The notes below the pieces were generated by a model that was not told the origin of the DNA, ran no database searches, and saw nothing but the letters and a program-made list of their open reading frames with translations. The position numbers and the translations under genes are program-made. 41,651 bases of DNA from Bacillota bacterium (GTDB lineage: Bacteria; Bacillota; Dethiobacteria; Dethiobacterales; Dethiobacteraceae), in contig QLUR01000024.1 of NCBI GenBank assembly GCA_018725565.1, forward strand, positions 1-41,651, given 5' to 3'. Below are positions 1-41,651 of this stretch, piece after piece. The first letter of the stretch is position 1. Every line of letters begins with the position of its first letter.

Positions 1-320
1 CAAGCCTTGCGTCGCGTTAACAACCAAAGGTGCCAGCAGGTTTGCTGTAGCTTCCGCTGGGTGTTTCGGCACGGTAATAAGCAAATATATTTCAGCTTCT
101 TTTTCCTCTAAAGCAATATTCGCCAGCACATCCCGTTTAACCTGCACAAGGTAATCAGGAAAAAAGTAGGCAGGCTTAGTAAGGATAAAGGCAGGCCCAT
201 CGGGTGCCAGCAAGGAAAAAAGCAGGGGTTATCGGGAATAGGTTCCAGGAGATACTCGGAAATTTCCTCAAAGCCAAGGAGCCCCGGAATGATTTTTAAT
301 GATACGGCTTGTTTTGTCAT
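1..320 (-). pseudogene. fliW: FliW flagellar assembly factor, frameshifted and cut by the window edge
   Basis: FliW binds flagellin and antagonises the translational repressor CsrA, linking flagellin level to its synthesis. The N-terminal part reads PGLLGFEEISEYLLEPIPDNP, the FliW signature. After about 35 codons the frame changes: the family's second half (FILTKPAYFFPDY, then ITVPKHPAEATANLLAPLVVN) continues in the -1 frame down to position 1. One extra T in the coding-strand run of six T (plus-strand A216-A221) would restore one continuous protein. The ATG at 320 is chosen because AAGGAAGG lies 8 bases upstream; a GTG at 329 overlaps that site. The C-terminus lies outside the window, as would csrA, its usual neighbour. 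Whether the shift is real, a sequence error, or bypassed by slippage on the T run cannot be decided here. Confidence 0.85.
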
Positions 321-340
321 AGATTGCACCTTCCTTAATA

Positions 341-1240
341 TCAGCGTAAAAAGTCGAGCAAGCTAGGCTGCATTATTCTGGCGCCTGAGGAAAGGGAGGC
401 CTTGTAAATTGTCTGCATCACCGCAAAATTCATCATCGTTTCGGTAAAATCAATATCTTCCAGTTGGGAGCGCAGGCGTGTAAAATTTATTTTCTGGGTC
501 GTAAAGCTTTCGGCGGAAAGTTCCAGGCCGTTGCTGATCGCGCCAAGCCCAGCCCGCTTGTTTAAAACACGTTCGCCGGCTTGTTGTAGGCTATGGATGG
601 AGTTGGCGGCGGCGGTGGTGTCATTGTTAAACATCGCTTGAGCCAATTTTTCCATTCCGGCTAACAGGCCGGAGGAAAAAAAGAGTTCATCGGCGGTAAG
701 ATTGCCGCGTACAGTCACATTTGGCGCGACTTCCCAGTTAATGCTACCACGGTCGCCGGCATAGCTGACTCCGGCAGCGCCTGCACCTGCGGCAAAATCG
801 CGCTTAAGAGGTCTGGTGGTCGTCAAGTGGCCGGAAAAAATATAGCGTCCTGCATAATTGGTATTGCCAAACTGGACTAGCACGTTAATTAGTTCATCTA
901 CTTCCTGTCCGATCGCTTCGCGCGCTTGCGGCGAGAGTGTTTCGCTCGCGCCGCGGACGGCTAACTCCTGTGCCCGCTGCAATACTTCTGTAATGTGGTG
1001 CAGGGCGTCCTCCGTAGTATTCAGCCAGGAGCGGGAGGCCTCGATATTGCGACTGTGTTGTTCCACTTGCTGCAGTGCGGAATTATAGCCCATGATTCGG
1101 GCAACTTTTAGCGGCCCGTCGGAGGGCTTGGAGACGCTTTTGCCTGATGAGAGCATGTCTTGAAAGCGGCTCATATTTTGGAGATTGTTTTGAATATTAC
1201 TGATCACACTGTTTTTTACCATTTGGTGTGTAATACGCAA
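341..1240 (-). CDS. flgL: Flagellar hook-filament junction protein FlgL (HAP3)
   Basis: FlgL forms the second junction layer between hook and filament, exported through the flagellar channel. The 299-residue length is normal for the family. The N-terminal helical D0/D1 region (MRITHQMVKNSVISN, then LSSGKSVSKPSDGP around residues 30-43) is flagellin-like, and the C-terminal helix (FAVMQTIYKASLSSGARIMQPSLLDFLR region) closes the coiled coil. The start is TTG at 1240, supported by TAGGAGGTGA upstream. It lies downstream of flgK, from which it is separated by 111 bases holding two REP-like hairpins, and upstream of fliW. Expected to be a late gene transcribed with flgK. Confidence 0.95.
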   Translation of the reverse strand: MRITHQMVKNSVISNIQNNLQNMSRFQDMLSSGKSVSKPSDGPLKVARIMGYNSALQQVEQHSRNIEASRSWLNTTEDALHHITEVLQRAQELAVRGASETLSPQAREAIGQEVDELINVLVQFGNTNYAGRYIFSGHLTTTRPLKRDFAAGAGAAGVSYAGDRGSINWEVAPNVTVRGNLTADELFFSSGLLAGMEKLAQAMFNNDTTAAANSIHSLQQAGERVLNKRAGLGAISNGLELSAESFTTQKINFTRLRSQLEDIDFTETMMNFAVMQTIYKASLSSGARIMQPSLLDFLR

Positions 1241-1264
1241 GAGAATTCACCTCCTAAAGAGATA

Positions 1265-1330
1265 ATCCCCTCTCCCTGGGAGAGGCTGTTTTTAATCCCC
1301 TCTCCCTCTGGGAGAGGGTTAGGGTGAGGG
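1265..1330. repeat. REP-like palindromic repeats, two copies, between flgK and flgL
   Basis: Two direct copies of a GC-rich palindrome. The first (1265-1285) is a short form, CCTCTCCC followed directly by GGGAGAGG. The second (1294-1330) is full length: CCCTCTCCC, a three-base loop, GGGAGAGGG, then the tail TTAGGGTGAGGG. The same full unit recurs at 41258-41294 and, inverted and expanded, inside fliI at 10039-10190. On either strand each copy can form a very stable hairpin, which may affect the flgK-flgL message. Confidence 0.85.
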
Positions 1331-1351
1331 CAAAGGCTTAAATGAGGAGCA

Positions 1352-2806
1352 TTACCTCATCATTCTGTTGATCAGCGTATCATAAATTTCATCAAAGGCA
1401 GTGATTGTCCGGGCGGCAGCTTGGTATGCCAATTGGAACTGGATCATCTTAGCCATTTCCTCATCAAGGGAAACGCCGGCAATGGAATCCTGCCTGTGTC
1501 TCAGCATGCCAATGAGGGATGCTTGGTTTTCCGCCAGCCGCTCGCTTTCCCGGGTATCCACTCCCAGTCGGGCGATATTATCCCGATGGAAATTAGCAAA
1601 AGTTGTTAGCCCATTCGGGTCTAGCGTTGCCCGCAGCCGCACGTCCGGCTCCAAAGGGTTGATGCTGATTGCCGCACTTCTTAGGCGGGCAATCAGCAAA
1701 GCATTTCTCCCATCGCCTGGAGCCGGACGGCTCAGCCCCGGCACGGCTGCCAGGGAGGCGGCTACCAGTCCGGAATCGTTTTTAATCAGTTCATTTACTT
1801 GCAGTGTTTCCATGCCGGTGCCGGTGAAGAAAGCATTACCCCTCCTTCCGTAGAAGTCCATGCCTGCTGTGTGCAGAACATTAAGCGAATTTGTGATCCC
1901 CCAGACCATACTCGAGAAGTTTTCCATATAGCTTCGGAGCTGAACATCGCGTGTTTCCGCTAAGCCGGCCAACTGTCCATTACTCATTCTTAGCGGCTGA
2001 TTATCCCGTTGCCAGACTGGCTGAGGCGAGAGGGTCCAGTCACCGCTACGCGCTCCGGCAATGGTAGTAACGCGGAAATTGATATTATTGTCAACTAAAG
2101 CTCGTCCGGCAATAAAGATGCTAATCGAGGAGTTGTCATTTAGGACTGTGTCGAACTCAATAATTTCGCTCAACTTTTTTAACAGGTTGTCCCGGCGATC
2201 CAGCAAATCTGCAGGGCTGTTGCGCTGGGCTGTCAGGCTGACAATTTGTCGATTAAGGCCAGCCAACTGCTCTGCCAGAGTGTTGATTTCTTCTGTCTTT
2301 GCCGTAATCTGCTCGGTCATGTGGCTACGCACAGATTTTAGTTGTTCGCTTGTATGTCTCGCCGCATTTGTAAACGCGTTGCCGTTTTCCACCAGTGCTG
2401 CTCGCACAGAGGAGCTCTCCGGATTGAGGCTCAGTTCCTGCCAGCTATTATAAAAAGTGTTTAGTACGTTGCTAAAGCCTGTTTCTGAAGGCTCCATGAA
2501 AACGCCTTCAACTTGACTAAGAAAAGAGTGGCGAGTTTCCCACTTTGCAAGGGTTTGTGCTTCTTGACGGATCTGCGTATCAAGAAAGCGGTCTCTGATT
2601 CGTGCAATTTCAGCTACAGCTACGCCGCTACCCAGCATGCCTTCGCCGTTTGCATAGGGCATAGGATTAGTAGGTGTCAGCAGAGCGCGCTGACGGCTAT
2701 AGCCTGGAGTATTGGCATTAGCGATATTATGGGCCGTGACTGTCAGGGATTTTTGCTGTGCCTGTAAGCCTAGGCGTGCAATATTTAAGCCGGAGAAAGT
2801 TGACAC
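1352..2806 (-). CDS. flgK: Flagellar hook-associated protein FlgK (HAP1)
   Basis: FlgK is the first hook-filament junction protein. The 484-residue product has the rod/hook/HAP N-terminal signature (FSGLNIARLGLQAQQKSL, then AHNIANANTPGYSRQ, residues 4-40) and a C-terminal coiled-coil end (SLDEEMAKMIQFQLAYQAAAR) that packs with it in the D0 domain. The start is GTG at 2806, preceded by AAAGGAGG at good spacing. It follows flgN, encoding its export chaperone, with 21 bases between them, as in most flagellar gene clusters. No frame disruption is seen. Confidence 0.95.
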   Translation of the reverse strand: MSTFSGLNIARLGLQAQQKSLTVTAHNIANANTPGYSRQRALLTPTNPMPYANGEGMLGSGVAVAEIARIRDRFLDTQIRQEAQTLAKWETRHSFLSQVEGVFMEPSETGFSNVLNTFYNSWQELSLNPESSSVRAALVENGNAFTNAARHTSEQLKSVRSHMTEQITAKTEEINTLAEQLAGLNRQIVSLTAQRNSPADLLDRRDNLLKKLSEIIEFDTVLNDNSSISIFIAGRALVDNNINFRVTTIAGARSGDWTLSPQPVWQRDNQPLRMSNGQLAGLAETRDVQLRSYMENFSSMVWGITNSLNVLHTAGMDFYGRRGNAFFTGTGMETLQVNELIKNDSGLVAASLAAVPGLSRPAPGDGRNALLIARLRSAAISINPLEPDVRLRATLDPNGLTTFANFHRDNIARLGVDTRESERLAENQASLIGMLRHRQDSIAGVSLDEEMAKMIQFQLAYQAAARTITAFDEIYDTLINRMMR

Positions 2807-2827
2807 TGCTTTAACCTCCTTTGTAAA

Positions 2828-3280
2828 TCAGGCCAGTACGCTGACCATGGCGTAGGACAAGTTCTGAGCTGCGTTTACCCTGCCGGTTTTTGTATAACCG
2901 TCTGTGCGCTGCTCTCTTCCTGCCAGATGGCGGAAACAATTTATGTAAGCTAATTGGTGCTTCAGATAGAGGGTGTTAGTTTCGTTTTCTGTTTTTAGCT
3001 CCCGCAGGGCGTGCTGCAAGTTTTGGCGTAAAGTAAACAGCTTTTCCGCCGGCGCGTCGGGGGCAGCCGCAAGCTCTCTTAACGATTTGCCGTGGGAAGA
3101 GAGCTCACGCTTTTCTTCCAGCCGCCGCAATCGGTGCTGAAACTCCGACTTTTCCTGCTGGCAGCGTTGCAGCAATTCCAGTTCGTTATTGGCAATGGCA
3201 TCTCTTTCACGCCGGACTATTTCTGTCAGCGTAGTGACGGTTGCCAGTTGTGTCTGCAAGGTTATGATTAGCTCTTCCAC
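2828..3280 (-). CDS. flgN: FlgN-type export chaperone
   Basis: FlgN keeps FlgK and FlgL soluble and delivers them to the export gate. This 150-residue protein is helical and charged (MEELIITLQTQLATVTTLTEIVRRERDAI region at the start), the FlgN-family pattern, and has no signal peptide or membrane segment. The start is GTG at 3280, with GGAGG upstream (ACGGAGGATTTCCC). A clear sigma-28-type promoter sits 34-59 bases upstream, so flgN, flgK and flgL probably form their own late transcript. Sequence identity in this family is always low, so the assignment also rests on position directly before flgK. Confidence 0.85.
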   Translation of the reverse strand: MEELIITLQTQLATVTTLTEIVRRERDAIANNELELLQRCQQEKSEFQHRLRRLEEKRELSSHGKSLRELAAAPDAPAEKLFTLRQNLQHALRELKTENETNTLYLKHQLAYINCFRHLAGREQRTDGYTKTGRVNAAQNLSYAMVSVLA

Positions 3281-3313
3281 GGGAAATCCTCCGTTTGTTG
3301 ATTTCTGCTTAAT

Positions 3314-3339
3314 TTATCGGCAGCTTCAAGGAAAGCTTA
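3314..3339 (-). promoter_or_regulatory. Sigma-28 (FliA/SigD) type promoter for flgN-flgK-flgL
   Basis: Read on the minus strand: TAAG, 14 bases, then GCCGATAA. The consensus for this sigma factor in Firmicutes is TAAA-N15-GCCGATAT, so the -10 element is near perfect and the -35 differs in one base. It lies in the only gap upstream of flgN. The cognate sigma factor FliA is encoded in this window at 26402. Confidence 0.75.
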
Positions 3340-3385
3340 ATGGCCTATAGCAAAGAAGTACAGGCAAACTCCAGGCGTCAGGCAG

Positions 3386-3425
3386 AAGGGGGCGTAACGA
3401 AACGTTAGTTTCGCTACGCCCCCTT
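3386..3425. other. Long GC-rich hairpin just after fliS
   Basis: A near-perfect inverted repeat: AAGGGGGCGTA pairs with TACGCCCCCTT, and the inner arms CGAAAC and GTTTCG continue the stem around a GTTA loop, about 17 pairs with one mismatch. It begins about 15 bases past the fliS stop on the minus strand. No T tract follows it in that direction, so it is more likely an mRNA-end stabiliser or a Rho-assisted stop than a classical intrinsic terminator. Confidence 0.6.
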
Positions 3426-3440
3426 GGAGCGATATTTTTT

Positions 3441-3812
3441 TTATTGTGAGAGATTAAAGGCTTGTAGCCATGTGTCGCGCAAATCGACCAGCAATTTTTC
3501 AACTTCAGCCAAAGGCGCCGCTTCTTTTTTTAGATTGGCAGTCACAAGGCGTTGATGCATATAGTCGTAGAGCTGGTAAAGGTTATCGGCCATCTCTCCT
3601 TGGTTTGGATTGAGGGCATTCATCAGTTCAAAAAGAATATCCTGCGTCTTGACGTTGTTAATATGGCTTTGTTCAAGCTTGTTTTCCGCCAAGCCTATTT
3701 GCGCCAGCTTAGTAAATTTAATTGCGCCGTTGTAGAGCATGATGATTAGCTTTAGGCCAGACGCAGTTTCTACTTGGTTGTGCAAATATGTGCGGTAAGG
3801 GTTTGCCAGCAT
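3441..3812 (-). CDS. fliS: Flagellin export chaperone FliS
   Basis: FliS binds the C-terminal part of flagellin and prevents premature polymerisation. The product has the family start NPYRTYLHNQVETASGLKLI, followed by MLYNGAIKF around residues 26-34, the FliS signature, and is 123 residues long, as usual. The ATG at 3812 is chosen because AGGAGG lies 7 bases upstream; the upstream in-frame codons (to 3857) do not resemble FliS. It follows flaG by 16 bases with no fliD between, which departs from the common flaG-fliD-fliS order. Confidence 0.93.
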   Translation of the reverse strand: MLANPYRTYLHNQVETASGLKLIIMLYNGAIKFTKLAQIGLAENKLEQSHINNVKTQDILFELMNALNPNQGEMADNLYQLYDYMHQRLVTANLKKEAAPLAEVEKLLVDLRDTWLQAFNLSQ

Positions 3813-3828
3813 CTTTGAGCCTCCTTTT

Positions 3829-4209
3829 CTAACGCTTTGTGTCCAGCAGCAGGCCAATCATTTCTTGGATTTGCGCGGCCAGCCTAAGTAAACGCTCCGG
3901 GGGTATTTCACGAATCAGCTCATCAGTCTCTTTGTCGATAACCTGCACCATTACTCTGTCAGACTCGTCATGGATTTTAAAGCGCAGACTGAAACTAAAT
4001 GCGTCTAAAGCACTGTTTACTTTGCTGACGGCAGTATCTATTTCCGTAGTCGAATGAGACGAAGGATGAGCTTCCGTGTTAGGGCTAGGGGTTCCTTTAA
4101 TGCTTTCCTCTATTTCTCGTGTTTTGCCCGGATGGCTGATTTCATTTGTAATGTTTCTCTGCCCGTCCGGTGTAATCGCAGACAGGGAATTTGCCGCTCC
4201 GATTTTCAC
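3829..4209 (-). CDS. flaG: FlaG family flagellar protein
   Basis: FlaG proteins are small factors encoded next to filament genes and affect filament length in some species; the mechanism is not well defined. The C-terminal half carries the FlaG domain (LRFKIHDESDRVMVQVIDKE, then TDELIREIPPERLLRLAAQI, ending GLLLDTKR), while the first 50 residues are low-complexity and rich in Ser, Thr and Pro. The start is GTG at 4209, with AGGAGGTG upstream. It is the first gene of the leftward late operon and has its own sigma-28-like promoter. A diverged FlaG-like gene lies head to head at 4422. Confidence 0.88.
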   Translation of the reverse strand: MKIGAANSLSAITPDGQRNITNEISHPGKTREIEESIKGTPSPNTEAHPSSHSTTEIDTAVSKVNSALDAFSFSLRFKIHDESDRVMVQVIDKETDELIREIPPERLLRLAAQIQEMIGLLLDTKR

Positions 4210-4298
4210 CGTTTCACCTCCTCATCTTCGCCCAGGCGAAAAATGCTTTTGTTTTAGCTTTTTTTTAAAAAATCGCATACTACTCATTCTGTCTAATA

Positions 4299-4324
4299 TT
4301 TTCGGTAAAAACTGAAAAAACTTA
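4299..4324 (-). promoter_or_regulatory. Sigma-28-like promoter for flaG-fliS
   Basis: Read on the minus strand: TAAG, 14 bases, then ACCGAAAA. Compared with the GCCGATAA site upstream of flgN, the -10 keeps the CCGA core. It lies 90-115 bases upstream of the flaG start in the divergent gap. Weaker than the other two sigma-28-type sites. Confidence 0.5.
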
Positions 4325-4344
4325 ATACTTCTGCAAAAATATAG

Positions 4345-4371
4345 TAAAGCTTTTCAATCTGGGGCCGATTA
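4345..4371 (+). promoter_or_regulatory. Sigma-28 type promoter for the rightward FlaG-like gene
   Basis: TAAA, exactly 15 bases, then GCCGATTA, which matches the SigD/FliA consensus at all but one or two positions. It lies 51 bases upstream of the GTG at 4422, so the small rightward pair at 4422-5198 should also be under flagellar late control. Confidence 0.78.
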
Positions 4372-4421
4372 GAAATGCAGGAATAGAAAGAATTGCTGTC
4401 TCGTGAAGTGGGGGACGAGCT

Positions 4422-4781
4422 GTGAAGGTACAAGGGGTGGATCCTGTTATTATGAGCAGGATTCAGGAAAAAGTAAAAAAACAGTTGGTGCAAGATAGCC
4501 GACAGGTTGAGTTTGCCAAAGACCGCCAAAACAGCCAAGAGCAAGAAAGGCAAGCGCCGGATCGAGAAGAATTGGCTGCGATGGTGCAGAAGCTAAACAA
4601 AATGGCTGACTCCTTGGGTATTGATTTGCTCTTTGTCGTGACGGAGGATGATGCGCCTCGGTTATTTGCGCTCAACAGAACAACGCAGGAGCTTATTCAT
4701 CAGCTCTCTCCCGCAAAAGCGCAAGAAATGTTGACTGAAATGAAAAGCTTTGTAGGCATGTTGGTAGATCAACTTTCATGA
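4422..4781 (+). CDS. Diverged FlaG-like protein
   Basis: A 119-residue soluble protein. Residues 1-50 are charged and Gln-rich. The C-terminal 65 residues follow the FlaG pattern: a helix (MVQKLNKMADSLGIDLLF), a strand pair where FlaG has VKVIDKETGEVIR (here FALNRTTQELIHQLSP), and the closing helix ending FVGMLVDQLS, compare GLLLDTKR in the flaG gene at 3829. The similarity is in layout more than identity, so this is a probable rather than certain family member. It starts with GTG, with a G-rich stretch upstream, and is driven by a sigma-28-type promoter. It is divergent from flaG and 12 bases ahead of a coiled-coil gene. Confidence 0.6.
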   Translation: MKVQGVDPVIMSRIQEKVKKQLVQDSRQVEFAKDRQNSQEQERQAPDREELAAMVQKLNKMADSLGIDLLFVVTEDDAPRLFALNRTTQELIHQLSPAKAQEMLTEMKSFVGMLVDQLS

Positions 4782-4793
4782 GGGGGATGGAGC

Positions 4794-5198
4794 GTGGCGG
4801 CTACGGTGACGGAATTGCTTGAGCAGTTGAGTGCTAATTATCAGCAGCAGTATATGCTCTACCAAAAGGTATATCAAATAGCGCAAGCGGAAGGCGCGCT
4901 GATTGAAAGCAAGGAAATGTTGCAATTAATTGAATTACTCCATTGTGCAGAGGAAATTATGCTGCGCATTCATGATTTGGAGGAGCCGCAAAAAAAGAAC
5001 AGGGAGTTACTCCGTGAGGCTTTGCCTGGCAATAGCCTTTCACTCGATCTGCTTGCTTGTTTGACAGAGAGCCGGGTTTTCCTCCGCTACAAAAAAGTGC
5101 TGGCGCAATTGGCTGAAATTTTGGCAGAGATAGAACAACTAAAAAACAAAAATATCGTACAGTTAACACAAATGAGGCTGGCAAAAAATCGGCTATAA
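4794..5198 (+). CDS. Coiled-coil protein, possible FlgN/FliT-like export chaperone
   Basis: I do not recognise this 134-residue protein with certainty. It is almost wholly helical, with heptad-like Leu spacing (VTELLEQLSANYQQQYMLYQ at the start; LAQLAEILAEIEQLKNKN near the end), no Cys-rich or membrane segment, and is the size of FlgN and FliT chaperones. It sits second in a sigma-28-driven pair after a FlaG-like gene, mirroring flaG-fliS on the other strand, so a filament-subunit chaperone role is a fair inference. GTG start at 4794 after GGGGGATGG. No terminator is obvious after it. Confidence 0.6.
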   Translation: MAATVTELLEQLSANYQQQYMLYQKVYQIAQAEGALIESKEMLQLIELLHCAEEIMLRIHDLEEPQKKNRELLREALPGNSLSLDLLACLTESRVFLRYKKVLAQLAEILAEIEQLKNKNIVQLTQMRLAKNRL

Positions 5199-5314
5199 AC
5201 AGAGCTCTGCTGACTGTGGGCAATACGCTGTTTATTTGCCGTGTCTTTTTTTCGCGGAAAAACTAGATATTATGTTTAGCATTTCTACTTTTATTGCCAT
5301 TTTTTTTAATCTTT

Positions 5315-5342
5315 GCAGGAATTTTTCCATTTTTAGCGATTT
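5315..5342 (+). promoter_or_regulatory. Sigma-H-like promoter upstream of flgB
   Basis: GCAGGAATTT, then a GCGATTT element, with 17 bases between AGGA and GAT. This is the spacing of sigma-H promoters (AGGAWWW and GAAT), here with GATTT instead of GAAT. Three other sites in the window share the same spacing. A TGTCGAA (a perfect Spo0A-box core) lies downstream at 5394-5400. The 230-base gap 5199-5432 holds these, the tandem repeat below and the flgB ribosome binding site; I see nothing else in it. Confidence 0.45.
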
Positions 5343-5357
5343 TTCCATTTTTAGCGA
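5322..5357 (+). repeat. Tandem 18-base repeat in the flgB promoter region
   Basis: Two perfect adjacent copies of TTTTTCCATTTTTAGCGA (5322-5339 and 5340-5357). The duplication includes the spacer and the putative -10 element of the sigma-H-like promoter, giving a second, GCGAAAG version 18 bases downstream of the first. Confidence 0.9.
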
Positions 5358-5432
5358 AAGGTTACGATATGTCAGCAATTATACGGTTAGGTATGTCGAA
5401 AGGTAAGACTGCTAAAAGGCAAGGAGGCGATG

Positions 5433-5849
5433 ATGATTAACAGGTTATGGACAGATAAAGTTTCTCTCGTGTTGCAGAAAAGCCTTGACGCAGCTGGAGA
5501 GCGGCAGCGTGTCATGGCTCACAATATTGCCAATCTTAACACGCCGCTTTATAAAAGAAAAGAAGTTCGCTTCGAAGAAGAATTGCGCCAGGCGTTGCTG
5601 GGCCCGTCCCGCCTGTCTCTTGCCACTACTCACCCGCGCCATATGGACAAAGTTTCCAGCCTGCAGGATGTGAGTCATGAAGTTAGAACTGATTTGCAGT
5701 CAAGCATGCGGCCTGACGGCAACAATGTGGATATAGAACGTGAAATGGCTATGCTTGCCGCAAACCAGTTGAACTATAACGCCCTCGTCCAGTTATTAAG
5801 CGGTCGGCAGGCTTCATTGCGTTATGTGATCCATGAAGGGAGAAGGTAA
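5433..5849 (+). CDS. flgB: Flagellar proximal rod protein FlgB
   Basis: FlgB forms part of the proximal rod just above FliF/FliE. The 138-residue product has the rod-protein motif VMAHNIANLNTPLYKRKEV near residue 28 and the C-terminal DIEREMAMLAANQLNYNALV signature, of normal length. Two ATG codons are adjacent (5430 and 5433). I take 5433 since it gives 5 bases after AAGGAGG rather than 2. It heads the large basal-body operon: flgC begins 2 bases after its stop. Confidence 0.95.
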   Translation: MINRLWTDKVSLVLQKSLDAAGERQRVMAHNIANLNTPLYKRKEVRFEEELRQALLGPSRLSLATTHPRHMDKVSSLQDVSHEVRTDLQSSMRPDGNNVDIEREMAMLAANQLNYNALVQLLSGRQASLRYVIHEGRR

Positions 5850-5851
5850 GC

Positions 5852-6262
5852 ATGCAGATTTTTAAGGCGATGCAGATTTCCTCATCCGGGTTGACGGCTG
5901 AACGCTTTCGCTTGGATTTGATTGCCAATAATATTGCCAACGCTCATAGCACTCGGACTGAACAGGGTGGCCCTTACCGGCGCAGATCCGCCGTTTTCGC
6001 AGAGAAAATGGATGCCGCCCGCCGCAACCGACAGGGCGTGCGGGTGGTGTCAGTAAGCGAAGACCAGACGCCGCCAAGGTTAGTTTACGAACCGGGACAC
6101 CCAGATGCAGACGCGGCAGGCTATGTGGCTTACCCAAATGTAAATGTGATTCAGGAAATGGTAGATATGATTACGGCTACCAGGGCATACGAGGCTAACG
6201 TTACAGCTTTAAATGCAACAAAGAGCATGTTTCTAAAGGCATTGGAAATTGGCAGAGGATAG
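5852..6262 (+). CDS. flgC: Flagellar proximal rod protein FlgC
   Basis: FlgC is the second proximal rod subunit. Residues 4-30 carry the rod signature (AMQISSSGLTAERFRLDLIANNIANA), the centre has YVAYPNVNVIQEMVDMI, and the C-terminus MITATRAYEANVTALNATKSM is the usual coiled-coil half. 136 residues is a little below the common 145-150 but complete. GAAGGGAGAAGG precedes the ATG. Coupled tightly to flgB and followed 10 bases later by fliE. Confidence 0.96.
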   Translation: MQIFKAMQISSSGLTAERFRLDLIANNIANAHSTRTEQGGPYRRRSAVFAEKMDAARRNRQGVRVVSVSEDQTPPRLVYEPGHPDADAAGYVAYPNVNVIQEMVDMITATRAYEANVTALNATKSMFLKALEIGRG

Positions 6263-6272
6263 GTGAGTCAAA

Positions 6273-6569
6273 ATGAAAATTCAGGCGGACAACCCCTTTA
6301 TCCCGACGCAATGGCAAAAAATTCAGCCGGAACTGCAAAGCAGACAGACAGAGGGCTTTGCGGCTGCGTTAAAAAGCGCCCTAAGCGATGTGAATAAGCT
6401 GCAGCTTCAGGCAGATGACGCTGTCAAAAAGTTGGCTATGGGTCAGGCAGAAGATATCCATCAGGTGATGATTGCGGTTGAGCAAGCTAAGCTTGCCATG
6501 CAGCTGACGGTGCAGGTGCGCAATAAAGTTGTTGAGGCTTATCAGGAAATTTCACGGATGCAGATTTAG
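6273..6569 (+). CDS. fliE: Flagellar hook-basal body protein FliE
   Basis: FliE joins the MS ring to the rod and is among the first proteins exported. The product is 98 residues, the usual size, with the conserved helix VKKLAMGQAEDIHQVMIAVE and the C-terminal MQLTVQVRNKVVEAYQEISRMQI end shared by the family. ATG start with a modest AGGTGAG site. Order flgB-flgC-fliE-fliF is the standard one. The 83 bases to fliF contain only that gene's ribosome binding site. Confidence 0.96.
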   Translation: MKIQADNPFIPTQWQKIQPELQSRQTEGFAAALKSALSDVNKLQLQADDAVKKLAMGQAEDIHQVMIAVEQAKLAMQLTVQVRNKVVEAYQEISRMQI

Positions 6570-6652
6570 TGACCAGCCAATTTGCAAGTGACAGCTGTCA
6601 ACTGGCCACGGGTCATCGTTTGCCCAGGACGGGCAGAAAGGGGCAATGATTT

Positions 6653-8206
6653 TTGGCGGAAGAAAGCCGGGCCGCATTCTCGATGTTGACGCTGCAAGAG
6701 CGTTGGCAGCAAATCAGCAAACAAAAGAAGATAGCTGTGATCATTTTGCTTGTAGCAGGTTTTGTCTCTCTTTTTTATTTGGGGCAGGCACTTTTCCGTC
6801 CAAGGATGGCGCCTTTGTTTTCGGGATTGGAGCCGGCTGATGCCGGGCGGATTGCCGCTCGGTTGCAGGAGCTGAATGTGCCTTATCAGTTGGCAGATGA
6901 GGGTAGAACCATTCTGGTCGGGCAGGATCAAGTGTATGAGATGAGAATTCAGTTGGCCAGCGCAGGAGCGCTGGTCGGGGGCAGCGCTGGATTTGAACTT
7001 TTTGATCGGACACAGCTTGGGGCTACCGATTTTAATAGACGCCTGGATTATCTGCGAGCGCTCCAAGAAGAGCTCCGACGGACTATTGTTCAGTTGGAAG
7101 AAGTTGAGCAAGCCCGGGTACACTTAGCTCTGCCCGAACCAAGCGTCTTTATTCGGGAGACGGTAGAGCCGACTGCGTCGATTGTACTACGGCTCAGACC
7201 TCTTTCCCGTCTGCAACCTGAACAGATTCGCGGGATTGTTTATCTGGTAGTCGGCAGCGTGGAAAACATGACGGCGGAAAATGTGACTGTGATTGATACA
7301 CAGGGAAATATTCTTAGCGATTTAACTACGGAGTTGTCTTCCTCCGGCCAGTTAGCCGAGGCTTCTTTGCGGCAGTTGGAGGTGAGGCGTTCCTTCGAAA
7401 AAGAAATGGAACAGCGCGTCCAGCGGGTGCTGGAGCGGGTTTTAGGCGCGGGTCAGGCGGTCGCGATGTTGACGGCAGAATTGGATTTTGATTCCCGTGA
7501 ATCAAGCATCATCACTTTTGCGCCCGAAGGAGTGCCTCGGAGCAGAACCGTTGCGAGGGAAATATTTGAGGGGACAGGAACCATGCCTGGGGAAGCAGGT
7601 ACGGACAGTAATATTCCCGGTTATCCTTTTGCAGCCGGCGGCGGCGATTCTCGTTATGAGCGGGATGATGAAACTATTAATTACGAAATCAGCGAAACAA
7701 CGGAGCGGCAGATTCAAGCGCCGGGGCGCTTGATCCGCTTGCACGCTGCCGTTGTTGTTAATGATAACGGAGGCGTGCTGACTGAAGAGCAGTTGGCGCA
7801 GATTAACGAGCTGGTCGAGGCTGCCATTGGTTATCAGGTAGCGCGTGGGGACAGCATCAGTGTGCAGGGAATGAATTTTGATACTTCACAACTAGAGGAA
7901 GCCAAGCGGGAGATGGACGAGGCTTTGCGCAATGAGCAAAGGGGACAGCTGATCTATCTGGGCGTAGTCATTTTGCTCTTGGTTTTGTTTTTTGTTCTCG
8001 TATTGCGGACAAGAGGAGCGCGCCGCGAACGAGAGTTAGAAGCTCAGCTTGCCACAGTGCCGCACATGCCCTTTTTAGAAGAAGCGCCGGCAATCGGCGA
8101 GCTGCCAAGGGAAGAGGAACTTTTGCACAAACGTGTCCGTCAGCTGGCGGAGAAGGAACCTGAAGCGGCAGCATATTTGATCCGGGCTTGGCTGGCTGAA
8201 GAATAG
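6653..8206 (+). CDS. fliF: Flagellar MS-ring protein FliF
   Basis: FliF forms the membrane-embedded MS ring on which rod and rotor assemble. It has a first membrane segment at about residues 27-48 (IAVIILLVAGFVSLFYLGQAL), the YscJ/FliF ring-building motifs (LNVPYQLADEGRTILVGQDQ, then RRLDYLRALQEELRRTI and VHLALPEP), a disordered mid-region, and a second membrane segment near residues 434-453 (LIYLGVVILLLVLFFVLVL). The cytoplasmic tail (VRQLAEKEPEAAAYLIRAWL) is the FliG-binding helix. The start is TTG at 6653 after AAAGGGG; the nearby ATG at 6646 is out of frame. 517 residues is normal. Confidence 0.96.
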   Translation: MAEESRAAFSMLTLQERWQQISKQKKIAVIILLVAGFVSLFYLGQALFRPRMAPLFSGLEPADAGRIAARLQELNVPYQLADEGRTILVGQDQVYEMRIQLASAGALVGGSAGFELFDRTQLGATDFNRRLDYLRALQEELRRTIVQLEEVEQARVHLALPEPSVFIRETVEPTASIVLRLRPLSRLQPEQIRGIVYLVVGSVENMTAENVTVIDTQGNILSDLTTELSSSGQLAEASLRQLEVRRSFEKEMEQRVQRVLERVLGAGQAVAMLTAELDFDSRESSIITFAPEGVPRSRTVAREIFEGTGTMPGEAGTDSNIPGYPFAAGGGDSRYERDDETINYEISETTERQIQAPGRLIRLHAAVVVNDNGGVLTEEQLAQINELVEAAIGYQVARGDSISVQGMNFDTSQLEEAKREMDEALRNEQRGQLIYLGVVILLLVLFFVLVLRTRGARRERELEAQLATVPHMPFLEEAPAIGELPREEELLHKRVRQLAEKEPEAAAYLIRAWLAEE

Positions 8207-8218
8207 GGGAGATAGTTT

Positions 8219-9226
8219 TTGGCACGCAATAAATCCAATGGTCTAAAAAAATCGGCTATTTTGCTGATGGCACTGGGGCCGTCAGTCTCGTCAAAAATTC
8301 TCAGGCAGTTTACCGAGCCCGATATCGAGCGTATCTCCTTGGAAATTGCTAATACCACCAAGGTGGAAGTGAATACCATTGAAGAAGTGCTGGAAGAATT
8401 TTTGTTGCTTAGCCAAGCGCAACGCTATATGTTGGACGGCGGATTAGATTATGCGCGTAACCTTTTGGAGCAGACATTAGGCACTCAGAAAGCGACTGAA
8501 ATTATTAAAAAACTAAAGGAAGCTTCGCAAATTAAACCATTTATGTTTGTTAGGAAGGCTGACCCTAAGCAGTTAACAAACTTGATTGGCCAAGAACATC
8601 CGCAAACTATTGCCTTAATACTATCCTATCTTGACCCGCTGCAAGCTTCTCAGGTTTTGGGCAGTCTGCCTGATGAACAGCAACCTGAGATAGCTCGGCG
8701 AATTGCGCTGATGGATCGGACTTCGCCTGAGGTCTTAAAAGAAGTGGAGGGAGTGCTGCAAGAGCGTCTTTCTTCCGTAGTGCAGCAAGATTTTGCTGCC
8801 GCAGGCGGGATTCAGTCGCTGGTGGACATTTTAAACAATGTGGATCGTGGCACAGAAAAACTAATTTTGGAAGAGCTGGAGAAAGATGATCCCAAACTTG
8901 TCGATGAAATACGTAAGTTGATGTTTATCTTCGAAGATGTAACCACCTTGGACAACGCTTCCATTCAGCGGATTATTCGTGAGGTTGACCAGAAGGACTT
9001 GGCTTTGGCGCTTAAAGGCTCCAGCGAGGAAGTTAAGGAACGTATTTTCCGCAATGTTTCCAAGCGGGCAGCAGAAATGTTAAAGGAGGATGTGGAGTTT
9101 ATGGGGCCAGTTCGCTTGCGTGAGGTGGAAGAAGCACAACAGCGGATTGTAAGTGTTGTTCGTAAGCTCGATGAGACTGGTGAGATAATTATTTCACGGG
9201 GTGGTGAAGATGCCATTATTCTCTAG
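8219..9226 (+). CDS. fliG: Flagellar motor switch protein FliG
   Basis: FliG is the rotor protein that touches the stator and sets torque and direction. It has the N-terminal FliF-binding domain, the EHPQ motif (GQEHPQTIALILSYLDP, about residues 123-139) of the middle domain, and a C-terminal torque domain with the charged ridge (DNASIQRIIREVDQKDLALA) and MFIFED. 335 residues is typical. The start is TTG at 8219 with GGGGAG upstream. It overlaps fliH by about 17 bases, which suggests translational coupling. Confidence 0.97.
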   Translation: MARNKSNGLKKSAILLMALGPSVSSKILRQFTEPDIERISLEIANTTKVEVNTIEEVLEEFLLLSQAQRYMLDGGLDYARNLLEQTLGTQKATEIIKKLKEASQIKPFMFVRKADPKQLTNLIGQEHPQTIALILSYLDPLQASQVLGSLPDEQQPEIARRIALMDRTSPEVLKEVEGVLQERLSSVVQQDFAAAGGIQSLVDILNNVDRGTEKLILEELEKDDPKLVDEIRKLMFIFEDVTTLDNASIQRIIREVDQKDLALALKGSSEEVKERIFRNVSKRAAEMLKEDVEFMGPVRLREVEEAQQRIVSVVRKLDETGEIIISRGGEDAIIL

Positions 9227-9986
9227 GCTGCTTAAAGCAGAGCAAGTAGCAGTCACCGAAAAGATCTGCCGCCTTACTTACCATGCGGCAACTTTGCCTG
9301 TCGGCGTGGGAGGGATCGAGGCACCAGGTGATGCAAATCCTGTCACTTGTGTTATGGTGGAGGCAGAGGAGCAGGCGTCTGAAATGCTGGCGGCTGCGGC
9401 AAGACAGAGTGCGGAAATCTTGACATCTGCCAGTAGTGAGTGTGAAGAGCTCCTTCATCAGTCAAAAATGAAGATTCTTGTTTTGGAAGAGGAAGCACAT
9501 AAACGTGGCTATGAAAAAGGTTATCTGGAAGGCTTGGGGGCAGGGCAAACTGTGGGCATCGGTTTGCACCGCGAAGCTGAAGCCATGCTCCGGGAAGCTG
9601 TCGAGTTGCGCGAGAGGTTTTTGGAGCGGGTGGAGCCGCAAGTGGTGGAATTAGCTGTCTGTGTGGCGGAGAAATTGGTGGGGAGACAGCTGACTATTGA
9701 ACCGGAAACCGTAGTCACTATTGTCCGGGAAGCCTTGCGCCTGCTTAATGAGTCCGGCGAAATTTTGATCCGCCTTCATCCTAGTGATTTACTGCTCTGC
9801 CAGGCAAGGCTGCCTGACTTGCAGGCAGAAGTGCGCGAGAATAGTACGCTTAATCTTTTTGCCGACCCGCAACTGCCGGCAGGCAGTTGCCGCGTGGAAA
9901 CAAACGGTGCCTTGATTGAATGTATGCTCGATGAGCGCTTTGTTGCGCTGCGTGCAGCATTAGCGGATGTGGCTAATCATGGATAA
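9210..9986 (+). CDS. fliH: Flagellar export ATPase regulator FliH
   Basis: FliH holds the FliI ATPase in check and docks it to the C ring. The 258-residue product has an N-terminal linker, a long Ala/Glu-rich coiled coil (EEEAHKRGYEKGYLEGLGAGQ, the family's Gly-repeat region) and a C-terminal V/F-ATPase E-subunit-like domain (VELAVCVAEKLVGRQL). I prefer ATG at 9210 because GGGGTGG lies 7-10 bases upstream; GTG codons at 9201 and 9204 are in frame. It overlaps fliG at its start and fliI at its end. Confidence 0.93.
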   Translation: MPLFSRLLKAEQVAVTEKICRLTYHAATLPVGVGGIEAPGDANPVTCVMVEAEEQASEMLAAAARQSAEILTSASSECEELLHQSKMKILVLEEEAHKRGYEKGYLEGLGAGQTVGIGLHREAEAMLREAVELRERFLERVEPQVVELAVCVAEKLVGRQLTIEPETVVTIVREALRLLNESGEILIRLHPSDLLLCQARLPDLQAEVRENSTLNLFADPQLPAGSCRVETNGALIECMLDERFVALRAALADVANHG

Positions 9987-11499
9987 AGAACTATGCCGTC
10001 TGCAGCAGCAGGAAGACGAAAATACTTCCTCGCTCTGCTCTCACCCTAACCTTAGCCCTCACCCTAGTCCTCACCCTAGCCCTCACCCTAGCCCTCACCC
10101 TAGCCCTCACCTTAGCCCTCACCCTAGCCCTCTCCCAGAGGGAGAGGGGAGGAGTAGTGAGGGAGAGGGGAGGAGTAGTGAGGGAGAGGCTTTATTGCTG
10201 CCCTATCTGCGTGCGACAAAAGCATTCCCCCGTGCTAAAATTATCGGCCGCGTGACCCAGGTGGTCGGTTTGACCATCGAGGTGCGAGGTTTGCAGGCTT
10301 TTGTGGGTGAAGTATGTCAGATTTTCGTCGACACCGGAGCTGCGCCTGTGGCGGCTGAGGTGGTAGGGTTTAAAAACGGTCATGTGTTGATGATGCCTTT
10401 GGCTGACTTGCGTGGCATTGCTCCAGGTTGTCAAGTTTTGCCTACCGGTAGCGCGTTTAAGGTGCGTGTGGGACCGGCTCTTTTAGGACAAGTGTTGGAC
10501 GGGATGGGCATTCCACTAGATGGCAGCGCGCTGAGTGGTCTGGGGTGCAGTTACCCTGTCGATAATGATCCTCCTAATCCGCTGACGCGGCAACGGATTA
10601 GGGAAGTATTGCCTACCGGTATTCGCGCCATAGATATGTTTCTGACCTGCGGGCAGGGTCAAAGGATTGGTATTTTTGCCGGCAGTGGTGTCGGTAAATC
10701 GACCATGCTGGGTATGATTGCCAAGCAGAGTGAGGCAGACGTAAATGTAATCGCGCTCGTAGGCGAGCGAGGCAGAGAAGTGGTAGACTTTATTGAGCGT
10801 GACTTGGGCCAGAAGGGGCTCGAGCGTTCTGTGGTGGTGGCCGTTACATCAGATCGACCTTCCTTGCTACGTATAAAAGGAGCGCTGGTGGCCACGACTA
10901 TCGCGGAGTATTTCCGTGATCAAGGTAAAAAAGTGATGCTGATGATGGACTCGGTGACAAGGTTGGCTATGGCTCAACGGGAAGTCGGTCTGGCCATCGG
11001 CGAGCCGCCTACTACCAAGGGTTATACGCCGTCGGTATTTGCCCTCTTACCTAGACTGCTGGAACGAGCGGGCACCTCAGCAAAAGGATCTATTACCGGC
11101 CTTTATACTGTGCTGGTTGACGGCGATGATTTTAACGAGCCGATAGCTGACGCCGTGCGGGGCATCTTGGATGGACATATTATCCTTTCCCGCGATTTGG
11201 CTGCAAAAAATCATTTTCCCGCTATCGATGTTTCAAGGAGTATCAGCCGCTTGATGACGGACTTGGTAGATAAAGAACATCAACAACTGGCAGGGCGCTT
11301 CCGTGATTACCTTTCCGCCTACTACGAAGCGGAAGATTTGATTAATATCGGTGCTTATGTGCAAGGCAGCAATCCCAAGGTTGATAAGGCTCGTCAATAT
11401 ATTTGCCAGATGCAGACCTTTTTGCGCCAAGATGTAACTGAATGTGAGCCTTTCGCGGCTGCACGGGACAATCTGGAAATTCTCCTGGGGAAGGAGTAG
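9979..11499 (+). CDS. fliI: Flagellum-specific ATPase FliI, with an in-frame repeat insertion
   Basis: FliI is the ATPase of the export apparatus. The core is complete: IIGRVTQVVGLTIEVRG at the usual N-terminal place, Walker A FAGSGVGKST (about residues 231-240), Walker B VMLMMDSVTRLA, and GEPPTTKGYTPSVF. At 506 residues it is about 70 longer than usual. The excess is a stretch near residues 18-72 coded by a REP-like repeat: tandem SPHP units, then EGEGRSS twice. Because the units are 12 and 21 bases, the frame is kept. The insertion falls before the conserved core, so activity may survive. ATG 9979 is chosen over ATG 9967 as nearer the family's start; neither has a strong site. It overlaps fliH. 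Confidence 0.95.
   Translation: MDKELCRLQQQEDENTSSLCSHPNLSPHPSPHPSPHPSPHPSPHLSPHPSPLPEGEGRSSEGEGRSSEGEALLLPYLRATKAFPRAKIIGRVTQVVGLTIEVRGLQAFVGEVCQIFVDTGAAPVAAEVVGFKNGHVLMMPLADLRGIAPGCQVLPTGSAFKVRVGPALLGQVLDGMGIPLDGSALSGLGCSYPVDNDPPNPLTRQRIREVLPTGIRAIDMFLTCGQGQRIGIFAGSGVGKSTMLGMIAKQSEADVNVIALVGERGREVVDFIERDLGQKGLERSVVVAVTSDRPSLLRIKGALVATTIAEYFRDQGKKVMLMMDSVTRLAMAQREVGLAIGEPPTTKGYTPSVFALLPRLLERAGTSAKGSITGLYTVLVDGDDFNEPIADAVRGILDGHIILSRDLAAKNHFPAIDVSRSISRLMTDLVDKEHQQLAGRFRDYLSAYYEAEDLINIGAYVQGSNPKVDKARQYICQMQTFLRQDVTECEPFAAARDNLEILLGKE
10039..10190. repeat. Expanded REP-like repeat inside fliI
   Basis: About six tandem 12-base units of the type CCTCACCCTAGC, then the palindrome (CCCTCTCCC / GGGAGAGGG arms with a short loop), then two copies of a 21-base unit built on GAGGGAGAGGGGAGGAGTAGT, ending in a partial third. 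It is the reverse orientation of the repeats at 1294-1330 and 41258-41294 and has grown by tandem duplication of its tail and its stem arm. Unit lengths are multiples of three, so fliI remains open. Confidence 0.93.
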
Positions 11500-11505
11500 A
11501 TCTTA

Positions 11506-11952
11506 GTGTATAGCTTTCCTTTGCAGAAAGTGCTCGATTACCGTAAAAACAGGGAAGAAGAAGAGCAACGCCGCCTGAGCCAAGCAACCCGGGAGGCGGA
11601 AGCCTCCAGAGCGGCGCTGGTTAGGCTACAGGATGATTTGTTCAGACTGCAGGAAGATGTCCTCCTTTGCCAGTCCGGACAGATTGATGTGCAGCGTGCT
11701 CTGGTCACTAGTGATTATAACGTGCTGCTCGCGGGTCGCATTAAAGAAGGGGAACAGGGGGCAGCCCGCTCGGAAGCTCGCCTGCGCGAACAACTGCTCC
11801 TGACGGAAAAGTGCTGGCAGGAACGCAAAGTGATGGATACTTTGCGTGAAAAAGGAGAAACACGTTTTCTGTACCAGTTGAGCCAGGCGGAACAACGTGA
11901 GAATGACGAAATGGCGAGTTTTATCTACCAGCAGCGCAAGCAGCAGGAATGA
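11506..11952 (+). CDS. fliJ: Flagellar export protein FliJ
   Basis: FliJ is the coiled-coil stalk of the export ATPase, contacting FliI and FlhA. The 148-residue product opens with FPLQKVLDYRKNREEEEQRR, the FliJ signature, and is a continuous charged coiled coil with no membrane segment. The start is GTG at 11506, preceded by GGGGAAGGAG, which overlaps the end of fliI, so it is translated in the same operon. The 181-base gap to fliK holds a hairpin and the fliK binding site. Confidence 0.92.
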   Translation: MYSFPLQKVLDYRKNREEEEQRRLSQATREAEASRAALVRLQDDLFRLQEDVLLCQSGQIDVQRALVTSDYNVLLAGRIKEGEQGAARSEARLREQLLLTEKCWQERKVMDTLREKGETRFLYQLSQAEQRENDEMASFIYQQRKQQE

Positions 11953-12051
11953 GAGAGTTTGTTTTTGTGTTAGGCAAAAATGCAAAGCGCCTTTTTTTGC
12001 AGAGGAAATTGTTTCGTTCAAGAAAGCTACGATCCTATGCAAGGGGGTTGT

Positions 12052-12070
12052 TAAGGGGGATTCCCCCTTA
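12052..12070. other. Perfect hairpin between fliJ and fliK
   Basis: TAAGGGGG, a three-base loop, then CCCCCTTA, an eight-pair perfect stem. No T tract follows, so it is not a canonical terminator. It lies about 64 bases ahead of the fliK start and could mark an RNA-processing or attenuation point within the operon. Confidence 0.55.
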
Positions 12071-12133
12071 TTCTCGCGGGCGCTCAGTAGCAAAAGACTC
12101 AAAGCGTTTTTGTAATGAAAGGAGGTGATAATC

Positions 12134-13384
12134 ATGGAAATGAATACTCTTTCCCAGCTTGTTCCGGCGATGCAGAGCAAATTTATGCATCTGCTTGCCG
12201 GGAGTGGGCAGCAAGCAACTGGTTTTGCAGGCCTTCTTGCTCTCTTGCTGCAGCAGCCGGGGTTTGGTCCGGAAGTTGCCATTGTGGCTTCGCAACTTGC
12301 CGGTTCAGAAGAGCAGAAGGGCGCGTTGCCAAAATTGCTTGCCGCCTTACTGCCTCAAATGATGCCGCGGCAGACGCCTGAAGGCAGTGCATCGACCCTG
12401 TTTCAAGAAAATGGAGCAAGCGCCTGTGCGGCACTATGGTTGCCGGCGGTTTTGCTGGGATTGCCGCTTCAATCCCAGCAGTTTGCTGAAGGCGGTGCAA
12501 GTGGCAGAGCCTGTGCCGGCGGAGCGACTGTCCTCTCCGGCAATCTGCTCCAGGCTGCTGCAGCGGCCGAACTGGGAGCGGAAAAGCTGCAGCCGGAAAC
12601 TCCGGCGGCTACCCTCCAAGATGCTGTAGTCGTTAAATGGGGGGCGGAAAACTTACTGCCGGAGCCGGTGACGGTCATCTCCCAGGCAGCAGCAATGGCT
12701 GAACAGGGAGCGGCAAAGCTTTTGTCGGAAACTTTGCCTGTGGAACAAAATGCTGCGGCTGCAGACAAACCTGCGCTAGAAAAAGGAGCACTGCTCCATT
12801 TGCAAACGGCAAATAAAGAAGTCGCCGAGTTGCCTGTTTCCCGCATCAGCAAATCGGAGTCGCCATCAACCATTCAGGGCTCCTCAGCCTTGAGCTATCA
12901 GGCTTTTTCAGATAGACAAGCTTTGGCGGCAACAGCAGTTCGCTTTGCCGAGTCGCCGCTTGGCCGGGCAGCGCTGGCGGAGCAGGTATTGGAAAAAATG
13001 GTATTTAGGAGAGAGCCGGAGGGAGATTCCACCTTGTCTGTTCGGCTTAGACCTGCGGCGCTTGGGGAAGTGCAAATCAGCCTGCGTCTGGAAGAAGGCC
13101 GGTTAGTGGCAAGGATTATGACGGAAAACCTGTATGTGAAGGATGCGCTTGATGCCGCTCTTGGACAGGTAAAACAACGCCTGGAAGCGCAGCAGATTCA
13201 AGTGGCGGAACTGACGGTGACAGTTGGCAGTCAGATGGACTTTCGGCAGGACAGAACGTTTAATCCGTTCTGGCAACAAACGGAAATTAAGGACAAACGA
13301 CCTGCCATGGCAACAATCGGTGCGGAAGGGGGGGGAGGGCAGCTTGTCAGTCAGCGTCAAGGCTTGGTTGATGCCCGTGTCTAA
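12134..13384 (+). CDS. fliK: Flagellar hook-length control protein FliK
   Basis: FliK measures hook length and triggers the export switch through FlhB. As usual for the family, the first two-thirds is long, low-complexity and Ala/Leu/Glu-rich, while the C-terminal Flg_hook domain (about residues 280-372) is conserved: LSVRLRPAALGEVQISLRLE, then ARIMTENLYVKDALDAALGQ and VAELTVTVG. 416 residues is in the normal range. ATG 12134 is chosen because AAAGGAGGTGAT lies at ideal spacing; a GTG at 12125 falls inside that site. The partner switch protein FlhB (20564) has a variant cleavage motif. Confidence 0.93.
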   Translation: MEMNTLSQLVPAMQSKFMHLLAGSGQQATGFAGLLALLLQQPGFGPEVAIVASQLAGSEEQKGALPKLLAALLPQMMPRQTPEGSASTLFQENGASACAALWLPAVLLGLPLQSQQFAEGGASGRACAGGATVLSGNLLQAAAAAELGAEKLQPETPAATLQDAVVVKWGAENLLPEPVTVISQAAAMAEQGAAKLLSETLPVEQNAAAADKPALEKGALLHLQTANKEVAELPVSRISKSESPSTIQGSSALSYQAFSDRQALAATAVRFAESPLGRAALAEQVLEKMVFRREPEGDSTLSVRLRPAALGEVQISLRLEEGRLVARIMTENLYVKDALDAALGQVKQRLEAQQIQVAELTVTVGSQMDFRQDRTFNPFWQQTEIKDKRPAMATIGAEGGGGQLVSQRQGLVDARV

Positions 13385-13426
13385 TTGGAAATGGGTAGCT
13401 ACGCAGGCCGCCAACTGTTAAAGAAT

Positions 13427-13521
13427 CGTCAGATGCTAGGCGCGACGAGGATCGGAACGAAGGCGTACTGGAATGTACGTCGGAGTGAGGACTGCAGGAG
13501 CAACAACGCAGATGGCGCTTT
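13427..13521. ncRNA. Candidate structured RNA or repeat element between fliK and flgD
   Basis: This 95-base part of the fliK-flgD gap can fold as one closed unit: AGGCGC (13438-13443) pairs with GCGCTT (13515-13520, one G-T pair), and GGCGTAC (13462-13468) pairs with GTACGTC (13475-13481) around a six-base loop. The arms between are purine-rich with GA-type internal loops (ACGAGGATCGGAACGAA on one side, GGAGTGAGGACTGCAGGAG on the other). The phrase CAGATG occurs at both ends. From memory, similar stretches occur scattered between genes in other Clostridia, but I cannot verify this. No open reading frame uses it. Confidence 0.4.
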
Positions 13522-13571
13522 AAAAGCAGTTGTACTTAATGAGTAGTTACGATAATGGAGGTAATAAGCAG

Positions 13572-14012
13572 ATGACAGTGATAACGGCTGCAGGGGTCGC
13601 TCCGACAACGTCGACTAAAGTACAAGGACCTACCGGTGCCATGCAAGCTTTGGGTAAAGATGTGTTTCTAAAACTGCTGGTGACACAATTGCGCTACCAG
13701 GATCCGTTGAAACCGCAAGATAATAGTGCCTTTGTTGCACAGATGGCGCAATTTACTTCGCTAGAACAACTGCAGAATGTTAATGCTACACTGGCACAGC
13801 TAGTGACAATGCAGTCCAAGGAGGCAAATAATTTTTTCAGCAACGCTCCGGCATACTTGGGTTTAGCGGTCACCATGGCGGGAAAAGATGGTGAAATTGT
13901 TTCAGGTACGGTCAGTGCAGTGGAATACGAGCAAGGCAAACCTTTGCTGGTAATTGATGGTGTCCGCCATGGGCTTGAGAAGTTGTTGTCAGTTAGGGCA
14001 GAGAATCTTTAA
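13572..14012 (+). CDS. flgD: Hook cap / hook assembly scaffold protein FlgD
   Basis: FlgD caps the growing hook and is needed for FlgE assembly. The 146-residue product has the conserved block FLKLLVTQLRYQDPLKPQ followed by MAQFTSLEQLQNVNATL (about residues 31-72), the FlgD signature; the C-terminal beta region is short, as in the shorter Firmicutes forms. ATG 13572 has GGAGGTAAT 9 bases upstream. The in-frame codons back to 13530 lie before that site and do not resemble FlgD. Confidence 0.95.
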   Translation: MTVITAAGVAPTTSTKVQGPTGAMQALGKDVFLKLLVTQLRYQDPLKPQDNSAFVAQMAQFTSLEQLQNVNATLAQLVTMQSKEANNFFSNAPAYLGLAVTMAGKDGEIVSGTVSAVEYEQGKPLLVIDGVRHGLEKLLSVRAENL

Positions 14013-14106
14013 AAAGCGAATTTTTATTGGGTGACATAGTCTGGAAATCTTTCCCAGCAGTTGAGAAAGAGCAATGAATTAGTGTTAAAACAGGTGGTGA
14101 AGAGTG

Positions 14107-14505
14107 ATGAATTCAGGCAATATCCGTTATCCGGGACAAGTTGGGGCGCCCACCGTGGAGCAGTTTCCTACTAAAGTGCCGCTTAGGCAAAATGGGGCAG
14201 GAGTGACACCGTTTGCTCAACTTTGGCAGGAGACGCTGCAAAAGCAGGAAGCAGTAAAGTTTTCCGCCCATGCGCTGCAGCGGTTGCAGGAGAGACGGAT
14301 TACGCTGGGAGAAAATGAACTGACTAAAATCAATCAGGCTGTCAGCGCAGCCGAGAAAAAGGGGGCGCGGTCTTCATTATTGTTGTATGAGGATTTGGCT
14401 TTGGTTGCAAGTGTAAAAAATAGAACAATTATAACCGCCCTAGGTGGCGAAGATATGCGCGCTCATGTTTTTACCAATATTGACAGCGCAGTAATTATTA
14501 AATAA
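14107..14505 (+). CDS. TIGR02530-type flagellar operon protein
   Basis: A small conserved protein found between flgD and flgE in many Firmicutes; its function is unknown to me. The 132-residue product has the family core FSAHALQRLQERRITLGENE, then SAAEKKGARSSLLLYEDLAL and the closing KNRTIITALGGEDMRAHVFT with NIDSAVII. No membrane segment or signal peptide. ATG 14107 is preferred over the GTG at 14104; GGTGGTGAAG is upstream. Its fixed position points to a role in hook assembly or its regulation. Confidence 0.9.
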   Translation: MNSGNIRYPGQVGAPTVEQFPTKVPLRQNGAGVTPFAQLWQETLQKQEAVKFSAHALQRLQERRITLGENELTKINQAVSAAEKKGARSSLLLYEDLALVASVKNRTIITALGGEDMRAHVFTNIDSAVIIK

Positions 14506-14558
14506 GTGGCCGGACCTCTATTAGAGGAAGCCACGGTCGTGGAGTGAGAGAAGCGGCC
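14506..14558 (+). promoter_or_regulatory. Alternative hairpins in the flgE leader
   Basis: GTGGC (14506) plus CCTCT can pair with AGAGG plus GCCAC (14530-14534) in one stem of ten pairs. Alternatively CCACG (14531) pairs with CGTGG (14538), and GGCCG (14508) pairs with CGGCC (14554). The two folds share bases and exclude each other. The flgE site (AAGGAGG) lies just downstream. This may be a translational or attenuation control of the hook gene; no trans factor can be identified. Confidence 0.35.
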
Positions 14559-14586
14559 AAACCCTCAAACTAAGGAGGTTATCTTT

Positions 14587-15822
14587 ATGCAAAGATCATT
14601 GTTTACGGCGGTAAGCGGTCTGCGCAATCATCAGGTTAAGATGGATGTGATTGGCAACAATATCGCCAACGTTAATACGACCGCCTTTAAAGGCGGGCGG
14701 GTTCGTTTTCAGGATATTTTGAGTCAAAATATTCGCGGCGCAAGTGCGCCTCAATTAGGCAGGGGAGGAATCAATCCCGCTCAGGTGGGTCTAGGGATGA
14801 GTATCGGAGCAATCGACACGATTCATACTCAGGGGAGCCTGCAAAACACCGGACGGTCAACAGATTTGGCTATTCAAGGTAACGGCTTCTTTGTGATGAG
14901 TGATGGTACAAGCCAGTTTTACACGAGGGACGGAGCCTTTTCAGTGGGCGCTGACGGAGAACTGGTAAACGCAGCCAGCGGCTTTAAGCCGTTGGGCTGG
15001 GCAGCCGATGCTGCCGGAAATATCGACACCACTTCTCCGCTGCGTGCGCTTAATATCCCCATCGGCAACTGGGTTAATACCCGCGTTACCAAAAACTTGG
15101 TTCTAGGCGGCAACTTGGACGCGTCCGCGTCCATCCCGGGCCCGCCGCCTGCTCCGCCCTCACATATTGCTGAAGTGGTAGCCTATGACTCACAAGGAGG
15201 GATGCATACGATCGCCATTGCGCTTACCAGGACAGGAAGCAACGCTTGGAGCTGGGCGGCTACCAGCGGTGTTCATGTCATGACTGGCAGCCGCGGCACG
15301 CTGACTTTCGATGCAAGCGGCAATCTTACAGCTTCTACCGGTGGTCCTATTGCTTTCTCTCCGCCGGGGGTTGCACCGTTTAGCATCGCGCCTGGTTTTT
15401 CCGGGCTTACCCAGGTGGTGGGTCGAAGCAGCGCGCTGGTTCGTTCCCAAGATGGATTTCCCGTGGGCGAACTGGAGAGCTTTATGATTGACAATACTGG
15501 GGTGATTAACGGTGTTTACAGCAATGGCTTGGTGGTTGCCTTAGGACAGGTGGCTCTCGCCGGCTTCCCGAACCCGGAAGGATTGCAGAAGGCGGCGGCC
15601 AATATGTTTCAGATCTCCTCCAACTCAGGGCAGCCCCGTATCGGCGGTGCGGGTCTTGAGGGACGGGGAAATATTGAAACGGCTACGCTGGAAATGTCCA
15701 ATGTTGATCTGTCTGTGGAATTTACGGAAATGATTACCACTTCCCGGGCATTCCAGGCTAATTCCCGGATGATTTCCGCCTCAGACGATCTGTTGCAGGA
15801 AGTTGTTAACCTGAAGCGTTAA
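14587..15822 (+). CDS. flgE: Flagellar hook protein FlgE
   Basis: FlgE forms the curved hook. N-terminal rod/hook motif: AVSGLRNHQVKMDVIGNNIA, then NVNTTAFKGGRVRFQDIL (residues 8-43). The centre has GSLQNTGRSTDLAIQGNGFF and the C-terminus TLEMSNVDLSVEFTEMITTS with FQANSRMISASDDLLQEV, the D0 coiled coil. The middle part carries the hook-specific domains, giving 411 residues, within the usual range. ATG 14587 follows AAGGAGG at good spacing. It lies between the TIGR02530 gene and motA; an FlbD-like gene often found here is missing. Confidence 0.96.
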   Translation: MQRSLFTAVSGLRNHQVKMDVIGNNIANVNTTAFKGGRVRFQDILSQNIRGASAPQLGRGGINPAQVGLGMSIGAIDTIHTQGSLQNTGRSTDLAIQGNGFFVMSDGTSQFYTRDGAFSVGADGELVNAASGFKPLGWAADAAGNIDTTSPLRALNIPIGNWVNTRVTKNLVLGGNLDASASIPGPPPAPPSHIAEVVAYDSQGGMHTIAIALTRTGSNAWSWAATSGVHVMTGSRGTLTFDASGNLTASTGGPIAFSPPGVAPFSIAPGFSGLTQVVGRSSALVRSQDGFPVGELESFMIDNTGVINGVYSNGLVVALGQVALAGFPNPEGLQKAAANMFQISSNSGQPRIGGAGLEGRGNIETATLEMSNVDLSVEFTEMITTSRAFQANSRMISASDDLLQEVVNLKR

Positions 15823-15842
15823 GCACATGAGGTGAACTGATT

Positions 15843-16673
15843 ATGGGACAACGCATGGATGCTATGACTATTTTGGGGATAGGCTTGGGCCTATCCCTGG
15901 TGCTGGGTGCCATCGCCTTAGGTGGAGGCATCATGCTTTTTTGGAATTTTCCCTCGCTGATGATTACGGTGGGAGGTTCCTTTGCTGCGCTCTTAATCAG
16001 TTTTCAGATGCAGCAAATCAGCATGGTCTTCCGGGTAACAAAAAATGCTTTCTTCAACGAAGTTGGAGATATTGGCGAGTTGATTCAACTTTTTGTTCGT
16101 CTCGGGCAAAAGGCGCGGCGTGAAGGGCTGCTGGCTCTCGAAGATGAGCTGACCGCTCTCGATGACTCCTTTCTTGTCAACGGACTGCAAATGGTGATTG
16201 ACGGGCTGGATCCCGCTATAGTCAGGGATATAATGGATACGGAAATTGCTTCCACCGCCACACGACACCGGCTTGGTCAAGATGTGTTTCGGACGTGGGG
16301 TTCACTGGCGCCGGCTTTTGGGATGATTGGCACGCTGATTGGCTTGATTCAAATGTTGACTAATCTAAATGATCCTGCCGCAATCGGACCCGGGATGGCG
16401 GTGGCTCTCTTAACCACCTTCTACGGCGCATTGATGGCCAATCTGCTTTTTATTCCCATGGCCGGCAAGCTGGCCATCCGCTCCGATGCGGAGATCGCTT
16501 TGAAGGAGGCGGTGGTGGAGGGTATCCTTGCTATTCAGGCCGGAACAAACCCGCGCATTTTGCAGGAGAAAATGAAGGCTTTCGCCTCGCCCAGCCAGCG
16601 TGAAAAAATGGAGCGCAAAAGCTCTGAACAGGTAGCAGAGAGTGGCGAAGAAGTGGTTTACGACAATGCCTAA
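15843..16673 (+). CDS. motA: Flagellar stator protein MotA
   Basis: MotA surrounds MotB in the proton- or sodium-driven stator. Four membrane segments are visible: two near the N-terminus (ILGIGLGLSLVLGAIALGGG and SLMITVGGSFAALLISF) and two in the C-terminal half (SLAPAFGMIGTLIGLIQML and VALLTTFYGALMANLLFIP). The cytoplasmic loop has ARREGLLALEDE, holding the charged residues that meet FliG. 276 residues is normal. The last codons overlap the motB ATG, so the two are coupled. Confidence 0.95.
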   Translation: MGQRMDAMTILGIGLGLSLVLGAIALGGGIMLFWNFPSLMITVGGSFAALLISFQMQQISMVFRVTKNAFFNEVGDIGELIQLFVRLGQKARREGLLALEDELTALDDSFLVNGLQMVIDGLDPAIVRDIMDTEIASTATRHRLGQDVFRTWGSLAPAFGMIGTLIGLIQMLTNLNDPAAIGPGMAVALLTTFYGALMANLLFIPMAGKLAIRSDAEIALKEAVVEGILAIQAGTNPRILQEKMKAFASPSQREKMERKSSEQVAESGEEVVYDNA

Positions 16674-17400
16674 AAAAAAGAGGGAGCGGCCTCAAGATAC
16701 CGGTGCCCCGGCGTGGATGACTATTTACGGTGATATGGTGACTTTGCTGCTGGCGTTTTTCGTGCTGCTTTATTCTTTTTCCGTGCTCGACGTCCAGAAA
16801 TTTCAGCAGATCATGTCATCCATTCAAATTTCTTTTTTGGGAGAGCAAGGGATAATGGAGGCGACACTTGACCCTTCCCGGGGTGAGATGATTGAACTGG
16901 CTGTAGACCATAAGTTTGAGGACGTACTAGTGACGTATCAGGAGGTCAAGGAACATCTGCGGCAAGAAGGGCTGGAAGGGATGATCAAAACGCGTATCGA
17001 GGAGCGCGGAGTAGTGCTGGAAATTCAGGATCAGATTTTGTTTGATTCCGGCAGAGCGGAAATCAGGCAGGAAGCGCAAGTATTGCTGCAGAAAGTAGCA
17101 GGGATTATTGCAGAAGTGCCTAATCAGATTGTTGTAGAGGGCCATACCGACAATGTGCCGATAAATACGGCGCAATTTCCATCAAACTGGGAGCTTTCCG
17201 CGAATAGAGCCGTCCGGGTCGTGCGTTTTTTCAGCGAGCAGCAAAAGCTGCCTGCTAAGCGCTTTATCGCAAGTGGGCACGGTGAATTTCAACCTGTGGC
17301 AACAAATTTGACGGTTGCCGGGCGCGCACAAAACCGCCGGGTCAATATTATTATTTCAGACCTAAACTTCTTGGACGGGGAGACGAGGCAGAATGAGTAG
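16666..17400 (+). CDS. motB: Flagellar stator protein MotB
   Basis: MotB anchors the stator to peptidoglycan and carries the ion-binding Asp. The N-terminus WMTIYGDMVTLLLAFFVLLY holds the single membrane helix with Asp23 in the conserved position. The C-terminal OmpA-like domain has VEGHTDNVPI, then NWELSANRAVRVVRFF and FIASGHGEFQPVA, with GRAQNRRVNI at the end. ATG 16666 overlaps the motA stop by 8 bases and gives 244 residues; the upstream GTG at 16642 lies well inside motA. Ion choice (proton or sodium) cannot be read with confidence. Confidence 0.95.
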   Translation: MPKKKRERPQDTGAPAWMTIYGDMVTLLLAFFVLLYSFSVLDVQKFQQIMSSIQISFLGEQGIMEATLDPSRGEMIELAVDHKFEDVLVTYQEVKEHLRQEGLEGMIKTRIEERGVVLEIQDQILFDSGRAEIRQEAQVLLQKVAGIIAEVPNQIVVEGHTDNVPINTAQFPSNWELSANRAVRVVRFFSEQQKLPAKRFIASGHGEFQPVATNLTVAGRAQNRRVNIIISDLNFLDGETRQNE

Positions 17401-17857
17401 TGAAAAAAAAGAAAGACAACCAGGAAAAAGCAAGACAAAACTGCTACTCTTGGCGATAATGGTCTTGGCATTGCTGGGCGGGGGCCTTGCCTTTTATACC
17501 TTTTTTGTCCAAGCCAATCAAGACGAGCGCGAAAGTTTGCCGGCGAAGGAAGAGCCTTTGCTGATTCACGGGCCGCTTTCTTTTACGGTCAACATGTCCG
17601 ACAGGGCACAGCGTCGTTACTTGAAAGCAACTATTGCCTTGGGGTATGCAGACGAAAAAATGTCGAGCGAGTTAGAGCAGCGCAGTGTGCAGATCCGCGA
17701 CGTGGTCATCAAGGTGCTGCGCAGTTTCTCTACGGAAGACATGGCTACCGGCGAGGGAGTCGCCAGACTGCGGGCGGAGCTGATCAAAAATTTAAATACC
17801 CTTTTGACCAGCGGAGAAATTAAAGAAATCTATTTTACTGACTTGCTCGTTCAGTAA
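17393..17857 (+). CDS. fliL: Flagellar basal body-associated protein FliL
   Basis: FliL is a single-pass membrane protein that rings the stator and raises torque. After a short basic cytoplasmic tail there is one membrane helix at about residues 17-39 (LLLLAIMVLALLGGGLAFYT), then a periplasmic-side domain with the family pattern (FTVNMSDRAQRRYLKATIAL and the end LLTSGEIKEIYFTDLLVQ). 154 residues is normal. ATG 17393 lies 8 bases inside the end of motB. Normally fliM and fliY come next; here a short FliN-like gene does. Confidence 0.93.
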   Translation: MSSEKKERQPGKSKTKLLLLAIMVLALLGGGLAFYTFFVQANQDERESLPAKEEPLLIHGPLSFTVNMSDRAQRRYLKATIALGYADEKMSSELEQRSVQIRDVVIKVLRSFSTEDMATGEGVARLRAELIKNLNTLLTSGEIKEIYFTDLLVQ

Positions 17858-17878
17858 GCGTATGCGGAGGGTGGACTT

Positions 17879-18340
17879 GTGTCTTCTTTTTTGTCAGCTA
17901 AGGAAATAGAAGTGTTGGTTAAGCGGTTGAATCCCGAGGAAGAACTTAACAAAAACCGGGAAGAAGCAGAGCAGCAGGCGCAAACACGGCTTGCGGAGCT
18001 GAAAAAAATGCCTCTCCAGGAAGTGGAACGGGTAGAGTTTCCGGAACTACGGAAGAGTGCCGGTGACGAAAAATGCAGGGAAGTAGCTTTCTTTAGTGTT
18101 GTAACGGTTAGTTTAGCGCTTGAACTTGGCGGTGTCACGCTGAAAGTGCGGGAAATACTTTCGCTGCAGAAAAATTCGATCATTAAATTGGATAAGCTGG
18201 CGGGAGAAAATATTTCTCTTTGTGTTAACGGCAAGCCGCTAGCAAGCGGCGAAGTTGTGGTTATCAATGATAATTTTGCTTTTCGGGTAGCCCACTTGGG
18301 TGAAAAACCTGCAGACTCAGAGGAAATGGGGCAAGTGTGA
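17879..18340 (+). CDS. FliN-like protein with a SpoA domain
   Basis: A 153-residue protein. The first 70 residues are charged and helical (SAKEIEVLVKRLNPEEELNK), with no CheY-binding peptide of the EIDALL type. The C-terminal 75 residues are a SpoA/FliN domain: VSLALELGGVTLKVREILSL, then ISLCVNGKPLASGEVVVIND. It lies between fliL and fliO, where fliM-fliY or fliN normally stand, so it may be a displaced FliN or a docking factor for the export gate. Two further FliN-type genes exist at 32645 and 33198, so its exact place in the C ring is unclear. Start GTG 17879 after GGAGGGTGG. Confidence 0.85.
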   Translation: MSSFLSAKEIEVLVKRLNPEEELNKNREEAEQQAQTRLAELKKMPLQEVERVEFPELRKSAGDEKCREVAFFSVVTVSLALELGGVTLKVREILSLQKNSIIKLDKLAGENISLCVNGKPLASGEVVVINDNFAFRVAHLGEKPADSEEMGQV

Positions 18341-18771
18341 TGGATAGTTTTCTGGCATTTTTGCGCGTGCTGTTTTCTCTGTTGTTCGTTTTGGCTCTAG
18401 CTTGGTGGTGTACGCGCTATGGATTGCCATTGCTGCAAGGGACTCAAACGAGGCGAAAAAGTAACGTGACGGTGTTGGAACGGATTCCGCTTGGGATGCG
18501 TGGAGCACTTTGTCTGGTGAAGGTGGGAGAGCGTTTTCTGTTAATCGGTCTGACGCCGGCAAAGATAGAACGCCTGGCAGAGATCCCTGCAAGTGAGCTC
18601 CATTTGCTAGATGGAGAACCTCCCCTTCCTCCGGACTTTGCGGCAATTTTAGCAAAGAGCAAGGCAAAAACGAGTAGTTTGAGCAGGCAGATTATGAGCC
18701 GAGCTCGACGGGTAAAAGAGAGGAAAGATCAGGAACATGATCATCCGCAAGAAAAAGACCATCATTCTTAG
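18340..18771 (+). CDS. fliO: Flagellar biosynthesis protein FliO
   Basis: FliO helps assemble FliP in the export gate. The 143-residue product has one N-terminal membrane helix (about residues 6-27, FLRVLFSLLFVLALAWWCTR) and a cytoplasmic domain with VTVLERIPLGMRGALCLVKV and FLLIGLTPAKIERLAEI, the FliO pattern; the tail is basic and His-rich. ATG 18340 overlaps the stop of the preceding gene (TGATG), a sign of translational coupling; fliP starts 34 bases before its end. Confidence 0.9.
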   Translation: MDSFLAFLRVLFSLLFVLALAWWCTRYGLPLLQGTQTRRKSNVTVLERIPLGMRGALCLVKVGERFLLIGLTPAKIERLAEIPASELHLLDGEPPLPPDFAAILAKSKAKTSSLSRQIMSRARRVKERKDQEHDHPQEKDHHS

Positions 18772-19510
18772 TCTGATCATATTTTTTCTGGTAACACTGT
18801 TGCCTGCGCCGCAAATTTTTGCTCAGCCTGCTATTCCTATCCCGAATCTTAAGCTTGAGCTTGGCACAGCCACCGAACCGGAGCAGGTGGTGGGTTCGCT
18901 CCAACTGTTGCTGTTACTTACCATCCTGACGCTTGTTCCCGCCATTTTGGCATTGATGACATCGTTTACCAGGACCGTGATTGTGCTCTCTTTTGTGCGT
19001 AATGCTTTGGGTACCCAACAGATTCCGCCAAATCAGGTCTTGATCGGTCTGGCGTTATTTCTAACATTTTTTATCATGGCTCCTGTCTACCAACAGGTAA
19101 ATACGACGGCGATTCAGCCCTACCTTGCAGCTGAGATCGATTTTAATGAAATGACGACTGTGGCAATGCAGCCTATGCGCGAATTTATGTTCCGTCATAC
19201 GCGAGAGAAGGATTTAGCCCTTTTTGTAAATATTGCCAACGCTGAAAGGCCCAGCTCACGCGATGATGTGGCATTGCACGTCTTGATTCCCGCTTTTGTG
19301 ATTTCTGAACTGAAAACAGCATTTCAGATGGGTTTTATGATTTTTATTCCCTTTCTGGTGATAGATATGGTCGTGGCAAGCGCATTAATGTCAATGGGAA
19401 TGTTTATGCTGCCGCCTGTCATGGTTTCTTTGCCTTTTAAATTGTTGTTATTTGTGATGGTTGACGGCTGGCATTTGGTGGTTCAGTCTTTGGTTGAAAG
19501 TTTCGCATAG
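18737..19510 (+). CDS. fliP: Flagellar export gate protein FliP
   Basis: FliP forms the core of the export gate with FliQ and FliR. An N-terminal signal peptide (basic RKKK, hydrophobic IILSLIIFFLVTLLPA, ending IFAQ) precedes the mature protein, as is usual for FliP. Conserved blocks are MTSFTRTVIVLSFVRNALGT, then QIPPNQVLIGLALFLTFFIM and FQMGFMIFIPFLVIDMVVAS with SMGMFMLPPVMVSLPFKLLL. 257 residues is normal. It overlaps fliO and is followed by fliQ 16 bases later. Confidence 0.96.
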   Translation: MIIRKKKTIILSLIIFFLVTLLPAPQIFAQPAIPIPNLKLELGTATEPEQVVGSLQLLLLLTILTLVPAILALMTSFTRTVIVLSFVRNALGTQQIPPNQVLIGLALFLTFFIMAPVYQQVNTTAIQPYLAAEIDFNEMTTVAMQPMREFMFRHTREKDLALFVNIANAERPSSRDDVALHVLIPAFVISELKTAFQMGFMIFIPFLVIDMVVASALMSMGMFMLPPVMVSLPFKLLLFVMVDGWHLVVQSLVESFA

Positions 19511-19526
19511 GACGGGGATGATAACT

Positions 19527-19796
19527 ATGTCTCAAGAGCTTGTCTTGGCAGTCGCCCGGGAGGCTGTCTTAGCCACTTTGTATATCTCTGCTCCGGTGCT
19601 CATTGTAAGCCTGGTTGTCGGTCTTAGTGTCAGCGTGTTTCAAGCTACCACACAGATTCAGGAACCTACGTTAACATTTGTACCGAAAATCGTCGCCGTG
19701 TTCATCAGTATGCTGGTTTTTGGTGGCTGGATGCTTACCATGCTGATCCAATTCACAATCAGTATTTTTGCTCATCTAGGCTCCTTTGGGTCATAG
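19527..19796 (+). CDS. fliQ: Flagellar export gate protein FliQ
   Basis: FliQ is the small two-helix gate component. The 89-residue product has both helices (SAPVLIVSLVVGLSVSVFQA and KIVAVFISMLVFGGWMLTML) separated by TTQIQEPTLTFVP, the FliQ signature. ATG 19527 is chosen because GGGGATG lies upstream and the family starts at this point; in-frame codons back to 19461 fall inside fliP and do not match. The order fliP-fliQ-fliR-flhB-flhA is standard. Confidence 0.96.
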   Translation: MSQELVLAVAREAVLATLYISAPVLIVSLVVGLSVSVFQATTQIQEPTLTFVPKIVAVFISMLVFGGWMLTMLIQFTISIFAHLGSFGS

Positions 19797-19802
19797 CAGC
19801 AG

Positions 19803-20564
19803 ATGACACTCGAGCAATGGTCCGTCTATTTTTTGCTTTTCACTCGCTTCACAGCCCTGATTGCGGTGCTCCCTTTCTTTACCTGGCAAGGCATCCCGAC
19901 GCTGGCAAAAGTGGGGTTTGCCGGCATGCTGGCGTTACTGATTTTTCTCGCTAATCCTCCCGGCTCGCCTGAGCTGCCGCCACACTTTATTGCTTATCTT
20001 TTTGCGGTGGGTTCGGAAGTGCTCTTTGGTTTGACTTTGGGTTTTTTGGTGTTGCTAATCTTTAGCGCCGTCAGACTTGCGGGACAGTTGGTGGATATGC
20101 AGTCAGGCTTAATGATGGCCTCCATTTTCGATCCACAGTTTGGTAGCCAGGTAACTATTTTTGAACAGTTTTATTATCTGTTTGCCTTAGTTTTTTATCT
20201 CTCGCTCAGCGGGCACCATCAGCTATTTTTGGCTTTGTCACGTTCTGTTGAAATAATTCCACCGGGTAGCGCAGTTTTTTCTCCGCATTTAATCCCGCAA
20301 TTTATGCAGTTTATTTTTGAGATGTTTTTGATAGCGTTTCAACTGGCGGCGCCTGTCGTTGCAGTTTTGATCTTTACCGATCTGGCGCTCGGGTTGCTAT
20401 CTAAAACGGTTCCCCAAATACATGTCTTTATGGAGGGGATGCCGTTAAAGGTGGGGGTTGCCTTATTTATTGTTTATCTGACTTTCCCGTACCTAGCAAG
20501 TCTGATGATAACTGTATTTGCTCGCATGCAGAGTCAGATTGCCACGCTCTTTGGCCTATTTTAA
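19803..20564 (+). CDS. fliR: Flagellar export gate protein FliR
   Basis: FliR completes the gate with FliP and FliQ. The 253-residue product is hydrophobic, with five or six membrane segments and the family blocks FLLFTRFTALIAVLPFFTWQ, then RLAGQLVDMQSGLMMASIFD and LALGLLSKTVPQIHVFMEGM followed by PLKVGVALFIVYLTFP. The ribosome binding site is weak. The stop TAA at 20562 is followed at once by flhB sequence that has no start codon. One extra base near the TTTT run at 20559-20562 would fuse FliR and FlhB into one chain, an arrangement known from some Clostridium species. Confidence 0.95.
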   Translation: MTLEQWSVYFLLFTRFTALIAVLPFFTWQGIPTLAKVGFAGMLALLIFLANPPGSPELPPHFIAYLFAVGSEVLFGLTLGFLVLLIFSAVRLAGQLVDMQSGLMMASIFDPQFGSQVTIFEQFYYLFALVFYLSLSGHHQLFLALSRSVEIIPPGSAVFSPHLIPQFMQFIFEMFLIAFQLAAPVVAVLIFTDLALGLLSKTVPQIHVFMEGMPLKVGVALFIVYLTFPYLASLMITVFARMQSQIATLFGLF

Positions 20565-21637
20565 CTGCTTTTGGGCAACTCGACCTGCAGCTTTTTGCGG
20601 AAGGGGACAAAACTGAAGACGCCACTCCGCAGCGCCGGCAGGAAGCGCGCAAAAAGGGTCAGGTAGTTAAGTCGGCAGAATTAAATTCTGCCGTTAACTT
20701 GCTGGTTGTAACAGTTTTTTTTATAGCCGCCGGAGAATTATTGTTTGCCTATTTTAGCCAGATGACAGTCCGCTATTTGCTCATGGGCGGCGAGGTGTTG
20801 ACGCCTGGCAACATCGGCAGCCTCACTTTAGCCGTCTTTGGAGATTACTTTGTGCTGACGCTGCCACTGTTTTTCACTGCTCTGCTGACCGGTCTGCTAG
20901 TCAATTATCTGCAGGTAGGCTTTCTTTTTACCACAGAACCGCTTAACCCCCAGTTAAGCCGGATGAATCCGGTGGAAGGCTTTAAAAAAAGTTTTTCTAA
21001 ACGGTCGATCTTTGAACTGGTTAAGCTGCTGCTGAAAATATCTCTGGTGGGAATTGTAGTGTTTCTCTTTATCCGTAACAACCTGGAAACGCTACTCCTC
21101 ACGCTTTACCAGGACGCCGGCGGCCTGTGGGAAACAATCCGCTCGCTTACCTTGGGCATGTCGCTAAGAATTGCCGCAGTTTTTTTCGCCCTTTCGCTGA
21201 TGGACTATCTTTATCAACGTTATGAGCATAACCAGAATCTGAAAATGACTAAGCAGGAAGTCAAAGAAGAATTCAAGCAGGCTGAAGGAGATCCGCAACT
21301 GCGGAGCCGTTTACGAGAGCAGCGGCGCAAGATCGCCATGCAACGCATGATGCAGGATGTGCCCAGTGCCACAGTAGTAATTACTAATCCTACTGCCTTG
21401 GCGGTTGCAGTCCGCTACCGGGAGGCAGAGGATGAAGCGCCGGTGGTGGTAGCAAAAGGGGCTGCGCTGATGGCAAAAAGGATCCGCGAGCTGGCAGCGG
21501 AACACGGCGTTTCGCTGGTGGAAAATAAACAGGTGGCAAGAATGCTTTATGACCAGGTGGAGATCGGGCAGGAAATCCCGATGGAACTTTACCAAGCGGT
21601 GGCAGAGATTTTGGCGCTTGTGTATAAGCTGCGCTGA
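20564..21637 (+). CDS. flhB: Flagellar export switch protein FlhB, start codon missing
   Basis: FlhB switches export from hook to filament subunits after self-cleavage. Homology begins immediately after fliR with LDLQLFAEGDKTEDATPQRR, matching the family N-terminus; four membrane helices and a cytoplasmic domain follow. The frame is open from 20405, but has no ATG, GTG or TTG before TTG 20699, which would remove the conserved start. So translation must use a rare codon (CTG 20585, or ATT 20558), or a base is missing and fliR-flhB is fused, or TTG 20571 is the true start with a base lost after it. The cleavage motif reads NPTA instead of NPTH (about 265 residues in). The coordinates give the homologous reading frame, not a proven start. 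Confidence 0.85.
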   Translation, partial: TAFGQLDLQLFAEGDKTEDATPQRRQEARKKGQVVKSAELNSAVNLLVVTVFFIAAGELLFAYFSQMTVRYLLMGGEVLTPGNIGSLTLAVFGDYFVLTLPLFFTALLTGLLVNYLQVGFLFTTEPLNPQLSRMNPVEGFKKSFSKRSIFELVKLLLKISLVGIVVFLFIRNNLETLLLTLYQDAGGLWETIRSLTLGMSLRIAAVFFALSLMDYLYQRYEHNQNLKMTKQEVKEEFKQAEGDPQLRSRLREQRRKIAMQRMMQDVPSATVVITNPTALAVAVRYREAEDEAPVVVAKGAALMAKRIRELAAEHGVSLVENKQVARMLYDQVEIGQEIPMELYQAVAEILALVYKLR

Positions 21638-21672
21638 GACGGGACTGCTAACTTTGAGAGGATGGCATAAGC

Positions 21673-23751
21673 TTGGCTAATAATTTTGCCCGCCGCGGAT
21701 GGCTGGGTATGATGCAAAATGCTGATATGTTGGTGGCCGCTGCGGTGGTGGCGGTGGTGATGATTATTATCATCCCCATTCCTCCCTTACTTTTAGATCT
21801 GCTCATAACGTTTTCTATTGCTTTGTCGCTGATTATTATGCTCTTAACATTATTTACGACTCAAACTTTGCAGTTTTCCGTCTTCCCCTCCTTGTTGCTT
21901 GTGGTAACCCTTTTCCGTCTTTCCTTGAATGTCTCCTCCACCAGGCTAATTCTTAGCCGCGGTGAGGCGGGCGAGATAATTGCCGCTTTTGGTAGTTTAG
22001 TGGTCGGTAATAGTTATGTGGTTGGCCTAATCATTTTCATTATTATCACAGTGATTCAATTTGTAGTTATTACCAGTGGCGCAGGACGGGTGGCTGAAGT
22101 ATCCGCCCGCTTTACGCTCGATGCTATGCCCGGCAAACAAATGAGTATTGACGCTGACTTTAATGCCGGTTTAATTGACGAACACGCAGCCAGAAGCAGA
22201 CGGCAGACATTGCAAGCGGAAGCCGATTTTTACGGGGCAATGGACGGTGCCAGCAAATTTGTGCGGGGTGATGCCATTGCCGGGATTGTGATTGTGCTCG
22301 TAAATATCCTGGGCGGGTTTGCCATCGGGATGATCCAAATGGGCCTTTCCTTTGAGGAAGCGCTGCAAAAGTATATTTTGCTTACGGTAGGAGACGGTTT
22401 GGTGACGCAAATCCCGGCGCTGCTGGTTGCTACCGCCGCAGGTTTGCTGGTGACGCGCAACACTTCGGAAGGAAGTTTTGGCCGGGACTTGTCAAGGCAA
22501 CTGCTTAGTTTTCCCCGTGCTATGATGCTTAGCAGCGGAATCCTGCTGGCGCTGGCCTTGGTTCCTCAGATTCCTTTTTTTCCGTTTTTCTTTCTCTCAG
22601 TTGCCACCGCTTTTGCGGCATATACCTTGCTGGATGAACAAAAACAGGATGAAAAGCGGGCTCTTTCTCAGGCGGCAGCAAAGAAAGAGGCAACGCCGGC
22701 CCCGCCTGAAAACGTCATGAATCTGCTGGCGGTGGAGCCTATGGAAATTGAAATCGGCTATAGTCTGATTTCGCTTACAGACCAGAACCAAGGGGGAGAC
22801 CTTTTAGAAAGGATTACTGCTAGCCGCAGACAGTGTGCTCTTGAGCTGGGGATTGTGGTGCAGCCTATTCGCATTCGCGATAACTTGCAGCTGCCTCCGG
22901 GAAACTATGTTTTCAAATTGAAAGGCAATGAGATCGCCCGCGGTGAGTTGCGTCCCGGTTATTACCTCGCAATGAATCCATTGGATTTTGATAGTCATAA
23001 TCAACTTGATGGTTATCCCACCAGGGAACCAACTTTTGGACTGCCGGCGACTTGGATTCCGGCCGAGAAGAGAGAAGCGGCAGAGATGTCCGGCTATACG
23101 GTGGTAGATGTAATCACTGTGATGATCACTCATCTTGCCGAAACGATTAAAACCTATGCTCATGAGCTATTAGGGCGTCAGGAAGTAAAATCGCTGATTG
23201 ATCTCGTAAAGGGAAAACAGCCTGCTGTGATAGATGAATTACTGCCCGAACTGCTAACGGTGGGAGAAGTTCAGAAAGTGCTTCAAAACTTATTGAAAGA
23301 AGGCGTGTCAATCCGGGATTTAGTAACAATTTTTGAGACAATGGCTGACTACGCTCGGACAAGCCGCGAGATTGATTTTTTAACAGATTATGTGCGTCAG
23401 GCTTTGGGGCGGACAATCTGCGCCCAATATGCACTCGAGAGCAAACTACAAGTTATTTCTCTTGATCCACGGCTTGAGCAGAAGTTAGCAGACTCTTTGC
23501 AGTCGACGTCAGCCGGTACCTACCCAGTGATGGATCCGCAGACTACACAGAAAATCATGGCTGAACTTTCGGTGCGGGCAGAGCAGGTGATGTCCAAAGG
23601 ACGTAATCCGGTGGTGCTTACATCGGCGCGAATCCGGTTACCTTTTAAGCGACTGACAGAAAGGTTTCTGCCAAGCCTGGCCGTCCTTTCTTTCAATGAA
23701 ATTGTTCCCGGAGTGGAAGTAGAATCGGTAGGGATGGTGAGTCAAGAGTGA
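21673..23751 (+). CDS. flhA: Flagellar export gate protein FlhA
   Basis: FlhA is the large gate subunit that uses the proton motive force and receives substrates. Eight membrane segments fill residues 1-320. The conserved cytoplasmic loop has RFTLDAMPGKQMSIDADFNA and GLIDEHAARSRR (about residues 147-180), the FHIPEP family signature, followed by EADFYGAMDGASKFVRGDAI. The C-terminal domain has RDLVTIFETMADYARTSREI. 692 residues is normal. The start is TTG 21673 after GAGAGGATGG. The end overlaps flhF (GTGA). Confidence 0.97.
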   Translation: MANNFARRGWLGMMQNADMLVAAAVVAVVMIIIIPIPPLLLDLLITFSIALSLIIMLLTLFTTQTLQFSVFPSLLLVVTLFRLSLNVSSTRLILSRGEAGEIIAAFGSLVVGNSYVVGLIIFIIITVIQFVVITSGAGRVAEVSARFTLDAMPGKQMSIDADFNAGLIDEHAARSRRQTLQAEADFYGAMDGASKFVRGDAIAGIVIVLVNILGGFAIGMIQMGLSFEEALQKYILLTVGDGLVTQIPALLVATAAGLLVTRNTSEGSFGRDLSRQLLSFPRAMMLSSGILLALALVPQIPFFPFFFLSVATAFAAYTLLDEQKQDEKRALSQAAAKKEATPAPPENVMNLLAVEPMEIEIGYSLISLTDQNQGGDLLERITASRRQCALELGIVVQPIRIRDNLQLPPGNYVFKLKGNEIARGELRPGYYLAMNPLDFDSHNQLDGYPTREPTFGLPATWIPAEKREAAEMSGYTVVDVITVMITHLAETIKTYAHELLGRQEVKSLIDLVKGKQPAVIDELLPELLTVGEVQKVLQNLLKEGVSIRDLVTIFETMADYARTSREIDFLTDYVRQALGRTICAQYALESKLQVISLDPRLEQKLADSLQSTSAGTYPVMDPQTTQKIMAELSVRAEQVMSKGRNPVVLTSARIRLPFKRLTERFLPSLAVLSFNEIVPGVEVESVGMVSQE

Positions 23752-24833
23752 AGATAAAAAAATATTGTGTGGAAAATGTGCAGGAAGGCATGCTGCAAAT
23801 TAAAAAGGAACTCGGGCCTGAAGCCGTAATTATCGATAGCCGCAAAGTGCGTGAAAAAGGATTGCGCGGTTTTTTCGCACCTGTGAAGGTTGAAATTACT
23901 GCTGCTGTGGACTCTCCCCCGTCACCTTGGCAGTCCACTGCGGCCCGAGAAAGAGATTTTCAGGAACAAAAATTGCATGGAGAGCTTAACGAACTGAAAC
24001 AGCTCGTTAACCAGCTGGTGAATCGTCAGCAGAAACAAAACATTGAGGAGAAAGGGCCGTTTTACCGTTGGATGCAGCGTCTCATCGAAAATGATGTGGC
24101 TCCGGCACTGGCACAGCAAATTTTAACGGAAATTCACGAAGACTTTGCGGTGGAAAATGCCCTTTCTGACGAAGTGATTGAACTAATTCTGCTGAAAAAA
24201 GTACGGGAAAGACTGCGTGTCGCCGACTTGCCGGATACTGCCCGTATCTTAGCTTTCGTTGGACCTACAGGCGTAGGAAAAACTACTACGCTTGCTAAGC
24301 TGGCGGCGCGATTTGCGCTGTATCACAATAAGCAGGTAGGAATGATCACTATTGATACTTACCGCATCGGGGCGGTTGAACAGCTCCGTACCTACGCAGA
24401 TATTACCGGCATGCCTATAGAAGTTGTTATGACACCGAAAGATATGCCGCGTGCGCTGAAGCGTCTGGCAGACCGTGAACTGATTCTGGTCGATACGGCG
24501 GGGCGCAACTCAAAAAACTCCATGCAGGTATCTGAACTTTCTTCATTTATGGCGGGACTTCCCACACCGGAAATATTCCTGGTCCTGAGTGCTACTACTA
24601 AAACAAAAGATTTATACCGGATTATGGCAAATTTCGCCAAAGTTAATTTTAATAGACTAATTTTTACAAAGCTGGATGAAACAGATACTTTTGGTGTGTT
24701 GTTAAATACGTCTTCATCCACTAGCTTGCCGTTGACATACGTTACTACCGGCCAGAATGTGCCTGATGATTTGGAAGGAGCCAACGCCGAAAGGCTGGCA
24801 AAACTGATCCTAGGGGTTGAGCAGCATGTCTGA
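23748..24833 (+). CDS. flhF: Flagellar GTPase FlhF
   Basis: FlhF is an SRP-type GTPase that sets the place and number of flagella together with FlhG. The N-terminal B domain is present (MKIKKYCVENVQEGMLQIKK), followed by the NG domain: P-loop FVGPTGVGKTTTLAKLAARF near residues 170-190, ITIDTYRIGAVEQLRTYADI, and the LVDTAGRNS motif with FTKLDET later. 361 residues is normal for Firmicutes. GTG start overlaps the flhA stop; ATG of flhG overlaps its end. Confidence 0.95.
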   Translation: MKIKKYCVENVQEGMLQIKKELGPEAVIIDSRKVREKGLRGFFAPVKVEITAAVDSPPSPWQSTAARERDFQEQKLHGELNELKQLVNQLVNRQQKQNIEEKGPFYRWMQRLIENDVAPALAQQILTEIHEDFAVENALSDEVIELILLKKVRERLRVADLPDTARILAFVGPTGVGKTTTLAKLAARFALYHNKQVGMITIDTYRIGAVEQLRTYADITGMPIEVVMTPKDMPRALKRLADRELILVDTAGRNSKNSMQVSELSSFMAGLPTPEIFLVLSATTKTKDLYRIMANFAKVNFNRLIFTKLDETDTFGVLLNTSSSTSLPLTYVTTGQNVPDDLEGANAERLAKLILGVEQHV

Positions 24834-25704
24834 CCAAGCGGAGCGTTTTCGTCAACTTGCGTTGGCGGCGGACTCAAGGCGGACGATTATCAAACAGAAA
24901 AAAATTCCCAGGGTGATTACTGTCACCAGCGGTAAAGGAGGAGTTGGTAAAACAAACTTGGTGGTTAACTTAGCTGTTGCCCTTTCTCGGCTGGGCAAGC
25001 GGGTGGCGATTATGGATGCTGACTTAGGTCTGGCAAATGTTGATATTCTTTTGGGGCTTTTGCCGCTGCATAACTTATATGATGTGGTGCAAGGGACTAA
25101 ATCACTGGAAGAGATTATTATCAGCGGACCGGATGGGCTTAAAATTGTCCCGGGCGGCTCCGGTCTGACGGAAATGGCAAATTTGTCGTCGCTGCAACGA
25201 GAGCGACTGATGGACAACCTGATTGCTTTGGAGAATATGGCGGATATTCTTTTGATTGATACCGGTGCCGGCCTCTCTCGTGCCGTTTTATCTTTCGTTT
25301 CCGCCGCAGATGAACTGGTAGTCATCACTACTCCTGAACCTACTGCCATTACTGATGCTTACGGATTGATTAAGGTCGTGGCAAAGCATAAACTGCACCA
25401 ACAGGTGAAGCTGGTAGTGAACCAGGTGAGCGGCCACCGCGAGGCTGTCAATATCGCTGAGCGCTTTGCGGAAGTAAGTCAGAAATTTCTGCAGCAAGAC
25501 GTCAGCTTCTTAGGTGAAATCTGTAGTGACCAGCAAGTGGTTTATGCGGTGAAGCAGCAACAACCTTTTCTCACCCTTTTCCCTCGCACTAGGGCCACCC
25601 AGGACGTGCAAAATATTGCCAGCAAGTTATTAGAAATTGCTCCGGAAAAATCACGTGGGATTAGCGGGTTTTTGAGTCGGCTTACAAAACTGCTGGAAAA
25701 CTGA
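24826..25704 (+). CDS. flhG: MinD-like ATPase FlhG (FleN/YlxH)
   Basis: FlhG stimulates FlhF GTPase and limits flagellar number; it also helps load C-ring proteins such as FliY in Bacillus. The product has an N-terminal helix before the deviant Walker A TSGKGGVGKTN (about residues 31-41), then AIMDADLGLANVDILLG and the LLIDTGAGL Walker B region, the MinD/ParA pattern. The short N-terminal motif (QAERFRQLALA) resembles the FlhF-activating helix. 292 residues from ATG 24826, which overlaps the flhF stop. Confidence 0.94.
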   Translation: MSDQAERFRQLALAADSRRTIIKQKKIPRVITVTSGKGGVGKTNLVVNLAVALSRLGKRVAIMDADLGLANVDILLGLLPLHNLYDVVQGTKSLEEIIISGPDGLKIVPGGSGLTEMANLSSLQRERLMDNLIALENMADILLIDTGAGLSRAVLSFVSAADELVVITTPEPTAITDAYGLIKVVAKHKLHQQVKLVVNQVSGHREAVNIAERFAEVSQKFLQQDVSFLGEICSDQQVVYAVKQQQPFLTLFPRTRATQDVQNIASKLLEIAPEKSRGISGFLSRLTKLLEN

Positions 25705-25727
25705 AGCTCGAAGGGGGGGGGATGGTG

Positions 25728-26387
25728 ATGACAAAGAAGAAGTGGTTATCCGTCCAGCAAAAAATTGAAATCATGCAACTGCCGGAGGGCGAGCGATTTA
25801 AAAGTTTAATTCAGGAACTCGATGGAGAAACAGTTGCTGTTACAGTCCCTTACAGGCAAGGGAAATACCTTCTTCTTCGCGACGGTGAAATGGTTAGAGT
25901 GGAAGTTGTACTCAGCGATGCAATCTACGGGTTTCAAGCTAAAGTCCTTGGTCGCAGAAAGTCAAATCATGTGCCACTAGTCTTGCTTTCACGCCCTGTT
26001 TTTTTTACCCGTAAGCAGCGCCGCAGCTTTGTTCGCTTTCCCATCATCCTTCCAGTGCGCTTTTATTTTCACCCTCACTCGGGCGGTCCGTTAATACCGG
26101 AAGGCTGTGAGGAAAAGACAGGAAAGACGATTGATCTTTCCGGCGGCGGGCTGCAGATTTATACCAGCACCGCTGTGCAAGTCGGGGCGCAGGTTTTGCT
26201 GTGCCTCAAGCTAAATGACGGACATCCCCAGGAATTGATTTTAAGCGGCAATGTAAACTGGGTTACGGAAGATGAGTGGCATCGTTCCGTTCGCTTTGGC
26301 GTCTGTTTCCAGGGAATAAGTGAAGCAGCGCAGGAACGAATTATTTCCTATATTTTTAGGATGATGCGCCAAAGAACCCTAACTTGA
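25728..26387 (+). CDS. PilZ-domain c-di-GMP receptor (YcgR/MotI-like)
   Basis: A 219-residue protein with an N-terminal PilZN/YcgR-like region and a C-terminal PilZ domain. The two c-di-GMP contact motifs are intact: RRSFVR (RxxxR type) and DLSGGG (D/NxSxxG type), then SVRFGVCF. Proteins of this type bind c-di-GMP and slow the flagellar motor through the stator or rotor. Its place between flhG and fliA ties it to motility. ATG 25722 and ATG 25728 are both in frame; the G9 run directly before 25722 favours 25728. The 3' end overlaps no gene. Confidence 0.9.
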   Translation: MTKKKWLSVQQKIEIMQLPEGERFKSLIQELDGETVAVTVPYRQGKYLLLRDGEMVRVEVVLSDAIYGFQAKVLGRRKSNHVPLVLLSRPVFFTRKQRRSFVRFPIILPVRFYFHPHSGGPLIPEGCEEKTGKTIDLSGGGLQIYTSTAVQVGAQVLLCLKLNDGHPQELILSGNVNWVTEDEWHRSVRFGVCFQGISEAAQERIISYIFRMMRQRTLT

Positions 26388-26401
26388 CGGGGGCGAAACA
26401 G

Positions 26402-27121
26402 ATGAGTGGAACTAACCTCTGGTTGAAATACCAGGAGACAAAAGCAGAAGGTGTGCACAGCGAACTGGTGAGTCAATACCTGCCGCTTGTACGTTTGCAC
26501 GTAGGGCGTCTGGCGTTGGGCTTGCCGGCCCATGTTAATCGGGACGACCTGGTGCAAGCCGGCGTGCTGGGACTACTAGAGGCTATGCAGCGTTTTGACC
26601 CAAACCGAGGTGTTCGCTTTGAGTCTTTTGCCACACTGAGGATCCGCGGCGCTATGTTGGATGAGCTACGGCGTTTGTGTTGGCTGCCCCGCTCTCTGCT
26701 GCGCCAGATGCGGGAAATGGATCGTGCTTCCCAGGCTCTGGCAGTTAAACTAGGCCGAGAGCCGGAGCTGGAAGAAGTGGCAGATTGTCTGCAGATAGCG
26801 GTGGAGCAGCTGCGGAAAACAGTAACGATGATTAACTGCGGCACAGTGTTGTCGATCGAGGACACATTGTTTGCCGCGCCGGAGACAGTGGGCCAGGAAA
26901 CAGCGACACTGGATCGCTTGATTGTCGCTGAGGAAAAAGAACTTTTGGCTGCCGCCATAAAGGAATTACCGGAACGTCAGCAACAACTACTGGCTCTTTA
27001 TTATCAGGAGGAACTGACGTTAAAGGAAGTAGGGTTGGTGTTGGGCGTATCGGAATCCCGGGTTTGCCAGTTGCATGCGCGCATTATAGCGCGCCTGCGT
27101 TCCGCCCTGACAGAAGAGTGA
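26402..27121 (+). CDS. fliA: RNA polymerase sigma-28 factor FliA (SigD)
   Basis: FliA directs transcription of late flagellar and chemotaxis genes. The 239-residue product has region 2 (LVQAGVLGLLEAMQRFDPNR, then FESFATLRIRGAMLDELRRL), region 3 (QALAVKLGREPELEEVADCL) and a region 4 helix-turn-helix (TLKEVGLVLGVSESRVCQLH). ATG 26402 has GGGGGCG upstream. Sites that it should recognise are visible at 3314, 4299 and 4345. Its usual anti-sigma partner FlgM is not in this window. Confidence 0.96.
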   Translation: MSGTNLWLKYQETKAEGVHSELVSQYLPLVRLHVGRLALGLPAHVNRDDLVQAGVLGLLEAMQRFDPNRGVRFESFATLRIRGAMLDELRRLCWLPRSLLRQMREMDRASQALAVKLGREPELEEVADCLQIAVEQLRKTVTMINCGTVLSIEDTLFAAPETVGQETATLDRLIVAEEKELLAAAIKELPERQQQLLALYYQEELTLKEVGLVLGVSESRVCQLHARIIARLRSALTEE

Positions 27122-27169
27122 GCAGCGGCGAGTTAATGACCAAAATAGCCAAGACACGGGAGTGAAGTT

Positions 27170-27625
27170 ATGGTATACTTGCTTTTGTTAATCGGCTTAG
27201 TGCTAGCTTTGTTGGCTTCCGCTAAACTGGTTCAAAAAAATAGGGAGCCGTTTGACGACGCTCTGCGTGCCGAGGTAAGCAAACCACTAAAGCGCGAATT
27301 GGTAATTCTGTTTGAGTTGCAGGAATCGGTGGAAGCTGCTCTGGCTGAGTTGGACGAAAAAAATCAGGTTTTTCAGCACTTGCTGTCACGGTTGGAAAAA
27401 CAGCGCGCGGCAGTAGAGTATAGGTTGCAGCAATTGGAGCGGCTGATCAGCCGCGCGGAAGCTGTATTGCGTAACCCGGTAGATCGGGTCGCACCGGAAG
27501 GAGATCGCTATCGCCGTGAGCAAATCTATCGATTAGCAGACCAAGGCAAAAATGTGGTGGATGTGGCGGTGGAGCTTGAATTAGGACGGGGTGAGGTGGA
27601 ATTAATACTCGGCTTGCGAAAATAG
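27170..27625 (+). CDS. DUF6115-like single-pass coiled-coil protein
   Basis: A 151-residue protein of unknown function found in flagellar clusters of Clostridia. One N-terminal membrane helix (residues 2-20, VYLLLLIGLVLALLASAKL) leads into a charged coiled coil (about 45-105), and the end carries the family motif IYRLADQGKNVVDVAVELEL followed by GRGEVELILGLRK, which reads like a small helix-turn-helix. ATG 27170 follows ACGGGAGTG. Directly followed by a second small membrane protein. Confidence 0.8.
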   Translation: MVYLLLLIGLVLALLASAKLVQKNREPFDDALRAEVSKPLKRELVILFELQESVEAALAELDEKNQVFQHLLSRLEKQRAAVEYRLQQLERLISRAEAVLRNPVDRVAPEGDRYRREQIYRLADQGKNVVDVAVELELGRGEVELILGLRK

Positions 27626-27635
27626 GAGGATTTAA

Positions 27636-27813
27636 TTGGCATTTCTTATTGGGTTTCGGGTTGGGTCTCTTGTTGGCTGCTTTGCTTATTTTGCTGCAGG
27701 GTACAAGGCCTGTCCCTGCGGCTGAGGTGGAAAGGATGGCGCGGGAACAGGGAATGGTCTATCCGCAAGAAGTTGTTCCTTTTACAGAGGGGGAACCGGT
27801 CACGGAGAAGTAA
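27636..27813 (+). pseudogene. Small membrane protein of the flagellar operon, frameshifted
   Basis: AGGAGG (27624-27629) sits 6 bases before TTG 27636. From that start the frame reads MAFLIGF, then a poor sequence ending at a TGA after 29 codons. The other frame, open to TAA 27811, gives LGFGLGLLLAALLILL (one membrane helix), then EVERMAREQGMVYPQEVVPF. Removing one T from the TTT at 27642-27644 joins them into MAFLLGFGLGLLLAALLILL and the rest, about 58 residues. Small proteins ending in a similar ARELGMV-type motif occur here in related clusters, as far as I recall. Hence a real gene with a one-base insertion, or a sequence error. Confidence 0.6.
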
Positions 27814-27841
27814 ATTTTGCGCAAAGAAAGGTGGGATGATT

Positions 27842-28594
27842 TTGATTAGGGGGCTTTACACAGCAGCAAGCGGGATGATGGTTGAATCTGCCCGTCAGGA
27901 AACAATCACCAATAATTTGGCAAACAGCGAGACTACAGGTTTCAAGCGAGATTTGGCTCTGCAGCGTGCCCAAGCAGAATTGCCGGTGCTACGAGTGGGC
28001 GATAGCAATCACTTGCCATTGCAGCCGGTCATCGGAACTTTGGGTACAGGTTCGCTGGTGGCTGGCATACACACCGTCCATGAACAAGGGGTGCTGCGGG
28101 AGACGGGCAGGAAACTGGATCTATCCTTGGCAGGTGCGGGTTTTTTCACGGTAGAAACGGCTCAAGGTGTAAGGTTTACACGTAACGGCGCTTTTACACT
28201 CGATGCCGACGGTTTTTTGCTTACTGACGCAGGACACCGGGTTATGGGAACGGAAGGATATTTGCAAATTCCGGCGGGGGAGATGACGGTGAATGATGAC
28301 GGCAGGCTTTTTGTGGACGGAGCGCCGGTTGGCCAGCTGCGGCTGGCTTTGTTTGCGGAACAGGAACTGCTTAGCAAGCAGGGGGAATCTTTGTTTGACG
28401 CCGGCGGACAGGTTGCGCTGCCGGCTGCCGCTCAGGTGAAACAGGGATTTCTTGAGTCAGCCAATATCCAGGTTATTCAGGAAATAGTGAGAATGATCGC
28501 TACACAGCGCGCTTATGAAACGAATCAACGCGCACTGCAAGCCCAAGATGAGTTATTAGGCAAAGCCGTTAATGAAATCGGTTCACTTCGCTAA
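27842..28594 (+). CDS. flgF: Flagellar distal rod protein FlgF
   Basis: One of two adjacent FlgF/FlgG-type rod proteins. The N-terminus (IRGLYTAASGMMVESARQET, then ITNNLANSETTGFKRD) and C-terminus (VKQGFLESANIQVIQEIVRM followed by TQRAYETNQRALQAQDELL) are the rod/hook D0 halves. About 250 residues, normal. I take TTG 27842 because the family starts with MIRGLY and AAAGGTGGG lies 6 bases upstream; ATG 27836 is the alternative. FlgF against FlgG is assigned by order, as the two are similar. Confidence 0.9.
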   Translation: MIRGLYTAASGMMVESARQETITNNLANSETTGFKRDLALQRAQAELPVLRVGDSNHLPLQPVIGTLGTGSLVAGIHTVHEQGVLRETGRKLDLSLAGAGFFTVETAQGVRFTRNGAFTLDADGFLLTDAGHRVMGTEGYLQIPAGEMTVNDDGRLFVDGAPVGQLRLALFAEQELLSKQGESLFDAGGQVALPAAAQVKQGFLESANIQVIQEIVRMIATQRAYETNQRALQAQDELLGKAVNEIGSLR

Positions 28595-28607
28595 GGGGGA
28601 ATAGCTG

Positions 28608-29384
28608 GTGTTACGCAGCCTTTGGAATGCGGCTTCAGGCATGAGGGCGCAACAGGAAAAAATTGATGTGACTGCCAATAATATTGCTAATGTGAACACC
28701 ATCGGCTTCAAGAAAAAAACGACGGTTTTCCACGACTTGCTTTACCAGTCCTTGGAGCGGCGGGGCAATGCGGTGGCGCCTGCTGTGGCGGGAGGCCGGC
28801 CGAGCACGGCGGGTGTGGGCAGTGCGGTGGCTGCAGTTCGTGCCGATCTGCGAGCTGGCACCTATCTGCAGACCGGCAGGGCGTTGGATTTGGCTGTGGT
28901 GGGTGAGGGATTTTTTCGGGTGGAACTGCCGGATGGCAGAATAGCTTATACCCGTGATGGTTCCTTTTCCCTGGATGCGGCAGGAAACTTGGTGACTGCA
29001 CAGGGACAGCGGGTGAGCTTTCCCGCTCTGCCCTTGGGGCAACAGGAAATAAAGATCTCTCCCCAGGGGCAGGTGTCTGCGGTTGAACCCAATGGAGATC
29101 AGGTGGCGGTAGGGACGGTGTCGCTAGCCTATTTTAATAATCCTCAGGGACTCGAACAGCTTGGGGGAAATCTGCTGCTTGCCACAGAAGCATCCGGCGA
29201 GGCAGAAAACAGAGCTTCGGGAAACGCTACAAAGCTGATGCAGGGCTATTTGGAAAGTTCCAATGTCGATCTGAGTGAAGAATTAGTGAATCTTTTGGCC
29301 AGCCAACGTGCTTTTGAACTAAATTCCAGAGCGTTGCGGACATCAGACGAAATGTGGAGTATTGCAAATCAAATACGGCGCTAA
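28608..29384 (+). CDS. flgG: Flagellar distal rod protein FlgG
   Basis: The second distal-rod-type gene. N-terminal motif LRSLWNAASGMRAQQEKIDV, then TANNIANVNTIGFKKK; C-terminal MQGYLESSNVDLSEELVNLL and SQRAFELNSRALRTSDEMW. 258 residues, normal for FlgG. GTG 28608 after AAGGGGGAA. No flgA, flgH or flgI follows, which fits a cell without an outer membrane. It closes the long rightward operon: a strong inverted repeat begins 14 bases after its stop. Confidence 0.92.
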   Translation: MLRSLWNAASGMRAQQEKIDVTANNIANVNTIGFKKKTTVFHDLLYQSLERRGNAVAPAVAGGRPSTAGVGSAVAAVRADLRAGTYLQTGRALDLAVVGEGFFRVELPDGRIAYTRDGSFSLDAAGNLVTAQGQRVSFPALPLGQQEIKISPQGQVSAVEPNGDQVAVGTVSLAYFNNPQGLEQLGGNLLLATEASGEAENRASGNATKLMQGYLESSNVDLSEELVNLLASQRAFELNSRALRTSDEMWSIANQIRR

Positions 29385-29397
29385 GAAAGATTTTTCT

Positions 29398-29464
29398 GCA
29401 TAAATAATCCCCCGGTGATTATGCTTTCCTGTAAGGAAAAATTTACCAGGGGGATTATTTATGC
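29398..29464 (+). promoter_or_regulatory. Long stem that encloses the ribosome binding site and start of the TPR gene
   Basis: GCATAAATAATCCCCCGGT (29398-29416) pairs with ACCAGGGGGATTATTTATGC (29445-29464) along 19 pairs with a single bulged A. Between them, TTTCCT and AAGGAAA form an inner hairpin. The right arm contains the AGGGGG ribosome binding site and the ATG (29461) of the next gene, so the fold would block its translation. It could act as a barrier to read-through expression, a melting switch, or the end of the flgG transcript; there is no T tract. Confidence 0.6.
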
Positions 29465-29979
29465 GCTTTTCTCTTCAGCAGAATCAAAAGCAAGAAAGTG
29501 GAAGCCTAAAAGATTCGGCAGCCGACTATAACAGGCAAGGTGGATCGGCCATACTGCGCGGCGCAGACCAGGAGGCAATTTACTATCTGCTCTCAGCCGC
29601 AGTTTGTGAGCCTGATTATTGGCTCGCCTTTTATAATCTGGGGAACTGCTGGGCCAAACTCAAAGAAAACCAGGCAGCACTGTGGGTCTATGAACAGGCT
29701 GTTCGGAACTGCTACCATCATGCGCCACTTTTTTTAAATCTAGGGATTGTTTGCTGCCGGGAAGGACAGGCCAAGCGGGCACTGCCGTACTTGGAACAGG
29801 CTTTGTGCTTAAATCCCGCAGACGCAAAGTGCTCCGCTGCACTGGGGTTTGCCTATTATGGGCTTGAAGAATGGGGGCTTGCCTGGCGCTGGTATAACAA
29901 AGCTTTCCGATTGGATCCCCACAACGCTGACTATAAAACAAGTATGCGAATTGTGGAAAAAAGAATCAGTGACGGCTAA
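29461..29979 (+). CDS. Tetratricopeptide repeat protein
   Basis: A 172-residue soluble protein with about three TPR units: YWLAFYNLGNCWAKLKENQA, then APLFLNLGIVCCREGQAKRA and AKCSAALGFAYYGLEEWGLA, each with the A/G/Y-rich helix pair. Such proteins are scaffolds; the partner is unknown. It is the last gene of the rightward series and runs tail to tail into fapA with a 14-base overlap. Its AGGGGG site and ATG lie in a long stem (29398-29464), so expression may be conditional. Confidence 0.8.
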   Translation: MRFSLQQNQKQESGSLKDSAADYNRQGGSAILRGADQEAIYYLLSAAVCEPDYWLAFYNLGNCWAKLKENQAALWVYEQAVRNCYHHAPLFLNLGIVCCREGQAKRALPYLEQALCLNPADAKCSAALGFAYYGLEEWGLAWRWYNKAFRLDPHNADYKTSMRIVEKRISDG

Positions 29980-31402
29980 GCAAGACTGTCTGCCCTTCCT
30001 TGCCTATCGCAATACGACTTTTACCCACAGTGTCGCTGATTTTCAGGATGCTTTTGCCAACTATAAAAACAGTATTCTCGTAAGCCTTGTCCACATCAAT
30101 CCAGCCTTTGCTGCTTACCTGGAGAGTGGTGATCGCACCAGCCTCCGAGCCGGCTTCCTTGACGTAAATCGCTTTCGCCCGTACCGTTCCGCCGCGCAGT
30201 TTTCCTTGGATTTGCACTTCTTGTCCTGCTTCTAAGGAGGAATGGATGCAGCCTTGTCCGCGAATCACAATTTTGCCGGTGGCTGAGAGAGCGCTGTTTA
30301 GAGCGTATGATAGGTAAATATCGCCCCGTTGCTCCGTAGCCTTGTCAAGTTTATTACGCACTTCCAAGGCGTGGGAAACGGTGTCTTGGAGCTGTTTGCG
30401 GTCTGCCCACGAATGGGGTTGAAAGTTCTCTGCAAGTTCGAGCGCTTCTGTCAGAGCCGCACTTTTTTCCGGCGTCTTTGCTTGACTTTGCAATAGTTCG
30501 GTCAGCTGCTGGAGCAGTTCAGCATAGCGGGGGAATTTTATTGATAGTAGCTGGGGAGCAATTGTTGAAAACGATAAGATAGACAGTTGTCCGCGGTTGT
30601 CTAACTGTTCTAATACGGCAGAGAAAGAGGCCAGTTCCAAGATGATTTCAGTTATAATTGGACTAATTTCCGCCAAGACAGGCAGGGCAGCGCCGGCAGA
30701 GAGGTGGCAGGCGATAGCGTTGCCTCTAACTATCAGTGTTTGACCTGCTTTGATGCGGGCTTCGGTCACATTGCCTAGCACGTCTACGCTACCGCTCGCC
30801 AGCACAGAGACGTTCTCCAAGACACTGCCGGAAATAGTAATGTCTCCCTGAAAAGAGAGATGACCCGCCTCCATTGTAACGTCGCCTTTATGGATAAAGG
30901 TTGGCATGACTTGTAAGCGAAAGGTTTTCCCTTCTTGCCGCAGATGAGGTCGGCCGCTGATTGCGGCAAGTATAGTAAGGCCATCTTTGTCTAGAAATGT
31001 GCCGTTCATCGCGCGTAGCTGAATCTGGGGCAGAACGGGCGGTCTCAATAGTTTGCCAAAAATGTCTTTTCCAGCAACGCCTGGATTGCCGGGAATTCTG
31101 GTAATAAGTTTATCTCCGGGCTTAACGGAGGGGATTTCAGAAGAGCGGTGCATGTCTTCGCGGATGGTAAAGGCGATTTCTGCTGAAAGGAGGCTTTCCG
31201 GCAAATGAAATATTAGACTATCGGCTGTGGCCGGGATTAAGGGCGTTCCTTTTGCCACAGTGACCGGCTTATTGCGCAGCGCTAAAGCTTGCTGGATTGC
31301 GCTCTCCCTGATACCATAACAGATGCCCGCTTTAGTTATGGCATCAAGGACTTGACTGATCTCAACCTGAGCTTCATGATTTATAGAAAGTGCCGCCAAC
31401 AT
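29966..31402 (-). CDS. FapA-family protein (DUF342)
   Basis: A large protein of the FapA/DUF342 family, often found near flagellar genes in Clostridia; function unknown. It shows AITKAGICYGIRESAIQQAL, then GDKLITRIPGNPGVAGKDIF, GDVTMEAGHLSFQGDITISG (beta-helix-like, with VLGNVTEARIKAGQTLIVRG), a coiled coil near residues 260-340, and the repeat-like end. ATG 31402 has no good binding site, and the frame upstream (WTLTVSQNA) still resembles the family but has no start codon. In another frame an ATG at about 31480 reads MPLQRKEGEVYLRL; a missing base near 31440 could link the two. The N-terminus is therefore uncertain. Confidence 0.85.
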   Translation of the reverse strand: MLAALSINHEAQVEISQVLDAITKAGICYGIRESAIQQALALRNKPVTVAKGTPLIPATADSLIFHLPESLLSAEIAFTIREDMHRSSEIPSVKPGDKLITRIPGNPGVAGKDIFGKLLRPPVLPQIQLRAMNGTFLDKDGLTILAAISGRPHLRQEGKTFRLQVMPTFIHKGDVTMEAGHLSFQGDITISGSVLENVSVLASGSVDVLGNVTEARIKAGQTLIVRGNAIACHLSAGAALPVLAEISPIITEIILELASFSAVLEQLDNRGQLSILSFSTIAPQLLSIKFPRYAELLQQLTELLQSQAKTPEKSAALTEALELAENFQPHSWADRKQLQDTVSHALEVRNKLDKATEQRGDIYLSYALNSALSATGKIVIRGQGCIHSSLEAGQEVQIQGKLRGGTVRAKAIYVKEAGSEAGAITTLQVSSKGWIDVDKAYENTVFIVGKSILKISDTVGKSRIAIGKEGQTVLLSRH

Positions 31403-31613
31403 AGCGTTCTGGCTGACGGTAAGCGTCCATTGGTTGTCTTGAGCCGTAGATAGACCTCGCCCTCTTTTCTCTGCAGCGGCATTTCGTTTATGGGCTTACG
31501 CAAGCGTAAGGAGTCGTTTGCTAGCGTCGTAATAGGTTTAATTCGTCTAAAAATTATATAATCCTGCTATATTTTTCAGTTTGTCTAAAAAATGAAAACT
31601 CTGACGGCTAAAC

Positions 31614-31639
31614 AGGAAATCGGCCGGCACCGGCGAAAT
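31614..31639 (+). promoter_or_regulatory. Sigma-H-like promoter for the fliM operon
   Basis: AGGAAAT, then GAAAT, with 17 bases between AGGA and GAAAT, the sigma-H arrangement. It ends 25 bases before the fliM ATG. A perfect TATAAT at 31557-31562, without a clear -35, is an alternative sigma-A site. The rest of the 31403-31613 gap holds a small palindrome (CTTACG / CGTAAG, 31495-31510) and nothing else I can name. Confidence 0.5.
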
Positions 31640-31664
31640 ATACATAACCAAAGGTGGTGAGGTA

Positions 31665-32648
31665 ATGAAAGAGGTGTTGTCTCAGTCGGAAATCGACTCC
31701 TTGATTCAGGCGCTTTCAAAGGGACAGCTTGCTGAGGAAACAGAAAACGGGAGCCTTGAGGGCGGTTCCGTCAAACTATACGATTTTCGCAGGCCCAATA
31801 AATTTTCAAAAGAACAGATGCGTACACTGCAAATCGTCCATGAAAACTTTGCGCGTGTTCTTTCCAATTTCCTAACTGCTTATCTGCGTACGCCTGTGCA
31901 GGTCAAGCTGGAATCTGTTTCGCAGGTGACATTTGAGGAGTTTATTTTTTCATTGCCTACCCCAACGTTGATGACCATATTTAACGCAGCAGAAGAAATG
32001 GGTAGTGCCATGTTGGAGACTAACCCTCAATTTGTTTTTCCTATTATCGACCTGCTATTTGGCGGAGTAGGAGAAACGCCAAAGAAAATCCGTGAACTTA
32101 CAGAGATCGAATTGACGGTGATGCGTCGAATCATGACAAAAATACTTGAAAATTTGCGTTATGCTTGGAAAGACATTGTGACTTTGATGCCACGGATTGA
32201 AAACATGGACACAAATCCGCAGTTTAACCAGATGATTGCCTCCAACGAAATAGTGGCTTTAATGACGCTGAGCACCAAAATTCGCAAATCAGTAGGGTTA
32301 ATCAACGTCTGTTTTCCGTTTATCACGTTAGAGCCGGTGATAGCCAATCTTACCGCGCAGTATTGGTTCGCTGCCTCGCAGCGGCTAGGCAGCGTTGATC
32401 GCCGACTTGTGCAAATTGGGCTGGAAACGGTAGAAGTGTCGTTAGCAGCAGTGCTTGGTGAAACAACGGTCAAGATGGAAGACTTTCTCCAGTTTGAAAT
32501 AGGCGATGTTATTCTCTTGGATCAACAGGTGGACAACCCCATGTCTCTGCTGGTGGAGAATAAACCAATGTTTCAGGTTCAGGCCGGTATCTCCATGGGG
32601 CGACGCGCAGTACGCTTTCTTGCAGGGAAAGGGGTAGAGGCTAAATGA
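31665..32648 (+). CDS. fliM: Flagellar motor switch protein FliM
   Basis: FliM binds CheY-P and sits between FliG and FliN in the C ring. The N-terminal CheY-binding peptide is present (LSQSEIDSLIQAL, residues 5-17). The middle domain has the FliG-contact region, followed by YLRTPVQVKLESVSQVTFEE, NPQFVFPIIDLLFGG and FPFITLEPVIANL, and the C-terminal SpoA domain has VSLAAVLGETTVKMEDFLQF. 327 residues is normal. ATG 31665 follows AAAGGTGGTGAGG. The gene is far from its usual place beside fliL; fliN overlaps its stop. Confidence 0.97.
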   Translation: MKEVLSQSEIDSLIQALSKGQLAEETENGSLEGGSVKLYDFRRPNKFSKEQMRTLQIVHENFARVLSNFLTAYLRTPVQVKLESVSQVTFEEFIFSLPTPTLMTIFNAAEEMGSAMLETNPQFVFPIIDLLFGGVGETPKKIRELTEIELTVMRRIMTKILENLRYAWKDIVTLMPRIENMDTNPQFNQMIASNEIVALMTLSTKIRKSVGLINVCFPFITLEPVIANLTAQYWFAASQRLGSVDRRLVQIGLETVEVSLAAVLGETTVKMEDFLQFEIGDVILLDQQVDNPMSLLVENKPMFQVQAGISMGRRAVRFLAGKGVEAK

Positions 32649-33052
32649 GTGGTTCATTGCTCTCCCAAGCAGAAATCAACGCTCTTTTGGCTCAGATTCC
32701 TTCATCAGCTGACGGGGCGAATCAGGCTGCGAAAACCGAGTTAATTCAGCCGAAACAGCATGAAAATGAAAAAATAGTGCCGCCCGGGAGTCATCCCAAT
32801 TTGCAGCGGATTCTAGATATTCCGTTGCAGGTTAAGGTAACCTTGGGGCAAGGAACTCGCTCGGTTAAGGATGTGCTGAACCTGATGCCGGGTGCCATAG
32901 TGGAGTTTGAACGGAATGTCGCAGAACCGGTAGACATTATGCTTAACGGCAAGCTAATCGCCCGCGGTGAAGTCGTGGTTGTGGAAGAGCATTTTGGCGT
33001 GCGCATCACACAGATCATCAGTCCTCTGGAAAGAGTCAGAAAAATGGTTTAA
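32645..33052 (+). CDS. fliN: Flagellar switch protein FliN with a switch peptide
   Basis: A 135-residue C-ring protein. The C-terminal SpoA domain is complete (LDIPLQVKVTLGQGTRSVKD, then VDIMLNGKLIARGEVVVVEE). The N-terminus has LSQAEINALLAQI, the same peptide type as the CheY-binding end of FliM and of B. subtilis FliY. It overlaps fliM (ATGA). A Gln/Glu/Asn linker joins the two parts. The peptide that normally belongs to FliY is thus here, while the FliY encoded downstream begins directly with CheC domains. Confidence 0.92.
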   Translation: MSGSLLSQAEINALLAQIPSSADGANQAAKTELIQPKQHENEKIVPPGSHPNLQRILDIPLQVKVTLGQGTRSVKDVLNLMPGAIVEFERNVAEPVDIMLNGKLIARGEVVVVEEHFGVRITQIISPLERVRKMV

Positions 33053-33140
33053 CCGGTCTATAGTCATTTTTTTAGTTAAGCAAAAGCCCGGAGAAACAGG
33101 TGCAATAAGCCTGTCTTGCTGCTTTTAATCACCAATTAAG

Positions 33141-33168
33141 GCAGGAGTTTGCAAATTACCGTCGAAAT
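33141..33168 (+). promoter_or_regulatory. Sigma-H-like promoter for fliY
   Basis: GCAGGAGTTT, then TCGAAAT, with 17 bases from AGGA to GAAAT. The gap upstream (33053-33140) has only a weak ACAGG / CCTGT stem. It would start a transcript about 20 bases before the fliY TTG and carry fliY together with cheW and cheA. Confidence 0.5.
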
Positions 33169-33197
33169 ATGCTGTAAACCAGGAAAGGCGGTTTGCC

Positions 33198-34793
33198 TTG
33201 AATAAACTTACAGCCATGCAGTTGGACGCGCTGGCGGAAAGCGGCAATATCTCTATGGGCTCTGCCGCCACGGCGTTGTCTCATCTTTTGGGCTACAAAG
33301 TGGAAATAACAACGCCCCGTTTATCATACACCACGCTCGAAAAAATCCGGGCGTCTTATCCGTTGCCCTGCATCTTGATCCGTGTCCGTTATCGAAAGGG
33401 ACTGGAAGGCAGCAATCTCTTTATCCTTTCAGACCGTGATGCAGGGATGGTTGCTAACATGATGATGGGAGATCCGGATTTGCCTGTGCCGGAGGAACTA
33501 GATGATTTATATCTTAGCGCTGTGAGCGAAGCGATGAATCAAATGATGGGCTCTTCCGCCACAGCAATGTCGGAGATGTTTTGCCGGGTGGTCGATATTA
33601 CTCCACCGGAAATGGAATATGTAAATCTTGGCAGTGACACTCCAATTGGAGAATTTGCCGACAATACAGAGTTCATTCAGATAGCCTTTGATTTGAAGGT
33701 GGGAGACTATATCTCAAGTCAGATGCTGCAAATTCTGACGCTTGATTTTGCCAAGCAACTGGTCGATGAACTTTTGTGTGTTTTAAGCGGGGAAAGCTTG
33801 CCGGAGGAGCCGGTTCTTTCCGTTGATGAAGCTGACACATTGGCTGAGATCGGCAACATTTTCATGGGTTCGGCCGCCACGGCGCTTTCGCAACTATTGG
33901 CTAAGCAGGTCAATATTACTACCCCCCAGGTCTCTACGAGTACGCTGCGCCAAATACAGCAACAGTTTCCGGAGCCTTGTGTAGTAGTAACTGTGGAGTA
34001 TCTGCAGGGGCTTGCCGGAGACAATCTGTTGATTATCAGCCGGCGCGATGCGACTGTCATTGCAGCGCTGATGATGGGGGAGGAAGCAGATAGCCCCGCC
34101 GATCTAGATGAAATCAGAATTAGCGCTGTAAGTGAAGCAATGAATCAGATGGCGGGCGCCGCTTGCACTTCTTTGGCTGAAATCTTTTATCGGAGTATTG
34201 AGATATCGCCGCCGCATACGGAATACCGTGCGCTGGGCGAGGACGCCGGCGCGGAAAAAAAATTAGACGAATTGCTGGTAAAGCTTTCATTTCGCCTGCA
34301 AGTAGCTGGCCTGATTGATAGTGAAATTGCGCAGGTAATTCCTTTTGTTTTCGCCCGGGAGATGGTGAGGGTTTTGCTGGAGGCCATGGGAGGTCAGGAG
34401 GCGCAGTTGCCCCAGTCTGTTTTTGAGTCGTTTCCGGAGCTGCCGCCGGAGCCGCTACTAGCTCCGCTGGAGTGTGAACCGGTTCTCGCCCCAGGTGCGT
34501 TGCAACGGCGGCAAGAACCCGTCGGAACGTTCTGCCCTGAAGGGACGGTGCAGTTAGATCTAATCCGGGATATCCCTGTGCTCGTTACCGGCTTACTGGG
34601 ACGCCGAACTGTGAAATTAAAAGAGTTAATGGCTGTGACCGCCGGATCTGTGCTGGAGCTTGAGAGTAACGCGGATGTTCCAGTTGACATTCTGGCTAAC
34701 GGGAAGCTGGTTGCCAGAGGCGAGGTTGTGGTTTATAACAATCGCTTTGGCATTAAAATCACTGATATAGTTGAACCATGGCAACGTAATTAA
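33198..34793 (+). CDS. fliY: FliY-like switch phosphatase with two tandem CheC-like modules
   Basis: FliY is the C-ring protein that dephosphorylates CheY-P. B. subtilis FliY is about 378 residues with one CheC-like module (two active-site motifs) and a C-terminal FliN domain. This protein has 531 residues, two CheC-like modules in tandem and one SpoA domain at the end (about residues 455-531). All four active-site motifs fit D/S-x3-E-x2-N-x22-P exactly: DALAESGN, SAVSEAMN, DTLAEIGN and SAVSEAMN, each with Pro 22 residues on. The N-terminal EIDALL peptide is missing. A Pro/Glu-rich linker (410-450) joins the parts. TTG 33198 after AAAGGCGG. The stand-alone cheC is frameshifted, so this may be the main CheY-P phosphatase. 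Confidence 0.92.
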   Translation: MNKLTAMQLDALAESGNISMGSAATALSHLLGYKVEITTPRLSYTTLEKIRASYPLPCILIRVRYRKGLEGSNLFILSDRDAGMVANMMMGDPDLPVPEELDDLYLSAVSEAMNQMMGSSATAMSEMFCRVVDITPPEMEYVNLGSDTPIGEFADNTEFIQIAFDLKVGDYISSQMLQILTLDFAKQLVDELLCVLSGESLPEEPVLSVDEADTLAEIGNIFMGSAATALSQLLAKQVNITTPQVSTSTLRQIQQQFPEPCVVVTVEYLQGLAGDNLLIISRRDATVIAALMMGEEADSPADLDEIRISAVSEAMNQMAGAACTSLAEIFYRSIEISPPHTEYRALGEDAGAEKKLDELLVKLSFRLQVAGLIDSEIAQVIPFVFAREMVRVLLEAMGGQEAQLPQSVFESFPELPPEPLLAPLECEPVLAPGALQRRQEPVGTFCPEGTVQLDLIRDIPVLVTGLLGRRTVKLKELMAVTAGSVLELESNADVPVDILANGKLVARGEVVVYNNRFGIKITDIVEPWQRN

Positions 34794-34815
34794 AACAAAA
34801 AGGATGGTGTCGGCA

Positions 34816-35337
34816 TTGAATAACCTGGTAGGAAAAACGGAGGAGCAGCCCCAGGATGAATTGCAGTTAGTAGCTTTTTTTCTGCAGGGTGAGGAATTTG
34901 CTGTGGATATCCAAAAAGTACGGGAAGTGTTGAAGTTGCCTCCGATTACGCCGCTACCGCAATCCCTGGATTTTATTGAGGGTGTCATCAATTTGCGGGG
35001 AGAGGTTATCCCTGTGCTTGATCTGCGCAAGCGATTCCGCCTGAAGGATGCGGCGAAAGGCGATAAAGCGCGTATCATTATTGTGGAGATTGAGGAAGGC
35101 ATGGTAGGTCTGATTGTAGATTCAGTCACTGAGGTGCTCCATCTCAACCCCTCTGCAATCGAGCCGCCGCCGCGCCGGCTTGCCGGCACGAGGCCTGAGT
35201 TTATTTCCGGTGTGGGCAAGTTGGGGAATCGCCTGATCATTATTTTGCAGCTGGAAAAAATTCTTTCTACCGAGGAACAGTTGGAGTTGGAGCATTTGCA
35301 ACTGGCGGAAGCGGAGAGAGTTGCCCTAAACAGATAG
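34816..35337 (+). CDS. cheW: Chemotaxis coupling protein CheW
   Basis: CheW links receptors to CheA. It has the full fold: LQLVAFFLQGEEFAVDIQKV, then REVLKLPPITPLPQSLDFIE, GVINLRGEVIPVLDLRKRFR, GLIVDSVTEVL and FISGVGKLGNRLIIILQLEK. The start is uncertain: TTG 34816 fits the GGATGGTG site 7 bases upstream; ATG 34804 and GTG 34807 are in frame but lack one. From TTG 34816 the product has 173 residues, slightly above the usual 150-160. It follows fliY by 22 bases and precedes cheA by 14 bases. Confidence 0.93.
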   Translation: MNNLVGKTEEQPQDELQLVAFFLQGEEFAVDIQKVREVLKLPPITPLPQSLDFIEGVINLRGEVIPVLDLRKRFRLKDAAKGDKARIIIVEIEEGMVGLIVDSVTEVLHLNPSAIEPPPRRLAGTRPEFISGVGKLGNRLIIILQLEKILSTEEQLELEHLQLAEAERVALNR

Positions 35338-35351
35338 ACTGAGGTGAAGAG

Positions 35352-37349
35352 ATGGATACCAGCGAATATAAAGATCTCTTCCTGGCGGAAGCCAGGGAAT
35401 ATTTGCAGGGGTTAAACATTGCTCTCTTGCAACTAGAGAGTGACCCTGCGAACAGGGAAGTCTTGCAGGAAATGTTTCGGGCAGCCCACAGTCTCAAAGG
35501 TATGTCTGCCACCATGGGTTACCAGCAGCTCGCTAATTTAACACACCAGATGGAGAATGTGTTGGATTTTTTGCGTCAGGGTTCACTACGTGCCAAGCGG
35601 GATGTGGCGAATATACTGTTTGAGTCGCTCGACTTGCTGGAGCTCTTATTGGGGCGTCTTGATGAACCGGCGGCTTGCTTAGAGCAGGTCGATAGAGTGG
35701 TGGGCAAGCTCCGTGCGGCTTGCGATGGCAGTATGGAGGAGGCTGGGTTGGTCGGAAGTGCGGCTGACGGGGATACTCTGTTGCTGGATGAATTTGAAAA
35801 GGAAATGCTTAGAGCCGGCTGCGCCGGCGGTGAGCGCGCCAGGCATTTGGAAGTGGTTTTGGATGCTTCCTGCCTGCTTAAATCTGTGCGAGCCTACATG
35901 GTCTTTAAATTGCTGGAAAAGTTCGGTCACATTGTTAAAGCTGTGCCGGGTACGCAGGAACTGGAAGAGGAACAGTTTGAAGACCGGTTTCAACTGGTTA
36001 TTCTCACGCAGACCGCCGATGAAACTATCCGGGCGGAGCTGTTGCAGATAGCTGAAGTAGCAGACGTGTTGGTGCGGGATGTGCCGGAAATGGTTGCGCC
36101 TTCAGCCGGTTTGGAACCGGCTAAAGTGCGGAAGGTGGAACTGGTATCAGAGACGGCCATTAGCCAGGAGGAGGTAAACGGGGAGCGCAGAAATATCCGC
36201 CGCGCAGCAGAAAAAACTATTCGTGTGGAAACAGACAAGCTGGACAAGCTGATCAACTTGGTAGGGGAATTGGTGGTAAACCGTACGCGGGTGGTGGAAC
36301 TTGGCAGGATTGATGTGGCGGCCGAATTAGTCAGTGCGGTTGAACAGTTGGACAGAATTACCACCGATTTGCAGAGTGCAGTAATGAAGCTGCGCATGGT
36401 GCCGATTAAACAGGTTTTTGACCGCTTCCCGCGGATGGTTCGGGATTTAAGCCAGGAAAAAGGAAAAAAAGTTAACTTGGAAATTCGCGGCGAGGAAACA
36501 GAGCTGGATCGGTCTATTGTTAATCAAATTGGCGATCCTCTGGTTCATTTGTTGCGCAACTCTGTGGATCATGGGATTGAACCGCCCGGGGTACGGGTGC
36601 AAAGCGGCAAGCCTGAGGAAGGAACTATCATTCTGGAAGCGCGACACGAAGGCTCTTATGTGTTAATCCGTGTCAGCGACGATGGGCGCGGGATTTCCGC
36701 GGGAGAAATGCTGAAAAAGGCAGTGGAGAAGGGACTACTTAGCAGTGCGGAAGCACAAAGGATTAGCGAAGAAGAAGCGTTGCGGCTGATTTTTAGGAAC
36801 GGTTTTTCTACTGCGGAGCAGGTAACCGATATTTCCGGTCGGGGCGTAGGGATGGATGCTGTAAAAACGGTGATCGAAAGTATGAACGGCAGCGTTGAAA
36901 TTAAGAGCAGCCCTGGAGAAGGATCTCGTTTTTACGTGCGGTTACCCCTCACCTTAGCCATTATAAAAGCTTTATTGGTGGAAGTTGCAGGCGAGATTTA
37001 TGCCATACCTATAGAGTCAATCCGCGAAAATCTGTACGTTGCTCCCCAAGACATTAAGACTATCCGGGGAGAGAAAGTTATCAATGTGCGTAGTGAAGTG
37101 CTGCCGCTGATTTATCTGGGTGAAATGCTGGGCATGAAAACCGACAGCAGTGAAGAAATTCTTTCGGTGGTAGTAGTAGAAGCCGCAGACCGCAAAACCG
37201 GTCTGGTAGTAGATGTCTTGCTGGGACAACAGGAAATCGTCATTAAGTCGCTGAGCAGGGCAGTGGAAGGAATACGTGGAGTGGCTGGAGCCACGGTGCT
37301 TGGCAACGGGCGTGTGGCGCTAATTTTGGACGTTTCAAGTCTCATTTGA
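35352..37349 (+). CDS. cheA: Chemotaxis histidine kinase CheA
   Basis: CheA phosphorylates CheY and CheB. P1 has the phospho-accepting His46 in FRAAHSLKG. Residues about 160-260 form a P2-like response-regulator-binding domain. P3 dimer helices have KTIRVETDKLDKLINLVGEL. The P4 kinase domain has the N box LRNSVDHGIE (about 398-408), the G1 box SDDGRG (about 442) and GFSTAEQVTDISGRGVGMDA. P5, CheW-like, closes the chain (AIPIESIREN; VLGNGRVALILDVSSLI). 665 residues, normal. ATG 35352 after GAGGTGAAGAG. Confidence 0.97.
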   Translation: MDTSEYKDLFLAEAREYLQGLNIALLQLESDPANREVLQEMFRAAHSLKGMSATMGYQQLANLTHQMENVLDFLRQGSLRAKRDVANILFESLDLLELLLGRLDEPAACLEQVDRVVGKLRAACDGSMEEAGLVGSAADGDTLLLDEFEKEMLRAGCAGGERARHLEVVLDASCLLKSVRAYMVFKLLEKFGHIVKAVPGTQELEEEQFEDRFQLVILTQTADETIRAELLQIAEVADVLVRDVPEMVAPSAGLEPAKVRKVELVSETAISQEEVNGERRNIRRAAEKTIRVETDKLDKLINLVGELVVNRTRVVELGRIDVAAELVSAVEQLDRITTDLQSAVMKLRMVPIKQVFDRFPRMVRDLSQEKGKKVNLEIRGEETELDRSIVNQIGDPLVHLLRNSVDHGIEPPGVRVQSGKPEEGTIILEARHEGSYVLIRVSDDGRGISAGEMLKKAVEKGLLSSAEAQRISEEEALRLIFRNGFSTAEQVTDISGRGVGMDAVKTVIESMNGSVEIKSSPGEGSRFYVRLPLTLAIIKALLVEVAGEIYAIPIESIRENLYVAPQDIKTIRGEKVINVRSEVLPLIYLGEMLGMKTDSSEEILSVVVVEAADRKTGLVVDVLLGQQEIVIKSLSRAVEGIRGVAGATVLGNGRVALILDVSSLI

Positions 37350-37465
37350 AGTTTGCAGGCTTAATCTGGCAAGCCTGAGATGGTTGGACAGAATAAAAAG
37401 ATGGCTTTTGCCTACAGCCATGGAGCAGTTTTTTGTAAGGACAGTAAAGCAAAGGAGGGATTTCA

Positions 37466-37828
37466 GTGGCTAGACAGGTATTGATTACAGACGATACGGC
37501 GTTTATGCGGATGACCTTGAAAAACATTTTGGAAAAGAACGGTTATCAGGTTGTGGGTGAGGCTGAGGACGGTCAGGTTGCGGTCGATAAATACATGGAG
37601 CTTCGTCCAGATTTGGTAACGATGGATATTACCATGCCCCGGATGGACGGCATCACCGCCATAAAGAAAATCATCGAGGCTGATCCAGAGGCTAAAATTG
37701 TGGTTTGCAGCGCCATGGGGCAAAAGGCGCTGGTGATTGAAGCATTAAGCGCAGGGGCAAAGGATTTTATTGTTAAACCTTTTCAGGCAGAGCGGATTAT
37801 CAATGCAGTCCAGAAAGTTATCGGTTAA
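37466..37828 (+). CDS. cheY: Chemotaxis response regulator CheY
   Basis: A single receiver domain of 120 residues. The acid pocket Asp9 and Asp10 (ITDDTAF), the phosphorylated Asp54 (VTMDITMP), Ser82 and Lys104 (IVKPF) are all in place. CheY-P would bind the LSQSEIDSL peptide of FliM and LSQAEINAL of FliN. GTG 37466 after AAAGGAGGG. Upstream, 37350-37465, I see only a weak ATGGCT / AGCCAT stem and no convincing promoter. Confidence 0.95.
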   Translation: MARQVLITDDTAFMRMTLKNILEKNGYQVVGEAEDGQVAVDKYMELRPDLVTMDITMPRMDGITAIKKIIEADPEAKIVVCSAMGQKALVIEALSAGAKDFIVKPFQAERIINAVQKVIG

Positions 37829-37856
37829 AAGTGGTAAAAAAATAGAGGTGAACAGT

Positions 37857-38473
37857 GTGCCTGAGTTGCCGATTAGCGAGGAGTTTAAGCTTGATGTCTT
37901 AACGGAAATGGGTAATATAGGGGCAGGCAATGCTACAACAGCTTTGTCCACTCTTTTAAATTATGAGCGGGTGAATATGCATGTTCTAGAAGTGAGTCTT
38001 TGTCCTCTGGTCGATATTCCTGATTTGATGGGTGGTGCAGAGAAGTCTGTTAGCGGTATTTATTCAGAGTGTTTAGTGAAGGATCATTTTATGCTGTTTT
38101 TTTAATTGATTTCGAAAGTGCTCAAACTCTTGTAGCAAGCCTCACAGGACAAGATTATCCGGTGATGGAAGAAATGGGACGTTCAGTATTGCTGGAAGTG
38201 GGTAATATTGTGACTGCATCATATTTGAACGCCCTTTCTCATCTGACTAATTTGGCATTTCTGCCGGACCCGCCTTTATTAGTGGTGGATATGGCTGGAG
38301 CAATACTTGGTACGGTGCTGGCGGAAACAAACGTGGCGGAAGACCATATTTTAGTGCTGAAGACAGCCTTTGTTACCGCAACGGGGAACATTGAAGGCAA
38401 CTTTCTCATCATTCCTGATCAGAACACTTTGGATATTATCGTTAGAATGCTTGTAAACGGAGCGTGCCAATGA
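37857..38473 (+). pseudogene. cheC: CheY-P phosphatase CheC, frameshifted
   Basis: CheC removes phosphate from CheY-P and pairs with CheD. The first half (DVLTEMGNIGAGNATTALS) reads from GTG 37857, which has AGAGGTG upstream, and stops at TAA 38103. The second half (LIDFESAQTLVASLTGQ, then SVLLEVGNIVTASYLNALSH) lies in the -1 frame up to 38473. One extra base between about 38066 and 38103 restores a protein of the usual ~205 residues; the T7 run at 38097-38103 is the simplest place, though an earlier point would give EGSFYAVFLIDFE, which fits the family as well. The first active site has Val instead of Pro at the final position; the second is intact. The end overlaps cheD. Confidence 0.88.
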
Positions 38474-38949
38474 GCGAACAAATCCGGGTAAAAATTGCTG
38501 ATTATGCCGTCAAAAAAGAAGAGGGAATGTTAATTACGGTAGGATTAGGTTCATGCGTGGGCGTGGCACTATACGACTCTTTTGCCAAGGTTGCGGGTTT
38601 GGCTCATATCCTCCTTTCAGATAGCGCTCTGTTTAAAACACCCTCTAATCCAGCCAAGTTTGCAGATACGGCAATTCCCTTGCTCTTGGAGCAGATGATC
38701 AGCGTAGGAGCGAAGCCCATTCGGTTGAAGGCGAAAATTGCCGGCGGAAGCCAGCTTTTTTCTTTTGAGAGAAGTATGACTTCTGTTGGTGAAAAAAATA
38801 TCTGTGCTGTGCGTAATGTGCTTGCTGTCCTGCGTATTCCGATCACGGGGGAAGAGGTGGGTGGCAGTGTGGGTCGAACTATGAAACTGTTTGTTCAGCA
38901 CAGAAAAGTAGTAATCTCCACCGTTGGTTCAGAAGAGAGGGAAATCTGA
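38470..38949 (+). CDS. cheD: Chemoreceptor deamidase CheD
   Basis: CheD deamidates receptor Gln residues and activates CheC. The catalytic residues are in place: Cys29 (GLGSCVGV), His46 (GLAHILL) and Thr23 before them, plus KAKIAGGSQLFSF and EEVGGSVGRTMKL of the family. 159 residues is normal. ATG 38470 overlaps the cheC stop (ATGA). Because cheC is frameshifted, CheD may lack its usual partner, unless FliY takes that place. Confidence 0.95.
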   Translation: MSEQIRVKIADYAVKKEEGMLITVGLGSCVGVALYDSFAKVAGLAHILLSDSALFKTPSNPAKFADTAIPLLLEQMISVGAKPIRLKAKIAGGSQLFSFERSMTSVGEKNICAVRNVLAVLRIPITGEEVGGSVGRTMKLFVQHRKVVISTVGSEEREI

Positions 38950-38963
38950 GGCAGGAGAATGTC

Positions 38964-40025
38964 ATGGAGCAGATAAAGGTATTAGTGGTGGACGACTCAG
39001 CGCTGATGAGAAAAATTGTTAGTGATATCTTTTCCGCTGATCCTCGGTTTGCTGTGGTGGGTACAGCCCGAGACGGGATTGATGCGCTGGAAAAAATGAT
39101 CAAGTTAAATCCTGATTTGATTACTCTAGATGTGGAGATGCCTCGTCTAGATGGGTTGCAGACATTAAAAGAAATTGTTCGTCGCCACAAAGTTCCCATG
39201 ATTATGCTTTCTAGCCTTACTAAGAGAGGTAGCCAGGTTACCATGGAAGCACTCTCCATCGGGGCTGTTGATTTTATTGCCAAGCCGGATAAGCTTTCCA
39301 CTGAGAGCCAGGCTGAACTCCGAAGTGAGCTGTTGCTAAAAGCTGCTGTGGCCGCCAGTTTGCGCGTGCAGGTCGCGCCATTGCCAGTAGCGCGGCCTGC
39401 CATGGCAGTTAAGCCTTCATTAGCCAGGCAGCCAGCTATGAAAGCAGTCGCTATCGGCGCATCTACGGGCGGTCCCCGCGCTTTGGAAACCATTCTTCTC
39501 TCATTGCCCGGCAATTTGCCGGCTGCCGTCTTTGTTACGCAACACATGCCTCCTAAGTTTACACAGGCTTTAGCGGAGAGGTTGAACAAGTCATCTGCCA
39601 TCCGCATCAAAGAAGCTGAACATGGTGAGCCGGTGCAGACAGGTGTCGTCTATCTGGCACCAGGCAATTATCATCTGGAGATAGCCGCAGATAAAAAAAT
39701 TCGCTTGACCCAGGATCTGCCGGTTGAGCATGTTCGGCCATCAGTAACTGTGATGATGTTATCTGTAGCATTAGTTTACGGCAAAGAAAGTGTGGGCGTT
39801 ATTTTAACAGGAATGGGCAAAGACGGCGCAACTGGGATGGCGGAAATTAAAAAGTGTGGTGGGTGTACCATTGCACAGGATGAGACCTCGTCAGTGGTTT
39901 TTAGCATGCCAAGGGCAGCAATCAAAATAGGAACGGTCGAGCGCGTTCTGTCATTGGAGGAGATAGCCGGAGCCATAACTGCTCTGTGCGGGGGGAATGC
40001 AGATGGTCAAGGTCATGGATTATGA
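38964..40025 (+). CDS. cheB: Protein-glutamate methylesterase CheB
   Basis: CheB demethylates receptors for adaptation. The receiver domain has Asp10, Asp11 and the phosphorylated Asp56 (LDVEMPRLDG). A linker rich in Pro and Ala follows, then the methylesterase domain with Ser near 166 (IGASTGGPRALE), His194 (TQHMPPKF) and the Asp of TGMGKDGATG near 287. 353 residues is normal. ATG 38964 after GGCAGGAG. It overlaps the start of cheR by some 23 bases. Confidence 0.96.
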   Translation: MEQIKVLVVDDSALMRKIVSDIFSADPRFAVVGTARDGIDALEKMIKLNPDLITLDVEMPRLDGLQTLKEIVRRHKVPMIMLSSLTKRGSQVTMEALSIGAVDFIAKPDKLSTESQAELRSELLLKAAVAASLRVQVAPLPVARPAMAVKPSLARQPAMKAVAIGASTGGPRALETILLSLPGNLPAAVFVTQHMPPKFTQALAERLNKSSAIRIKEAEHGEPVQTGVVYLAPGNYHLEIAADKKIRLTQDLPVEHVRPSVTVMMLSVALVYGKESVGVILTGMGKDGATGMAEIKKCGGCTIAQDETSSVVFSMPRAAIKIGTVERVLSLEEIAGAITALCGGNADGQGHGL

Positions 40026-40785
40026 GCAATTTAAAGAAAAAGTGAAAGTCCGGATTGGCCTGGATTTGAGCAGCTACAAAGAGCAGTAGATGAAACGCCG
40101 GATTCACCAATTAATGCAGCGCCATCACGTTGAAGATTATCCTGCTTTTCTCGCTCTCCTTGATTGTGACCGTTCAATTCTCGTTCAATTTACAGACTAC
40201 CTAACAATCAACACGTCGCAATTTTTTCGGGACTTGGCCGTATATAAGGCTCTGGAAACACAGGTGTTGCCGGAACTGGTTCGCAAAGGAGAATTGCTGA
40301 AGATTTGGAGTGCCGGTTGTTCGGTTGGTGCTGAACCTTATTCATTGGCTATGCTGCTGAAAGAATTAGATCCATCCGACAGGTGGAAGATATTGGCGAC
40401 AGATTTTGATGCCAATATCCTAGCTAAAGCGCAAGAGGGAAAGTATGCGGTGAATATTCTGGCTACCATGCCTGCGCGGTTTCGCCAACGCCATTTTAGT
40501 GAGCAGGATGGCAACTTTTGTCTGGATAGTCAGCTTAAATCACTCGTTCAATTTCGGCGGCAAAATCTTTTGACGGATCGTTTTGAAACTGCTTGTGACC
40601 TAATTCTCTGCCGCAATGTTTTTATCTATTTTACGGTAGAAACTCAGGAAGAATTGATCCAGCGCTTTTCCCAATCGCTGAAAGCTGAAGGTTGGTTTGT
40701 AATTGGTTGTGCAGAAATGATTACCAGTCCTGCTCGCTTTGGCTTGGAGAAAATACAGCCGGCTATTTATCGTAAAATCAAATAA
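40003..40785 (+). pseudogene. cheR: Chemotaxis methyltransferase CheR, interrupted by an in-frame TAG
   Basis: CheR methylates receptors with S-adenosylmethionine. The frame from ATG 40003 (GGGGGAATG upstream) gives MDYEQFKEKVKVRIGLDLSS and then YKEQ, TAG (40087-40089) and MKRRIHQLMQRH. The family has YKExQMKRR here, so the stop replaces the conserved Gln: CAG to TAG. The rest is complete: LTINTSQFFRD, the SAM site SAGCSVGAEPYSLAM and LILCRNVFIYF. ATG 40090 directly follows the TAG, so reinitiation could yield a 231-residue enzyme lacking only its first helix. TAG ends many genes here (flgC, fliE, fliF, fliG, fliI, fliP, fliQ), so recoding is unlikely. Confidence 0.9.
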
Positions 40786-40794
40786 AAACAGGCA

Positions 40795-40821
40795 GCAGGA
40801 ATGATTGCTAACTTGGCGAAT
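40795..40821 (+). promoter_or_regulatory. Sigma-H-like promoter for the ACT-domain gene
   Basis: GCAGGAATG, then GCGAATTT, with 17 bases from AGGA to GAAT, the best sigma-H match of the four sites (5315, 31614, 33141 and this). The ACT gene starts 35 bases after it, behind AAAGGAGG. Confidence 0.55.
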
Positions 40822-40855
40822 TTATCGAGACAGTGCACGAAAGGAGGAATTTTTC

Positions 40856-41286
40856 GTGAAGGTCAAACAAATTTCCGTGTTCTTGGAGAATAAATCGGAC
40901 GCCTTGCCCAGATAACCAGAGTTTTAGGAGATAATGAGATAAACATTCGTGCTCTTTCCATTGCTGATACGACTGATTTTGGCATCTTGCGTTTAATTGT
41001 TGACAAGCCGGAGGAAGCAAACAGCATTTTACGGGCTGCGGGCTTTATGGTGAGTGAAACGGCAGTTATTGCGGTGGAAGTTCCGGATCGTCCAGGCGGT
41101 TTGGCAGATATTTTGGCAACTTTGGGGCTGGCGGGAATTAATATTGAATACCTTTATGCGTTTATAGGTCAAAGTTTTGGCAAAGCACATGTCATTTTTC
41201 GCGTGGATGATAGCGACAAAGCGATTAGCGTTTTGCATGAGAAGCGCGGCGTCAGCAAATCCCCTCTCCCTCTGGGAGAGGGTTAG
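40856..41286 (+). pseudogene. Tandem ACT-domain protein, frameshifted near its start
   Basis: Tandem ACT-domain proteins of about 140 residues (COG4747 type) are thought to sense amino acids. From GTG 40856 (AAAGGAGG upstream) the frame gives MKVKQISVFLENKSDALPR and stops at 40915. In the other frame RLAQITRVLGDNEINIRALS continues, followed by FGILRLIVDKPEEAN, VIAVEVPDRPGGLADIL and NIEYLYAFIGQ. One extra G at 40897-40898 (TCGGGACGC) gives the family sequence KSGRLAQITRVL. The last residues (KSPLPLGEG) and the stop codon come from a REP-like repeat. Not part of the flagellar set. Confidence 0.85.
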
Positions 41287-41294
41287 GGTGAGGG
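41258..41294. repeat. REP-like repeat forming the end of the ACT gene and a probable terminator
   Basis: CCCTCTCCC, a three-base loop, GGGAGAGGG, then TTAGGGTGAGGG and six T (41295-41300). It is identical in its core to the copy at 1294-1330. The stop codon of the ACT gene (TAG 41284-41286) lies within it. The nine-pair stem and the nearby T run could end transcription, though the T run is about 13 bases past the stem. Confidence 0.85.
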
Positions 41295-41345
41295 ATTTTT
41301 TGAAAACAAGCTCTCAATAAAAAAATCAGCATAAGATGTCGAAAA

Positions 41346-41482
41346 CAGCACTGACGCATGACTTTTAAAGTGCAGACATAGCAAGGCTTGTAGGGTCTGG
41401 AACGAAATATATTTTCGCAATATTTTCCTATTGAAAGTGTCGTAGATAACAGGTTGTGAGCATTTTTCATGCGTCAGTCCTG
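41346..41482. mobile_element. MITE-like non-autonomous insertion, 137 bases
   Basis: The ends are inverted repeats of 16 bases with one mismatch: CAGCACTGACGCATGA at the left, and TCATGCGTCAGTCCTG at the right. Outside them lies the same 9-base sequence TGTCGAAAA in direct orientation (41337-41345 and 41483-41491), as expected for a target-site duplication. The inside has no coding sequence. The element should be moved by a transposase elsewhere in the genome; I cannot name the family from these ends. It separates the ACT gene from the promoter at 41500. Confidence 0.65.
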
Positions 41483-41499
41483 TGTCGAAAAAATGCGAC

Positions 41500-41528
41500 T
41501 TGCTTTCGAGTGCAATCTTTGCTATAAT
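41500..41528 (+). promoter_or_regulatory. Sigma-A promoter for the gene beyond the right edge
   Basis: TTGCTT, 17 bases, then TATAAT, a strong housekeeping promoter pattern. A second TTGACA at 41552-41557 has no good -10 at the right distance. GATGTAAGCC occurs twice in tandem at 41565-41584. The promoter lies just ahead of a likely T-box leader. Confidence 0.6.
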
Positions 41529-41589
41529 GGTCATCAAGTTTTAATTTTTTTTTGACACTTAGCTCGATGTAAGCCGATGTAAGCCTATA

Positions 41590-41651
41590 TATTGAAAATA
41601 AAAGCGAAGATGGGGAATAAGCCTGCATAGACCGACAGAGAGGGAACTGAA
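41590..41651 (+). ncRNA. Start of a probable T-box leader (cut by the window edge)
   Basis: The sequence AGCGAAGATGGGGAATAAG followed by GACCGACAGAGAGGGAACTG resembles the 5' part of a T-box Stem I: the GA motif, the AGTA-type bulge region and the CAGAGAG stretch. T-box leaders bind uncharged tRNA and control tRNA-ligase or amino-acid genes in Firmicutes. The T-box sequence itself and the specifier codon cannot be fixed because the window ends here. Confidence 0.5.

Follow-up and report, generated by a model that had tools for sequence, protein, structure and literature searches.

In Bacillus-type flagellar motors, the characterised switch protein FliY contains two phosphatase motifs and an N-terminal EIDAL-type peptide, its CheY-docking element, and is thought to couple the docking of CheY-P and its removal in one chain; the FliY of B. 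subtilis is 378 residues long. Passages of PMC3035606 describe, for CheC, CheX and FliY, an Asn that is inserted in the CheY active site and orients a water molecule, together with an acidic residue paired with the Lys of that site. According to passages of PMC6946799, CheY binds to an EIDAL motif at the N-terminus of FliM, and most bacteria have either FliN or FliY but not both. In passages of PMC7355467, B. subtilis FliY is proposed to form a ring external to the FliM middle-domain ring, and Thermotoga maritima FliY is reported to show no preference for activated over inactive CheY; docking on FliY may therefore matter little generally.

The stretch of DNA analysed here (the window) comprises 41,651 nucleotides of a genome of the family Dethiobacteraceae, class Dethiobacteria, phylum Bacillota (assembly GCA_018725565.1, contig QLUR01000024.1), and encodes FliM, FliN and FliY side by side. 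Its fliY gene (33198–34793; this and the features below lie on the forward strand) starts at a TTG codon and is open for 531 codons. A probable ribosome-binding site, AGGAAAGG, was read directly at 33181–33188, 9 nt 5′ of the start. The encoded protein has the order CheC–CheC–SpoA. Four CheC stretches (PF04509) and one FliMN_C/SpoA domain (PF01052, residues 455–525) were found with Pfam, and our module hidden Markov model (HMM) places CheC module 1 at residues 1–200 (33198–33797) and CheC module 2 at residues 204–400 (33807–34397). A linker (residues 401–451; 34398–34550), probably flexible as judged by its low model confidence and its dN/dS, leads to the SpoA domain (34551–34790; PF01052, 3.1e-20), which matches the solved SpoA domains of FliN and FliM and would attach the protein to the base of the C-ring. 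The protein scores 541.8 bits against NCBIfam PRK08119 (flagellar motor switch phosphatase FliY; cut-off 218). With the FliM family PF02154 it reaches 21 bits, below the gathering score of 27, and a separate FliM (PF02154 and PF01052) is encoded at 31665–32648. The gene order is fliM–fliN–fliY–CheW, followed by CheA- and CheY-like open reading frames that were named by eye (the CheY-like one at 37466–37828). The window protein thus shares with Bacillus-type FliY (PRK08119/NF005995) a CheC phosphatase module, a C-terminal SpoA domain and a fli/che operon setting, but it differs in having two CheC modules, in lacking the EIDAL-type peptide and in having a separate FliN encoded upstream. Comparison of N-termini showed that its CheC module starts at once. 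Stand-alone CheC has the same two-site module and motif, but it lacks the SpoA anchor and binds CheD (PDB 2f9z is a CheC–CheD complex).

Exact matches to the phosphatase motif [DS]x3Ex2N-x22-P begin at residues 10, 107, 213 and 309 of the window protein, that is, at D10-E14-N17-P40 (33225–33317), S107-E111-N114-P137 (33516–33608), D213-E217-N220-P243 (33834–33926) and S309-E313-N316-P339 (34122–34214). Among 20,000 shuffles of the protein, 170 contained one match and none contained two or more. The first-pass annotation had proposed a FliY with two CheC modules, four intact and equally spaced motifs and about 150 codons more than B. subtilis FliY, and each of these points was borne out: the PRK08119 score supports the identity, both modules are complete, and the extra length fits the single-module frames of about 365 to 456 aa among the matches listed from 150 genomes of one order of Bacilli. 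Its contrast with a known FliY that has two motifs holds for the characterised protein but not for the databases, where two-module FliYs are already present.

An AlphaFold2 model computed from 28 aligned tandem proteins contains two full CheC folds, the linker and the SpoA domain (mean pLDDT 75.9, pTM 0.41). The pLDDT falls below 50 at residues 399–455, and the placement of the modules and the SpoA domain relative to one another in the model is uncertain. Module 1 superimposes on T. maritima FliY (4hyn chain B) with Z of 26.7 and an r.m.s.d. of 2.0 over 194 residues at 33% identity, and module 2 on T. maritima CheC (1xkr) with Z of 18.2 and an r.m.s.d. of 3.2 over 191 residues. T. maritima FliY is the closest solved fold, and it also matches window module 2 by phmmer (7.2e-34); after it come the FliM middle domains (Z 17–20) and CheC. 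In contrast to the window protein, the solved T. maritima chain, at 198–202 residues, is one CheC module, and we take the whole T. maritima protein to have a single CheC module only. A fold predicted without an alignment for one three-module protein (L008) had a mean pLDDT of 31.5 and was not usable.

Alignment of the window protein's two modules over 198 residues gives 43% identity, and significant DNA similarity between them is confined to two short stretches (60 bp at 77% and 38 bp at 84%). Identity is 52% between the two first half-modules and 38% between the two second half-modules, but just 23–32% between first and second halves; a whole module was therefore duplicated. The layout recurs in four further genomes of the family, whose orthologues are 88, 89, 89 and 95% identical to the window protein, and in an orthologue from another genus at 61%. 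Because four genomes share the layout at 88–95% and the modules are only 43% identical, a duplication introduced by assembly was ruled out. Against the relatives L003–L005, dN/dS is 0.07–0.11 in module 1, 0.10–0.14 in module 2, 0.04–0.11 in the SpoA domain and 0.34–0.50 in the linker. The more distant L006 gave 0.11 and 0.16 for the modules, at dS of about 2, with no value for SpoA; the very close L002 gave 0.28 and 0.38 for the modules and 0.23–0.44 across all parts, rough figures at a dS of only 0.05–0.07 in the domains and 0.06–0.07 in the modules. The low dN/dS in each module indicates that both are maintained by purifying selection.

We surveyed FliY in several sets of genomes. In the class sample of 97 genomes, 47 had a FliY match at E ≤ 1e-40. 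The open frames of these matches were at least 536 aa long in 29 cases, single-module frames of 319–443 aa in 15 and fragments of 149–205 aa in 3. All 29 long frames were confirmed by the module HMM as multi-CheC, three of them with three modules (L008, L012 and L029). A phylum sample of 299 genomes, drawn evenly, had 214 with a match at E ≤ 1e-20. Among the matches listed, the sole stop-free frame above 500 aa outside the class was that of genome G081 (locus L136), confirmed as CheC–CheC–SpoA; the phylum survey is one of the matches listed, and weak-scoring tandems could escape it. Four outside-class frames with an internal stop in the match, three long ones (G070, G310 and G239; 689–724 aa) and one of 394 aa (G186), were all single-CheC; the sequence check covered these four, and the listing also has frames of 706 and 739 aa in G263 and G153. 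In 150 genomes of the order of Bacilli that contains the Priestia megaterium locus L050, 137 matched the related family PRK06782 at E ≤ 1e-60, and 2 spanned its full two-module profile (G452 and G515, architecture confirmed), at 650 and 646 bits, just below the cut-off of 681. With 29 of 47 class genomes against few outside, the doubled module is ordinary within the class and rare elsewhere in the phylum. The novelty claimed for it in the first-pass annotation has consequently largely fallen away, given these class counts, the 2 of 150 Bacilli genomes and the existence of PRK06782. A literature search by title and abstract opening returned no paper on a two-module FliY; the databases contain the form. 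Doubling is the commonest FliY form in the class, with a related family already catalogued, and is a real, well conserved variant.

That catalogued family, PRK06782/NF005275 ('flagellar motor switch protein', 516 positions), has the order CheC–CheC–SpoA and aligns over residues 3–525 of the window protein, which nevertheless scores 448.4 bits, below the cut-off. The PRK06782-type proteins L169 and L170 likewise retain Glu and Asn at four sites and lack the N-terminal EIDAL-type peptide, but they have a duplication of their own, both modules forming one clade (100/100). Their genomes may be B. cereus-group relatives, a guess made via the PRK06782 family. Passages of PMC12848376 give B. cereus Bc1629 as 'CheC/FliN' and describe the precise role of the FliY homologue of B. 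cereus as unknown; these passages make no mention of two modules for Bc1629. The 'two CheC domains' in passages of PMC3579733 belong to a stand-alone archaeal CheC3 and not to FliY.

The history of the modules was examined in two trees. A quick tree of all 109 rows served to flag long branches that meet. The careful tree retained 94 of the 109, after removal of 15 rows that had long branches or grouped with such rows: both modules of L136 and L010, the second modules of L007 and L009, three T1 modules, the first modules of L030, L156, L157 and L159, and two CheC outgroups. In the window protein and in L002–L006, module 1 and module 2 belong to different clades, whereas each of the following has both modules in one clade: the L169/L170 pair, a set of seven f3-family proteins (14 rows, 100/96) and L022 (100/94), a member of the window's own family. 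This pattern suggests at least three duplications separate from that of the window, plus one loss, unless gene conversion, which could mimic separate duplications, has homogenised the modules. A single ancestral tandem, modelled as one clade of all 23 first modules in the careful tree, was rejected (p-AU 3.4e-10) for a group that included L169/L170 and was chosen after the tree had been seen. Three single-CheC proteins (L015, L017 and L018) fall within the clade formed by module 1 of the window's relatives (100/100; inner forks weaker), and they therefore probably lost module 2, which would make that module dispensable there.

Upkeep of the phosphatase sites across the 32 multi-CheC FliYs was scored on Glu and Asn only. 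Two-module proteins keep all four sites in 22 of 29 cases, three sites in 4 and two in 3; for the three-module proteins the counts are five, five and four out of six, and at least one complete module is intact in each of the 32. The five nearest relatives of the window protein (L002–L006, 61–95% identity) keep all four sites. The strict motif would also count against L010, whose first halves both have E in place of D. In L007, L009 and L136 it is module 2 that has decayed; in L008, L012, L029, L030, L156, L157 and L159 it is the first module, with the second also affected in L029. The second CheC modules of L007 and L009 are near full length and disrupted at both sites (ELRE/ELQE, with Glu and Asn lost; SESP, with Asn lost). 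The three-CheC FliYs L008, L012 and L029 have frames of 805–821 aa, each with one catalytic site missing from the first module. Because Glu or Asn has been lost at one or more sites in 10 of the 32 proteins, some lineages do without the extra sites, and dosage alone cannot explain the extra module in all of them. The high-capacity CheY-P sink suggested by the first-pass annotation is compatible with the data as a putative role, though not as one that every lineage needs.

Docking peptides were sought 5′ of the first CheC module with the loose pattern E[IVL][DNES]x[LIM]; a stricter one misses the peptides of L112 and L114–L116. With 'outside class' assigned from locus titles and genome kinship rows, all 107 single-CheC FliYs from other classes had the peptide, against none of 45 class FliYs and none of 3 multi-CheC FliYs from outside. 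A second set of 40 single FliYs, chosen across families and with no row at least 95% identical to the first set, gave 37 matches, two near variants (EIKEL in L202 and EIREL in L232) and none in L229. In total, 146 of 147 sampled outside single-CheC FliYs have the peptide (the near variants included), compared with 0 of 32 multi-CheC FliYs. A search of the linkers of these 32 for a relocated docking peptide returned only ELEEL (L008) and ELEAL (L012), which we treated as chance. Since 16 single-CheC class FliYs also lack the peptide, missing docking does not alone demand doubling. The association of peptide loss with module repetition draws on about three or four independent losses and should be read as no more than a lead.

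Within the window, FliM begins with LSQSEIDSLI, and the separate FliN (135 aa; 32645–33052; PF01052) has the peptide LSQAEINALL at about 32660–32689. A FliN frame lies just upstream of FliY at 43 of the 45 class loci; the exceptions are L029, which has only 123 bases upstream, and L160, where none was found. With the Bacilli loci L154 and L155 excluded from these peptide counts, 33 class FliNs match the loose pattern (17 at two-module, 14 at single-module and 2 at three-module loci), and seven further ones have EMDAL or EMNAL. At L022, ELDLL occurs in a second FliN frame, and the FliNs of L019 and L024 are without a peptide. What is new here is that the multi-CheC FliYs lack an EIDAL-type peptide and that most upstream FliNs of the class carry one. 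The L169/L170 genomes have a FliM-like frame with LSQEQIDALL and a short FliN frame without such a peptide, so the peptide has not moved to FliN there.

The reading that we favour, with a probability of roughly 0.6, is that the window protein is a genuine FliY built into the switch, a predicted CheY-P phosphatase with two working CheC modules that arose by duplication of a whole module. Its SpoA domain would hold FliY at the base of the C-ring alongside FliM and FliN, and the flexible linker of about 50 residues would let both CheC modules reach CheY-P. Because FliM and FliN have the peptide and FliY lacks it, CheY-P would be captured on FliM/FliN and erased by FliY; binding of CheY by the FliN peptide would follow from its resemblance to that of FliM. 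At each of the four sites, the Glu/Asn pair would enter the CheY active site, where Asn would orient the attacking water. We infer that all four sites are active and that the doubling is of advantage: with both modules active, each subunit would bring more phosphatase sites and a presumably higher capacity, which might offset the missing peptide. A tentative extension, doubtful as it stands, is that placing the peptide on FliN rather than FliY split capture from erasure and freed the CheC module to multiply, repeatedly, to two or three copies and to specialise or decay, with FliY as a dedicated phosphatase arm; the three multi-CheC FliYs encountered outside the class (two in the order of Bacilli and one in another class) likewise lack the peptide.

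Other explanations would assign the extra module a different role or none. It might be mainly structural, in the manner of the FliM middle domain, making a ring-wall contact or dimerising and so widening or stabilising the ring, with the catalytic residues a relic or secondary. The FliM middle domain does share the fold (Z 17–20), and modules with a lost Glu or Asn persist at full length in L007, L009 and L136 and as the first module of seven proteins; we nevertheless consider this unlikely for the window protein, since the four sites kept throughout L002–L006 would be superfluous in a purely structural module. The same decayed copies, together with the three or more separate duplications, the probable loss and the inter-module linkers of 3–76 aa, could also indicate that modules are gained and lost cheaply and that copy number has no function. 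Such neutrality appears very unlikely, however, in view of the low dN/dS in both modules and of the four sites that L006 keeps despite differing from the window protein at 39% of residues. Divergence of the modules for different response regulators, CheY plus CheV, CheB or a second CheY, would agree with their identity of only 43% and their separate clades, and we regard it as highly improbable. A lineage that combines a FliN-borne docking peptide with a phosphatase repeated two or three times constitutes a natural experiment on the number of erasing sites that suits a flagellar switch. Forms with one, two and three modules, some complete in their catalytic residues and others not, occur in a single class, which makes the effect of phosphatase dosage on switching testable.

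Several other features of the window and its assembly were recorded. A cheC gene is split by a frameshift into overlapping frames (37770–38105 and 38069–38473), either a sequencing slip or a broken gene; L167, a relative at 90% DNA identity, has one cheC frame of 232 aa there. In the event of a broken gene, FliY may act as the principal CheY-P phosphatase in this strain. The same assembly (G000 contig C91, L111 1–19501) contains a second flagellar and chemotaxis cluster with a single-CheC FliY of 336 aa, FliM- and FliN-like frames and further CheC matches, which represents either a second system or contamination, the assembly having a contamination rating of 4.67%. On the opposite strand, between flg-like genes and fliM, a 478-aa frame (29966–31402) appears FapA/DUF342-like by eye only. 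A FliI-like frame (9967–11499, by eye) has at its start, at about 10036–10192, a repetitive HPSPHPSP... insert (PLPEGEGRSSEGEG) that looks like a translated interspersed repeat. Finally, a FliN-like SpoA protein of 153 aa (17879–18340; PF01052) is encoded near fliL/fliO/fliP-like frames, named by eye, and its N-terminal LSAKEIEVLV resembles the EIDAL-type peptide.
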